A stretch of 64,000 bases of DNA, taken from NCBI GenBank assembly GCA_006384855.1, contig VCJN01000094.1:1-64000 (forward strand), given 5' to 3'. Below, in pieces: positions 1 through 64,000 of this stretch. The position numbers were made by a program, and so were the translations under genes. This stretch comes from Tetraselmis striata. Taxonomy: Eukaryota; Chlorophyta; Chlorodendrophyceae; Chlorodendrales; Chlorodendraceae. The notes under the pieces were generated by a model. That model made no database searches. It saw nothing but the letters and a program-made list of their open reading frames with translations, and was not told where the DNA came from. Position 1 is the stretch's first letter; every line of letters begins with the position of its first letter.

Positions 1-108
1 CGCAATGCTGCTGCCGCTGTGGGCCGGCCGCCAGCCGTCCGACACCCGCCGCCCGCTGATGACAGTCCCGCCACCCGCCCCCGCCCGATCAGCTGACCTC
101 CGCTAGAC

Positions 109-128
109 CCCCCCCCCCCCCCCCCCCC
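109..128. repeat. poly-C tract
   Basis: A run of about 20 C in the first kilobase, where no gene was recognised. Confidence 0.9.
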
Positions 129-229
129 ACCCAACCCTCTTCCCGGCGCCTGACCGGGGATCCCTCTGTAATCGCCGACTACCCGGGATCCAGGATCCCC
201 GTCGGTATTTACTACGCAATGGCCGTATC

Positions 230-230
<1 letters not shown>

Positions 231-294
<64 letters not shown>

Positions 295-415
295 TCATAC
301 ACATACCGATACACATGCACACATACGTATACATACATGCATACATATACATACACAAATACACATACATATACATATACATACATGCACACATATATGC
401 ATATATGTATCATAA
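231..415. repeat. (AC)n microsatellite with CATA-rich tail
   Basis: A pure AC dinucleotide run covers about 231-293. It passes into a degenerate CATA/TACA stretch to about 415. The open frames over it on both strands encode only Thr-His or Cys-Val dipeptides and are not genes. Confidence 0.95.
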
Positions 416-831
416 ATACATGCAACCTTGGGAATTGCCGTAATTATCATTATGATGCACTCGTGCTCGCGTAGTCGTTGACCACGCCGCCGGGAATAGT
501 ATTGGCAGTCGCTGCCGCCCGCGTACCGACGGCGTACCACCGGGGATCCGGTGCCGCCCCGCGACGCGCTGCGGAGCTGCCCGCCTGCATGCGGCCACGC
601 ATGCGGTGCGGTGTGCGGGGCGGTCGCGCAGTCACCGAGGGTGCACGCCTCGTCGTCGGGGGTAGAACACGTTGTGCGCGCTGCGGGATGAGCTCGGCGA
701 GGGCAGCACGGCCGCGTGGCGGTAGCGATGGTGGTCGCTAAGCGGTGGCGTGATGCTGATGTCGCTGCCACATTCCAATGCGCCATCTGATGATGCGGCG
801 GTCATCGGTTCAGCGCTCTGCATCCTGCATC
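416..831. other. non-coding stretch, no feature recognised
   Basis: GC-rich sequence between two simple repeats. Open frames exist on both strands but show no protein motif or splice support. I see nothing I can name. Confidence 0.4.
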
Positions 832-856
832 ATGGGGGGGGGGGGGGGGGGGGGGG
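832..856. repeat. poly-G tract
   Basis: About 25 consecutive G directly upstream of the minisatellite. Confidence 0.9.
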
Positions 857-884
857 TTAGCGCACGGTTTCGTTTAGTGTGCTC

Positions 885-1560
885 GGTTTTTCAGCGCGCT
901 CAGCTCAGCTCTGATGTTGTTCAGCGATCGGATATTCAGTGATACTTTCCTTTCGCTGCATCGCTCGGTTCAGCGCTCTCCAGCGATCGGTTCAGCTCTG
1001 TATATCGACACGACTCGCGGTCCAGCTCTATGTTCAGTTCTCGGATCCAAAGCTCGGGAAGCACTGCAGTCCCTAGTACAGCGCTCGGTTCAATTCGTTA
1101 TTCAGCGGTCGGCTCAGCGCTCTGTGGTTCGTCGTCAGCACTCGGTTCAGCGCTCGGGTATTCTGCGTTCAGCCATTCAGCGCTCGGTTCAGCGCACGGT
1201 TATTCAGCGCTCAGCTCAGCGCTCATATACTCAGAGCTCGGTTCAGCACTCGTCTATTCAGGGCTCGGCTCAGCGCTCGGTCATTCAGCGCTCGGCTCAA
1301 CGAGGCTCTGTAGTTCGTCGTCAGCGCTCGGGCATTCTGCGCTCAGCTCAGCGCTCATATACATAGGGTATGGTTCAGCACTCGTCTATTCAGCGCTCGG
1401 TTCAGCGCGCGGTTATCCAGCGCGCGGTGCAGCGCTCATCTATTCAGAGTTCGGTTCAGCGCTCGGCATATGCAGCGCTCGGTTCAGCGCCCGGTTAATC
1501 AACGATCGATTCAGCGCTCTGTGCAGGTAGCTCGATCAAAGCGCTCAGTTAGTCGATCAG
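885..1560. repeat. minisatellite with 10-12 bp core TTCAGCGCTCGG
   Basis: Dozens of imperfect tandem copies of a short unit around TTCAGCGCTCGG, with variants such as GGCTCAGCGCTC and GGTTATTCAGCG. The unit holds the palindrome AGCGCT. Two plus-strand frames stay open and would encode Ser-Ala-Leu-Gly or Gln-Arg-Ser repeats. This follows from the repeat, and there is no sign of a real gene. Confidence 0.9.
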
Positions 1561-2017
1561 TCGCCATTGCAGTATTGGCAACTTTTTAGCGGTCTGCTCT
1601 GTTCAGCGCTCCGTGTTACAGTGCTACTCCTTCGGTGGTCAGAGTGCTATCATACATAGCGCTAAAAGTAATTCAGGTATCTGCATATAATTCGATGCTA
1701 TGCATAGTCTCAGCATTCTTCCCCGTTTAAGCCAAGCCGTCATCTTGCGCGCAAATATTGCTTCTTCTTGGCAGCAACTCCTCGGCAAATGCTTCTTCTT
1801 CTCGGCAGCTGACCGTGCCCAATATTCAAATGGCGGTGGTTGTTGACAGTAGCAAATAGTTGCACCCCTCCCTACCTGCAGTAGCCGAGATAGCTACTCT
1901 GCGACATAAATCGCCGAACGAGCGCTCGTCTCGCACAATCCACCGGCGCCGTGACATAGTATCAGCACAGACAGCACATTCGACATCGCAAGGCATAATC
2001 GATCCATCGTTTCGAAG
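1561..2017. other. intergenic sequence downstream of the F-box gene
   Basis: Lower-GC sequence after the minisatellite. No gene, RNA or mobile element was recognised. Confidence 0.4.
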
Positions 2018-2022
2018 TTACA
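2018..2022 (-). promoter_or_regulatory. TGTAA poly(A) signal of the F-box/LRR gene
   Basis: TTACA on the plus strand, which reads TGTAA on the gene strand, about 90 nt after the proposed stop. TGTAA is the usual green-algal polyadenylation motif. A second upstream candidate lies at 2031-2035. Confidence 0.45.
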
Positions 2023-2108
2023 TGCTGTTATTACAGTTTCAAAAGATGTCCCCTGCGTCGGAGAGCCCCACGGGCGCCCCCATGCGCCCACTCGCAGGCT
2101 TCGATCAT

Positions 2109-5100
2109 TCATCGCCGGCAATGCGTGAACCGGCATGCCGAAGTCGCGGCGGCATCCTCCTTGCGCCCGACGCCGGTCGGGAGTGCGCGCCACTCGCCCG
2201 CAAACTCGGCGGATACGGCGCAGCCGGGTACCTGCAGCTCGGAGAGCAGCGGCAGCGCAAGCAGCAGCTCGCGAATCTCCGCCTCCAGCACCTGAGTCAA
2301 GGCCAAGGGAGCCAGCACTCTCAGCGCTGAGCTGCAAACTCGATTATTGGGGGAGAGAGACGGGGGTGCGACAACTACGTCACTGGTTGCGCTGCAGCCT
2401 GATCCACAAGACGTATATTTATGCAGTGTTGTGAAGCTTCTGCATGTTTTGTGTAGCATCGCAGAGCTGCTGCACTATGCGGTGTTGGTTTAGGACAAAG
2501 CGCCGTTTCTGTCGAGCGACTATACAGCACCCCCGAACACCCACTCGCCCCCCATTCCAGATGCAGACGTATTTCGTGAGAATGTGTAGTAGAATTTTCC
2601 CAGACACGACTCCTACTGATGTGCTGCACGAGGTGCTGCGGTCTTCGCGATATTATAGCGACTAATAATAATGCTGCTCGGCATCGTCGCGCAAAACGTC
2701 GCCCCGCGCGCTAATCACAGTCGCGCACCGCCCACTCGGCCAAATGGTCGCGTGTCGGTTTTATCCTGCACCGAAGTGTCGAGCGCGGCGTCGAGTCGAG
2801 GCAAGCACGGGGTAGAGCGGACCTGTCGGCAGCCGGTGAGGTCGAGGGCGCACAGGTGGCGGAGTCGCTTCAGTGCCTCGAGAGCGGCGCCGGTCAGACC
2901 GTCGCAGCCCCGGAGGTCCAGCACGCTCAGGGTGCGAGCCAGGTGAGGTGCCGCGGCCTTCAAGCCCTCCGCCGCTGCGCTCGGGGCGCCGTGCACGAGG
3001 CTGAGCGCCGTCAGGCCGCGCATGGCCGGAAGCGCGGCGGCGAGGCCCGAGGCCGAGAGGGCGGTGCAGCGCGCGAGGTCGAGGCGGGACAGCGACGGCC
3101 GCGCGAGCGCGGCGAGCCCGTCGTCCGTGAGCGCTCGGCAGCCGCTAAGGTCCGCCCGCCGCAGTCGAGCCACTGCGCGCCAGCCGGCGAACCCCGTCCC
3201 CCTGACACCGCGGCACTCCGACAGGCACAGCTCCTCCAGCTGAGCCAGGCCGCCCAGGCATGACAGCCCGACGTCGGACAGCCCGTGGGCGTGGCTCAGG
3301 TCCAGCGTCTCCAGCGTGGTGAGGCCGCCCAGCGCGGCCACACCGGCGTCCCCCAGGAAGCGGCACTCCGCCAGGCAGGCGCTCCGCAGAGCTGTTAGCG
3401 CCGGAACAGAGCTCTGAGGCGGGCAAACCACGCCGGTGTTTAGGAAAGCATGCAACGGGAGATGTGACCTCAACAGTCACTGGTGGCGCAAGCATGTGTG
3501 CGGATATGTATATGTATGAAGGGGGGGGGGGGGGGGGGGGAATAAAGCCAGGCCCTGTCGCGGCAGCGGCGGGCTCCGCACCTGCAGCAGGCTGTCCAGC
3601 CCCGGGAGGCCACACGCCCGCAGGTCCAAGCTCAACAGGCAGCGGCCAGAGGAGACCAGCAGGCTGGAGATCCAGGGGGCGGGCAGCGCCGCGCACGCGG
3701 GTGCGCGAAACGAGGTGAGCCCCGGAAACAGAGGCGCCGCCCTGCGGCAGCGGCATCCCGGGCGCTCGCCGCCGCCCGGCCGCGCCTGCGGCTGCGGCTG
3801 CGAGCAGGCGGTGCAGGCCGGGAGGCAGCTGAGGCTGAGGTGCGCCAGCCGGCTGCCCGCCAGAGCCGCCACCCCCGAGGATGACAGCTTGACGCACCGC
3901 TCCAGGCAGAGGCTGGTGAGCGCGGGCATCCCGCGCAGCGCAGCGGCGCCGGCGTCCGTCACCCGCTGGCAGCCCGCCAGCCGCAGGCTCGTCAGCCCCG
4001 CGGCGCACGGCAGCGCCGCGAGCTCCGCCAGCGTGCCGTCGCCCACGGCCAGGCAGTCCGACAGGTCCAGGGCCTCCAGCGCGGTGAGCGCTCCCAGGCA
4101 TGCCGCGAGAGAGGCACCGCCGGGCCCGCTGGCCTCCAGCTCGCAGCTCGCCAGACTGCGTGCATGCCAGGACAGGCGGCCGTCAACACCCCCCCCCCCC
4201 TTCCCCTTTCCGCGCCGTGCCATGGTGCGGTGTGTTCCGAGCTGATAACAGGTGTATCCTTGAACCTCGGCTCGTTGCGTATCACAGGTTTGGGATGCCC
4301 ACACCCCCAAACTTTTCCCCCGAGCCAGCTTGCCGCCCCACCCCCTAACAAGTCATGTTACAAGAACTCGGTCTGGCGGGGGGTGGACACACGGCCAGAC
4401 TCAACGCCAAAGTCCCTGTCCGGCCTTGCCGTCTATTCTTCCAGCCGCGAGCCGGCGTGCGTCTGTGGCGAATGGGCTGGTTCCCGGTGAGAATCGGCAC
4501 GTGACCGGCCGGTCAGCCCACCGCCGGAACGCTCCACCACAAAACGCAACCCAGACCGCTCTGCCGGAGCAATACCCGGCCTCCTTTCCCTGGCAGCATC
4601 CCCTAGACCTCGCCCGCACTGGCCCACATGGATCCCGCGCCTTTCTGTGTCCCAAAGGTGGGAGAATCGTGCCGCCTCCGCGCGGTCTGGAAGGCCATGA
4701 GCAGAGCAGTGCGAGTATGTGCATGGTACTACGAACAATCCTGTTTCCATGCCGGTAGACAGATAGAGCCGCGTGGTAGCAGTGTCACGGCCGCCGCAGG
4801 TCCATGCGGGTGCACCACCGGCTATGTGCACGGCAGTGTCGGCTACGTGGGGCGGAAATCCGCGTGCGCAGTAGGCGGCGGTGAGGGCGGGCCGGTGTTG
4901 ACTGAGCGACCGAGAGCGCGGTCGGCGGGGGGCTGGCAAGATCTGCCAAAGCGCGCCGGCCGGCCGCCACGGCGCCCCAAGTGGCGCCACGCCGGTGTGG
5001 GGTAACACCGATGCCGGCCCAGGGCGCAGCACTAGGGCTGCCTGACCTAGGGTGGACCTAGGGCTGACCTACGTTGACGACGGCAAAAGCCATGCCCTGG

Positions 5101-7302
5101 GCAGCCGCGCGAGAAGGTGGAGCTGGTAGGAATGGGATTATGACCTAGAAAGAGGACAACAGGACACCGAATCTGTGGTGTGCCACGGGTGTGCACGCCG
5201 CTCTTCCGTGCCGCTTTCGTTCCGTGTCCATCCAGGGTTACCACAAACCCTGGTATGGGTTCAGGGTTTGCCTCTTCTACTCCGAGTTGAGGCTTAAGCC
5301 GGATAATATAGTATGTGTTGGCGCAACTGTTACAACGACAACAATGGTACTTCATCATCACTCATGTTGCGTTTTGGTACTAAACGTCGTGGAACTATGT
5401 GCTGTCCCTGGAAGCTGTGGGTGATCGGCGAAAACATAACGCTACGACGTACGTAATAGTACATATTTCATATTATGTGCCTTATTTAACATTAATAAGA
5501 AGAACGCCCCAAATCAGTGCCCTCCGCGCCTACCACGCTGTCAGGGGCTACAGACATGCATGAATATACAGGCCAGACTGTACCAGATGCCTCGTCTTCA
5601 TCTGCCGACGCGGTAGGTAGAACAACGCGAGTGAGACCCTGCCTGCCCTGCCTGCCTGCCGGAGGCCGCATGTGGACCAAGCTATACCGGAAGTACACCG
5701 AATGTTCTGTTGGCTGCATGGACCCCGAACTCTAGGCTGTTATGAGGGTTGTCGTAGGTCAGACGGCACCTGGAATAAGGGTGCCAGCTGCGAGTGTGAA
5801 TTCTCGACTAAACAATGGCTCAACATGAGCCGCGGACTCATTTAAGAGCGTGAATTGATTTGCCGAACAAGCAGGCAGGGGGGAGAGGGGGGGCACCTGA
5901 GGGAGCGCAGGCCGGTGAGTTGGCCCAGCCCGCGCAGCGCCTCCGCGCCCAGCGCGCCCACGTCCTCCGCGATTAGCTCCCGCAGCGAGGCGGGCAGCGA
6001 CGACAGCGCGCCTGGCGGCGGGGCCGCGTTGCCGCTCACGTCCAGCACCTGCGCCGCACAGTGGTCCAGCCAGGTGCTCAACAGGGGGCACCTCATGCAC
6101 CTTGAAATGCACCAAGAATAAAATGTGAAACTTGCTCTTTACTATGAAGTTATTCCCGCGCTGCGCTGCAGGCGACCTGCCACACGTCCCAACTCCCTGG
6201 CCCTGCACAGGGTTGGCTGAGCTGGTTGCCCGATGAAGCTCGATCCCATGTGTGCGGCGCCGTTCATCGGCGAGGCGGTGTTATGGCAATGTTCATCGCG
6301 GCAGCGGCAGCGGCGGGCAGCGCACCCGCAGCTTGTCTGAGCACCCGCAGAGCAGCGCCTCCAGGTGCGCACCGCTCAGCCCAACGCCGGCAATCCTGCA
6401 CGCCAGGGCCAGAGGCGGTGAGAGGCATCCTCGCTTCCCAGACCATGCAGAGCCGAGTCACCACGCCCGCAAGCGCCGCTTCAGCGAAATGCATTCGCGG
6501 CTAGCTGCCACCCCTTCTGTGGGATGCGGTGTTGGCCTGGAACCCCCTACAGCCTCGTGCAAGGCGGCTGCTTTTCCCCCTGACTCTCTCTCTCTCTCTC
6601 CCTCTCTCTCTCTGAGCTGAGCTGAGCTGCTGCATAGGCCGAGGCGGCGGGGTGGCGTGCACCTCAGCTCCTGGAAGTTACTCAGGCAGCTCGCCAAGTA
6701 CGCGGCTCGGCATGCAACGCCCTGCGCATGGCTGAGGTCCAGCGCTGTGAGGGACGGGAAGGCCGCCAGCGGGTCTGCGCCGGCCAAGGATGAGCCCTGA
6801 TGAGGTGGGATTCCAAGCAGTTTCGACGATGTCAGAAGCTGGCTGAGACAAAGGGGGGAGAGGGTGGGAGGGAGCCATGATACTTGTAACTTATATACGT
6901 GCAGTCTCAGATGGTCATTGTCACCTTGGCCGACAGGCGGCGCAGGGAGGGCAAGTAGGTCGCCGGCACGAGGTTCTCCGAAAGCGAGGAGCCCCATGGA
7001 AGCGAGAGTGCGGCCAGCGCGGTGAGGTCCGTCAGGTGTAGCTGCCGGCCGGGGGTGGCGCGGCAGCGGCTGAGGTCGAGGCGGGTCAGGCCCGGGACGA
7101 GGGCGCCCAGGGCGTCGGCCGCGCCGGGAGGCAAGCACCGCGGCGCGAGGGCGGCCAGCCCACCGTCGTGCGCGTCGCGCCAGGCGGCGCATGCCAGGCG
7201 CGCGGCGGCGGCGTCCCCGGGTCGCGGCAGGTGGCTGAGCGCGCGGAGGAGCAGCGCCTGGGGGAGCGCCTCCCAGCAAGCCTCTGGTGTCGCCGGCGAC
7301 TG
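2109..7302 (-). CDS. F-box / leucine-rich-repeat protein (first exon unresolved)
   Basis: Probable substrate-recognition subunit of an SCF ubiquitin ligase. Visible exons on the minus strand are 7302-6925, 6796-6663, 6395-6326, about 6091-5897, 4155-3582, 3413-2809 and 2331-2109, or roughly 725 residues. The first exon opens with an F-box-like helix (LPQALLLRALSHLPRPGD, then a CAAWRD motif). The rest is cysteine-containing LRRs of the AMN1/FBXL type, for example LTALEALDLSDC, LTSLRLAGCQRVTDAG and LEELCLSECRGV. Phases agree at all visible junctions except 6326 to 6091, where an exon or alternative acceptor may be missed. An in-frame stop lies just before 7302 and no ATG follows, so an upstream first exon is needed. 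The intron 5896-4156 is long (1.7 kb) and holds no recognised gene. The last junction (donor at 2808) was chosen by phase; otherwise the frame stops at 2715. The F-box/LRR type is clear, but its target is unknown. Confidence 0.8.
3521..3540. repeat. poly-G tract (poly-C on the sense strand of the F-box gene)
   Basis: Twenty G in an intron, starting about 40 nt downstream of the donor at 3581 when read on the gene strand. Confidence 0.9.
6584..6613. repeat. (TC)n microsatellite
   Basis: CT/TC dinucleotide run within an intron of the F-box/LRR gene. Confidence 0.9.
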
Positions 7303-8620
7303 CTATTTGTACAGGGAGGCGCGTCAGACATACCCAGCAAGTGTCCTGCGACTTTGTTATGACAATAACTCGAATTGCGGGCAGAAACCACTTTTGCGAT
7401 ACGGAAGTGGCGAAGGGATCCTACTCTTCTCGGATTGCCCAAAAGAAACCCTTGGCAGATATGAGGGTGATATCAACAAAAACTACACTGCAGGCGGTAA
7501 GGCGTATACCGGTGCCTCCCAGCGACTGCCCTCCTCATCCTGCTGCGCCGAAACTCTCGCTGCTGCCGGCGGGTTGGCGGAGGACGGCGGGCGCTTGAGC
7601 GGGGAGCCCAGCACACCGGCGTGTGGCCGCCCCATGCCACCGCTGCTAGCCTGTCGTGACTACGCTGCTGCGCTTGCCGGTACCGGTAGTGCGCTGGCCG
7701 CTCGACTTGGTCAAGTTATGGGGTCCGTCAGTTGTTCTTAGCGGGCGCGCGTTATTGTTGTGGCGTCCGAAGGAAAAATATGCTGGATAATACGCGGGTG
7801 AGCCAGTGTTGCGCGGTCAACGGTGAAGTAAGCTGCGTGTTGCAGTTCTCCCAGGCCCGTCGGGTGCAGGGTATGCTGTCTGGCGCCAGCCGGTGCTCGC
7901 AATGGGGGTTCTTGATATTTGCTGCGGTGCTGTGCCGATTGGATTGTCTTCTCTTGGGTAGGAGAGGAGATGCCCGATGACGGCAAGTGCGCCCGTCCCT
8001 CACACGGCATTTGGAGATTGCGGCCGCTACTGCGATGCTGACTGCTATCATCTGCGCTCGTACGACGCGCCGGTTCGAGTCGTGCGCGGGACGACCGAGG
8101 TCATCCCGCGGCTCGTCGCGCGGCGCGTATCCGCCTCGTATCGCCTTGGCGGATCCAATATATAGCGAGTATTAAAGAATAATTTCCTATTAAACAATAA
8201 TAAACAATAATATACACGGGCCAGTAGCCGCAAAGGGCGATCATCGAATCCGAATCGAATAACAATCCAATATAATACATTAATATTCACACATTAATAA
8301 TCACAATTATAGCGAGTCTTCCCCTGGAATCGATAGTCTTAATCCATAGCCAGCATAAGTCCGAGCAAAAGTAATCTTTATAGTAGTACGAGGTACCGCC
8401 GTCGTAGTCACTATGGTGATCAATTTATATTTAGATATGGTCGCTTTCGCATGTGGCGGCTATTATTATGCACATAATTCATCATTATTTATACAGCGCA
8501 GATGGTTCTTACTACACCCCTCCATATAAGTCCCAGGCCCCTTTCTCGCCGAATCCGAGCTTACGAATAGTAGGGCAGCTGAATATAGGGTTTATGACCT
8601 GAAATCCTGGAATATTGCAC
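7303..8620. other. upstream region of the F-box gene, AT-rich at its far end
   Basis: GC-rich sequence to about 8150, probably holding the missing first exon and promoter of the F-box gene, then AT-rich DNA to about 8600. A tRNA B-box-like GGTTCGAGTC lies near 8069, but no cloverleaf could be drawn around it. Confidence 0.4.
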
Positions 8621-11336
8621 ATTTATGCTCAGCCTTTACCACCATAGGGTGTAAGCAACCCCTTTGGTCCTAGCAAGTGCCCTACACGAGTGCCACTTGC
8701 GCCACGCACTCTGAGCGTTTCCAACACCCCCACAACAACGGGGGTTGGTGCCCCGCACGTCCCGCCGCGCATGCATAGACCATTGCATGGTGGGATGGCC
8801 ATGGGTGGGCGAGGAAACATCTCAGCAAAGAGGCTAGGGTACTTTTGCTTGGGGTGGGGCCATAGTGGCGTGCGTCCGTGCACGATGCGGCGTGATGCCA
8901 TCGCCACGGTAGTGCCGCCTTGTGGTGCAGCTGTCAAACTCGCGGTATCGCTCAGTGCGTTGCGAGGAAACGTCGATAAATCTTCACATAAAAACCAATA
9001 AAACTACGCGAGCAGGGCTACAGATTCCACAACTTCAGCACGGTCGTCCGAGGCCGTTTAGGCACTTTTCGATTTTTTTGAAATAATATGTCGAAATATG
9101 ACGCCCGTGTCAGTGTGTGGTCAACATGTTGGCGTGAAACTTTACGCCAGGGGATCTCAAAACCTGATACACTGTGGCAGAACAGTGTGTTGTATGTACA
9201 TGTGCACGGACTATACTCATACTTGGCACATACCCCCTTGTGCGATGCCCACGGCCGCCATGCCGGATCCCCCCTTTATTCACAACATTACTTCCACCAG
9301 CATCGACGCATTAAGGTGCACGCCATTGCCGCCCCACTGGGCTCACCATGGCGCGCTATGAGCATGTGGCCATGCACTGCTATAGAAAAGCTTTGGCCTA
9401 CGGCAAGGAGGCCGCGAGAACCCTCTCCCGCCTGCGCGTGCAACGATCACAACCGCATTTTATTGTCCATGATTTTGGCCATAACCCATAGTCATCGATT
9501 CGTAGGGCTTGGTCCGGGTCGTGAATGACCAAATTTCCATGCCCTATGTGTACGGTGGATAGTGATTATACCAAGGGTGGTGTGGTATGAGTACGGGGGC
9601 TGTGGTGCCCCATGTCTATTTGTGCACACGAGTGGTGCAATTTGTGGTTTTGAAGCTCTCGCGCCAGAAGCCATGCTTTTGCATGAATGAAAACGTTGGC
9701 GGCAACGGCCGCCGCGTGGCAATATGGGGTGTATCGGGCTATCACGGCATTTCCCCCCAGCCGTGCGACCCTGAGTACGATGACCGTCGTCGACGGCCTC
9801 CATACTGTGGACGGCGGCGACCTCGAGCGCCGCTATCCGAACGCCGGCGTAATCCTGACTGTGACGCACGCCGCATCTACTAGAAGCTCGCGCAAATCGA
9901 CGGCCAAGCCGGCGATGAAGGCCCCGTAGCATGATGTGGCGTGGTAGTACTCGTCCGCTGCCGGCTGAAGACAAGGGTTATACCAAGCAGGTACTCGAGC
10001 GCGCGGTCGAGGGCGATGGAGCAAAGCCTCGGGCGTCGCAACTATTGGGAGGCATCCCGTTATAGAAACCGGGTAGAGCAGTAGCGCGAGGGCGGTTTTC
10101 CAATCAAGGTAGGGAGTTCGCTTGAGGGAGCGAAGGTCGCACGGACGATCTAGTAAGTCCATATACAACCGGCGCGGGACTCGTTCCCGCCCGGAATGGC
10201 GTCCTCTTCGCCGGCGGCAGCCGGTGGCATAGGAGTCTCTTGGGTAGCGAAAAACTTGGAGAGCTGCTCATGGATGAGCTTTCTCATTCTCGCGTCTTCC
10301 GTTTTACGACGCCTCGCCTCAATGTGCGCTTGAGCAGAGACCCGCGTCTTGACACCGCCATCGATAGCCGCCGCCTTGCCGGCGTCGAACATATTGCTTG
10401 GGGCCGGCGGCTGAGCCGCTGCAAGACATATCGAAGGGGTTGTCCGGGAGCCGCGGGGAGAAGAGATCAGAAGAGCCTCGGCTTGAGCTGGTCATGTAGT
10501 AGCGGCGAAAGCGGACGAGGGTGGAAGGTTTTGTACCGTTTCCCGGGGGCATGAGGCACGGTCCGAAACCGAGAGTTATTGTTGTGCGGGCAGGAGGCCA
10601 ACACAAAACTAAGAGAGTGGTCCCATGTAGCGGACGATCATGGTTTTATATAAGATTCAACATGTAGTGGAGTGACCGATGTTTCCGCCGAGGGCGGCAC
10701 GCGAAGTGCCGTACTTCGGCATTTCAGTGCTAAAGCTCCAAGACTGCCCGGCGGGCGGGCTTTGCTCTGTGGCCGCCACGTCAAATTGGCGTGGCGCAGA
10801 GGCCGCGGGCAGCCGGTGTCGACACCCGCATACCCTAGGGTTAAGGGAGGGGAAGCAAGCCCCAGGAACACAGGTATAAACACACTAGATGGGCCCGATC
10901 TGGGCCCGATACACCTTTTATTAGATTTAAAAGATACTTAAACGTACTTAAAAGCTCGCACAGGCAGTACCCGGGGTACAGGTGCCGGTAGGGCTCCTGT
11001 AGGAGCAGTCGCCGGTGATCGATATGGCGCTCCCCGCCCCGGCGCCCGCTCCTCACCACCAGCAACCGCCATCGTCCGCGACAAGTGGAACCGCGCAGAG
11101 GTTCACCTGTCACAGGGTTTGCTACACTCTGCAGTGGCAGCGCTTCCACTCCGTCTGACTACGCGTGATACAACCGTACACATTTACCTCCCGGCGAGGG
11201 CAGGCGGCGACTTAGCCGGCTAGCGGCCACAACAGGGAGCCGACACCCACCGACGCCGCAGCCACAGCGACAGAGCGCAATTGCGGCGCGCCTCAACAGT
11301 ATCCGTCCGGCCAGGCAGTAGTATCCGTCCAACATC
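8621..11336. other. intergenic region with unidentified ORF remnants
   Basis: No host gene recognised. Two minus-strand open stretches, about 10168-9833 and 10392-10150, look more protein-like than their surroundings. The first contains DEYYHATSCYGAFIAG and GLAVDLRELLVDAACVTVRI. The second contains a charged helix, AHIEARRRKTEDARMRKLI. They may be remnants of one mobile element, but I could not assign a family. The rest shows no feature. Confidence 0.35.
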
Positions 11337-12787
11337 ATGCGCCCCTTCGACAGCCCCTCCGCCAGCCTGGCGGGCTGGCGGTGTACTCGCCTTGCCCTCG
11401 TCCAGGTCAGCGGCCCGGCGCGCCGCCTGCCGGAGCGCGGCCAGCGCCAGGCTCCCAGGCCGCCACGGGCGATGGCGGGCGGCGGTGGGCAGGACGGCGA
11501 GGGGGGACCAACGAAAGCTCGCACTACCAACAGCAACCCCTACTCAAAAGTCTACCCTCGCAAGGCCACGTGGGAGGGCACCTTCGGGGTGGAGCAGGCG
11601 GAATCTGCGCATGACACACGGGGCGGCGGTTCTAGTCCCGGCATCGCCCCGCCGTGGGAGGTGGTTGGGCAGGTGAACGAGTCCAACCTCGTGTGGAACG
11701 ACCGCTTGAGTGAGGGCCTCCTGAAGGTGAGCAGTCAGCCCACCTCCCCCCTCTGCTGCTGCTGCGAGTTGCCGGGCAATTTCGTGCAGCAAGACACTGG
11801 ACTGCTGAACTGGCAGGCTGACACCGGCGTTTTAAATACTGCCGGGGTGCAGGCTGTGGTGTCGGAGAAGCTGGGGCTCGAGGGCGCAGAGGTGGAGGGT
11901 CGCATCAACGACCTCCGGCGGTTGATCCCGGAAATGGTGGGCCCTTGCCTATCCCTCCACCACCCTCCAGCTCATCAACAACAGTACAACCGTGGGGCTC
12001 CGCATGATATTTCGCCGCGCCACCCCGCCAGGCAGTGAAGCTGCCCAGGATGCAGGCAGCGCTCGTGGCGTCGCTGCTGGAAGACCCCGGCAAAGTGGCG
12101 CGCCGGCTGGTGCAGTTGAAAGGCATCTTCCCGGCAGCAAACGTGTCGCTGCTGGCCACCCGATGCCCGGCTCTCCTCATCACGGTACGAGCACCGCCGC
12201 GGGATTTGCTGGGGTAGGCGGCTGATTAGCGGACCGGCGCCACGGGGAGGGGCGCTGAGCCGGCCTGGCGGGTGTGTGGCCCTCTGCAGGCGGAGGAGAA
12301 CATGCAGGACGTGCAGGCCAAGGCGCAGAAGCTCCGCAGCGCGCTGCCCGCCGGCGTAAACGTCGACAAGCTGGTGGCAAAGCATCCTGTGGAGGTGCTA
12401 AACGTGGAGCCCTTCCTGGTAATGGCTTCCTCTCTCAGTGTGTCTGCCAGCCGGCAACGCTGCCCCTATAAGCCGATGTACATGACAGAGTGCCCTCTGC
12501 CCACACTAGGCCGCCGCATTATGCCCATTGGTACTTCCAGCGCACCTACGCAGCCGCATTATGGGAAGAATCTTGTCGGCATTCGGTATGGCGTGAAGGC
12601 CGTGCAATCTGACCGCCGGGCACTGGCAATGATGCTGCCGGTCTCGCAGGAGGCGATCGCGGAGGCGCAGCGCCTGGTCCCCTCCCTAGACATCCCCTTC
12701 ACGCTGGAGAACAACCCCACGCAGATCTTCAGCTTCCAGAGGGGCTCCGCGCTGATCCCTTACGACGACGTGAAGGAGCTGTGGTGA
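11337..12787 (+). CDS. mTERF-like helical-repeat protein, possibly organelle-targeted
   Basis: Exons 11337-11726, 11790-11936, 12032-12184, 12290-12418 and 12650-12787 join in frame to about 318 residues. Every intron is phase 0. The N-terminus is rich in Arg, Ser and Ala and poor in acids, as in plant transit peptides, so the first ATG was chosen; ATG 11472 is an alternative. The C-terminal half repeats a roughly 40-residue helical unit of the form LPaaNVssLvakhPalLl, seen as KGIFPAANVSLLATRCPALL and RSALPAGVNVDKLVAKHP. It ends with a NPTQIFSF then LIPYDD motif that I associate with a family conserved in plants and green algae. The repeat resembles mTERF nucleic-acid-binding units, but the family name is an inference. 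Introns 11727-11789 and 12419-12649 are multiples of three without stops, so they could be retained. Confidence 0.65.
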
Positions 12788-13958
12788 AGCAGAGGCTATC
12801 GGCGGGGGCCTTTTCTGTGAGACAGGCCGCCTGCCTGGTCAATTGGCAATGGCGCCATTGCCTCCTCCATCTACACCCACCAGCTGGCTGCTTTCCGGCA
12901 GCACAGCCTCACGTCTCTGCAGTTGCACACTTCCAAGCAGCAATGCGCCAACCTGAAGCAACTCACACAGTGAGCCATGTCGCAGTTTCGCTCGTCTCTC
13001 CGATGTAAGCCAGCAGTGTTGGGTTTGGCCGGGCCCCTCAGGCTCCCTGACTACTGTTCAGGCCAGGCGTTGTCGGGCATGATCAGCCGCTACAATTGCG
13101 ACAGAACAATAAATTCGCCAAATAATGGGTGGCATCAAACTATAGCCAATGTATTCCGTGTAAGCAACGGTGTATATGTCAAAAGTCTAATGCCTTGCGA
13201 ATGTCGTGTCGTCGTGAGATCTCACCAGCAGCTCCGTCGTACTTCACCCTCTACGATGAGTACGACAGTTTGACTGGTCTAGCCGCTAGGTTATAGAAAC
13301 CCTGCTGAACCCCGCTTACGGTGCCCCCAGACCCCACCCGTGTAACCAGACCTCGCACAGCAGATGATGATGATCTCAGTTATTAGAGTTCCGCTATAGT
13401 CCGCTACCTTCTTCTTAATTGAGCATCTCGAGAAGGCACGGCGCACTACAGGGGATCCTGCAATGCTCATTGGGGCCGCGCCTGGTACGTTGCGGGTGGC
13501 GCGGCATGTTGATTGGGGCTCGTGCAGACGGCTGAGCTTTATCGAGAGAGAGGGGGAGCTTCAAACCTGGACATCGCCATCAGGCGGTGTTTATGAGCAT
13601 CACCCAAAGCAGGTAGATGCGCCCGGTCACCTAGCCACTTCATAATGTTGCGAATGCCGCGCACCATGCTCAGGACCCCTCAGAGAGAGAGGCGACACCT
13701 GAACATTGGGAGACTGCCCTGGAACATCGCCGGGAGCCCCATACCGCGCGGTCGTAGCTACTGATATGATTTTATGTCCATTCAGTGGCAGCAGCATTTG
13801 GTCAGTCAGAAATGCCATGGCTGATTCCGTAGTCAGTCAGTCAATACCAATAAGGGACAATGGGCTACGTAAATAAACACGGATGCTGGGAGAAATGGGA
13901 TGGAATTCCTGTACTATGGGATGGGGCTACATCACTACGTAGAAACCATGGACTGGTT
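12788..13958. other. intergenic region downstream of the mTERF-like gene
   Basis: Holds the 3' UTR and poly(A) signal of the upstream gene. Nothing further was recognised. Confidence 0.4.
13004..13008 (+). promoter_or_regulatory. TGTAA poly(A) signal of the mTERF-like gene
   Basis: TGTAA about 215 nt after the stop codon, in the position expected of a green-algal polyadenylation signal. Confidence 0.4.
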
Positions 13959-14425
13959 TTAATCAGGGCTGCGTCGGCTCTTCTGCGGCCTGCCTTTGAA
14001 GTTGTCGTGCTTCAGTGCTTGGTGCCATGCTATGCGATTGGTCAGTTTTGAGTGCCATGTGGTTTCAATCTCAAACATGTTGACGGCCATCTGAACCGCG
14101 CGGCTATAGTAGGTCATGTCGGGGCTTCCCCTAGATAGTGCGCTTGATGGGCACCCGTGCTGACAACATGCGGCGAAGTAGACTCCCATGATCCGGCTTA
14201 TATGCCCAAGCCAGCCGAGCTGCCGCCGGGCTATGTAGCAGTCATTGGAGTACACTCCCAGCGCCTTGCACAGCCTCTCCGTAGAGATATGGCATCGCCA
14301 GGTGTCCTTGCGTGTGACTCACCCGTGCCATGACCCGTGTGCAGTGTTGAGCATGGAAAAGGCGAAGACGGGAGTACCGAGCCTCAGTCAGCAGCGACCA
14401 GCACTCATAGCCGTACCGGTACAGG
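13959..14425 (-). mobile_element. LINE (non-LTR retrotransposon) 3' ORF tail, degraded
   Basis: On the minus strand the translation gives, in order, YGYECWSLLTEARYSRLRLF, then after a frame change near 14300 LCKALGVYSNDCY, RRQLGWLGHISRI, and a GSPDMTYYSR then TNRIAWHQAL ending. This order (Y-G-x-E-x-W, R-L-x-x-F-H, L-x-W-L-G-H-x-x-R, G-x-P-x-M-T-Y, D/N-R-x-A-W) is characteristic of the C-terminal end of LINE reverse-transcriptase proteins. The catalytic palm is absent, so this is a truncated dead copy. It lies next to the tyrosine-recombinase element. Confidence 0.7.
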
Positions 14426-14669
14426 AGAATGGAGACTGGCTTGTCAAAGTAATGTTAATCTGTTTTAGATACGGAACTTACCGTCTATTACTCTGAGCCA
14501 GGACGGTGGAACTACTAAAAGCGAAGCGGCTAGAAAAAGCAGATACTGTAGTTTCAAAGTTGGGTCTAGTTTTGCCAAAAAGGTCGCGCAGGCTGTTTTA
14601 CACGCTCAAGAGCCGAAATTGGCAGGATGGTTTAGCGAAAGCGTGGAGGGAAAACGGAGTCAGGGGGGC

Positions 14670-14858
14670 GCTGCGTGGAACGCCGCGAAAACTGGAAGAT
14701 GGCAGGCTCAGCTGTTCGAGCTGCTTTTTATATCTACTCCTGCTGCACCCAAAAAGGGCGCAACAACAGATGCCTAGTTCCCGTACCACTGAGCAACACT
14801 TGTAGCTGAAAAGCGGTTAGGTCAAGGGAGGAAACCCCATAAACTGGTTTAAAACATT
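14670..14858. repeat. left terminal direct repeat of the tyrosine-recombinase element
   Basis: About 189 bp, beginning GCTGCGTGGAACGC and ending GTTTAAAACATT. About 97 percent identical by eye to 17776-17963, in the same orientation. Confidence 0.9.
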
Positions 14859-17775
14859 TCAAAGTTGAGTCTGGTTTTGCCAGTCTTGAGCGAACGGAGA
14901 GAGCGGTGGATTGACGGAGAAGAGGTAGCGCCAAGTCATGAAGGAGGCACTGGGAAGGCCACCGCTGCGGAGTTCTGTTGGACTTGGAAGTGGCGTAGGG
15001 GGGCGATGTGTCCAAAGAAGAACCATGCGCCAGGTGAAGGAAGAACGTTGGGGTCGATGTAGTCCAGAACGACGTCAGAGTTAGTGGCCCAACCGCCTTG
15101 GTAGCGAATGTGGGACAATGGCACACCGATGGCGTTTGCTGCAGAGGCTGCGCCCTTGCGAAGACTGTGCGAGGTCCAGGAGGTGCCAGCAGGGGGGGCA
15201 GCGTTGACAAGACGGATGGCTGTGGACAGCCAGTCTGACATTGTAGCCGCAGTCCAAGGTTTTGACTGCTCATCCGAACTGACAGCCCAGAAGTTAGACA
15301 CAGCCAAGCCAACAGTAACCAGGGGGACTGACTGGACGTGGTCGAGGAAGTGGTGCAGGAGACGTGCCACTCGGGGGTAATCTGACACTGGGAGGAGAAG
15401 TACGCGTAGGTCATCGGGTCCCCGTCGACCAGTGCGACCCTTCTCTCGGTACACTTGCATGGTGATGTTGTAGTCGTCGACATGCACGTCTCGTACTCGA
15501 CAGGACACGCCAGTAAGGCCCCTGGCAAAGAACATAAAGTTGACAACCGAGGCCAGGAGGGCTCGGAAGTCGTGGTGGTACTCTGGCTAGGGAGCAGACA
15601 CAATCAGCTCGGCCTTTGTGACGAAGCGGTAAGCTACATCCGCAGGCAGAGGGACACGCAAAGGGGCAGCGTCCAGTCGGCGCTGACGCAGCATCAGCCC
15701 ACGCCTTGCTGAAGTTAGGTGTAGGCTGTCCTTGGCGATTGAGTCGAGGTTGTGCAGCTCGAAGAACGTGTTGATTGCAGACAGGTAAGGTTGCAACGAC
15801 TTAGCTGCGATGTGCCCTCGCTCGCCGATCCAGGCAACATACCGAACGACAGTAGCAGTAGTCGCCTCCAACGGGCTGATGTTCTCGGAGTCGTGGCAGA
15901 ACTCCGCGAACTGAGACAGCCGGCCGGCGTAGCTCTTGAGTGTCTGAGCGCTGAGGGAGCTGGAGAGTAGGTCGAGCGTCCGCTGACCCAACTTGTCTGA
16001 GCCGAACGCGTCTTGCAGCCGTGATCGCAATGAAGCAGCCCAGGGAGCGACAGCTTCGGGCTCGTCAATCACGTAAGTGCGTCGTTTTACGGACAGAGTT
16101 CCACCGGTACGACTACTGTTCGCAAAGTACTCGGCAGCAGCAGTTAGGTTCCCGGCGGTTGGCCGGTAGCTGCTGGACGGGTTTGCAGTAGCTTCGGTAC
16201 GGGTTTGCGGGGCTAGGTTCAGGTAAGAGGGCCGCCCCGCGCGCCCTTCGCGCTCGTAGCGCCTGTCACGCGCGTAACGTACCCGCGCGAAACTTGGTCG
16301 TTGCGAACTAGTTGTAACACGTAGTGTAACAACCGACGGACGCAGTGATGGAATGGTACGGGAGGCGGTTAGTTGTTCCGCCATGTGCAGGTGTGCGGAT
16401 GGTTGAGCCGCACTCGGCTGTAGCTGTAAGAAGCGCCGCACCAAGGAAGGTCTAAAGGAAGTCTGTAAGGTGGGGGGGGTCAGGTCTGACACGGGGCGCT
16501 CATCTCGCCGTTGAGCTGCAAGGGTGCGTCTTGCGGCGGTCACCGAAAGGTGGCCTCGCAAAGCTCAAGCAGCTCCGACGAAAGGCGCCCCACACCGTCA
16601 CTCGTGCTCACCTTCGTGGCCACGCCCGCGTCCACCGCCACGTCCTCGCCCACGCCCGCGACCTGCAGCTGCAGCCGCCACTCGAGCAGTAGCGGTTGCT
16701 TTCGCGCTGCTGGCTATTTCCACAGGCAGTTTAATTTGCAGTCGGCACACGTGCCGGGTATTTATGCATATGCTCCACAAATTCAGGTGACTTTACAAAG
16801 TCCAACCATTTGGGAGTAGCCATAAAATCCTGCAATGCTATTGTCCTTTTAACATCAAACAAACGATGCCAAACAGGGGCAATAGACTCATCCGCAAAGT
16901 GAACAAGAAATTGCAACTGAGTACCACGGTCGCCTCGAAGACACGGCGCTCGTAGTCCCTCATGAGGTCCCCAAAAATCGCGAACCCAGATGCTCCGAAG
17001 CAGGCTGAAAATGCTGGGCTCGCAGCACGTCCAGAACACCTTGGTCACCGTGCACACGCTTGATCTCATTTAGCCTCCGCAGGAAGGCCAGACGAAACCG
17101 AAACGCCTTGTCGATGGCCTCGGCGTGGTATCGAGCTCTCGCGAGGTAAGGGGTGAAGTCCTGGCTGGAGGCAGGGACGTAGGGCAGCAGCTCGTCGAGA
17201 GCCACGAAAAGCGCGGCCATGTGGGCCCCGAAACACGACATCCACAAATACTCCTCCTAGGCCGGCAGACGCCGGTCATCCTGCTTGAGGTACTCGTTCG
17301 TTAGGTCGGTGCTCAGGGGAAAGAGTCCAGGCACTCGGCTGACCGGTCGAACGGCCTCGTAACCAGACTCTGCTCTCTGCAGTAGTTCTGGCACCGCGAG
17401 GTAGTCATCCTCGGCACTCACGGATTTTGCTCCGACACGGCCGCTCTGGGCTAGCTCTAGCAAGTCGGGGCGCTCTGCGGCTCCCCCGCTGCCTGTCGGC
17501 TGTCCCGCGATGCGCTGCCCGAAGCCGGAGCCATGTGCCCCTTCTCCATCAACAACGCGCTCACGAGCCGTCAACTGAGCTACAGCTGTAGCCAGCGCCC
17601 GCACATCTGCTTGCAACGACTCCAGCGTCGGCTCAGCGACGGGTTCTTCTCCATCTGGCATGGTAACGCACGGACGTACGGACGAGAATATCACACTCGG
17701 ATGGCGAGCCGGGTGTGGTCTTGAACAACTTGGGGTGACCTTGCTCGCAACGGGTTACGAGACAGTTTTTACATC

Positions 17776-17963
17776 GCTGCGTGGAACGCAGCGAAAACTG
17801 GAAGATGGCAGGCTCAGCTGTTCGAGCTGCTTTTATATCTACTCGTGCTGCACCCAAAAAGGGCGCAACAACAGATGCCTAGTTCCCGTACCACTGAGCA
17901 GCACTTGTAGCTGAAAAGCGGTTAGGTCAAGCGAGGAAACCCCATAAACTAGTTTAAAACATT
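17776..17963. repeat. right terminal direct repeat of the tyrosine-recombinase element
   Basis: About 188 bp, the same orientation as the left copy, with about six differences including one single-base length difference in a T run. Confidence 0.9.
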
Positions 17964-18266
17964 ATTATATCCTTTTAGTCTTAAAATCCCAGCGCCCCTT
18001 GCGGGAGGAGCGTGCGGAGCGCGCTCAGCGAACTGGCCCGGGCCCGGCAGCAGTCAGCAGCATCAGATCATCGCCGCCCTCCCGTCACAGCAGATGGCCA
18101 TCAAGTAGGCGCCGCCAAGCTTGCCAGCGCTCAGTGATAGACGGCCTTTCCAGGCCCGCTTCCGGCAGACACGTCCAGCCCCCCCCCCCCCCCCCCCTGC
18201 GGGTGCTCGCTGGGAGGAAAAGACAAAGAAGAAAAACCAACACCAAACAAGGCGGGGCCGGTCAGG
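17964..18266 (+). promoter_or_regulatory. short upstream region of NUP160
   Basis: The only space between the tyrosine-recombinase element and the NUP160 start codon. It holds a poly-C run at about 18178-18197. Promoter and 5' UTR presumably lie here or within the element. No TATA-like box is obvious. Confidence 0.35.
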
Positions 18267-21200
18267 ATGCGCGTGGAGACGGCGCTGGTGCTGCCGGCGT
18301 GCTCCGCGGAGGTGGCGGCCCCCGACCCGCACGGCGCCTCCCCGTGCTGGCAGCCCGAGAGCGCCGACCGCGGTGGCGGCTTCGGCCTCCCGGGGCGCGC
18401 GGAGGCGGCGGATGGGGGTCGCGGGCTGGCGTGGCGCCTGTACAGCCAGCGCCCCGACGTGCTGGACCTCACCGAGCTCTCCCTCGGGTGCGCCCCGGCC
18501 CGGACGCACACATCCACCCCCCGCCCCTCGCGCGTGGTACCCCCGCAGTTCCAGCCAGTCTTGCACCTGCTGACTCAATCTTGGGCGAGTGTCCGTCAGT
18601 CGATCACACTCTTAATAGTAATGTGAAGAAGGGAACTAAGACAGCGCTTTTTCTGATGTGACGTTTGGGCGCCTTTTCCTCTGATGGCGGGGGACTTGGC
18701 GGCGGTGTGCGATAACCCGACGATAACCCGACGGCCGGTGGGGTGTGTGTGGCTCGCCTCATCAGGGAGCCTCTGCGCGGCGCCTCCCTGCGGGTGACCT
18801 TCCCTGCGGCGGTTTTCCCCTTCCTGGGCCACGCGCCGGGCGAGGGTGGCACCACCACCCTCTTCCTCCTCGCCGCCACCGGCTCCCTGTTCCAGCTGTC
18901 CATCCCTGCACGGGAGCGCACCGCGCGCGGCGACTCCGCGCTCGCGGCTGTCGCGGCGGCCCCCGGCGCGCACATCAGCTGCCAGCGCCTGGCTCTGGAG
19001 CTGGAGCCGCTGGGGCAGCCCACCTGCCTGCTGGCGGCCGCGGGCAGCCTCGTGCTGGGCGGCGCCAGCGGCGCGGTGCTGGCCTTCCCGATGCGCTGGG
19101 ACGCGGGGGCGGGCGGGCACGTGGTGGGCGCGGAGCGGCCGGCGGAGCTGCAGCCGAGCGCGTGGAGCCTGCAGCGCCTGCTGCCCTCCCTCTTCGGCAA
19201 GCCCACCATGGCGCCCGTGGCCGCGCTCGCGGCGGCGCCCGGCGCCACGCCCGCGCCCGCGCTGCTCGCGCTGCACGCGAACGGCATGCTGAGCGGGTGG
19301 GACGTGGGCCGCCGCGCGCAGCTGCTGCTTGCGCCGTTTGTGGCGCCCGCGGAGGGGGGGCAGCCCCGGCTGCGTCCCGGCATGCGCCCCACCGCGCTCG
19401 CCCTCAGCGCCGCGCCCGGCGGCGCGCTGCACGCGGTGGCCGCCTTTGCGGACGACGCCGGCCGCGGCGCCGCGTGGGCCGCCCGGCTGGCGGTCGGCGA
19501 GGGCGGGCTGGCGGTGGCGGGCGAGGCGACCAAGCTGGGCGGGCTGGACGGCCGCGTGCTGGACCTCGTCCCGCTGGGCGGCGCCGCCTTTGCGGCCCTG
19601 CTGCAGGCGGGCGGCGCCGTGCACTACCTCGAGCTCGACGCCGCCACGGGGGTGGCGCCCGGCGGCGGCGCGGCGCAGGAGGGGCGGCTGCTGGAGGAGG
19701 ACATGCGCGAGTGGCTGCCGGACGCGGACAACCCCACAGACCTCGTGCGCCCTCCTTCCTACCCCCGTGGTGACATTTGCCCCCCTTCCGGCCCAAACCC
19801 CGCCCACCCGCCGGCTGACCCGCCAGCTGACCCGCCGGCTTGCGGCGCTGCAGGAGCTGCTGGCCCAGCTGGGCAGGGAGGTGGCCGCGCGTGCCGGCGC
19901 CGAGCCGGGCGGCGAGCCGCTGGACATCGACGCGCACTTCACGTCGCTGATGCTTTCGCCGCACGCGCTGTCCCGCCCTGCGCTGCATGAGGTTTGCCCC
20001 GCCCACCCCCTCACGCCAAGGCTGCCCTGTCACAACAACTCCCGCCAGTGCGGCCACCCGCAATTCCCCTGCCGCCCGGCCATGCCGTTGATCGCTCAAT
20101 GCTACGGCCAACAGATGTTGCTTTTATGCCACCGGCGGTCCTGTCCCGCGTGAAGGGGTGGCCTGCGTTGAGTGGAGTGATGCAGGCAACAGGGGGGGGG
20201 GGGGGAGGGGGGGGGGGTATAATAACAAACTCAGAAGCTCCCGGCCGAAGAATTGTAACCCCCTGAAGCGATGATCCCCAACTGTGGCCTGTGCGCTGCC
20301 TCCCGCATCCTGCCTCCCGCTGCCAGACGCTGGCGTACTACCGCTTCCCGTCCAGCCTGGCGTCCATCCTGACGAGCAGCCAGGAGCAGCTGGCCGCCAC
20401 GCTGGCGAGCTGCGTCGACGCGGCGGCGGCGGCGCTGCCGCGCTTCGGGCGCCTGGGCGCGTGGCGCAGCCTGCTGGCCACCTACTGGGCGGCGTGGAAG
20501 TCCGCGGAGGCGCCGGTGGGGCTGCTGCGGTGGGGGGCGCTGCCTGGGGTGGTGCGCGGCCGGGCGGGGCTGGGCCTGCTGCGCGCCGCCACGCCGCTGG
20601 AGCTGCTCTTCACGCCCGGGCTGAGCGAGGGCGCGCTGGACGCGGAGCTGGCGGCGTGGGGCGGCGCGCTGCCGCCCAACCTGCCAGAGATGCGGGTGCG
20701 CCGCAGAGCCCCCCCCCTCTCACCCTGTGAGCATTGAGCAGGTCGCCGCAGCTGCTGGGACCAGCTACCTCGGAAGCGCTTCGCTGACCGCCCCGTTCCC
20801 CTCCTCCTCCTCCTCCGCCCGCTGCCGGCACAGGTGCTGGCGGGGTGCGCCATCGAGCTGCGCTCCTGCCTGGGCGCGCTCACCGGCAGCCTGGCGCTCA
20901 CGCTGTCGCGGCGCGGCGCGGACGTGATGGGTACGCTGCTGCCCTCGCTGCTGGCGCTCCTCGCGGGCGGCCCCCCCGCGGCCAGCCTGCCCAGCGACGC
21001 GGAGCGGCGCGCCAACGCGGCGTGGCGCCGCTCCCGGGGCGCGGTCACGCTGCGCACCGCCGGCCTCCTGGCCAGCCTGCCCAGCCTGGGCGCCACCGCC
21101 GGCGCGGCGGCGGCCCTCGCGGCCTGGGCGCCGCCCCCGGCCGGGGCGGGCAGCGCGGCCTCGGGCGCCGCCTCGCCACCCGTCACCCTGCTGCCGGCAC

Positions 21201-24200
21201 TCGCGCACCAGCTCGCCACCCGCCAGGTGGCCGCCGCCCGCGACATGCTGCTCTTGCTGGGCTTTGCGGGCCTGCAGGCACGCCAGGGCGGCGGCCTCGC
21301 GGCGGCGGCGCTGGGCGACACGGGCGGGCTGGCGGAGCTGCAGTCCCGCTGGCACGCGCAGCTGCTGGCCGGCTGCCTGGGCCTCGTGCTGGCAGGCAGC
21401 CCCGCCGCCGCCCCGCCGCGCGGTCGCCTCCCCGCTGACCCCTTTGCGGCGCTCAAAGATCTCACGCTCGGCGGCCCGGCACCCGTCGCGGACGCCGCAA
21501 CGGACGCCTCGCCCGGCGCCGCGGCGGACTCGTGCGCCGCGGCGCTGCTGCTGCCGGACTTCCTCGCTTGCCCGACCAGCCGAGCCGGACGAGGCGCAGA
21601 GCCAGGTGCGCCATCTCTCTCACCCCCCATGGCTTTCCTGTTTGCCCTCCCCCTCCCCCTTTCACCTGAGCAGCACTGCAGGCTACCTGTCTAGCCCGAC
21701 TTCATGCTCCCAAAGGGGATTGATCGGCTATAGCATTTGTTGTCCCGGGAAGGCCGGGCACTGGTACGAGTAAACATGACTGCACCATGACGCGCCGCTC
21801 CCGCGCGTGTGTGGCTGTGCCTCCGGGGCAGGCCGCGCGCTGTCGTCTGGCGGGCTGTCCTTCTTGGCCTTCCTGGCGGCGGGCGGGCGCGAGGGGAAGG
21901 CGCCCGGCAGCGAGCCCGAGGTGGTCGCCGCCGTGCTGGCGGCCGCGATGGCGATGTTCTCCGGCCGGCCGCGCCAGCTGCGGCTGATGCGGGAGCTCGT
22001 CGCGCTGGGCGGCGCCGCCGCGGACTCCCCCACCGCGCTCTTTCTCGCCGGCCTGTGCGCGCAGCTGGCGGGCGGCGCGCGCGATGATGGCCCCGGGGAC
22101 GCGGTGCGGCTGCTGCTGCGCGCCGGGCAAGGCGTCGAGTCGGACGCCGCGCTCGCCGCCGCGCTGGTCGACCTGCGCTCGGAGCTCACGGGGGCGCGCC
22201 TCCAGGATGTGCGTGCGGCTCCACCAAACCTCCATGACCCCCCACCCCCCCCCCCCCTGCCCCGCCTTCCACTGTGGCGTGAGCTGATTAGGCATGGTTG
22301 GTTGGTTAGTTGATGGATTATTGAATGGACTGATTGGTTGGTTGGTTGGTTGGTCGATTGATAGATTAAGCAGTATCAACATATCCGCCATCCTGTGCCG
22401 CGCTGGCTGATGGCGGCGCGGCTGCCTCTTTGGTCCTATCGGCGCAGGGTGAGGAGATGGCGGTGGAGGTGAGCGCCGTGGAGTACTATGAGACGATGAT
22501 GCTCTTCTTCGAGCAGCAGAGCTGCCCCGCCGGCGCCGCGCAGTGCGCGCGGGCGGCCATCCGCGCCTGCCAGGTGCCCTCCCTCACCCGCCACACTCTC
22601 ACTCTTTACCCCCTCCTCCTCCTCTCACCCCTCACTGTCTTGCCATGCCGTCCCATGCCGCCGTTGCTCCCCCTCCCCAGGCTCCTTGCCGGCCTCCTTC
22701 CTATTCCTTTCTTCTCCTGCTCGTGCTGCTGCTACTGGTCCTCCTCTTCCTGCTAGTCTACTTCCTCCATCACCTCCCGTGCTGCTTAACCTCCAGCTGC
22801 TAATTGCCGGCCTGCTTCCTATTCCTTTCTCCTCCTGCTCGTGCTGCTGCTACTGATCCTCCTCCTCCTAGTCTACTTCCTCCATCTCCTCCTCGTGCTG
22901 CTTACGCTCCTGCTGCTCCTTGCCGGCCTCCTTCCTATTCTTTTCTCCTCCTGCTTGTGCTGCTCCTACTGATCCTCCTCCTCCTGCTAGTCTACTTCCT
23001 CCATCACCTCGTGCTGCTTACGCTCCAGCTGCTCCTTGCTAGCCTCCTTCCTATTCCTTTCTCCTCCTGCTCGTGCTGCTGCTACTGATCCCCCTCCTCC
23101 TAGTCTACTTCCTCCATCCCCTCCCCGTGCTGCTTACGCTCCAGCTGCTCCTTGCTAGCCTCCTTCATATTCCTTTCTCCTCCTGCTCGTGCTGCTGCTA
23201 CTGATCCTCCTCCTCCTGCTAGTCTACTTCCTCCATCCCCTTCCCTTGCTGCTTTTGCTCCTGCTGCTCCCTTTCCCCTCCCAACTCTTCTTCCCCCTTC
23301 CCTTCTCCTGCTGCTACCCGTCCTCCTCACCCCCAAATCCACCTTCTCCTTGTCGTCATCCTGCTGCTCCCACTCCTCTTCCTCACCCCCCCCCCCCCTC
23401 GCCTCCCTCCTCATCCTCTTCATGGCTGAGCGCTGACACAGGTGTGCCCCCCTGTTGGTGGCGCAGGAGGGCAGCGGCGACAGCGTGCAGCTGGGCCAGC
23501 TGTGGAGCAGCCTGCTGACGTATACGGTGGAGGCGGGCGCGTGGAGCGAGGCCTACGCGGTGCTGCTGGCCAACCCCGACCCCGCGCGCTTCATGGAGTG
23601 CCTGCACCACATGCTGCGCCACCTCATCGCCGCCCGCCAGGTGCTACCCCCCCCCCCCCCCCCCTTTCTCCCCCCAGGCAATCCAAATCAATGCAGGTGT
23701 ACGCCACAGCAGTGACAGTACCCTGGCGGAACATGCACTGTGATTCTGCCTGGAAGGGCTTAATCATTCCCTGATTTTGACTTGTCGTGGGGGATCCCAG
23801 CGTGTGGGGTCGCTTCTTCCTGGCAACTCCCCTCATAAGCCCACTGTGACGTGGCTGGCCTTGTTTTGTGGGCTGGTGTATCAGATGCACTCTCCATATA
23901 TGTAACAATAATATAATAATAAAGCATGTGATTGATATATGGTTTCGGAGCGCATGTCCCAGCCTGCTTTGCACAGCCGCTCCAAAACCATGGTTCTTGC
24001 CCCGGGGCACCGCGCCTCTTAGCATGCCCCGCCTCGCAGCAACATGCCTGCCTTGCCCGGATTAGTGTTCACTCTTCACCCCCTTGGAAGTCTATCGGTT
24101 GTATTGTGCAATGCCTTTGCACTTCCTCCCATTCTCATCAGCGCTGTGTTGTCCGCTGTGCTGCTGGGGCAAGTAGGGTACGAAAGGAGATTTTAGGTTT

Positions 24201-25826
24201 TAAAACCCTGAACTCCACAGGTTTGTAGGTCACTTGTCACTGAAGCCTGTACATCACCCAAAACCCTAGTTCTAAGCCCTGAACCCCCTGCCGCGCAGAT
24301 CCACACGCTGTGCAGCCTCCCCTGGGCGGGCGTGCGCGAGCTGGAGGCGGGCGGCCCGCCGGCGCCGCTGGCGGGCGAGGTGCTGCGGTACCTGCGCCGC
24401 TGGGCGGACGAGAGCGACCTCGCGGAGCCTCTGCGCCCCTACGCCATCCTGTACGACCTCGCCGTCTGCCGCGGGGAGTACCGTCTGGCGGCGGAGGCGC
24501 AGGTGCGCCCTGCCCCATGTTACCCTAGCCTCAGCCCATCCATACCCTGACCTAGACCTATCCCTAACCAGAGCAAAGCCTTAATAGCCAAATCACGCGA
24601 CATCTTGCCATTGTCCATAGATTTTGGGGTCCCTGCGCGAGGGATTCAGCGTTTTGTGTCAGATAAACTCTAAAACCCTAAACCCTACATCCGACGCACT
24701 CTGAAGAGCGCATTTTTGATAACGTGCCATGCCTTTTTGGCTCAAATATAGACAAAATGATCACGGATGTATTACACATTTGAGAGCGCTATGCCGGCAC
24801 CCGAATGTAGACATCGAATATTCGCGGTCCTCAAAGTGCGTCGGCACCCGTAGGTGAAGCTCTCTGTATGTTCTCATGCGATAAGAGCGCTGGGTCTTGA
24901 TTTACTGCATACGTGAGAATAGTTTGCATTCAAACTCTGCAGTGGACCTCAAGCTCTGCTGCACCAGAAGGCACGCGTCCTGCCGTGCGTTTCCCGCTGA
25001 CGCCCTCTTCCGGCGGCCGCCCCCGTTCGCGTGTGGACTGAGTGAGGCGGTGCGCTTGCGTAATGTGCCCCCTCCCCCCCGCCCCCAACCCCCCCCCCAC
25101 TGTGCGCAGCTCTGCCTGGCGCGCCGCACGGTGCTGGAGAGGCAGAGCGGCGGCGTTGGCGCCATGCGCGACGCCGCGGCCGCCATCCTCGCCGCGCTGG
25201 ACGCGCTTAGCCTGGTGGACGCCAGCTGGGCGTGGCTGGAGGTGCCCCCGCCACCCCCTTCCGCCTCCTGCCTCCCCCTCCCTTCCCGGTCTCCAACACA
25301 CTGTCACCTGAGCGAGAAGGCGCCATGCTGCCGGGTTGGCACCAGATAGATAGGCTCCGGCACGCGCCGCCACGCCGTGGACGCTCAGCAATGCCTCGGT
25401 GCTTGACCTGTGCGCAAGTCCATGCGCAGGGCACCGTTCAACGGGGTGGGCGGGTCCTAACAGTAATGTGACGGCTTCGCGGCCTCCGGTCGGGGTGTTG
25501 ATGCCGTGTTCGTGGTCTCATCTGATCGATGCCGAGCCGTGTTTCGTCTTTTTTGTCCTAGCGGGGGCACCGCGACCGATGCTACCTCGCAAACGCAAAG
25601 CAGGGCCGTGGTGTGCAGAGACGCATGCATGCAAGCGAGTGTGTACGTGTGTGCCCCTTGGGGGACGCCTGGGGCCTATTTACACACAAGATCGCCCCAT
25701 CCCCACCTGAGAGGTTTGGAAGAATCAAAGGAATGTAACAACACGACTCGACACGGGCTTGTCGATGCAACATTGCAAACCATCATGCCTTAACATACTT
25801 ACATGTTTACAAGTGTGATATTGCGG

Positions 25827-25873
<47 letters not shown>

Positions 25874-28800
25874 GTCTACGTATACTCGTGTGTTCGTCTG
25901 TCTGTATCTGTCAGTCTGTGCTGTTTCCATCACCTCTGCCCGCGCCCGTAGCCCCCCCTCTGCTGCCCTACCGGTGAACAGCGCATGGCCCCCGGGCGTC
26001 CCGTTTGCCCTGCGGCGCGCAGGAGCCGCTGAGCGGGTACGGCTCGCTGGTGTCGGCGCAGCTGCCGATGCTGTGGGGCTCGCAGTCCGTGACCGACGCG
26101 CCCGAGCCCGCGGCGGGCGCGCGCCTGGCCACGGCGGCGTCGCTGCAGCAGGAGTACGCGCTGCTGCGCGCGCGGCTCGCCATTGCCGAGGCGCTGCCCG
26201 CCAGCTCCGCCGCCCATGTGCACACCGTCCTGCCCTGGTGCCCCCCCCCCCCCCCCCCCGCCCCGCCCCAACCAACAGCCACAATGCGTGCCCGGCATCC
26301 CAGTGCCTGAATTCGGATTTCGTAAAACCTGATTCTAGACCCTAAATGCTGCTGACTGATCTGCTTCACATCGTAAACCTGGGTTCCTTGTTGGCGTTGC
26401 ACAAGCCCTACACCCTAATTTGTTGAAACATGTTACCAATTACCCATTGCTTGGCCAGCCTACTCCCAATACTATTGAGCCATAAGTGACCTGTTTCAAA
26501 CCTCAAAGCCTAAATGGCTTACATCTCGGAGCCTTTAATCCGCCGGCCCTAACTAACGTTAGCATAGCAGAGCGTGGGTTGCTCACCGATTTCACAACCC
26601 TAAACCCCATCTCACTGAACTGTTAAACCCTAAAACCCATCGCCTTGTAAGTGCGAGCATATGGTCGTTGGCCGATGTGCACAGCACGCCAGGTAACCTC
26701 CGATTGACGCTCTTGGATTGGCACCTCAGCAGACGTTCTCGCCCCAAACCCTAAACCCCAAACCTTGCTTGCGCCATACATCAATGGACACCACCCAAAG
26801 ACCCAAGAATCACTGATGGTGAGCCATTTTTTCCGCCTGGATGCCGCAGGCGCGACGTGTTCCACAACCTGCTGTCGCTGTCCATGGTGGATGAGGCGAT
26901 CACGCTGGCGCTGGCGTGGGAGGGCGGCGCGGAGGCGGCGGCGCTGCTCGAGGAGGCGGTGCGCGCGCTGGCGGACGCGTGCGTGCGGCTGCAGGCGGCA
27001 TCCGAGCTGGAGCTGCCCGCGGACAGCCTGGCGCTCCCCCCTCGGCACTCGGAGAGGTGACACACGGGGCGCGCCGCCGCCTGCTGCTGATGCGATCGCC
27101 AGGTGTAGGTCGGCAGTGGTGGCGGGTGAACGGCTCACCGACTCGCTGCTCCAAAACCATGCTGCGTCGTTAACCTTCGGTTATCTCGTCGCCATCCGGA
27201 GGGTTTCCTTTCTTCGCTTTCACCGCGGAAAGTTCTTTTGTGGCAAGTAATACAAGTGCATACGGACATACATCTCTTCTCGACCGCTGATCTGCCGATC
27301 TGATGAGCTACGCCGCTTTAGCTTACACGACGCCCCTCAACCCCCCCCCCCCCCCCCCCCCACCCCCCCCGGCTTTGATTGCGGCGCCCAGGGCGACACA
27401 GCAAGCGCCGCCGCCGGCCAACAGCGACCCCGCCAAGGCGTGGGCGCAGCTGCGCCACCACCTGTCCGCGCTGCCGCCTGGGGGCGCGCACGGCCACCGC
27501 CTGGCCGCCGCCGCCGCGGACGCCATCCTGGGCGCCAAGCACAGCATGCAGCTGCCGCAGTGGCTGGTGGCCATGTTTGAGGGGCCGCCGGGAGGCGCAC
27601 AGGTGTGTCGCGCACAACATCGCTTCGTCCGCTGTGCCCCGCTCCCCGGCTACCCTGCATACATTGGCTGACCCCTCTAGCTAAATAAGGGTTACATTAG
27701 GCCTTACCGACAAGCACACAATGGAGGGCAGAAAACCGCCAAATGTACATCCGATAAAAACCCTCAAATCTAAACCCTAAGCTTGCAGTTCCCCCTTCGC
27801 AAGAAGCCTGAATCTTCTCCATGAAACCCTAAACCTAAATCTAGGGTTTATGTTTTGTTGCCTCTGTTGTCGACTGCCGCGCTGCTGCCTTATGATTCTG
27901 CGCGGCTTCACTGAACCCCGAACACACAGTGATACCCTTCATCACACCGGAAAACCCTAGAAACCTGAGCCGATTGCGTTCCGCTGTGCTCCTCCTCCAC
28001 TTGCTGAGTCAAACCCTTGGTATCCCTATACCCTAAGCCGGAGGACTGCGGTGCTGGCCGGCGCCACAACGTGAGAGTGATTTAGGGTTTTAGGGTGCTT
28101 AGAAGTGATGCGACTGGTTTTACGTGCCGGGCGTATCTTTTAGGGCTCTCAAAAAAACCTAATCATTAACACCTGAGCACCCTAAAGACCTCTGCGATGT
28201 GCCGCCGTCCCGCAGATGGGCAAGCCGGGCTCGGGCACCGACCCGGCTGCGCTGCTGCGCATCTATCTCAAGTTTGACAGGCTGGAGGAGGCGGCGGAGC
28301 TGGTGGTCACGGAGGCGCGTGCCTGGCGGGAGGTGCGCGGCCGACCCCCCCCCCCCCCCCCCCCCCCCCCCGTCGACAGAGCCGCGCCGACGGGTTCCGT
28401 TACGCCGTCAGTGCGAGTAGTGGCTCGACCTGACAGCCCAGCCAGGCGGTTGACGTCTGGTGGTACAATCGACCTTTCACTTTGTTGGGTTGCGTGTTTT
28501 TCCTTTGTGTTTAGGGTTTCATTTTAGGGTCCCAAGTCGCAAGCAGTGTTAACACCCCCCCCCCCCCCCCCCCCCCACACACACACCTTGGCTTCCATTC
28601 ACGCGTGCAGGTGCCGTTCACCGAGAGGGAACATCAGCGCGGCCACTTTTTCGCGTACAACATGATCGACATCCTGCACTCGAGGTACTCGCAGCGCTCC
28701 TCCATGCAAGCCTACGTGCCCGCCCCCTCCGAAGTGCCCCAATCCATGGACACCCCGAATGAGTTGTCATGCCCGCCGCCATCACCCGCCCGTCCCTGCC

Positions 28801-28915
28801 GGCGGCGCGCAGGCTGGCGGAGGCGGGGCAGCAGGAGCGCGCGGAGCAGCTGCTGGCGGCGGTGCGCGGCAACCTGGAGCTCGCCAAGTCGGATGCCGCG
28901 GTGGCCATGACATGA
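18267..28915 (+). CDS. NUP160: nucleoporin NUP160 (NUP120), Y-complex scaffold
   Basis: Scaffold subunit of the NUP107-160 (Y) complex of the nuclear pore. Sixteen exons join with consistent phases to about 1,472 residues, close to the plant protein: 18267-18487, 18766-19744, 19854-19991, 20327-20695, 20834-21605, 21832-22208, 22448-22573, 23467-23640, 24299-24502, 25110-25241, 26023-26237, 26850-27056, 27392-27602, 28216-28332, 28611-28684 and 28813-28915. The N-terminal half is the beta-propeller (LASGAVLAF-like and LLALHANGMLSGWD blades). The C-terminal half is the alpha-helical stack with family signatures VEYYETMMLFFEQQSC, LWSSLLTYTVEAGAW, LPQWLVAMFEG, DPAALLRIYLKFDRLEEAAE and a VPFTEREH end. 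Eleven of 15 donors begin GTGC. Introns carry poly-C runs, a 116-bp minisatellite and telomere-type motifs. ATG 18267 is the first in-frame start. The identification rests on block order and length. Confidence 0.9.
22687..23270 (+). repeat. 116-bp CT-rich minisatellite in NUP160 intron 7
   Basis: Five tandem copies of a 116-124 bp unit beginning near 22687, 22803, 22920, 23036 and 23152. Each starts TTGCCGGCCTCC or TTGCTAGCCTCC and contains CTAGTCTACTTCCTCCATC. The copies are about 90 percent alike. The sense strand is almost purely CT-rich and stays open in one frame, but family alignment and good splice sites place it in an intron. Confidence 0.9.
24655..24690. repeat. telomere-type CCCTAAA motifs in NUP160 intron 9
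   Basis: AAAACCCTAAACCCTA, two adjoining copies of the plant-type telomere repeat, with a further degenerate copy near 24257-24270. Confidence 0.75.
24897..25109. other. end of NUP160 intron 9
   Basis: C-rich stretch leading to the exon 10 acceptor. An open frame here is not supported as coding. Confidence 0.4.
25829..25870. repeat. (CA)n microsatellite in NUP160 intron 10
   Basis: About 20 consecutive AC dinucleotides in the intron between exons 10 and 11. Confidence 0.95.
26596..26766. repeat. cluster of telomere-type CCCTAAA motifs in NUP160 intron 11
   Basis: At least four separated copies (AACCCTAAACCCC, TTAAACCCTAAAACCC, AAACCCTAAACCCCAAACC) spread over about 170 bp, not a clean tandem array. 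Confidence 0.75.
27766..28103. repeat. telomere-type motifs in both orientations, NUP160 intron 13
   Basis: CTAAACCCTAAG, AAACCCTAAACC followed at once by TCTAGGGTTTATG in the opposite orientation, AAAACCCTAG, and TTTAGGGTTTTAGGG. The change of orientation speaks against simple slippage. Confidence 0.75.
28345..28371 (+). repeat. poly-C tract at the start of NUP160 intron 14
   Basis: Twenty-seven C starting about 12 nt after the donor at 28333. A second run at 28555-28576 lies about 34 nt before the next acceptor. Confidence 0.9.
28509..28533. repeat. TTTAGGG motifs in NUP160 intron 14
   Basis: TTTAGGGTTTCATTTTAGGG, two telomere-type copies in the G-rich orientation. Confidence 0.7.
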
Positions 28916-29012
28916 CAGTGACATGCCGTGTTGAAACCATCCGGGGCGCGCCGCTCCAATGTCGGGGGCAGCGGGCTGCCGGCGCGCCCCTCTGCTGCCT
29001 GAAGCCGCCGTT

Positions 29013-29017
29013 TGTAA
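29013..29017 (+). promoter_or_regulatory. TGTAA poly(A) signal of NUP160
   Basis: TGTAA about 100 nt after the stop codon at 28915. Confidence 0.5.
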
Positions 29018-30127
29018 CGCGGTATGCTGTGCCTGAAGGGGGCGGGGCGTATCGCGGAGAGCCGTCCTGAACAGATGGCGGTGTACGGGTGGTTCCGAGA
29101 GCGGTACATCTGTTTCCCATACGCACGTCTGTGCCATGTGCAGCGCTGCTCGTCGTCCTATCAGGACTCGTCCAACTCAGCGCGGTGCAGTGGTGACAAG
29201 CAGCACGCGCATGCGCGGACAATAATGTGATGCAGCCGCCCGTCATAATGCTGATGGAGTGGTGCTCACTCTGCTCTGTCAGCATTGATGCCGAATAAGC
29301 TGATGATGGTGACATAAAGCATGGGCTTGCGCTCCCGGTGGAGAGGCCTGCAGCAAAGCATTGACAACATACCACTCATACCAAGAAGCGGATTATTACG
29401 TGCACTTACCACCGCGCGCCGTGCCGTCGTCACGCGTACACCAGCAGCCACACATAAAGCAGTGGTGGTAGAACAGCGGCCGCGGTGAAAACCCGCTTGG
29501 CACCGCCAACTCGCCACAATTGTTCTCGTCGTAGCCGGGCTACTATATATGTACCACTTTGCTTTAATTACACACTGTGTTCTCTGCCATTGTTATAGAG
29601 ATGGCAAGCCCTAAGAACAACTCAGCCTGAGCGGTGGACCGAGACTAGCAGGCTGCTAGCACGTTGGAATCAATCTCGAATTCATTTCAATTTCCACCCC
29701 CACCTCCCCCCCTTCCATTTGGGCCACCCCATTCCCCGTTTGCCCTGCATGAGCGCGATACCCGCCCGCTGCGGCGCGTAAGAATAAATTATACAACATG
29801 TGATATTACACATCAGGTGGTGATTGTCATGACATGCATGTGGCCAATAACCAGCGTCATACAGTATCTTCTAAGATGGCGCCGAAAATCCAACGTGTCG
29901 TCATTGCACATACAATGTTGCGGATACGACGCCATTTTGGAAAAAAATGTGTACTACGGCACATGTTTCTCGTGGCCATATTTGGTAAGCACCTTCCTGT
30001 GTGTACTACCGCACAGTTCGTCCGAGAACCGCCGCCCATTCTCAATGTCACGGCATGCCACCGGCCTGTCACCGGCGACGCGGCGCGTCAACAGTGACCG
30101 CGCATCGGGCATATGTAATTATTGAGA
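29018..30127. other. intergenic region between NUP160 and the SINE
   Basis: Mixed-composition DNA with an AT-richer part around 29530-29960. No gene was recognised. The sequences AAGATGGCGCCG (about 29873) and CGACGCCATTTT (about 29929) are weakly inverted copies of each other. Confidence 0.35.
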
Positions 30128-30401
30128 TACGATGCTGGTACATCCCTTGTCCGCTCGGTTGAGCGGTCGTCTCGTACGCGAGAGGTCCCGGTATCGATTC
30201 CCGGCCGATGTATTTTCGGCAATATCGTCCCGGCGTGTCCTGGGTTTACCCGGTTGATGCATTAGCCCTTCGGGGTTAGAATGCGGCAATGGTCTACGGG
30301 CTGTGCCAGACCTACGACTGCAGTTGGCGCAAGAGGTCAAGTGCTGGGGCGGCTTCGGCCGATGTCCCGGGGCGAACTTAACTTTACTTTTACGATGCTG
30401 G
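30128..30401 (+). mobile_element. tRNA-derived SINE with 11-bp target-site duplication
   Basis: The sequence TACGATGCTGG occurs at 30128-30138 and again at 30391-30401, bracketing a 252-bp insert. The insert begins with a tRNA-like head: A-box-like CTCGGTTGAGCGGTCG near 30154 and B-box-like GGTATCGATTCCCGG near 30188, 35 nt apart as in a polymerase III promoter. A non-tRNA body follows, and the 3' end is T-rich (CTTTACTTTT). This is the expected SINE structure. The head cannot fold into a complete tRNA, so it is not a functional tRNA gene. The partner LINE is unknown. Confidence 0.75.
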
Positions 30402-31633
30402 CCACACTACTGGTACAGGGTATCCTGGTAACCGGGACGTCGATTGACATCTGCTGTATATTGGGTAATGCAAATCGTACATCCGAAAGCACGAGTATTT
30501 TTGAATCTGCTTTAGTATTAATATTATTATCTTATTTAAATTGCCGATGACGAGTCGTCGTTAATTTTGAATGTATTTTTTGAATTTTTGAACGCAAACG
30601 CTCAGCTCTCGCAGGCTCGCCTCGTCCTGCCCCGATGGCCTGCCGCCTCGTGGCACTCTAGTCTGGGCGCGCTGACAGCTCAATCCCACAACACACGCCT
30701 TGGGCCAGACAAGCGACTACCGTCGGTGCCTGCTCTGGCCTGTCAGCAAAGTCCATCGGACTGCGGCACTCGGCGTGGTCCCCTGCGCCGTGTGGCGGAC
30801 TGGAGGCCTACTGCAGCCTCTAGACTACACTGACGAGCACGTCGCCCACGCGGCGCCAGGTGAACAATAGGGTCAGCAGGCTACTGTGCTGCGCTTTCCG
30901 CTCGTTGGGGCGTCCGAGCGGCTCCGACCCGGGGATGTGGAAGTACGAGAGAACCGCACCGCACCGTTGGCCGGATCGATCCCGACCCGGCGTCACGCCG
31001 CACCGCCCCGTTGGCCGGATCAGAAGCCGGCTCGTCGGGTGCAAGTACTCCGGCTAGGATTGTGCGAACACGAGTGGGCGGCTCACCCGCCCCAGCCAGG
31101 GGCGCCTCCGCTGCGCCCACGGAACGAACCGGGGGAGCTCGCATCGCTGCCCGCGGAAGCGCGGTTCACCGAGCCGGGTCGTCCGCGCAGCGAGTAGGCC
31201 GCACGTGCCGAGCAGGCCGGGTTGGGCTATCCGATCCCTCGGTCCCGTCCGTTGCAGCCTCAAGTTTGGGTTTCGGGCTGAGTGAGTTTCAGCCTGAAAC
31301 GGCGATCCCTGCCGGTCCCTTCGAGCTGAAAGGACTGCACTGCGCCACTGACCTCGTCATGGGCTCTTGGGACCGTAGGGTGGCTCAGGGTACTGAAAGC
31401 GCAACATTCAGACGGAGTTGAGTTCAATGTGGGTTCGGTTCAGTGCCTTTAGCCCGAGCTTCGGTACTGAGTCGTACTGAATCATTCAGCCTTACGGTGA
31501 CTGACTGAAGTGCAGAAACAGCCTGCCTGTCTGGACATCAGGGTGCAGCCCACTGGCGGAGGGTGAGGACTTCTCACAGGAGCTACTGGCGGCTGGCTGG
31601 CTCGGAAGGGGTGGGGGGAGGGGGCGGAGCGGC
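30402..31633. other. intergenic region and promoter side of the BRCA1/BARD1-like gene
   Basis: GC-rich. A short duplicated motif, GTTGGCCGGATC, appears at about 30964 and 31009. Several Gln-Pro-Glu-rich open frames show no known motif. No RNA gene was seen. Confidence 0.4.
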
Positions 31634-34600
31634 ATGGCGGCGGCCTCGGCTGCTACTACCGGGGACTCGCCTGTGGCGGAGCGGGCCGCCGCAGGGGAGG
31701 AGGCGCTGCCAGAGGAGCTTGTCCGGCTGGGCAAGGAGCTGCAGTGCCCCATCTGGTGCGTGGGCGCGCAAGCTGTCGACACACAGCCACCCTGCGCGCC
31801 GAATGTAGTCACGCATGTGGTGTCTGGGTGTATGCTACGGAAGCGGGGGGGGGGGGGGGGGGGGGGCAGCATTCCTCTTCTTGGCCCGGATGTCTTGGCT
31901 CCCGCTGATCCATTTGCTCACACCCGCTGTGTTGCCCGTGCCCACCGCAGCCTGTGCATCCTCCAGCCGCCGACGGCCCGGCTGCCCTGCTGCCACTACT
32001 TCTGCCTGTGAGTCCCCCCGCCCCCATGTGCCTGACAGCGACACTCAGTCACCATAGCCCGCCTCGGCACATGCCGGGCGCAGATGCCCCCCCCCCCTCC
32101 CCCCCCCCCCCCCCCCCCCGCCCCATTTGCACCTGAGCTTGCTCCCTGCGCGGGATCCCTCCGGCCGGCCGACCGCCGCATGTGCCCTCCCCGCCGGCAG
32201 GGACTGCATCAACGAGTCCCTGAAGCACAAGACGGCATGCCCCAGCTGCAAGCTGTTTGCCCGCAAGCGCGACGTCATGCGCGACTTCAAGATCGATCGC
32301 GTGGCGACTCTGTACGCGCAGCTGGAGGCGGCGTCCGGGCAGTTTGTGTTCTGCTCGCCCGCATCCCGGCCCGCTGCCAACGCGCCGCCGCCCCAGCCCG
32401 CCGCCGCCGACGCCGCCGCTGCGGCCTTCGTGGTGCCGTCCCCGCCCGACAGCGAGTTCGAGACCGCCCGCGAGGACTTTGGCAACGCCGCGGAGGCGCC
32501 GGCGTTCCGCCTCTGGGCGGCCTCGCCCGCGGACGCGCCCGCCGCCCTGACGCAGGACTCGGCGCCCAGTGGCGCGCCCCCGCTCCTCAGCCAGCCGCCC
32601 TCCACAGCGGCGCGCCGCCAGCCCCCGCCTTCGGTGCGCCGCCGCCTGACCACTGACCCTTCCATTGTGCTCGTGGGTCGCACCATATGAACCGTCTTGT
32701 TCCATTGAGCCGGATACTCGTGCTGGTGTGTTCTGATATGTTTCTGGATGGGTTTGTTTTTTCGCAAGCGGCTCGGCGGCAATGCTATAGAGCGAACATA
32801 ATTTGGCGTGATTGCGGGTACGCTGAAGCAGTGATTACATTACCTTTGTATTATGCTGGAGGGTAATGCTGTGGATGCAGCATGCGCATGGCAGCAGGCT
32901 CTGATGCGCCGCTGTGCCCTGCGTGATGCCCCCCCCCCCCCCCCCCCTGCCTGGCAGGTGCGCCCCAACAAGCAACGCGGCGGCGCGAAAGAGACCCTCG
33001 CTGGCGGGCAGGATGCCGAGGGCGCCCAGTCGCCGCTGCTTGTGGAGGAGACGCCGCTCAGCGATGACGAGGGCGCCGCGGACCCCTCCCTGCCCGGCAG
33101 CAGCAAGGCCAAAGCCGCGAGGGAGGCCAAGGGGGAGGGGACGGCCCCCGCCGTGGACGCCCCCCCTGCTCCCCCTGCTACTGCTGTGGCAGCCGCCCGC
33201 GGCAGGAAGAGAGGCGCTGGCGGCATGGCGAGCGCAGCGGCCAAGAAGACGGCGCCGCCCGCGAAGCAGCGACAGCCCAGGTGGGGGAGAAGCTGATGAC
33301 ATGCCCCTCCCCGTGTGGCCATTACGCCACCCCCGGCCTGATCACACGCCATCCCCCCCCCCCCCCCCCCCCCCCCCCTCCTCTGCGCACCTTCAGAAGC
33401 GGCTGTACAAGCCAGTATCCCTCACCAGTCTGTGCAGCTGCTCTCATTGGACACTCTGCGCCCGCTGCTTGATGCGCCGCTCGGTGTAATGACGACACCA
33501 AGTTACCACCGAAATGCGTCGCTGAGTCGAGCCCCCCCGCCCGCCCCGTGCCGCGCGCGCCTCCCCCCGCAGGGCGCCTCTGCGAGACATCGACGTCTGC
33601 AGCAACAAGCCGCTGCTGCGCGCCGCCGCCGGCCCAGGCAAAGGTCCGCCGACCAGCGCACGCGCGCGCCGGGCCACCGGGGGGCGCCCGCCCGCCACGC
33701 CGGCCGCCAACTCGGGGCAGAAGCTCGCGCTGCCGGACAGCGCGCCGCCGCCGACGTCGAGCCGGCGCGTGCCGACGCGGCTGCAGCCGTGGGCGTGCCA
33801 CATGTGCACGCTGGAGAACGCCGGCACCGCCAAGAAATGCGCCGTCTGCGACGCCCCCAAGCTGCCCGCAGGCGCCGCGCGGCCGGAGCCGGGCGCCGCG
33901 CAGCGCACTGAGGCGAGCGCGGAGCAGGTGTCCCCATCCCCCCCCCCCCCCTCGGAGCCCGGGAGCGAATAGGGCGCTGCCCTGCACAAGAAGGGAAGCA
34001 ACCGTGTCTGTGTATATACACACATATAGTTGTATGTATATAAACATGTATAAAACATACACACATATATGTGTATATACACATATATACATATATACAT
34101 GTTTTTCATTTGCTTTACTTATATTTGTATATTTATATATACTCCTGTGGCACACTGTTGCTCTGGTAGATTTCCATATCAAACGTACACTTCTCTGTCG
34201 TCGCGAGGGATAGAAAACAGCAGCGTATAGCCGACTGAAGAAATGGTGCTGGTTCGGACGTCGATCACCCGCTGCCGCGTCGTTTGCCCTGTCTGCTGTG
34301 CCCTGGATGGGCCTCAGTGTGACGATGGACCCGCCGGGCCGCGGCGCAGGAACCCGAGTGCCCGCCGCTGGAGCTGGAGCGTCGCTTTGTGGACGGCGAG
34401 GGCGGCGGCCCCGCTGGCGGCGGTGCCCCCGGCAAGGCACGTGCCCGCAAGGGCCCCGGGAAGGCCCCAAAGCGCCGTGCGGACGCGGAGCCCAAAGGTG
34501 CGGCCGGGCCTGCGGCAGCTCTCCCGCCCTCCTCCGCTCCGTGGTCACATGTAGAACATCGCGAATGTTGTTATAGGCTGCAGGCAAGCTTGTGATACGG

Positions 34601-37600
34601 GTTCTTATAGGCGCGTCGGTGCCTGCGTGTCTAAGTGTCTGGTGTGGCGCAGGATTGGGTATATACATATGTATACAAACATTTGTGTGTGTGTGTGGGG
34701 GGGGGGGGGGGGGGGTCGCAGACATAGATACAAACATACGTGCACAGACACGTACATGCAAGCGTGAAGCTTTCACACGACGTCCGCACGTTGGGGCCGC
34801 CCGGCGCCGTCCAGGCAACCGCTGCTCGGGCCGGGAGCGTCTGTCCTGGCTTTCCTCCATGTGGCGGTACCTCTCCCGCGCTGCTGCTGGCCGCGCCCGT
34901 CGTCACGCCGTTTCCGCTGACGCCATGCCGACCGCCGCGCACCGCCGTGTCACCGCAGGCGGGCCAAGAGGCAAGAGCCGGAAGAGTGCGGCAGCGGATG
35001 CGGGCGGTGCGTCGGCGTCGGCGGCAGTCGAGCCTCCGGTGGCGGTGTCGGGCCCGGAGGAGGCCGCCAAGAGCGCCGACAAACGTGACGCCAACGGCGG
35101 CGGGAAGGCCGGCGCGTCCCCGGGCCGTGTCGCAGCGGGCAGCGGCCCTGCGGCGGACGTCGAGGCGGCGCCAGCGGCGGCGGGCGCCGACCCGGAGCCG
35201 GCAGCCGAGGCGGCCCCGCAGACTCACGTCGCCGCCAATGTCGCGGCGGCCAGGCGCAGTGCCGCCGGAGGGAAGAAGAAGCCGCGCACCTCCCCACCGG
35301 CTGCCGCGCCCGCCGCCCCCTCGCCGGCATCGGACGGCAGCGCTGGCGCGGAGGAGGGCGCCCCGGCGGCTGGCGGCAGCATGGCGGCCAAGAAGGCTGC
35401 GAAGGCCGCTGTGGGCGGCACCGGCGGCCTCAGGTGGGAGCGCTCCATGAGGGGCTCCTGGATCCTGCTGAGCTCCGGTACGCTCCCCCCCCCCCCCCCC
35501 CCCCCCAACATTCGCATGCTGCGCTATGCCATGCGGGGTTCTCATAGCTTCCTGGCGCCGGCGCGGCAATAAGAACCTTCCCTACCTGCCTGAGGTCAGA
35601 CGTAGACGAAACTTCTAGGGGATGTTCTTACATGTTGTACGCAGGCCCGATCCGAGGCTTAAGTTCAGAGTTCTCGTTATGGGTGCGTCGGTCCCGGAGA
35701 TCATTCGGAATGCGCTCTGTATCGCCGCCGGCACGCGCGGACGCTTTGTCTCGGTACATCCGGCTCCGCCCGCCGGCTAGGGGTGCGTCCCGCGTCTGAG
35801 GCTGGCGCGCGCCGTGACCGCCTCGCGCAGGCCTGGAGGACGACATGGACCGGGAGAACCTGCACGCGCTGGCGGCGGCCTCGGGCGCGCAGGTGGTGGG
35901 CAGCTGGGGCGGCAGCGTCACGCACGTGGTGTGCCACGTGGGCGAGGACGGGCGCGCCAAGCGGACGGCCAAGTACATGCACGGCATCCTCGAGGTCCGC
36001 CCCGCTGCGTTGAGGGGAGGCCCGCCCGCCGCGGATGTGTAGTGTCTGTGGGGGGGGAGGGGGCTTCACGTGTACCGTAGCACCGCCTTTGGTTTTGCTG
36101 TACATTAGTGCTGTGCCCCCCTTATCATCATGATTAGCCTCCTTGTATTGCACGCCAGATGTCAAAACGTTCGCTTTCGGTCCGCTTTAGCTTCGTCCGA
36201 ATGAGACTATTGGCGGGCAGGGCAGGCTCCCACTCGCAGCGTTTGTCTTATTCGTCCTGCCTCGGTGCACCTGTACTCTTTTCGTGTCGTAATTTGTCAG
36301 AAAACACCACGAAAATAACGCGGAAAACCGATTTATCCGTCGACGCGCTGCTCTTCCCCGGACTTTTGACCAGTGCGGAGCCTCCAAAGGGTTTAGGGTA
36401 TATAAAAACCCTAGATCCCGTTAACCTTAAACCGAAGCCCGAAACCCCTCAAACGCACCCTGAGCCGGCAGGCGCTCTGGAGGACGTGATCTGCGCGAGG
36501 GATGGGATGGGATGGGTGTGGAGGGTGGGGAAGAAGACTAGAAAGGGAGGGGCGGAGAGGGCTAACAGGGGGGGGGGGGGGGGGGTGTTGCTTGGTCGCT
36601 GTCTCAGCGTTGGCACCGCATGCGCATGCGTGGCTGGGGCCGCAGGGCGCCTGGGTGGTGAGCGCCAAGTGGATGACCGCCTGCCTCCTGGCGGGCGGCC
36701 CCGTCCCGGAAAAAGAGTACGAGGTGCACCCCCCCTCCTTCCCCCCCCCTCCCCTTCCACCCTCCTCCGTTCCCCCCTTCCCCCTTCCCCAGCCGTTCCC
36801 TGTGGCAGTGCCGGGCATCCTTCCGGCGCTGAGGCGCCGCGCTGCGGTGGGCACCTGGCGGTGCAGGTGGTGGGCGACACGGCCGGCGGGACGGGCGGCC
36901 CGCGGAAGGGGCGCGCCCGCCGGGAGGCCAACCAGCCCAAGCTGCTCAGCGGAAAGGACGTCGTGCTGCACGGTGCGCCCCCCCCTCCCCCTTCCGCCCA
37001 TCTCGTCGTCTTCTTGTTCTCGCACCGATGAGGAAACCGCAACCAAGAGTGACGCGTCATCGTTCGCTGGCCGCGTAAAGTCATCCGATTTCGGTGATGA
37101 TGATGATGGGGAGGGGGAGGAGGAGATAATGAACGCGTGTTTGGGTCGCCCACTTGGATAGCTGACGGTGAGGATGGGGAAAAAGTACATCCATAACAGT
37201 GCATCGTGGTTTTCTTCCTGCGCGCGGCGAAGATTGGATTTTGCGAGGGAGTCTCAAGTTGTTTCGCCGGTCCCTTGTGCGCACCGTGTGGGGATGTCAT
37301 GCGGTGCTGGGCAGAGAACGGGGCGGGGTAGAGCGAGAGAGAGGGGGGGGGGGGGGGGGAGAGGGAGAGGCCTTCTTCCGCGCCCTGCGGAGGGGCGCGA
37401 GACCCCTAACCTCCGCCCCCCTCCCTTCCCCTGGCGGCGCAACCAGGCTCCTTTTCCTCCAGGGAGGCGGTCAAAGCCATCGTCACCGCCGCGGGCGGCC
37501 ACCTCCTGACGCGCATCGCGCCGGCAGCCATGGCAGAGGTGCGTCGGCGCGTGCGCCCCCCGTGGCCTTGGGGCGCATGCAACAGTAGATGCGCATCAGG

Positions 37601-37892
37601 ATGAGGCACCGTCGATTGCTGGCGGCAGTGCACCTTGGCGGCCGGAACCACGCCGCGAGTCGGTCGATTGCTGCGCTGACGGCGGGCCGCCTGCTGCCCG
37701 GGCTGGTGTGCCCCCCCCCCCCAGGAGTCGCTGGTGGTGATCTGCGAGAGCAAGCCGGCGGGCGGCGGCGGGCGGCGGGGCGGCGGCCACGACAGCGGCG
37801 CCGCCCCCGCGGCGGTGTGCCTCAACTGGCTGATGGACTCCGTGGGCGCGCACCAGCTGCGGCCGATGGAGCGCTACCGCCTGCAGGCATAG
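31634..37892 (+). CDS. BRCA1/BARD1-like protein: RING, RanBP2-type zinc finger, tandem BRCT
   Basis: Likely E3 ubiquitin ligase of homologous recombination or chromatin control. Twelve exons with consistent phases give 865 residues: 31634-31755, 31951-32007, 32201-32666, 32958-33280, 33573-33927, 34350-34497, 34959-35477, 35831-35994, 36646-36723, 36867-36972, 37447-37538 and 37725-37892. The RING ligands are C38, C41, C54, H56, C59, C62, C73 and C76; C41 is created across the first splice junction. A DRVATLYAQLEAASG segment follows, as in plant BRCA1. A RanBP2 finger uses W396, C398, C401, C412 and C415. BRCT1 (about 655-745) has SSGL, THVV and W727; BRCT2 (about 765-865) has the GPRKGR linker and W845. 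The middle is low-complexity Ala/Pro/Lys. Plant BRCA1/BARD1 have an extended PHD before BRCT; I see none here, and the RanBP2 finger is unexpected. BRCA1 versus BARD1 cannot be decided without a tree. Confidence 0.85.
32087..32119 (+). repeat. poly-C tract in intron 2 of the BRCA1/BARD1-like gene
   Basis: About 33 nt, almost all C. Similar sense-strand runs lie at 32929-32947, 33353-33378 and 35485-35506 in later introns. Confidence 0.9.
36388..36415. repeat. inverted telomere-type motifs in a BRCA1/BARD1-like intron
   Basis: GGGTTTAGGGTATA followed by AAAACCCTAG, a short inverted pair of telomere-type motifs in the intron before exon 9. Confidence 0.6.
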
Positions 37893-40296
37893 CGTAGCGG
37901 CGCCCGACTGCGCCGGGCCGGCACGGCGCCTCTCCTGGAGGACACGAGAGCAGCACCCCTCACAATGGCCAACGTGCCGAGGGGCGTGTGTGTTGATGGG
38001 GGGGGGGGGGTCCCTGTTTAGATTGAGATGCGAGTTGCAGATTAAGACGGTTGAAAGTTGAGAGTGTGGGGTTGTGCGGTGTTCTGCTTGCGCAGGCAAA
38101 CAGAGGGCGTGATTGGTGTAGAAGTTGTGCTGTAATCCATTGCCACCATCACCAAGCATCCATCATCATCAATGCACCCCCAATCACAGGCGCCCTGTCC
38201 GGAGACTCGAGTCGCCTATCCGCATTACCGCCTGTCATGATGGGCGACACTGAGCGTTGAATATCTGGGGCGCGACTGGGGCCGTCCTCTGTCCCGGGAT
38301 TATTTACATTGATGTCCTATTATTAGTACTATTTGTTAATACGTTAGTACGTTTAGTGCTATTAGTATTTATTGTATATACAGTCGACGGCGAAACATAC
38401 ACTATCCCACAAAAGTACTTACAATTTTACATGTTTCACGGGTGCAAATTCAATTGCGCCGTGTGTAGTCTCTAAATGATAGCCGGTATACAAACCCGCA
38501 CAGCAGCGCGGCGTACTCGTAGTGTGATACATATGGGCTATAATGCAAACCATGTGTGTGATTGAGTAGTGCTGGAGCGCTGCATGCAGGCATGGCAATG
38601 TTATTCTGCCACGGCGAAGTACTTAAGGGGCATTGTCAATTACTTATTCCCCCGTAACAGTGATGATAGCTGCCGCAGAGATATTCGTCGAGTTTTCCAT
38701 CGCTACTCCCTTGCTGTTTGGCGCGTGGTGTGGCCCGTGGTAAGCTAGCGCGCAGGTCGTGTGTGGCATACGTAACCTGGCAACTAACCTGGATGTTTGC
38801 CTGTTTGCACAAATCAGCCATAAGATTTGCGCAATAGCGACCCGGCAGATATTCTAAACAACGTATTATTTGATCACGTGCTGGCGAGCAGTCTTTATCA
38901 GAGAGCGTTGCTGACTTGCTGGCGGGCGTTCAACTGTTAACGGTGCGCAGTGTACTGCTCGTGGATGAAAGCTCGGGCGCAGGAGCCGGTCACTGCAACG
39001 CTGCATTCGGCGCGTGCGGATGTCAAACCTGTCAACGCCAGTTGCCCCCCCCCCCCCCCCCCCCCCCCCCTCGGCCAGCCCCAATCACCGCATTTTTATG
39101 TAGCCACGCTCATGACGGGGGCGCATAATTACGATGTCTATATACGCTACGAGTACGTGTACGATGTGTGTACCTGAGGTTACAAGGAATATATGTACGA
39201 TGTCACGCTGCCGGGTGGCCAGCGTTGTGTTTTGAGGCAGATGTCGCTTCGATTGTTATTCCCACATGATGAGCCCGTGTGATAGGTAGACTGATAGCGC
39301 CGCCCACTTGTCGCGTGCTTCCGTATGCTGCGAAGACCTTTTGCTGGATGCCCGGGCTCCACGTCATGGCCAAGTGGTACTCAGCACCTTCGCCCCTTGG
39401 GTTCTGCTGTGCGACATGTCCCACCACCTGCATGAAGACCAGTGCATTGGTTTCGGAGCGTTTGGCGAAGCGACGAGCCTGTGCTTAGCAGCCCATGGTT
39501 CAGGTGATGTCAGCACGCTTGCACCCGCCGCGGAATGGAAAGCTCTACTATGTGTAGGCTACTTTCATCACCCAGCAGCGGCACAGAGTTCATTGGGAAC
39601 AATACATACCGCGTGTCGTCTTGCATTTGCTTTGCTGCGCCCGGAAATTGTAAGTAATGCTCACCTACCGTGCACACCACTACACCGGACATCTGCATTT
39701 ATATAATTGGCACACTCGGATATCAACGGCATGCATAAGCGCAGCAACGGTAAGTACCTGCATTGCGTGCGCTCAAATTCAGGTGTCCCGCAGTCCATGC
39801 CCGTACACACATAATGTATACGCCCAGCCAGCACGGAAGCACGCGCGCATAGGCGACGTAGGGCGGCTGCTGCACCGCCAACAGGCTGTTATTTCACATG
39901 TATGCTGCATCGCCGTCTTTTCACTTGGCAAGTCCATCTTTCCCGTGCTCAGCAACAACGGCCGCTCCCGGAGAAAACCTTCTTGCAAGTGCACCGATGT
40001 ACTATGGGACGGCCGTCTCCTGAGCGTGGGAGGCTTGCACACGAGTAGTGTGGAGAATGCAAGGCCGAATGTACGGGGTACACAGGTCTCTGTGGACAGG
40101 TGTAATTCAAACTTTCAGCGCCACGCGGGCGGTCCTCCGGCAGCGGGTGTGAGGCCTGCACCAGAGGGAACCTGCCCGCGGGAAAGCATTACTTGTTGTC
40201 TTGTTGGAATCCTTATGCAAAACAGCGAGCGAGCCAGCGGCCATTCCGCTTATCGTGTGCATTATCCTCCGCCGTCATCCGCAGGCGGGTAAATAA
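37893..40296. other. convergent intergenic region, 2.4 kb
   Basis: Separates the 3' ends of the BRCA1/BARD1-like gene and NSN1. AT-richer around 38280-38480. A poly-C run lies at 39045-39070. Open stretches around 39200-39700 (minus) encode phrases such as EYHLAMTWSPGIQQKVFAAY, which look more protein-like than chance but match no family I can name. No RNA gene was recognised. Confidence 0.4.
38131..38135 (+). promoter_or_regulatory. TGTAA poly(A) signal of the BRCA1/BARD1-like gene
   Basis: TGTAA about 240 nt after the stop codon. Confidence 0.4.
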
Positions 40297-40301
40297 TTAC
40301 A
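40297..40301 (-). promoter_or_regulatory. TGTAA poly(A) signal of NSN1
   Basis: TTACA on the plus strand (TGTAA on the gene strand), about 90 nt after the stop codon. Confidence 0.5.
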
Positions 40302-40389
40302 TTCTACGGGCGCCGAGGTGGGGGAGAGCCCGCGCCCCTCCCCAGGCTACAGGGTTTCATGATTCAGAAGGGTTTCTCCGCCCGGTGGC

Positions 40390-43300
40390 TCACCCCTCCA
40401 TCTCCTCCCCGCTCTCCTCCTCCTCATCGTCATCGCCGTCCTCATCGCCCTCCTCATCGCCCTCCTCATCGCTGGCCGCGGCCTCCTCCATGCCGTCCTC
40501 CCACTCATGCTCCGCAAAGTCGTACTCCTCCGCCGTCGCCGCCGCCTTCTTGGCCGCCTTGCGCGCCTTGCGCGCCGCGTGCGGGTTGAACTGCCCCTCC
40601 TCGCTGTACAGCGTGCTGTTCTGCCCGCTCTTCGCCTTCAGCGGCGGCAGGTCCAGGCCGCCGTCCTCGTCGCTGTCGTCCGCGTCCATCGCGCCGGCCT
40701 CCGCCTCGTCCATCAGGTCCGCCTCCGCCGCGCCGCTCGTCTCCACCTGAGGGCGGCAGCCACCATGCCGGTCAGATGCATGGCAACGAGAGTCAGGGAG
40801 GGTGAGGTGCGGCTGACATGATGCCAAGGCGTAGGCGTACGTACACACGCCATGCCTGTAATACCAGCCGGAAGCGCGCTTGCAGGTTTCGCCTAAAACA
40901 ATCCATTGCTCCGCAACCGCGTGCCGATAACACCGTGGTGCGGTATGATGCATTTCGGTGGGCAGTTGGTGGTCTTTCCACTCGTAGGGTTTAGGCCAAA
41001 CTATGAACCCCATGACGCAACACAGGGTAGGACGCTAACCAGGGGAGAAACTGGGACAGGCGCTCCAAAACCATCGGTCACGGGAATGCCTGGAGTGCGT
41101 TTCCGCCCTGAGATGCCATGTCGTGTGACATCATCACATGAGGGGTTGGATGATGAGAAGGAGGAGGAGAAGGGGGGTTGTGTCACCTGCATGAAGGGCC
41201 GGTCGTCCTCCGCCGCCTGTGGCAGCGCCGCGAGCACGACGCTCCGCTCCGTGCTGAATACCTCGTCGGCGTCGAACTCCTTGGCCCAGGCGCCCACCAG
41301 CTGCGCGCTGTCGTGCGCCGTCGCGCGGCTGGGCGGGTGCGTGAAGTAGGGGATCACGCCGTTGTTCCAGTCCTGGAGCACCAGGCGCGCGGCGGCGGCC
41401 GAGTTGGTGGTGCCGCCCTTCTGCAGCTTGCCTGCACCACAAAGGAGGGCGGACGACGGCGATCAGAGCAAGGTGGGCGGGTGGGTGTGGTTAGGGTCTA
41501 AGAACCTACAAGCTACAACCCTGAGCCTCATAAACGCAGTCCACGCTGCACGTGCCATGCTCCTCTTACTCCCCCCACCCCCTCCCGGTTCAGCATCCCT
41601 CTCAGTGATCATATGGTGTCAGGCGACCGGCTGTGGTGTGAGGATCCACCCTCTTCCTTGAGTGTGGCCAGCGGGGCGCACCCCTCGCGCTCGCGATGAG
41701 CTGCAGGAACTGGTCGACGCCCTCAAACTTGGCGATCTTGTACAGCTGCATCAGCTGCTTGGCGGGGCAGCGGCGCAGCACCTCCTCCACCGGCGACACC
41801 GGGTCCGACAGCTTCTCCACCTGCCACGCGGTTGGGGGGCAAGCGGGCGCGGCGCGGTGAGAGACAGCGGCAGCGGCGCGACTGATGCCGGGACCCGGGC
41901 ACATGTGACTTGACTGTCAGATTCAGGGTTTGGGGAACTGCTTCTCCTCTGTAAATGGGGGGTGGCGTCTCATAGCATTAAACCCTAGACACAGGACCCA
42001 AATCCGTGATCCCCTGCAAGCTGCGAGTTGCATCATGCAAAGTAGGGCCATGTGACAGAGCGTGTGAACCATGTTGGAGGAGGGGGGGGGAGGGGGGGGG
42101 GGGGGGGGCACCTTGACGCAGTTCCTGAGCACGCTGGCCACGCTGTTCTCGTCGCCGTGGAACACGATTCCGGGGGTGTCCAGCAGCTTGACGGTCTTGT
42201 CCAGGTGGATCTCCTGCACGGACTTTGTGACGCCTGCGGGGCGAGCGGCGAGCGAGCAGCGAGGTCAGCGCATGGGAGGGCCGCATCCTTGGCCAGCCTG
42301 CTCTGGCCGGGGTGGCGCTCCAGCACGAGAGGGTTTAATGAATACTGCATCATGGAATGAGGCTTGCAGCTCTGGAACCAAGTTTTTGGCCAGGGAGGGA
42401 GGTTGGGGGCATTATTCATGAGGGGGAACTCGTGGCGGCCCCGGGGCCTTCACAGAGTGGCGCACGCACCTGGGGTGTTGCCGACGTTGGCGACGCGGGC
42501 GCGCTTGAGCGAGTTGATGAGGGAGGACTTGCCCACGTTGGGCAGGCCGATGACACCCACGGTGATGGCCGTCTTGATGCCGCTGTTGCGCGCGTAGTTC
42601 TTCAGCAGCTGCAGCAGCGTGTCCGCGCCCAGGCTCTCCCCGCTCGACCCGCTCTCCCAGCCACCCTCCTGGCCCTTCTTGCCGCCGCCGCGGCGCTGCC
42701 CCAGGTTGGACGCCTGCGCGTCGAGCGCACGCGAACGGGTCAATCCCTCCGTGTACATGTCGGTGACGCGTCACGCTGCCACTGCCTCTCTCAGCCATCT
42801 GCCGTTGAGTACAGGCCAACCTTGCACCGAGCAGCAGTCCCCATTCCCTTGAAACCCCGAGGCATGCCGCACCTGCTTCTGCGTGGAGCACTTGAAGGCG
42901 ACGGTGGGCAGCTCCTCGCGCAGGTGCTTCAGCCACGACTCCACGTTCTCGCGCGGCACCAGGTCCACCTTGTTCAGCAGCAGCACGATCTTCTTGTTCG
43001 GGTTCATGCGGCGCACGAAGCGCTCCACGTCGGGGCAGCGGCACGCCAGCGGGTCGCGCGCATCAAGCACCTACGCGACAACATACCCCGCCCCCCCGTC
43101 AACACGCCGGCACGCACAGGCCCTACTTGTGCCCTTTCTACCCGCATACGGGGGGTCATGGCGGGTGTTGAGCAAGCAGGCGGCACGCCAACGCGCAGAG
43201 CAGCATCCCTGCTGTTGATCGTGGGGTGCGGGGTGTGGGTGGGTGGAGAGGTTGTTGTTGCTGTGCGGCTGTGCAGCCACTCTGTACCTGAATGACCACA

Positions 43301-43709
43301 TCGGCATACTCCACCACCTTCACAAACTCCTTGTAGAAAGCGCGGCGGGAGCCGTCTGCGTAGCACATGGCACAGGCTATCAGCGGTGGCCGCGACCAGA
43401 AAGTGTCTGCTGTCTGGGAATGTGAGCAGCGCTCGGTGCGTGCGTACCCAGATCGGCATTGGCGCCTGCGATCTTGGCCTTCTTCTTGGCCTCAAACTCC
43501 GCCTGTTGCCTCTGCACAGCCAGCTGGTACTGCTCCACGGTGAGCCCCGCGCTGGTGGCCGCCTCCTCCATCTCCTCGTCCTCTGCGCGCTTGACCGCCT
43601 TTGCCACCAGGCGAGGCGCAAGAGATATTAGAAACCAGGTCCCCATGACAGCATGCGCCCCATGCACGATGCGTTTACATGCAGGTTGTCTAAAGGAATA
43701 TCCCTCCCA

Positions 43710-43752
<43 letters not shown>

Positions 43753-44231
43753 ACACACACACCCTTGTGTACAGCATATGAGCACACCGTGATCGACCCT
43801 GCCCAACCACCACCCTCTATGACTTGCTTGCCGTCGCCAGGGCTTCAGCCATGTGACCTCAGCGAGCAGCCCGACGTCGCATTCCTTCGCTGGCATGTTT
43901 GAGGTGCCCATATGCCGATGGGGACCTGCGGAACTGGCCGCGCACTCACCCGCGCCGCCTTGCGATCCTCTTTGCGGCGCTGCTCCTCCGCCAAGATGGC
44001 CAGCCGCTTCTGCTGCATCTCCTGCACCATCTGCTCTTTGAAGGGCCACTGCTTGGGGATGCCCGGGTCCTTCAGCAACGCCTTCTTGCGCTTGGCCACC
44101 CCACCGGAGCGGCCGGTCTTCTTCGCCTCCTTGGCAATCTTCTTGTGGTGCTCCTTACATTTCCGGATGGCCTTGTACTTCTGGCGCAGCGTGCAGCGCT
44201 TGGACTTGCTCTTTTTGCTCTTGAGCGGCAT
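40390..44231 (-). CDS. NSN1: nucleostemin-like nucleolar GTPase (GNL3 / NSN1)
   Basis: Circularly permuted YlqF/YawG-family GTPase needed for 60S ribosome assembly in the nucleolus. Nine exons on the minus strand, consistent phases, 601 residues: 44231-43950, 43598-43448, 43355-43288, 43070-42873, 42713-42470, 42233-42112, 41820-41682, 41431-41187 and 40746-40390. The start [12 protein letters not shown], with the Lys/Arg-rich GN3L/Grn1 domain, is the usual nucleolar-targeting N-terminus. GTPase motifs come in permuted order: DARDP 170-174, G4 NKVD 200-203, G1 GLPNVGKSS 289-297 and G3 DTPG 333-336. The C-terminus has the usual acidic tract. A Gly/Lys-rich insert (about 240-260) precedes G1. 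The intron after exon 6 begins with a long C run. Length is near that of the Arabidopsis protein. The identification is firm; the choice of GNL3 over GNL2 rests on the Grn1 N-terminus. Confidence 0.92.
42082..42108. repeat. poly-G tract (sense-strand poly-C) at an NSN1 splice donor
   Basis: On the gene strand the intron begins GTGCCCCCC, so the run starts two bases after the donor dinucleotide. Confidence 0.9.
43719..43746. repeat. (TC)n microsatellite in NSN1 intron 1
   Basis: CT dinucleotide run followed by a short CA run. Confidence 0.9.
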
Positions 44232-44977
44232 GGTGCCTCAGCTGAGTATTTCTACGTCACCACCTGTCCCGACAAGCCGGGAGCGGAGCCAGGGGGGTTC
44301 AGTACATTTGAGCGGCGATCACGGTTCGCAAAGCAGGGACGGTGGGTGTCGGTGGCTATCGGCGTGGGTTAGTTGTGGCTCGATGGCGTCGGGGCTGTGT
44401 TGTGTGGCAACGGCCGGTGGCGCGGTGTCGGCGTCGGCGCCGCCTCGGTGCACGCCGTCCGGGAGCGACGACAGTCACACGGCGACATCGGGCCGCACGT
44501 CGTAAAAAGACCCACCTGTGTGTGCTGTAACCGCAGCGTCCTACTGGCTTGCAGCAGGCGGTATCGGCTGCGTTCGAAGTATTGCTCGCTTGGCGGTGGT
44601 GGCAGGCGTGTCGTCGATAGCGAATGAGTAATCCTTATTGGTGTCGGCGGCGCGGCGGCGGCCGAACTAACGGGCCGATGCTGTCGCTGCGTATATTCCT
44701 GGCGCGCAGCAGCAAGCAGTCCCATACCCTCTGCCCGCCGTGTTTACTTTTTGGTTATACAGAGAGAGCGTAATATAAGAGAACGCACGGAATGTACTGG
44801 GGAAGGAAAAAGCCTATATGTGTCGATCGTGTCGACCTGCCCGCCGTGTCGTCGGTCGCGCGCCCGCCTGGGCCCGGCGGCGGCGGCGCGGCGGCGCGTG
44901 CCGCGCGCTGTCATCGCGGTAGACACTTGGCGGTGTGCATCGTGCTAAACCCAATCCTTACCTGGTACTGGTGTGAA
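44232..44977. promoter_or_regulatory. upstream region of NSN1
   Basis: GC-rich stretch between the NSN1 start codon and the retroelement fragment. No other gene or clear core-promoter motif was seen. A CGG-rich triplet stretch lies near 44876-44900. Confidence 0.35.
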
Positions 44978-46641
44978 TTACAAAAGTAATAGGGCGAGAG
45001 GCTCCAGCCCTTTGGGAGACCCGCGAGCCTGTAGAGCTGACCTCGGACGTCCACGGTGAATTAGTCTCGGTCCGCCTCTGAGATGCCTAGAGCATAGAAG
45101 CCGTCTTGGAGGTCGAAGGAGAACATGTAGTCTCCCTTTTTGGTGAGGTGACGCACTCCAAGTAGGGTCTCCATCTTGAGCCGCTTGCGCACACAATAGG
45201 TCAACATGAGTTGAGCACGCGGAGGTCGATGATGCAGCGCCACTGTTTGACGCCGGGCTTGGGCACCAAAAAGAGTACTGACACCCAATACTGGGCAGAT
45301 TGCGGCAGGTGCCAAACTCCCATGCACGCGCCGGACTTCACGAAGCGGGCAAGCTCGCCCTCGAGGAAAGTGAGCTGCGGTGGGGTAGCGTCCTGCATGC
45401 CGATGCCGTTGTGGGAGTTGGGTGGGGGGCGGTTGTGCTTGAAGGCGATCCGGGCGCCCTCCTGGATCCACCGTAGGACTTGATCGCTCGCCCCGATGTC
45501 TTGCCATTGCTGCCATTGCCGCCGCACGCGGTGTCGCATGTAGCTTAAACTTGGGTAGCATGACTCGGAACGGCGGGGCACACCGCCGTTAGTTCCGCTC
45601 CTCGGTCTTCGGGGTAGTAGTCTTCATCGCAGGGTTGCCGGGCTGAGGCTTGCCTTGACCTTGTCTTTGTCCTTGTTTTTGTCCGCCCTCTTCTTGGTGG
45701 CTCGGTCTGCGTGTTCTGCGCGCTCCTGCTCCTTGATGCGGATGTTGCCGCCGCTGCCGCCTCCGCTCCCTCCGCTGCAGATGCCCTTGAAGTGCGCGGC
45801 GGCATGCGCCTTGGCCACCCGGTGGAGACTGACCTCGAGTCGTTTGTCGTCCAGGCCGTTGAGGAAGCCGTCCACGCCAGCTGGAGCGCTCGGCGGCGGT
45901 GGTGTCGAAGAAGCGGGAGTAGACGAGGCGCTTGGCGACTCGCTCCTCGACGGTAAGCGCCTTCTTGCACTTGAAACGCCGGAGGTAGGTGAGCCGGTCT
46001 TCAGCAGCCTGCCCGCAGCCACGTCGCGATCGTACGAATCGAATCGTGGGATCAAATGTCGAATGAAAATGATGGTGTGAGTCGAGTAGGTCGTTGGCGT
46101 CCGCGGTGTCGCGAGCGGCGGCGTTTTCCGCGCGAAGCGTTGCCACATCGTCCGTGAGCGCCGCGTGCGCGGAGGCGGTAAAAACTCCATAGCACAGCAT
46201 GTGGCGATACCTCACGTCGCGTGCTTCTTCTCGTCGGTGAGGTAGCGGTCCCACTCGTCGTTGCGTGGGTTCCACAGCCCAGGGTGAGTGAGTCACTCCA
46301 ACGGTGGGCATAGACTCAGCGTATGCCCGCGGCAGGTAGCTGATCTAGTCGCGCGGGTCGATGAACATCGCGTGGCCGGGAGATTGTGCAGGGAAAACGG
46401 GGGGAAAGTCGTCCTCCTCGTCGTCACCCTCGAGGCCGTCGGCTGGCGCCGCGGGAATAGGTTCCTGCGGAGGTGGTTGTTGAATGGAAGAGGTGCGGGA
46501 GTCTAGCTCGTCGTCGAGTCGCAACAACATCCGATGCACCAACGCAGTGAGGCTAGCGGTGTCATTCGTCAAACTCGCGGCATTGCCTCCACCGCACCCC
46601 TCCGAATCGTACAGGTCGTCAGGCAACCGTGTGTTGTCCAT
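44978..46641 (-). mobile_element. degraded retroelement fragment (gag-like plus partial reverse transcriptase)
   Basis: Read on the minus strand, a gag-like region starts at about 46641 (MDNTRLPDDLYD). It is followed by a Lys-rich region and then the first part of a reverse transcriptase with VLFLVPKPGVKQWRCIIDLR, GDYMFSFDLQDGFYALGI and LPKGWSLSPYYF. The palm motif order fits DIRS-like or Ty3-like elements; I cannot separate them. The copy stops inside the reverse transcriptase and has several breaks, and no terminal repeats were found. It looks older than the tyrosine-recombinase element. Confidence 0.65.
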
Positions 46642-47099
46642 AGTACGGCATACTGTCGTTATTGCAGTCGCGGCGAGCGGCTGGCGTCGAGCTTCGTTGT
46701 GAGACCGTGTGTCACCTTGCGAGACTGCGAGCGAGAGTCTCGATGCCGTAGCGCTAGCTGGAAGCTGGCGTACAAGCATAAGGTGGAGACACCGCCGCGT
46801 CGCATGCCGACATATAGGGGTGAGGGGTGGACGTGGGCACACGGCAGTAGCGTCCTAGCCGCGTACGGCGGAATTTGCAACGTCGGGTAAAACACCCGTC
46901 GTACTTAGCCCCGTGCAATTCAAACCTCTATAATTCCCAATACGATTAGTAACAAATCCACCGCTTGAAGCAGTACTAAACGATCAACACAGCAAGCCGC
47001 GTGTAAGCTTTTATAAAAGCAGCCCGCATCACCATTACGCACGAGGCAGGATCGATGAGTGATGCGCGCCCGGTTCAGAGTCCGGGTCACGCGTGCACG
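46642..47099. other. non-coding stretch between retroelement remnants
   Basis: No feature recognised. It may be the remaining 5' flank of the retroelement fragment. Confidence 0.3.
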
Positions 47100-47830
47100 T
47101 CTGTGCAAGGGTGATCCGCGGGCGCGCTGTGCGGCTACTGCAACGGGATGGCGGACGAATATGCACCGTTTGATGAGGTAGCGAGCACGCTCTCGATCGA
47201 GCCGCCACCAAGCTCAGGACCCCGAGGAAATCTCTTGCGAGGCCTCCTGGTGAGAGTGCCCCGCATTGAGAGGGCGCCCCGATCCGCGGCAAAGCATGCG
47301 ATACTACGCACCATACGACGCACCCCTTTGCTCACCTCAACCATTATGCCAAAGCCCATGCCCGTGTACTCCAATATGTCCGGGATGTGTTGAAGTGGGG
47401 CCTTTTGTCCCGGCTCCGTGTTGTGCCACACCACATCCCGCACTGTCAGCCCCCGTTCATTGCATGTCGTCCAACATGTAACGCTCAAACCGTTCCACAG
47501 CCGTAGCCCCGGGGCACCGCGGTGTACTTAACCCCGTACCGCATAGTTTTGAACTCCAGCAACGTGGGCTTCAAGCTCCGGGGATCGTATCTCCCGGTCA
47601 CGACGTTAATCGCCGGGAGGGAGAGCTCTGCGTCCGGCTCCAGTCCACGGCGCACCCGCCCGTTGTATAGAATCGGCGATATAGGATGCGTACGGTCTCT
47701 CATGTACCCGTACATGGACCACTCCAGCAATCAGCGCCCATCCCATGCTCGAATCGGCCACAAGCATGGGCCCTACTAGCGAGGCCGTCGACGCAAGCCG
47801 CCAGCTATAGACCACCATCAATGTACCCTA
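47100..47830 (-). mobile_element. nuclease-like C-terminal remnant of a reverse-transcriptase element
   Basis: The minus strand gives RYDPRSLKPTLLEFKTMRYG, with an E-x-K pair after a D as in PD-(D/E)XK nucleases, and then ILEYTGMGFGIMVEVSKGVR. From memory these resemble the C-terminal region of large reverse-transcriptase proteins common in algae and oomycetes. It may belong to the same copy as the reverse transcriptase at 50.2-52.8 kb, separated by the inverted-repeat element. Degraded. Confidence 0.4.
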
Positions 47831-49086
47831 ACAGTACAAGGGTGGGAAATGGACTAAGTCGGGTGGAATTTGGTGACGCACGGGTGACCAATCGTGCGAT
47901 TCAGCCCGTGTCTCACATCCGCGGCCCGATAGCCTTATTTCCGGTATTTCTAGACGACATTATCACAGCTACCCCTCACCCAATCGGCTCCCGGTGCACA
48001 TGCAGCCTGACGAATCAACCCATATCGCTCTCTACTGCTAGCATATGGGTATAGCCGCCTTCAGTAGGCGTAGGAAGATGGGGGCGCGTCGACCACGCAT
48101 CTAGGGGCGGTGGTTATTTGACCAGCCCCCATTTCAGCCGATATATCTAATCTCGGCTCATAAATATGGAGGGAGATGGGGAACCGCGCACGGACCACCG
48201 CAAGGGCCACACATTGGCTCTACCGCACCCCTATGAGCTAGGCCGTGGGACGGTACATGTGCGGTGGGCTAGATAGTATGTTGCGGGTGGCATGGGATGC
48301 ATATGCGGAAGGGGGTTGAGAGCGCGTAAAATCCGGGTCGGTCGGCCCCATCGGCGGGTTGGCATCGACCGAGATTGACCGTATACTGACCGCCACCGGG
48401 AGTCACCCCTGCGGATGGGCCTCTACTAGCGCTCATACGATTGATAAGTAGAGAGCTGCCTCAGCGGCTTCCGCAAGAGGAGTAGTTGAGGCCATGAGTT
48501 TATTTCCAAAAACACGAGTTCCAAGATCGGGCGGTTCTTGAATCGGGGGCACATGGGTCACCGTCACCGTAGCCACCGACCTCTAGCTCGATGTTTAGTG
48601 CCGCGGCTGCGGCCACAGCGTCCTCCGCCTCATAATCTGCCATGTAGTAGCAACGACGTGTCGACGTTTCGGGCCAGGCATGCTCAATAGCCCACTTCGA
48701 TATAATCCGCTCGGACCAAAAGACAGCTTGAACTAAGGAGAAGATACATAGAGTGTAGGTTAGACTGTTACTTAGCCTATGAAAGCTGTGCCATTGTTGC
48801 GAAGTGGGGGAACCTGGGTGGGTGGGTGGGTGGGTGGGCGCGCACCGAACTAGATGTTGCAGTGTCTTGACGGAGATCCCGTATGCTGCGGCTTGCGCTT
48901 ATTCCATGGCAGCAGTGTCAGGGCCACCACCGCTGGGTTTACGGACACGTTGGGGGGACGGGCGGTGGGGGGCTGAGTTATGGCGAGTGTGGGCTGGTTG
49001 GTGGCCGTAATATGTGGCAGGATTCGCGGTAGGCGGGGCACGTCTAGTGCGCGACGTGCGAGCGTGTCCTGCTGTGTGTACAAACC
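47831..49086. other. intergenic stretch, no gene
   Basis: No coding or RNA feature was recognised. A (GGGT)n run at 48815-48838 is the only clear repeat. Confidence 0.4.
48815..48838. repeat. (GGGT)n microsatellite
   Basis: About six copies of GGGT. The G runs are spaced so that they could form a G-quadruplex (inference). Confidence 0.85.
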
Positions 49087-49815
49087 AGGGTTGTGCCGAA
49101 CTCACCACACCGGCCGAGTTCGGTTCGGACCGAATTGAATTCAGGGAATTCGGCCGAATACGGTTCGGACCGAAATGAATTCAGGGAGTTCGGCCAAATT
49201 AAGGGTATTAAGGTATGCTGTTTTTAGGGTTTTGGTTTACCGCATTTCGGACCGCAGTTCGGACTGAACCGAACAACTGAGTTGCCCGAACCGAACTGAG
49301 TTCGGTCCGAACTACCACCGAACTGCAGTCTAAATACGCTTGGAAGTGGCTAATGCAATGGGTAAAATGCAGTGGAAACATCTTGCAGGCAACAGTTTGG
49401 TGTTGTTAGATGCCTCCATGATCTCGTCGCCGCGTTCAAGAGACATGATGGGTGGCGACTTCATATATCATGTTGACAGTGGACATGGTTTAGGTTTCAT
49501 TGGGTGTTGGAGTGTGGAAGTACTGTCTGTTGGACAGCTGGATGGCGGCCAGCGCACCAATAATTGGTGCACGTTATCTGAAGGGGTTGTTGGGCGTGCG
49601 CGGCAAGTTTCTCGCCGTAGCACACCCTATCCCCATGTACGGATGCTTCGATAACTCGATGGGGTCATATCTAGTGAGTTACGGAGGAGTTCGGAGACCC
49701 CCTAGTTCGGGCGATTTTCGAGGCAGTGCAGTCCGAACTAAATTCGGGGGGTTCAGTTCGGTTTCGGGCCGAACTCCCGAACCACCCCGAGCTGAACTGA
49801 GTTCGACACAATCCT
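49087..49815. mobile_element. small terminal-inverted-repeat element with GTTCGG arrays
   Basis: The left end AGGGTTGTGCCGAACTCA and the reverse complement of the right end, AGGATTGTGTCGAACTCA, match at 16 of 18 positions. Inside both ends are arrays of GTTCGG/CCGAAC: two tandem copies of a roughly 46-bp unit at about 49106-49200, and inverted copies at about 49255-49325 and 49688-49805. The 360-bp centre has an open frame (49340-49654) with no known motif. It fits a MITE or other non-autonomous DNA transposon. I found no clear target duplication. Confidence 0.6.
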
Positions 49816-50179
49816 ATTGGTACAAAAAGCCGCAACCCCATATTGGTGTCCAATATCCAGGCAATTTTCGGAGTGCGGTAAGGGTTAGCTCGGGAAGTGT
49901 TTTGTATAGCATCCTTATGGGATAGACTTCGGACCTAGACTATTTCCATGGCAGGTGGTGCCCGTTCGGCTCGGGCATGTGGCCGTGAGCATGGCCCCCC
50001 TCCGTGAACCGAACGGGCACTGCCCGCGTCCGCAGTTGCGGCCGACACGATGCCAATTTAGCGCCGTGCTACGCAGCACACGAGAGGAATATACCGGGAA
50101 ACAAGCGATAGACACGACACACTATTCCTAAAGTACTGAATAACGTACCGCGAAATTTAAACTTTGCAATTTGCCCGAT
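49816..50179. other. stretch between mobile-element pieces
   Basis: No feature recognised. Confidence 0.3.
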
Positions 50180-52800
50180 TAGGCATCCGCTGGGTTCGCC
50201 ATGTCCTTCAGTTCATCCTTGGGCGGCACGGTGTTGCCGAGAGGCACTACCTTTTGGAACATGTCCCTCACCTCCCGGCGCACAACGATACCCAGATCGT
50301 GAACATAATGATCGTGTAAGACGTCTGCGATAGCATCGTGCTATACACGCTAGTGAGCATCTCCATGTGCCGGGAGGTTCATGAGCGCGTCGCCATATAG
50401 GTCGACAGTGACGGGGTTGTGGTGTGTCGGGGGCAGAATGATTTGGCTCCCAACCACCGGGGCCATGCGTATGGGCCATGCACAAAGAAGTAAGTAGCCG
50501 ACAACGACCTCCCGCAGCTCTTGCGGAGTCATGACCGTCCATGCAGTGGGGATGGCCACTTTCCACATGCCCGTCGCCGCGCCGAGCGAGCTGGCCGAGC
50601 AATATCCGTGCCTTGCATGTGACAGGGAGAGTGCCCACCACATTATGAAGCCCAAAGGTGTTGGCCTTGTCTAGAAATGCCGTCAGCTCCTATTGCGAGC
50701 CCGATGCAGCCTCCGCCTCCCGCTCTATCACGCGGGCGTCTGCATCGCTGAGTTGTTGGCCTCGCGCACCGCCGCGGCGAAGCAGGTCGACCCACGAGCT
50801 TCGTTGAGGAAGTAATCAAAATGATGATGGGCCGAAGAAGTTGCTTTAAAATGCCTCGGCCAAGTACGGACTCAAGCGGTGGGTCAAAGATACCATGGGT
50901 GGGGGTATGGGTGTGGGAGTTCCTAGTGATGAACCTTCCGGAGGATGTCGTCCATGCAGCCGATGAAGGAAGCATCACGAACGGTAGCCATGCGGGGGAT
51001 GCCAATGCCCTTCAATCGAATGGGGAGGTGATGCCTGATGCGCGCCATGGCCAATGCATCCTTGCTCAAAGTAGCCGCCTCCGCTGCCGTGGGGTCAGGG
51101 TCGCGCAAAAGCTCCGCCACGAAGTCGGTGACCGCCGGATTGGTGCCCTTGTCGTACGTGGAGGGATCCCTAGCACCCGGTCGACCGCCATGAGGACCGT
51201 GGCATCCACCGCCTCCGCGAAGGCCTACACATCTTACGGGAGGCAGTTGCGGAGCCACTACCCCGCCCTGTGTTGCGTGCAGTGCTTAAGCATGGCCCAT
51301 ACGTGGTGCTGCATGGCGTTTGTATGTGTACCGACGGCTGCCCGGGCTTGTCAGATAGGAGCTCGCTCAGGCTAGACGTCCACCCCCACGGACTTGTAGC
51401 TTATCCGCCGTGCCGCGCATGTAGGCATTTACATACCTTGGCGATCATAGCGGCAAGTTGAGGCATGGCGGCCGGGATGCCGTGGTGGCCATCCAACTCG
51501 GGCACTCGATATCGGCCGGGGCCTCGCGTCTCGCGGCCTCCATGTCCGCGCTTCACTCGTGCATCATGTCGAAGCTCACCTCAAGCCCCACATACGTCCA
51601 TGCGGAAGGCGTGAAGGGCCGGCCAAAGGTGCTCCGCCAAGCCCACAAAGTATCAATCGTCGGCGTTGAAGCGCGCCGGCGCCCCGCATGTGAGATCCAG
51701 CGTGTTGTCGCACTCATCCATCTTGGGGTGAATGGCGGCGCAGAAGAATGTCGTGCCCAACATCGCGTCATGTTGCACGCCGTCCTCCGACCGCATAGGG
51801 GCGCGTCGATCGTCCACGAGCAGAAACAGATCCGTGGAGAGGGAGGCCATGAGCGCAGGGAGGACGGGGTGGAGAGGAGAGCAATCGATGTGACGTTGGA
51901 TAACGGTGCGGCGCCACGCCTCGTTGTAAGCGTTGCGAAGATCAATGTGGACGATGAGGGCGCGCGGGGCAAGCTTCTCCGCGATGAGGTAGACAACATG
52001 GATGAGCACGAAATTGCGGAGGTGCCGACGCTGGCGAGCCGAGACGGCGCAAGCACCGATACATACGCCTCCTTCATGATGTCCACCACCGCCCGCTCCG
52101 CTCCGCGCCCCCCCCCCCCCCCCCCCCCCCCCCCGACTGCCACAGGCCGAACGTCCTGGGCCCCGCCCTGGCCTAGCTTCTTCACATGATGGGGCACAAA
52201 GCTTGGCAAAGGCGAAGAGCCGGTTGAACAAGCCGAGCAATCGACCTTGAGGTAACGTACATTGAGGCGACATCCAACATGGCGCGAACCGCCGCATGCC
52301 CCAAATAAGCCTGGGCGTATTCGCCCACCAAGCAGTGGAGATACTCGTTGCGCATGCCTGAGGGCCCTGCCGCCACGTGTTGTTTGAGTTTTTGGTACGG
52401 CACGCGCATGTCCGCCACCCCCAGGGCGGCCTTGTCGAGCGGAATATTATACGCGGCGTCTGAGATCGGGTGGCCACATGACGGGTGCTTGTCGCGCAGC
52501 TGGGCGAGGATAGCATGATAGGATAGGTCGACCATACCCTTGGAAGATAGGCAGCCCGCCGCTCGGGAGAGCTCTCTGTCCTCAACCAACGCCATGGTGT
52601 GTGCGGTGCCACGAGCATCGCCGCAAAGAGGTCAACGTCCGCCCGACGATGGCGGGCATGTCCGACATAGAACGCCTCGGTGCGGGCGTCGTCCCATGAG
52701 CGCACGAGTTCGGTCATGCGCCGCTCGGGGAATGCGCGGAAGCGCCACGCCAAGGTTTGCTGCCGCCGCCGCCCGCCTTGGCCCGGGCCCTTGAGCAACA
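50180..52800 (-). mobile_element. degraded reverse-transcriptase element, probably LINE-like
   Basis: On the minus strand, in order: an N-terminal stretch with AAGPSGMRNEYLHCLVGEYA (52.4-52.3 kb); the palm with ALIVHIDLRNAYNE and DGVQHDAMLGTTFF (about 52.0-51.7 kb), then NADDTLWAW in place of Y-x-D-D; a C-terminal domain with HLPIRLKGIGIPRM (about 51.0 kb); and a tail with HDAIADVLHD and DELKDMANP near 50.2 kb. This order is typical of large reverse-transcriptase proteins in algae, oomycetes and other protists, which I take to be non-LTR. The copy is spread over several frames and is dead. A 27-nt C run (52108-52134) lies within it. Confidence 0.6.
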
Positions 52801-55048
52801 GCTACGGCAATAATAATACCGGTACAAGTACTGGCGATGGACGATGACGATAAGATGTGATGCGGAAGCCGGCCACTCCGTTAGGGAAGATGCTACGGCC
52901 GGAGGGTATCTCCGTGCCAATCGATGGCTTGGCCAGGCGCGATCGCATCCCTGCGGGGCTGCTTGACCTGCTCTTCTGCAGCAAGCCTGGCTGCACCTGC
53001 CGGGTCCACCCCAGCAGGTGGACCACGACTACCGTAGTACGGGTACCTCGTATGAATATATATACTGCTCGAGGATTCAGTATTACACGAAAATTCTATG
53101 TAGTCGCTATATCAGGAAAACATCCGGACAAGGAAAAACCGACACTGGATGGCGTCATCATCGTATAATATGCTAATTATTACTCGCCGGCGTACAGGTA
53201 CTAGTCGCTAGTCGCTAGTACTCAGCATCGTTCATCAGCGACGACTATCGCGCGGGCGACTATGTGCCGGAATAAACATCGTCATACATCCGAGCTATAT
53301 TCGGCCAATCTTACCCGTGTTTCTTCTGCGCGCGTCATCGGCAGCGGCGCGAGCGCGCAACACGCAGCAGCAGCCCGCCAGCCCGCGCACGTCGAGGGAG
53401 TGAATCAGTGAACCATCCGAGAAACCACCCCATTGTGACGAGAGGAATAGCCGAGGCCTACAGTATGTAAGACAGTCGGGTGCCGCTTCAGGGGGAAAAA
53501 CATTGAGTGCCGGTCACTGCGATACAGCTTGAGGTAGGAGTGGCAAAACTGCTACGCACCCCAACGTCGTCGGCGCGTGGATTGTCCACGGCGGACCAGG
53601 AACGGCACCGGCGCTTCTCTGTCACAAATACAACGACGAGAAATAATATACAAACGAGGCTGGCAAGTCGAGACAGGAGGTAGACGGAATAAACTAAATA
53701 TCCCGTACTCATTTTAGAGACGATCTTCGTATAGCAGTACAGGCGAGTGGCCGCCACTTGTCCCTGCTCACTCTCTTAGCACCAGCAGCCGCCGCAGCTT
53801 CGCCGCGCTTGCGCAGTGTGGCGATAGTTACACAAGGTTGCAGCTTCTATCGAATCGGGACGATAACATCACCAGGCCAGTGCTTACATGCCAGCGTCGA
53901 AAGAAGCGTACGGTATGTCCAAAGCATTCATAAGTACACGCGCGTTTGCGGCTGCCGGGGACGACGAAGAGGCGGCGGTGAGATGCACCAATTTATCTTC
54001 AATTTCGTGTACCGACCTCATAAGACGGCGCTGCGTATGTTTTCTTACAGCGAACTCACTCATCGACAACTTCACTGACACAGGCTACCTTCAAATTAGC
54101 TGGCGTGCTCACCGTTTGACAAACTAGAGCTGCCGCATGTTTGCCGCCGCCGGGGATACATACTTGGCAGCCGGCGTTTCGCTTCCGGCAGATCTGTCGG
54201 CCACTGTTTGCCATATCAGTGCCGCGAAACATATCTTAAAAACACGTCTCTGTGCCACTGTTAGATATTAATTGAAAGTGATTAGCACAGTATAGTTCCT
54301 AGTGGCAAAAGTAAGCATAGCAAAACGTAATCACATATTGTTATGTCTTCGAAAGCTGCCATGCATTTGTCAGACTAAGTTATCATCACACTATTACCTA
54401 TACTAATTTGGTGCCCGGCTCCCGCCGCTCGCAATATCATAGTCGACAGAGTTACCAGGCTGCTGCTGATCTGGAAGCGCGGACTTAGTAAGTCTAAGAC
54501 ACGCAGTGAAGTGTGCCGTCTTCGAGAAGATAAATCCATGTATTGTCAGTCTAACAATAACATAGTGTCACAGCATTGTGTTGATGCATAAAGAGGGTCT
54601 CTTACACATATACATTACGTAACTTGGTGTCTCGGCAGGTCATAGAATACGTCAACCGTGCAAATATGAAACACGCACATCTACTATGATGGAGGTTATG
54701 CTCTGTTTATTACTTTCAAACAACCTACTCCAAGTTGAAGTATGTCTCAAGTAAGACAATGATTTGGACCAAAACAGATCCAAAGCAGAGCAGCAAAAAA
54801 TCATGGTACATCGTGCATGAAAGAAGTACATAAGCTATGACAGCATCATGGCGATAGAAATCCCTGTGACAATACATGTATCTGTAACTGTTGAATGCTT
54901 GGTGTTGCGTGCGCAGAGGCACGCACCGCATATATCAAAGCAAGACAGAGGCGGCTCTGAGCCAGGGCACCCAAGATCTTGCAACGTGGCGGCATCAAGG
55001 CGCTGCCACAGATATCCAACTATCTGCCACCACAGCTCGTCTGGTCAA
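52801..55048. other. AT-richer intergenic region upstream of the LamG-LRR gene
   Basis: Composition drops toward AT after 53 kb. A minus-strand open frame 54081-53884 (start MSVKLSMSEFAVRKHTQR) has an unusually protein-like composition but no recognised domain. No RNA gene was seen. The promoter of the downstream gene presumably lies here. Confidence 0.35.
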
Positions 55049-58000
55049 ATGAAGAGCAGCGCCACTCCTCTCCACTGCGTGCTGCTGTTGCTCGTCTGCC
55101 TGATGAGCTCTGACGCCATGGCAAGCGCAGCAAGACTCTGCGACCACGGCGCAGCAGCTCAAGGCATCGCGGGATGTGATGAAACGAATTCTGGAAGATC
55201 ACTCATGCAATCTGGCGGGGGGAATGAGGTGCGTTACGCCCCCCCTGGGTTTGGCTATTCGTTACCACCTCCCTCCACCTCAACATTTCACAGATTGCCT
55301 GCGAATGTCCAATCACCACAGTGTCGGTAGTCGATGTGCATGTTCCCAGAAATATCAGATGTCAAAACAAGTCTCGCTGAAAGAGCTGGCGATCTGTGCT
55401 TCGCGAAACAGAGAAGGCTGTAAACTGGATAATGATTGCTTAGTGATCCCTATGTCCCTTCTGCTTCATGCTAATGCAGGGCCCAACTTCATTCCGGGGA
55501 GCCCTTCGGTGCGCACAGCTTCACCTCGACCCGGCATTCAGTACATACTGTACATGCTCTTTCCTTTTCAGAAATAGTTTCAAAGCAAAGGGATCAGTAG
55601 CTTGAAAGTGCCGTCAAGAGCCATCCATCATGAAATCGTCACACCTGATGCCCCAACTGAGCGCCTTGATGGTCTGACACATGCTTTCATCATGTATTCA
55701 GGTACACCATGAGCGGCAACAGGTGCATTCTGCCAGTTCTTCTGCAGACCGAGATCTGGACAGACTGCGTGAGGAATGAGTATGGCAGCCCCGTGTGCGA
55801 GGTGATACCCCCTATCCCGCTGTCAGCCTTTAACTATACTGATCACCAATGCCTGCTTTCAGTGCTCGTGGCGCTTGCTTGGAGATGACTAGCGCGGTGC
55901 TCCGTGCAGGTGGATGACGGAAGCTGGGAAGGAGTGCGAGGCTGACGGGAATGATACCACCGGCAGCAACGGCCCTCCAACAGCGGAGACAACGCCTCTC
56001 GGTGGCGTCTGCTGGACCGGGCCCTCATCCAGCCCCATTGGCCAGGCGTGGAACCCTTGCAACGAGCCGCTGGTCTGCGCGGCTGCGCCCATCAGCCGGA
56101 GCAACATCAATTCGCTGATGTCGGGGGTGCTGCCATCAAATGCACGGGACGGCGCTCTCAACCTGACTTCTGGGACCCTTGGGATTTGCATCCCCAGGCC
56201 CATGGGCATGAGCTGGGCCCCCACCTTGGAGTAAGTCGGAATTTCTTGTCAGCAGTTCCCATGATTTCTTCCTGTTTGCGCTGCGGAGCGGGTAGACCAT
56301 TGCCTTGCTGGAGCAGCGGTACTAATCCTTTGCGCTGGATTTCAATCTGCAGGGCCGGCGGGGAGCCCCCGATGGCCTTCTTCCCTCTGACAAGCCCTGC
56401 GATTGCAACATGGCCCACCGCCGCGTACTTGGGTACATCCGAGGGAGTGACCTGGGGGAACGATGAGCTATTTGGGCGTGCCATGCGCTGCAGACAGGTA
56501 CGACATTGCGGTTGCTCATCTTAGTACATGCCACTTAGGTATGTATTAGTATATATGGCATTCCTATCCATACTGCTAATCATAGATATTCAGCGTGTTC
56601 ACTGCGGAGGCGCACAGAACCACACCAATACAGGTTGTGTTTTCGTACATGCTGTGATGTTCAGAGTTGGCAACTAATGGCGCTCTTAATTTGATATGAT
56701 GACTGAACCGCCTCACTGGCCTGACCCTCTCAACGCCTGGGTATGCGGCAGGAGCGCCTGGATGTCGCCGTCCTGCAGAATGTGGGCTACGGGAGGACAG
56801 ACGGGCAGTGGGCAATTTCTCTCTGGATCAAGCCCACCAACACATCCGGGGGAGCCTTCCAGTACATCTTCTCCCACTCTGCCCGCAGCGCAGCCACCTG
56901 GGACGCTAACCAAGTGCAGATTTATCTTCCGGAGCAAGGTCACCACGCGCATGGCGTTATTCGGGCGATTGTCAAGGACGAGACGGATGTCTACACCAGC
57001 CCCTGGGGAGTCAGAGACCTTTCTGGACTCTGATGGCCGGGTCAGTCGCGTGGCAGATCTCCCTGCTTTACAGTAATCTTACTTGCGACAGCATGTCACA
57101 TTCGCAGCCATGTCATTGCTTCTATCAGCATGAGAGTTCAGTATGAAGTATGCCATGCTGTGAAGGTAAGGTCACGCATGTTGATGCCAGAGCTCACTTT
57201 CTGCCATCCTTGGCGTGATCGCAGGTTCAGGATCAGAGAGTGTCGCTCCTCCCAGCAGCACTGCAGCCCGACCTTGCGGACGGAGCCTGGCACATGGTCA
57301 CACTGAGCACCCTCCCCTCCGGCAAGAAAGGGCTTCCGCCTCTTTGTGAACGGCCAGCTGTCCGGCGAGCTCAGCCGAGCTGCTTTGGCTAATGCCAGCG
57401 CAGCTGACAGGAAACTCGTCAGACACAGCCCCGCAAGCCCTGGACACACTTCCGGTGAATGGTGGAGATCCGCTCCAGGTGCGCGGCCATGTTGAAGTAC
57501 TCTCATCATTTCTGTCATGTATCAGCCATATATCAGGCGCTTTCCCAGATGAGTGCTTCTCTCCCTGCAGATCTCTCACTGGCACGTGACTGGTGTCCAG
57601 ATCGACTCGGAGATGTTTCTGTGTGGGAGGATGGACCTCGACAGAGATCGTCACTTCGATGGCAGCATCTCACAGCTGTCTATCTACAACAGGGCCCTCA
57701 CCCCCGCGCAGGTCCAGCGCATGTACGCCGCCGTAAGCAGTCGGCTCCCTGCCGGCTTGGAGACATCCAACACAGCACCATCACACAGCGCGGCTAGCCC
57801 GTCCGGAACTGCGGTCTCAACCTGCACCGTGGATGGCCCGAGTCAGCCGTGCCCTCAAGGCGAGCTCTGCATGCCTGTGGCGGCACCAGCTCAGCGCATT
57901 GCACCCAACGCGACACAGGAGTCGTCAGCTGAAAAGACAGGAACATGTATGCAGCTGCCGTCAGAGCTCAGTGGTCTCCCAGGGATGTCCTCCGGCACCG

Positions 58001-61000
58001 CGGATTCCCTCCCTGCCGCCTGGTTCTCCTTGAACGGCACCCTCCAGGCGTGGCCGGAAGGTCGCAGGTAACTCCCCCATCACATACAGCATGCCTTGAT
58101 TTCCATTGAGCGCCCGGTTGCCGCGATGCACTCGTGCACGCATCCTTGGGTTATTTGTGCAGCAGCACATGTGCCTGACCCCTCATCATCAGGAACAGAT
58201 GCTAACCTGCTGCTCACGAACGTACTTGTCAGGTACTTCGGCAAGCTGACAGGCGATGCCAGATTTGAAGAGGATGACATGTGGGGGGTGGCATTGCAGT
58301 GCGGCACAAGCACGTCGGGCTTGGCTGTGATCGAGGAGCGCATGCTTGAGGACGAGGATCCGCCAGGCGCCCGCGGCGGGGCTCTGTCCATCAACCTCTG
58401 GCTCAAGTTCAACCCACAGGACAGTCGGTCCTCAAGCGACCGCGTCTTTCACTACCTCTTCTCCTGGGACAACAGCGAAACCTCCGAGTACGATGCAAGC
58501 CCATGGCGGAACAATCAGATCCAGATCTACCTGCCTGCCCAGCAACACAGCGCGCACGGCGTGGCGAGAGTCATCCTGCGCGACGAGTACGACGTCGACA
58601 CTCAAAATGTGGCGTTCCTGGACTCGGATGGAATGGTGTCGTACAACGCACCGCGCCCAACGCTCCCGCACGTGGACCTGGCGGACGAGCGCTGGCACAT
58701 GCTCACAGTAACGACACTGCCCGGCGGGGGGAAGGGCTACCGCGTCTACTTGGATGGCCAGCTCACCGGCGAGCTTGCCCCCGGGGTCCAGGCCTTTCAG
58801 CCAGCCCAGCTGACGGGAGGGGACGCTATCTCTCTGTCTGGACCGCTATACCTGTGCGGCCACAAGGTTGGCTCAAGGGACCGGCATTTTCCAGGAATGA
58901 TTGCCGGTGTCGGGATTTGGCACAAGGTGAGAGATGCACAGCATCATCTCTGCTGTACCACACTTTGAAGTCATGGCCACACCACCCAAAGATGCCGCCA
59001 CTACATGCCAGTTTGTGTTGCCTGACAGTCTGGCGGTGATGCTGACTGTGTCGATGGCATTGCAGGCCTTGAAGCCCAGCGAAGTCGCCTCCCTGTGGAC
59101 CACCAAGGCGATGGATCTATCCGCTGCCGCCAACGCCACCAGCGACTCGGCATCTGTCCCGCAGCACAACAGCAGCTCTCAGGCGCTCAACTTTGCCTCC
59201 GGACCGCGCTACCTGCTGGTCACTGACCGATACACCATGTCAGGCAACCAGTGCATCTTCCCCGCCGCTGCCTCCGGAACCGTGATCGCCGATTGCATCG
59301 CCTTCCCCCCGGCCGATTCCCAATATCGTGGCGCAGCCAATGCCAGCGCTGGATGGTGCCCCACGGCGCCGCAGACATGGGAGCCCTGCATGCCCTACGA
59401 GTCGCCTCTGCCTGGCTCTTCGTATGTGCCAGTTGCCACCAGGGAAACCAGCACCCAGGCATGCATCCTGCCATCGGTTGTCAAGGGCCCACGTTCAGGA
59501 GGCACCAACGCCACCGCGCACGAGATGGTGGCGCTCGATTGCGTCTCGCTGTCTGATTTAAGCGACCGTACGGGGTCTAACATGCCAAGGCAGCAGGACG
59601 AGGGCCAATGCCTGGTGGAAAGCGGTGAGGTGTCCCGCACTCCTGTGAGGCTTGATCGACTGCTTTGCTTGGAGTGCAGTTCCTCCAACCTGCGGGCTTT
59701 CTTTTGTACGTTGGTGATATTGAGTTATGTTGGATGCGGGATGGTAGGAGAGTGGATGGACTGCATCCCAGAGCAGGAGTTCACCTTGCCTGGGAGCAAT
59801 GCCTCCGGCTCCCCCGAGTCGTTGGACTACAACAGCATGGACGGCGCTGTCGCCAGCGAGACGTCCGATCTCGCAGCCCTGAAAGCCATCAGACGGCAGG
59901 TTGCGGATATCTCCGGCTACAAGCTGTGGACCAATGAGACCTTCGAGGACTCGCCTTGTCTTCCTCCCGTGGGCGCCTCGTCCGACGAGAGGGCCACCAT
60001 CTTCCCTTCCAGCGTCCCTGGCATTGGCTGTGATGCCAACGGCAGCGTGGTGGCGATATCTCTACGGCAGGCGCCCCACCACCCTACGCAACACTACAGC
60101 GTATGAATGGACGGAGTGGTAGCTTTCTCTCTTCCATGATTACCCCCGCATTGACTGACTCGACAATCCCTGCTGATCATACCTTCCCAGGGCCGAAAAC
60201 CTCACCCGCGTACCCAGCGGAGCCTTCCAGTTGGCGAAGCTGCGGATTCTCGACCTGGCGCACAATCACCTCGCCGCCATCAGCCTGCCCAGGTCGATGA
60301 ACCTCGAGCTGCTGGACTTGCGTCACAACCGCCTGGGCGGCTCCCTGCCGGACATGATCACCAGGAAGATGCCCCAGCTTCAGATTCTCCAGCTGCAGAG
60401 CAACCGGATCACGGGGACGATACCCGCAGCAGCGAGTTTCTGGACGCAGCTGCCAAACATCACGTTCATCGACATGAGCGACAACTACATCACTGGTACA
60501 GGTCCCGTAGAGAAAAATGGCGGGGGGAGCTAGAGCCGGCTGTTCTCCACTGACTCGCAAAAGCACATCTATTGAAGGTCAATGTGGTTTCACACAGCAC
60601 GGTGCATGTATGCGCAGGGCCGCTCCCCGAGGCCATCACAGCGCTCCGTCATCTCCAGGTACGAATGCGTTCAGCAGCCACGGCGACGCATGCATGTTGA
60701 GGTGCATGCTTGTTTATAACACATGAGGATGTTCTAGTTCTCAGTTCATGTTTGCGCCTGCCGGGCGACACGTGGCTCTGGTTGAATTTCCTCTGGGGAT
60801 GCCACAGGGACTGGAGCTTCACAATAACTCTCTGGCGGGCCCGCTGCCAAGCGTCCTACCGAAGAAGCTCACGTGGCTCAGCCTGGCAAACAACCAGATG
60901 ACGGGGGAAATCCCTCCCTCCTGGTCCCAGCTGGCGTGCTTGGAGATCGCGGGCAACCCTGGGGTCTGCGGCAACGTCTCCGCGGACCTTCCCGTCCTTG

Positions 61001-61576
61001 GCTCTCGCTCCGGGGAGGTGCGCTGCCAGGCCAGCGAGAGTTCCTTCGAGGGGACGCACATAGGCAGCGCGTGTCCTGCGAGCGAGGGAACGCGCAGCGC
61101 TGAGCACGCCGGCAGCGGGAGCCCATCAGGTGAATGATCTCACTTGTCACGCCTCCCCAAGCCAATGCCGCTTCCATGTTCTGCACCATGCCATGCAATT
61201 GAGGATGACTTGCTGATGTCCTGATGTGGCCACCCGTCTGGCAGCCCAAGACGCGGAATCGCCACTGAGCCCCGCCTGGATTGCGGTGATTGTGATCGCG
61301 GCTCTCTTTCTCGTGTTTGCCATCACAATCCTGATCCTGTGCCCGAGGCTGAGGGCGTGGAGGAGCAGCCGCTTCAAGCGCTACACCGACGACAACCCTG
61401 ACCGCTGCCACTCGCCCACCTCGTCCTCCGCGCCCAGCATGGAGATCGCAATGGAGGCCATCACCGCTCCGGAGCCTGAGCCAGGCGCCACTTGCGCCAG
61501 GCGGAAGGATGCGACTCTGATCTCCAGCAACGATTCGAGCACTTACACAGCGGAAGTGGTGGCAGAGCACGTGTGA
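55049..61576 (+). CDS. LamG-LamG-LRR single-pass membrane protein, receptor-like
   Basis: Predicted surface protein of about 1,450 residues; role unknown. Exons: 55049-55228, 55480-55508 (tentative), 55702-55794, 55910-56230, 56353-56497, 56752-57040, 57225-57478, 57571-58067, 58233-58926, 59066-59624, 59748-60066, 60191-60495, 60618-60658, 60808-61129 and 61245-61576. ATG 55049 begins a signal peptide (core LHCVLLLLVCLMSSDAMASA). Short Cys-rich units (YTMSGNRCILP, YTMSGNQCIFP) recur. Two LamG/concanavalin-like domains follow: FQYIFSHSAR ... FLCGRMDLDRDRHF and FHYLFSWDNS ... LCGHKVGSRDRHF. Then come LRRs (LAKLRILDLAHNHL, MNLELLDLRHNRLGGSLP, KLTWLSLANNQMTGEIPPSW), a transmembrane helix (AWIAVIVIAALFLVFAITIL) and a tail of about 80 residues without a kinase. 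The first LamG domain has about three frame changes near 57020, 57328 and 57395; exons from 57571 on are in frame. One intron (60067-60190) appears to use a GC donor. Confidence 0.75.
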
Positions 61577-61777
61577 GGAAGAGCAAGCCATCGATGGTTT
61601 CTCTCTGAAGAATGAGTCCACATATGTATGATTGCATGATTAGCGGGGACAGAATGGGATGAAGGGCACCGGGGTTCATGGATCTGTCTGAGAGAGGTAT
61701 GCACTGTAGCCTCGGCCATTGCAGGAAATTTCGGCAGGGGCATCTTGACAGGATAGTGTGTGTTATCAAGGCCCATC

Positions 61778-61782
61778 TGTAA
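61778..61782 (+). promoter_or_regulatory. TGTAA poly(A) signal of the LamG-LRR gene
   Basis: TGTAA about 200 nt after the stop codon at 61576. Confidence 0.5.
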
Positions 61783-61909
61783 GTACTGTATTGGATGCGG
61801 GCAGCATGGTACAGCAGCTCGAACAAAAGCTGTGCATGGACTCGAGGGAGAGCTCGCCTGTCCCACAGGTCGCAACCCAGGCGATGTCATCGGACCAGTA
61901 ACGGCAACT

Positions 61910-61914
61910 TTACA
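61910..61914 (-). promoter_or_regulatory. TGTAA poly(A) signal of SEC23
   Basis: TTACA on the plus strand (TGTAA on the gene strand), about 55 nt after the SEC23 stop. Confidence 0.5.
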
Positions 61915-61967
61915 TCTGAATGGCAGACCAGGCATCCGCCGGGACGCCCCTTGCGCGAGTGGCTGGT

Positions 61968-64000
<2,033 letters not shown>

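Follow-up and report, generated by a model that had tools for sequence, protein, structure and literature searches.

A predicted BRCA1/BARD1-type RING-BRCT gene with a RanBP2-type zinc finger in the green alga Tetraselmis striata

Locus and gene model

The window, i.e. the whole stretch of DNA analyzed here, comprises positions 1-64,000 of the forward strand of Tetraselmis striata contig VCJN01000094.1 (C69). A gene model was rebuilt at 31634-37892 (+), in which 12 exons separated by 11 GT...AG introns join in frame into 854 residues, the only stop of the spliced frame being its last codon. The features are listed below.

31634..31755, + strand: exon 1, start codon, N-terminal stretch and RING C38
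31951..32007, + strand: exon 2, RING C41-C59 (the C41 codon is shared with exon 1)
32201..32633, + strand: exon 3, RING C62-C76 and first linker (alternative donors after 32666 or 32672)
32958..33280, + strand: exon 4, linker
33573..33927, + strand: exon 5, holds the RanBP2-type finger
33787..33864, + strand: RanBP2/NZF-type zinc finger, W385-C404 (Pfam PF00641)
34350..34497, + strand: exon 6, linker
34959..35477, + strand: exon 7, linker, then first strand of BRCT1
35831..35994, + strand: exon 8, BRCT1
36646..36723, + strand: exon 9, end of BRCT1
36867..36972, + strand: exon 10, inter-BRCT linker GGPRKGRARRE, then start of BRCT2
37447..37538, + strand: exon 11, BRCT2
37725..37892, + strand: exon 12, last part of BRCT2, then stop codon
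38131..38135, + strand: TGTAA, candidate poly(A) signal in both copies, 239 bases 3' of the stop

The preliminary description of this locus had joined 12 exons without a phase conflict, which our reconstruction confirms, and its single open frame stands, with 854 rather than 865 residues. The three possible donors of exon 3 (32633, 32666 and 32672) all keep the phase and all lie in the first linker; the 11-residue offset (865/W396 versus 854/W385) matches the use of donor 32666 instead of 32633. The first residue of the finger thus shifts from W396 to W385 and the BRCT domains from about 655-865 to about 645-854, while the RING remains at C38-C76. An allele-like copy of the gene, which differs from the window copy at 5.3% of intron sites, lies on contig C351 and retains both the frame and the finger. 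The TGTAA at 38131-38135, which we take to be the green-algal poly(A) motif, is the sole one common to both copies on the + strand between 31000 and 39000. No Pfam family was found for three other open reading frames of the window at a threshold of 0.01.

Assignment to the BRCA1/BARD1 family

The N-terminal RING is of the C3HC4 type, with C38, C41, C54, H56, C59, C62, C73 and C76 as ligands. It matches BRCA1 at 6.7e-6 and BARD1 at 5.1e-5; in a Pfam search with the whole protein, zf-RING_2 reached 1.1e-5 and 26.0 bits, slightly under its cut-off of 27.3, and the 'BARD1-type' zf-RING_6 reached 20.3 bits against a cut-off of 35. The helices flanking the RING were judged by eye only.

The tandem BRCT at about 645-854 scored above the cut-offs of both Pfam BRCT (2.4e-10) and BRCT_2 (2.9e-7). 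Among the three domains named in the preliminary description, BRCT therefore passes its Pfam cut-off, with RING and finger each slightly under the curated line. In the PDB search, the best BRCT matches were BARD1 (1.8e-13) and BRCA1 (7e-13), which bear out the BRCA1/BARD1-like identity proposed earlier, followed by MDC1 as the next family at 0.0058. With the BRCT region as query (E ≤ 0.1), 25 of 36 PDB sequences were BRCA1 or BARD1, each at ≤ 1.2e-8, and the other 11 (MDC1, TopBP1 and microcephalin) started at 0.0058. The residues of the phosphopeptide pocket are in place (S652, G653, R697 and K700), the Ser-Gly and the Lys (columns S10, G11 and K58, corresponding to S652, G653 and K700) being invariant in all five aligned rows. 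The predicted protein is thus of the BRCA1/BARD1 RING-BRCT type; by scores only, its BRCT lies slightly nearer to BARD1 and its RING slightly nearer to BRCA1. No ankyrin family was present among the 11 Pfam families that matched the whole protein at E ≤ 1.

Relatives were also sought in viral and prokaryotic collections, which are not meant for eukaryotes. The window BRCT region yielded three pattern-matching stretches in viral contigs and 284 in prokaryotic genome contigs, and alignment A1 yielded seven in viral contigs, with no relatives in any of these scans. The RING gave 18 stretches in viral contigs, with two loci that were discarded as chance matches because they cover query residues 1-18 only, ahead of the first RING cysteine.

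The zinc finger between RING and BRCT

Two long low-complexity linkers flank a finger with W385, C387, C390, N394, C401 and C404, which fits W-x-C-x2-C-x3-N-x6-C-x2-C and is the sole such motif in the six frames of the 64-kb window. PMC12383448 gives W-X-C-X(2,4)-C-X3-N-X6-C-X2-C as the signature of RanBP2-type fingers and assigns single-stranded RNA binding to one branch of them. With the whole protein, Zn_ribbon_RanBP reached 1.9e-5 and 24.3 bits (slightly under the cut-off of 27), and the same finger scored 30.5 bits (E 7.6e-5) in a six-frame genome search, over that cut-off. The RanBP2-type finger between RING and BRCT noticed earlier is therefore real by both signature and genome-wide score. 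The 43-residue finger stretch was folded without an alignment at a mean pLDDT of 60.4.

The absence of the extended PHD (ePHD) found in plant BRCA1 and BARD1 was likewise confirmed: a six-frame search with PF13771 (E ≤ 0.001) gave 11 matches in the genome and none on C69, C351 or the C1701 contig described below. An ePHD hidden in the linkers was rejected on the same search and since the linkers contain only three Cys and one His, too few for such a domain. Weaker matches to the window BRCT were found at 13 other places in the genome (E 0.04 to 0.99). Another gene as plant-type orthologue was set aside, as contigs with ePHD matches and contigs with BRCT matches do not overlap; this argument is weak, because a six-frame search loses intron-split domains (the BRCT of the window itself went unlisted).

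A second RING-BRCT gene

The genome holds at least one further RING-BRCT gene, on contig C1701, which has neither finger nor ePHD matches. Between its RING and its BRCT (a single one by Pfam) lies a Tudor-like stretch that matches the RDM15 Tudor (PDB 7DE9) at 5.8e-4 over 26 residues; this stretch is split by an intron, and its exons have no clean join. By score, the BRCT of this gene is nearer to BRCA1, and its RING is about equally close to BRCA1 and BARD1. We read the window gene and the C1701 gene as a putative BRCA1/BARD1-type pair with lineage-specific readers.

Interpretation and alternative explanations

Our preferred explanation, to which we assign a probability of roughly 0.55, is that the window gene encodes a BRCA1/BARD1-type E3 subunit with a ubiquitin-binding finger and the C1701 protein as its partner. 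The RING would pair with the C1701 RING-BRCT protein into a heterodimer, the BRCT domains would be recruited to damage by docking on phosphorylated partners, and the finger would bind ubiquitin on chromatin or on products of the ligase. This contact would hold the enzyme at ubiquitylated sites, with a ubiquitin contact provided by another fold than the ankyrin-BRCT of animal BARD1.

Judged from sequence similarity, ubiquitin is the ligand that we favor for the finger, because RNF31/HOIP is its best single-finger PDB chain (2.6e-5) and RNA-type fingers match at 0.005 or worse. Of the two ligands put forward in the preliminary description, ubiquitin would thus fit better and single-stranded RNA worse. 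TRABID follows at 7.5e-4, about level with the single fingers of RanBP2 (3.8e-4) and Nup153 (8.2e-4), and the ubiquitin binders TAB3 (0.028) and NPL4 (0.095) are weaker than these single nucleoporin fingers. In favor of ubiquitin are also the Thr of the ubiquitin-type Thr-Phe pair, which the finger keeps as Thr391, and V403, which occupies a later hydrophobic contact place. Against it count these nucleoporin matches, the Ile that the C351 copy has at position 403, and Leu392 in place of the Phe; PMC12383448 describes the Thr as a ubiquitin-type residue and the Phe as critical for ubiquitin binding.

A serious possibility, at somewhat under even odds, is that chlorophyte BRCA1/BARD1 proteins carry the finger routinely, as an ancestral feature that has simply gone undescribed, which would be compatible with our main explanation. 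No RanBP2-type finger in combination with BRCA1 or BARD1 was found in the literature covered, the scope of which excluded most subscription journals, and this literature gives nothing for or against a routine finger.

It is doubtful that the finger belongs with those of nucleoporins and has some protein besides ubiquitin as its ligand, e.g. Ran-GDP, to which the E3 would then be tethered. In summed score, multi-finger RanBP2 (1.8e-16) and Nup153 (3.3e-8) lead the PDB matches, the single fingers of both also match, and a Leu follows the Thr, Ran-binding fingers being marked by Leu-Val; the best single-finger chain, however, is RNF31/HOIP, and Thr391 is ubiquitin-type.

Very improbable is a split into two genes, exons 1-3 or 1-4 encoding a short RING protein and the remaining exons a finger-BRCT protein. 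Unspliced exon 3 does read through to a stop at 32690, a 526-codon open frame runs on the opposite strand, and the low-complexity linkers, together with a G+C content of 62-72% (2-kb steps), make open frames weak evidence. Against a split, the C351 copy keeps GT and AG in all 11 introns, and the gapped positions between the copies number nine in the CDS, a multiple of three (three extra residues), versus 240 in the introns. Amino-acid-changing codons between the two copies number 15, versus a mean of 26.7 under random placing of the same substitutions, and none of 2000 shuffles was as low as 15; amino-acid changes are thus suppressed across the CDS as a whole. Furthermore, runs of at least 10 C or G occur in 10 of 11 introns and in none of the 12 exons, and the shared TGTAA lies past the final stop, whereas the one at 33485 is present in one copy only. 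The junctions 33280/33573 and 33927/34350 are predicted from the frame and the second copy, and a single predicted gene encodes the RING, the RanBP2-type finger and the tandem BRCT together.

Least probable of all is a finger for single-stranded RNA, a ligand known from one RanBP2-type branch, which was rejected since the RNA-type chains (RBM10 0.005, RBM5 0.056 and ZRANB2 0.35) fall below the best ubiquitin and nucleoporin chains and since the RNA-contacting Trp and two Arg, as in the different N-W-A-R-R finger on contig C210 of this genome, are Ala, Thr and Ala here.

Returning to the ubiquitin-binding E3, we deem unlikely the wider proposal that both members of the pair lack the plant ePHD and use a ubiquitin-type NZF finger and an RDM15-type Tudor as readers. 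If true, the heterodimer would be a repair ligase with joint recognition of ubiquitin and monomethylated H3K4. Such an enzyme would naturally fuse the E3 activity of homologous recombination with the H3K4me1-guided kind of repair that has been described for plant MSH6 and PDS5C.

The presence of a finger of a type that frequently binds ubiquitin, at the place where land plants have another chromatin-reading module, suggests that this repair enzyme may locate its targets in a different way in this lineage. Modules for damaged chromatin already differ between animals (ankyrin-BRCT of BARD1, for H2AK15ub) and plants (ePHD), and a third, green-algal arrangement, in which one protein has a ubiquitin-type finger and its counterpart a Tudor-like stretch, would suggest a fixed RING and BRCT core with a swapped chromatin reader, in which small single domains would allow tests of what the complex must read. 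The significance would shrink should the finger prove widespread among green algae and simply have gone unreported.

Comparison with known systems

The RNF31/HOIP and TRABID NZF domains resemble the window finger as single C4 fingers, RNF31 having W-A-C-x2-C-T-x-E-N, and RNF31 differs in its Thr-Phe, which is Thr-Leu here. RNF31/HOIP is a ligase of another type and TRABID a deubiquitinase, and neither is known to have a BRCT. RDM15, which is not known as a RING-BRCT protein, resembles the C1701 gene in the Tudor-like stretch, there intron-split and with a putative join. It is reported as a reader of H3K4me1 (PMC13361950).

Animal BARD1 gives the best BRCT match and has the same pocket Ser-Gly and Thr-x-Lys, but the window protein carries a zinc finger and has no ankyrin match. 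With animal BRCA1 it shares the RING similarity, the Arg-Thr-x-Lys, the GD...GGPRKGRAR after BRCT1 and the first zinc loop, C-P-I-C, in which it differs from animal BARD1; animal BRCA1 is not known to carry a zinc finger in the interval from RING to BRCT. Animal BARD1 reads H2AK15ub through its ankyrin repeats and BRCT domains (PMC10639053).

Arabidopsis BRCA1 and BARD1 carry an extended PHD before the BRCTs (PMC11014961) and form a group of two such RING genes (PMC6118397). The RING and tandem BRCT are common to both systems, and the alga has no fewer than two such genes (C69/C351 and C1701), whereas a RanBP2-type finger or, in C1701, a Tudor-like stretch lies between RING and BRCT here instead of an extended PHD.

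Gene model and domain order

The BRCA1/BARD1-like gene and a candidate partner gene on another contig of the same genome are located as follows.

Window, 31634-37892, plus strand: BRCA1/BARD1-like gene of 12 exons
Contig C1701 (stretch L035), 117661-123011, minus strand: RING exon, Tudor-like stretch and BRCT exons on one strand, about 5.4 kb

In the window gene, 12 in-frame exons encode 854 residues and the sole stop codon is terminal, in agreement with the preliminary description, which had joined 12 exons without a phase conflict. For exon 11, an acceptor before 37463 was rejected as it breaks the frame; the acceptor before 37447 restores the frame and completes the second BRCT domain. The donor of exon 3, in the first linker, is ambiguous (after 32633, 32666 or 32672, all of the same phase), which explains the 11-residue offset from the earlier numbering. 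Pfam recovered the domains in the order proposed at that stage, namely RING (residues 37-77), RanBP2-type finger (384-409), BRCT (655-721) and BRCT_2 (758-851). Curated cut-offs are narrowly missed by the top-scoring RING model (26.0 against 27.3 bits) and by the finger (24.3 against 27 bits); in a six-frame genome search the finger is over cut-off (30.5 bits, E 7.6e-5). Three of the four listed BRCT models (BRCT, BRCT_2 and PTCB-BRCT) are over cut-off, with RTT107_BRCT_5 under it.

Evidence for a single gene

The assembly searched (224 Mb, 2903 contigs) holds a second copy of the window gene on contig C351, 93.3% identical across 9 kb and apparently either the alternative haplotype of a diploid or the product of a recent duplication. 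Matches with equal or near-equal scores occur on the contig pairs C69/C351 (C69 carrying the window), C690/C1373 and C2419/C1412, as if diploid haplotypes had been assembled apart.

In the C351 copy, GT and AG are intact at all 11 introns. Between the copies, exons are 96.6-100% identical and contain nine gapped positions in total, all confined to exon 4. Identity in the introns is 88.9-99.4%, where 240 positions are gapped and 189 of 3578 aligned sites differ. The coding sequence (CDS) has a pN of 0.0080 and a pS of 0.0278, giving a nonsynonymous/synonymous ratio per site of 0.29 that applies to the whole CDS and not to the finger alone, substitution counts per exon being small. Differences at codon positions 1/2/3 number 8/6/20, and 15 codons change the amino acid, whereas random shuffling gives 26.7 on average (none of 2000 shuffles was that low). 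The finger exon has no synonymous and one nonsynonymous change (V403I). TGTAA, a candidate green-algal poly(A) signal, is common to both copies only once on the plus strand of 31000-39000, 239 bases 3' of the stop; another, at 33485, is present in the window copy alone. C or G runs of at least 10 lie in 10 of the 11 introns (31756-37724) and in none of the 12 exons, and this gene accounts for 11 of the 31 found across the window (20 of C and 11 of G). Splice sites of the second copy, CDS constraint, TGTAA and the distribution of runs thus favor the reading of exons 1-12 as one gene.

Such runs are possibly a general intron feature of this genome. Opposite exons 5 and 6, the minus strand (33322-34902) carries a 526-codon open frame with a low-complexity translation, the longest of ten listed window frames of at least 330 codons. 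It is probably a product of high G+C, and serves as a warning that open frames prove little in this DNA.

Family assignment

At E ≤ 0.1, a PDB search with the BRCT region retrieved 36 sequences. BRCA1 and BARD1 account for 25 of them (1.8e-13 to 1.2e-8), and the remaining 11, from MDC1, TopBP1 and microcephalin, start at 0.0058. Matches of the RING to other RINGs are numerous and headed by a RING2-BMI1 chimera (4.7e-11), with BRCA1 at 6.7e-6 and BARD1 at 5.1e-5. The RING alone would be insufficient for a family assignment, which RING and tandem BRCT together provide. The source is a green organism: for an RbcL on contig C1177, the top PDB match is 1gk8 (Chlamydomonas; 1044 bits), ahead of entries from land plants. 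In an alignment of the two copies with C1701 and the human BARD1 and BRCA1 proteins, the phosphopeptide pocket has the same Ser-Gly and Lys in every row. In the 854-residue model these are S652, G653 and K700, presumably equivalent to BRCA1 S1655, G1656 and K1702.

The RanBP2-type finger

Within the window, translated in six frames, the finger alone fits the RanBP2 signature as given in the consulted part of PMC12383448. Genome-wide, PF00641 has 16 matches on nine contigs. These do not overlap the 12 contigs listed by a genome search for BRCT, but that search also omits the window's own intron-split BRCT. Against the PDB, summed scores were best for multi-finger RanBP2 (1.8e-16; best single fingers 0.15 and 0.31) and two-finger Nup153 (3.3e-8). 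Among single-finger chains, RNF31/HOIP ranks first (2.6e-5), followed by RanBP2 (3.8e-4), TRABID (7.5e-4), Nup153 (8.2e-4), TAB3 (0.028) and NPL4 (0.095); RNA-type chains give 0.005 (RBM10), 0.056 (RBM5) and 0.35 (ZRANB2). Thr-Phe marks the ubiquitin branch according to the same part of PMC12383448, whereas the window finger has Thr-Leu there and Val at a later hydrophobic place. Its stretch L-E-N-A-G-T-A-K-K-C contrasts with N-M-N-W-A-R-R-S-S-C in the second of two fingers of a protein on contig C210 (L005 1291-2148, minus strand), whose N-W-A-R-R has the look of RNA binders. These comparisons suggest ubiquitin as the likeliest ligand, ahead of a Ran-like partner, with RNA behind both. A folded finger fragment was of low confidence and was left out of the argument.

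The C1701 gene

C1701, also matched by the window BRCT search (E 4.8e-4), carries a further BRCA1/BARD1-type gene, in which an RDM15-type Tudor-like stretch separates RING from BRCT and neither an extended PHD (ePHD) nor a RanBP2 match is present. Its RING exon matches zf-RING_UBOX (9.3e-9) and BARD1-type zf-RING_6 (32.2 bits, cut-off 35) and is about equally close to BRCA1 and BARD1; its BRCT region is nearer BRCA1 (6.2e-8) than BARD1 (3.5e-3). Pfam sees one BRCT (PF00533, 3.6e-9), the second being read by eye from exon order and PDB matches past the first (1l0b, query 29-174). No second copy for checking the model was found in the genome.

Two similar minus-strand stretches, C964:90454-90567 and C12:10012-10185 (L051, L052), resemble part of this RING exon (84 aligned bases, 81% identity each). 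Their RING pieces lie in different frames, and they may represent a remnant or else a separate, intron-containing gene.

The Tudor-like stretch has no Pfam family and matches PDB entry 7de9 (5.8e-4, 26 residues), the next eight unrelated chains being at 0.025 or worse. On contig C1314 (L053 3249-3902, plus strand), an open frame encodes a more complete Tudor of the RDM15 type. It resembles both the C1701 stretch (34% identity, pairwise E 4e-14) and 7de9 (1.0e-4), and supports the link to RDM15. Against a Tudor in the C1701 gene, its two exons fail to join in frame via the obvious GT donor, and a TGA is read through in one matching stretch. In the consulted part of PMC13361950, 7DE9 is the RDM15 Tudor, RDM15 recognizes H3K4me1, and H3K4me1 recruits MSH6 and PDS5C via Tudor domains.

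Proposed mechanism and comparison with known systems

The window and C1701 proteins would form a ligase by RING-RING pairing, as is expected from their family, and the observed pocket residues suggest that the BRCTs bind phosphoserine partners. Neither has an ePHD match; the window protein has a finger that is probably of the ubiquitin type, and the C1701 protein an RDM15-type Tudor-like stretch that may contribute H3K4me1 reading. Joint reading of ubiquitin and H3K4me1 by this pair is doubtful, at a probability of about 0.22, lowered from 0.25 because Pfam finds a single BRCT in C1701 and the Tudor join is unproven.

No report of an architecture with RING, RanBP2-type finger and BRCT was found in the literature covered, most subscription journals lying outside it, and the consulted part of a survey of RING types in Chlamydomonas and Micromonas (PMC6118397) does not contain the BRCA1/BARD1 domain order. 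The consulted parts of PMC4009792 and PMC8483008 mention a PHD for plant BRCA1. Arabidopsis BRCA1 and BARD1 carry extended PHD fingers ahead of the BRCT domain (PMC11014961, in part), whereas the window protein has no ePHD match, as the preliminary description had held: none of the 11 genome matches to PF13771 (E ≤ 0.001) lies on C69, C351 or C1701, and the two linkers, finger excluded, contain three Cys and one His. In animal BARD1, the ankyrin-BRCT unit provides affinity for H2AK15ub (PMC10639053, in part), whereas in the window protein ubiquitin affinity would come from the finger, a different fold.
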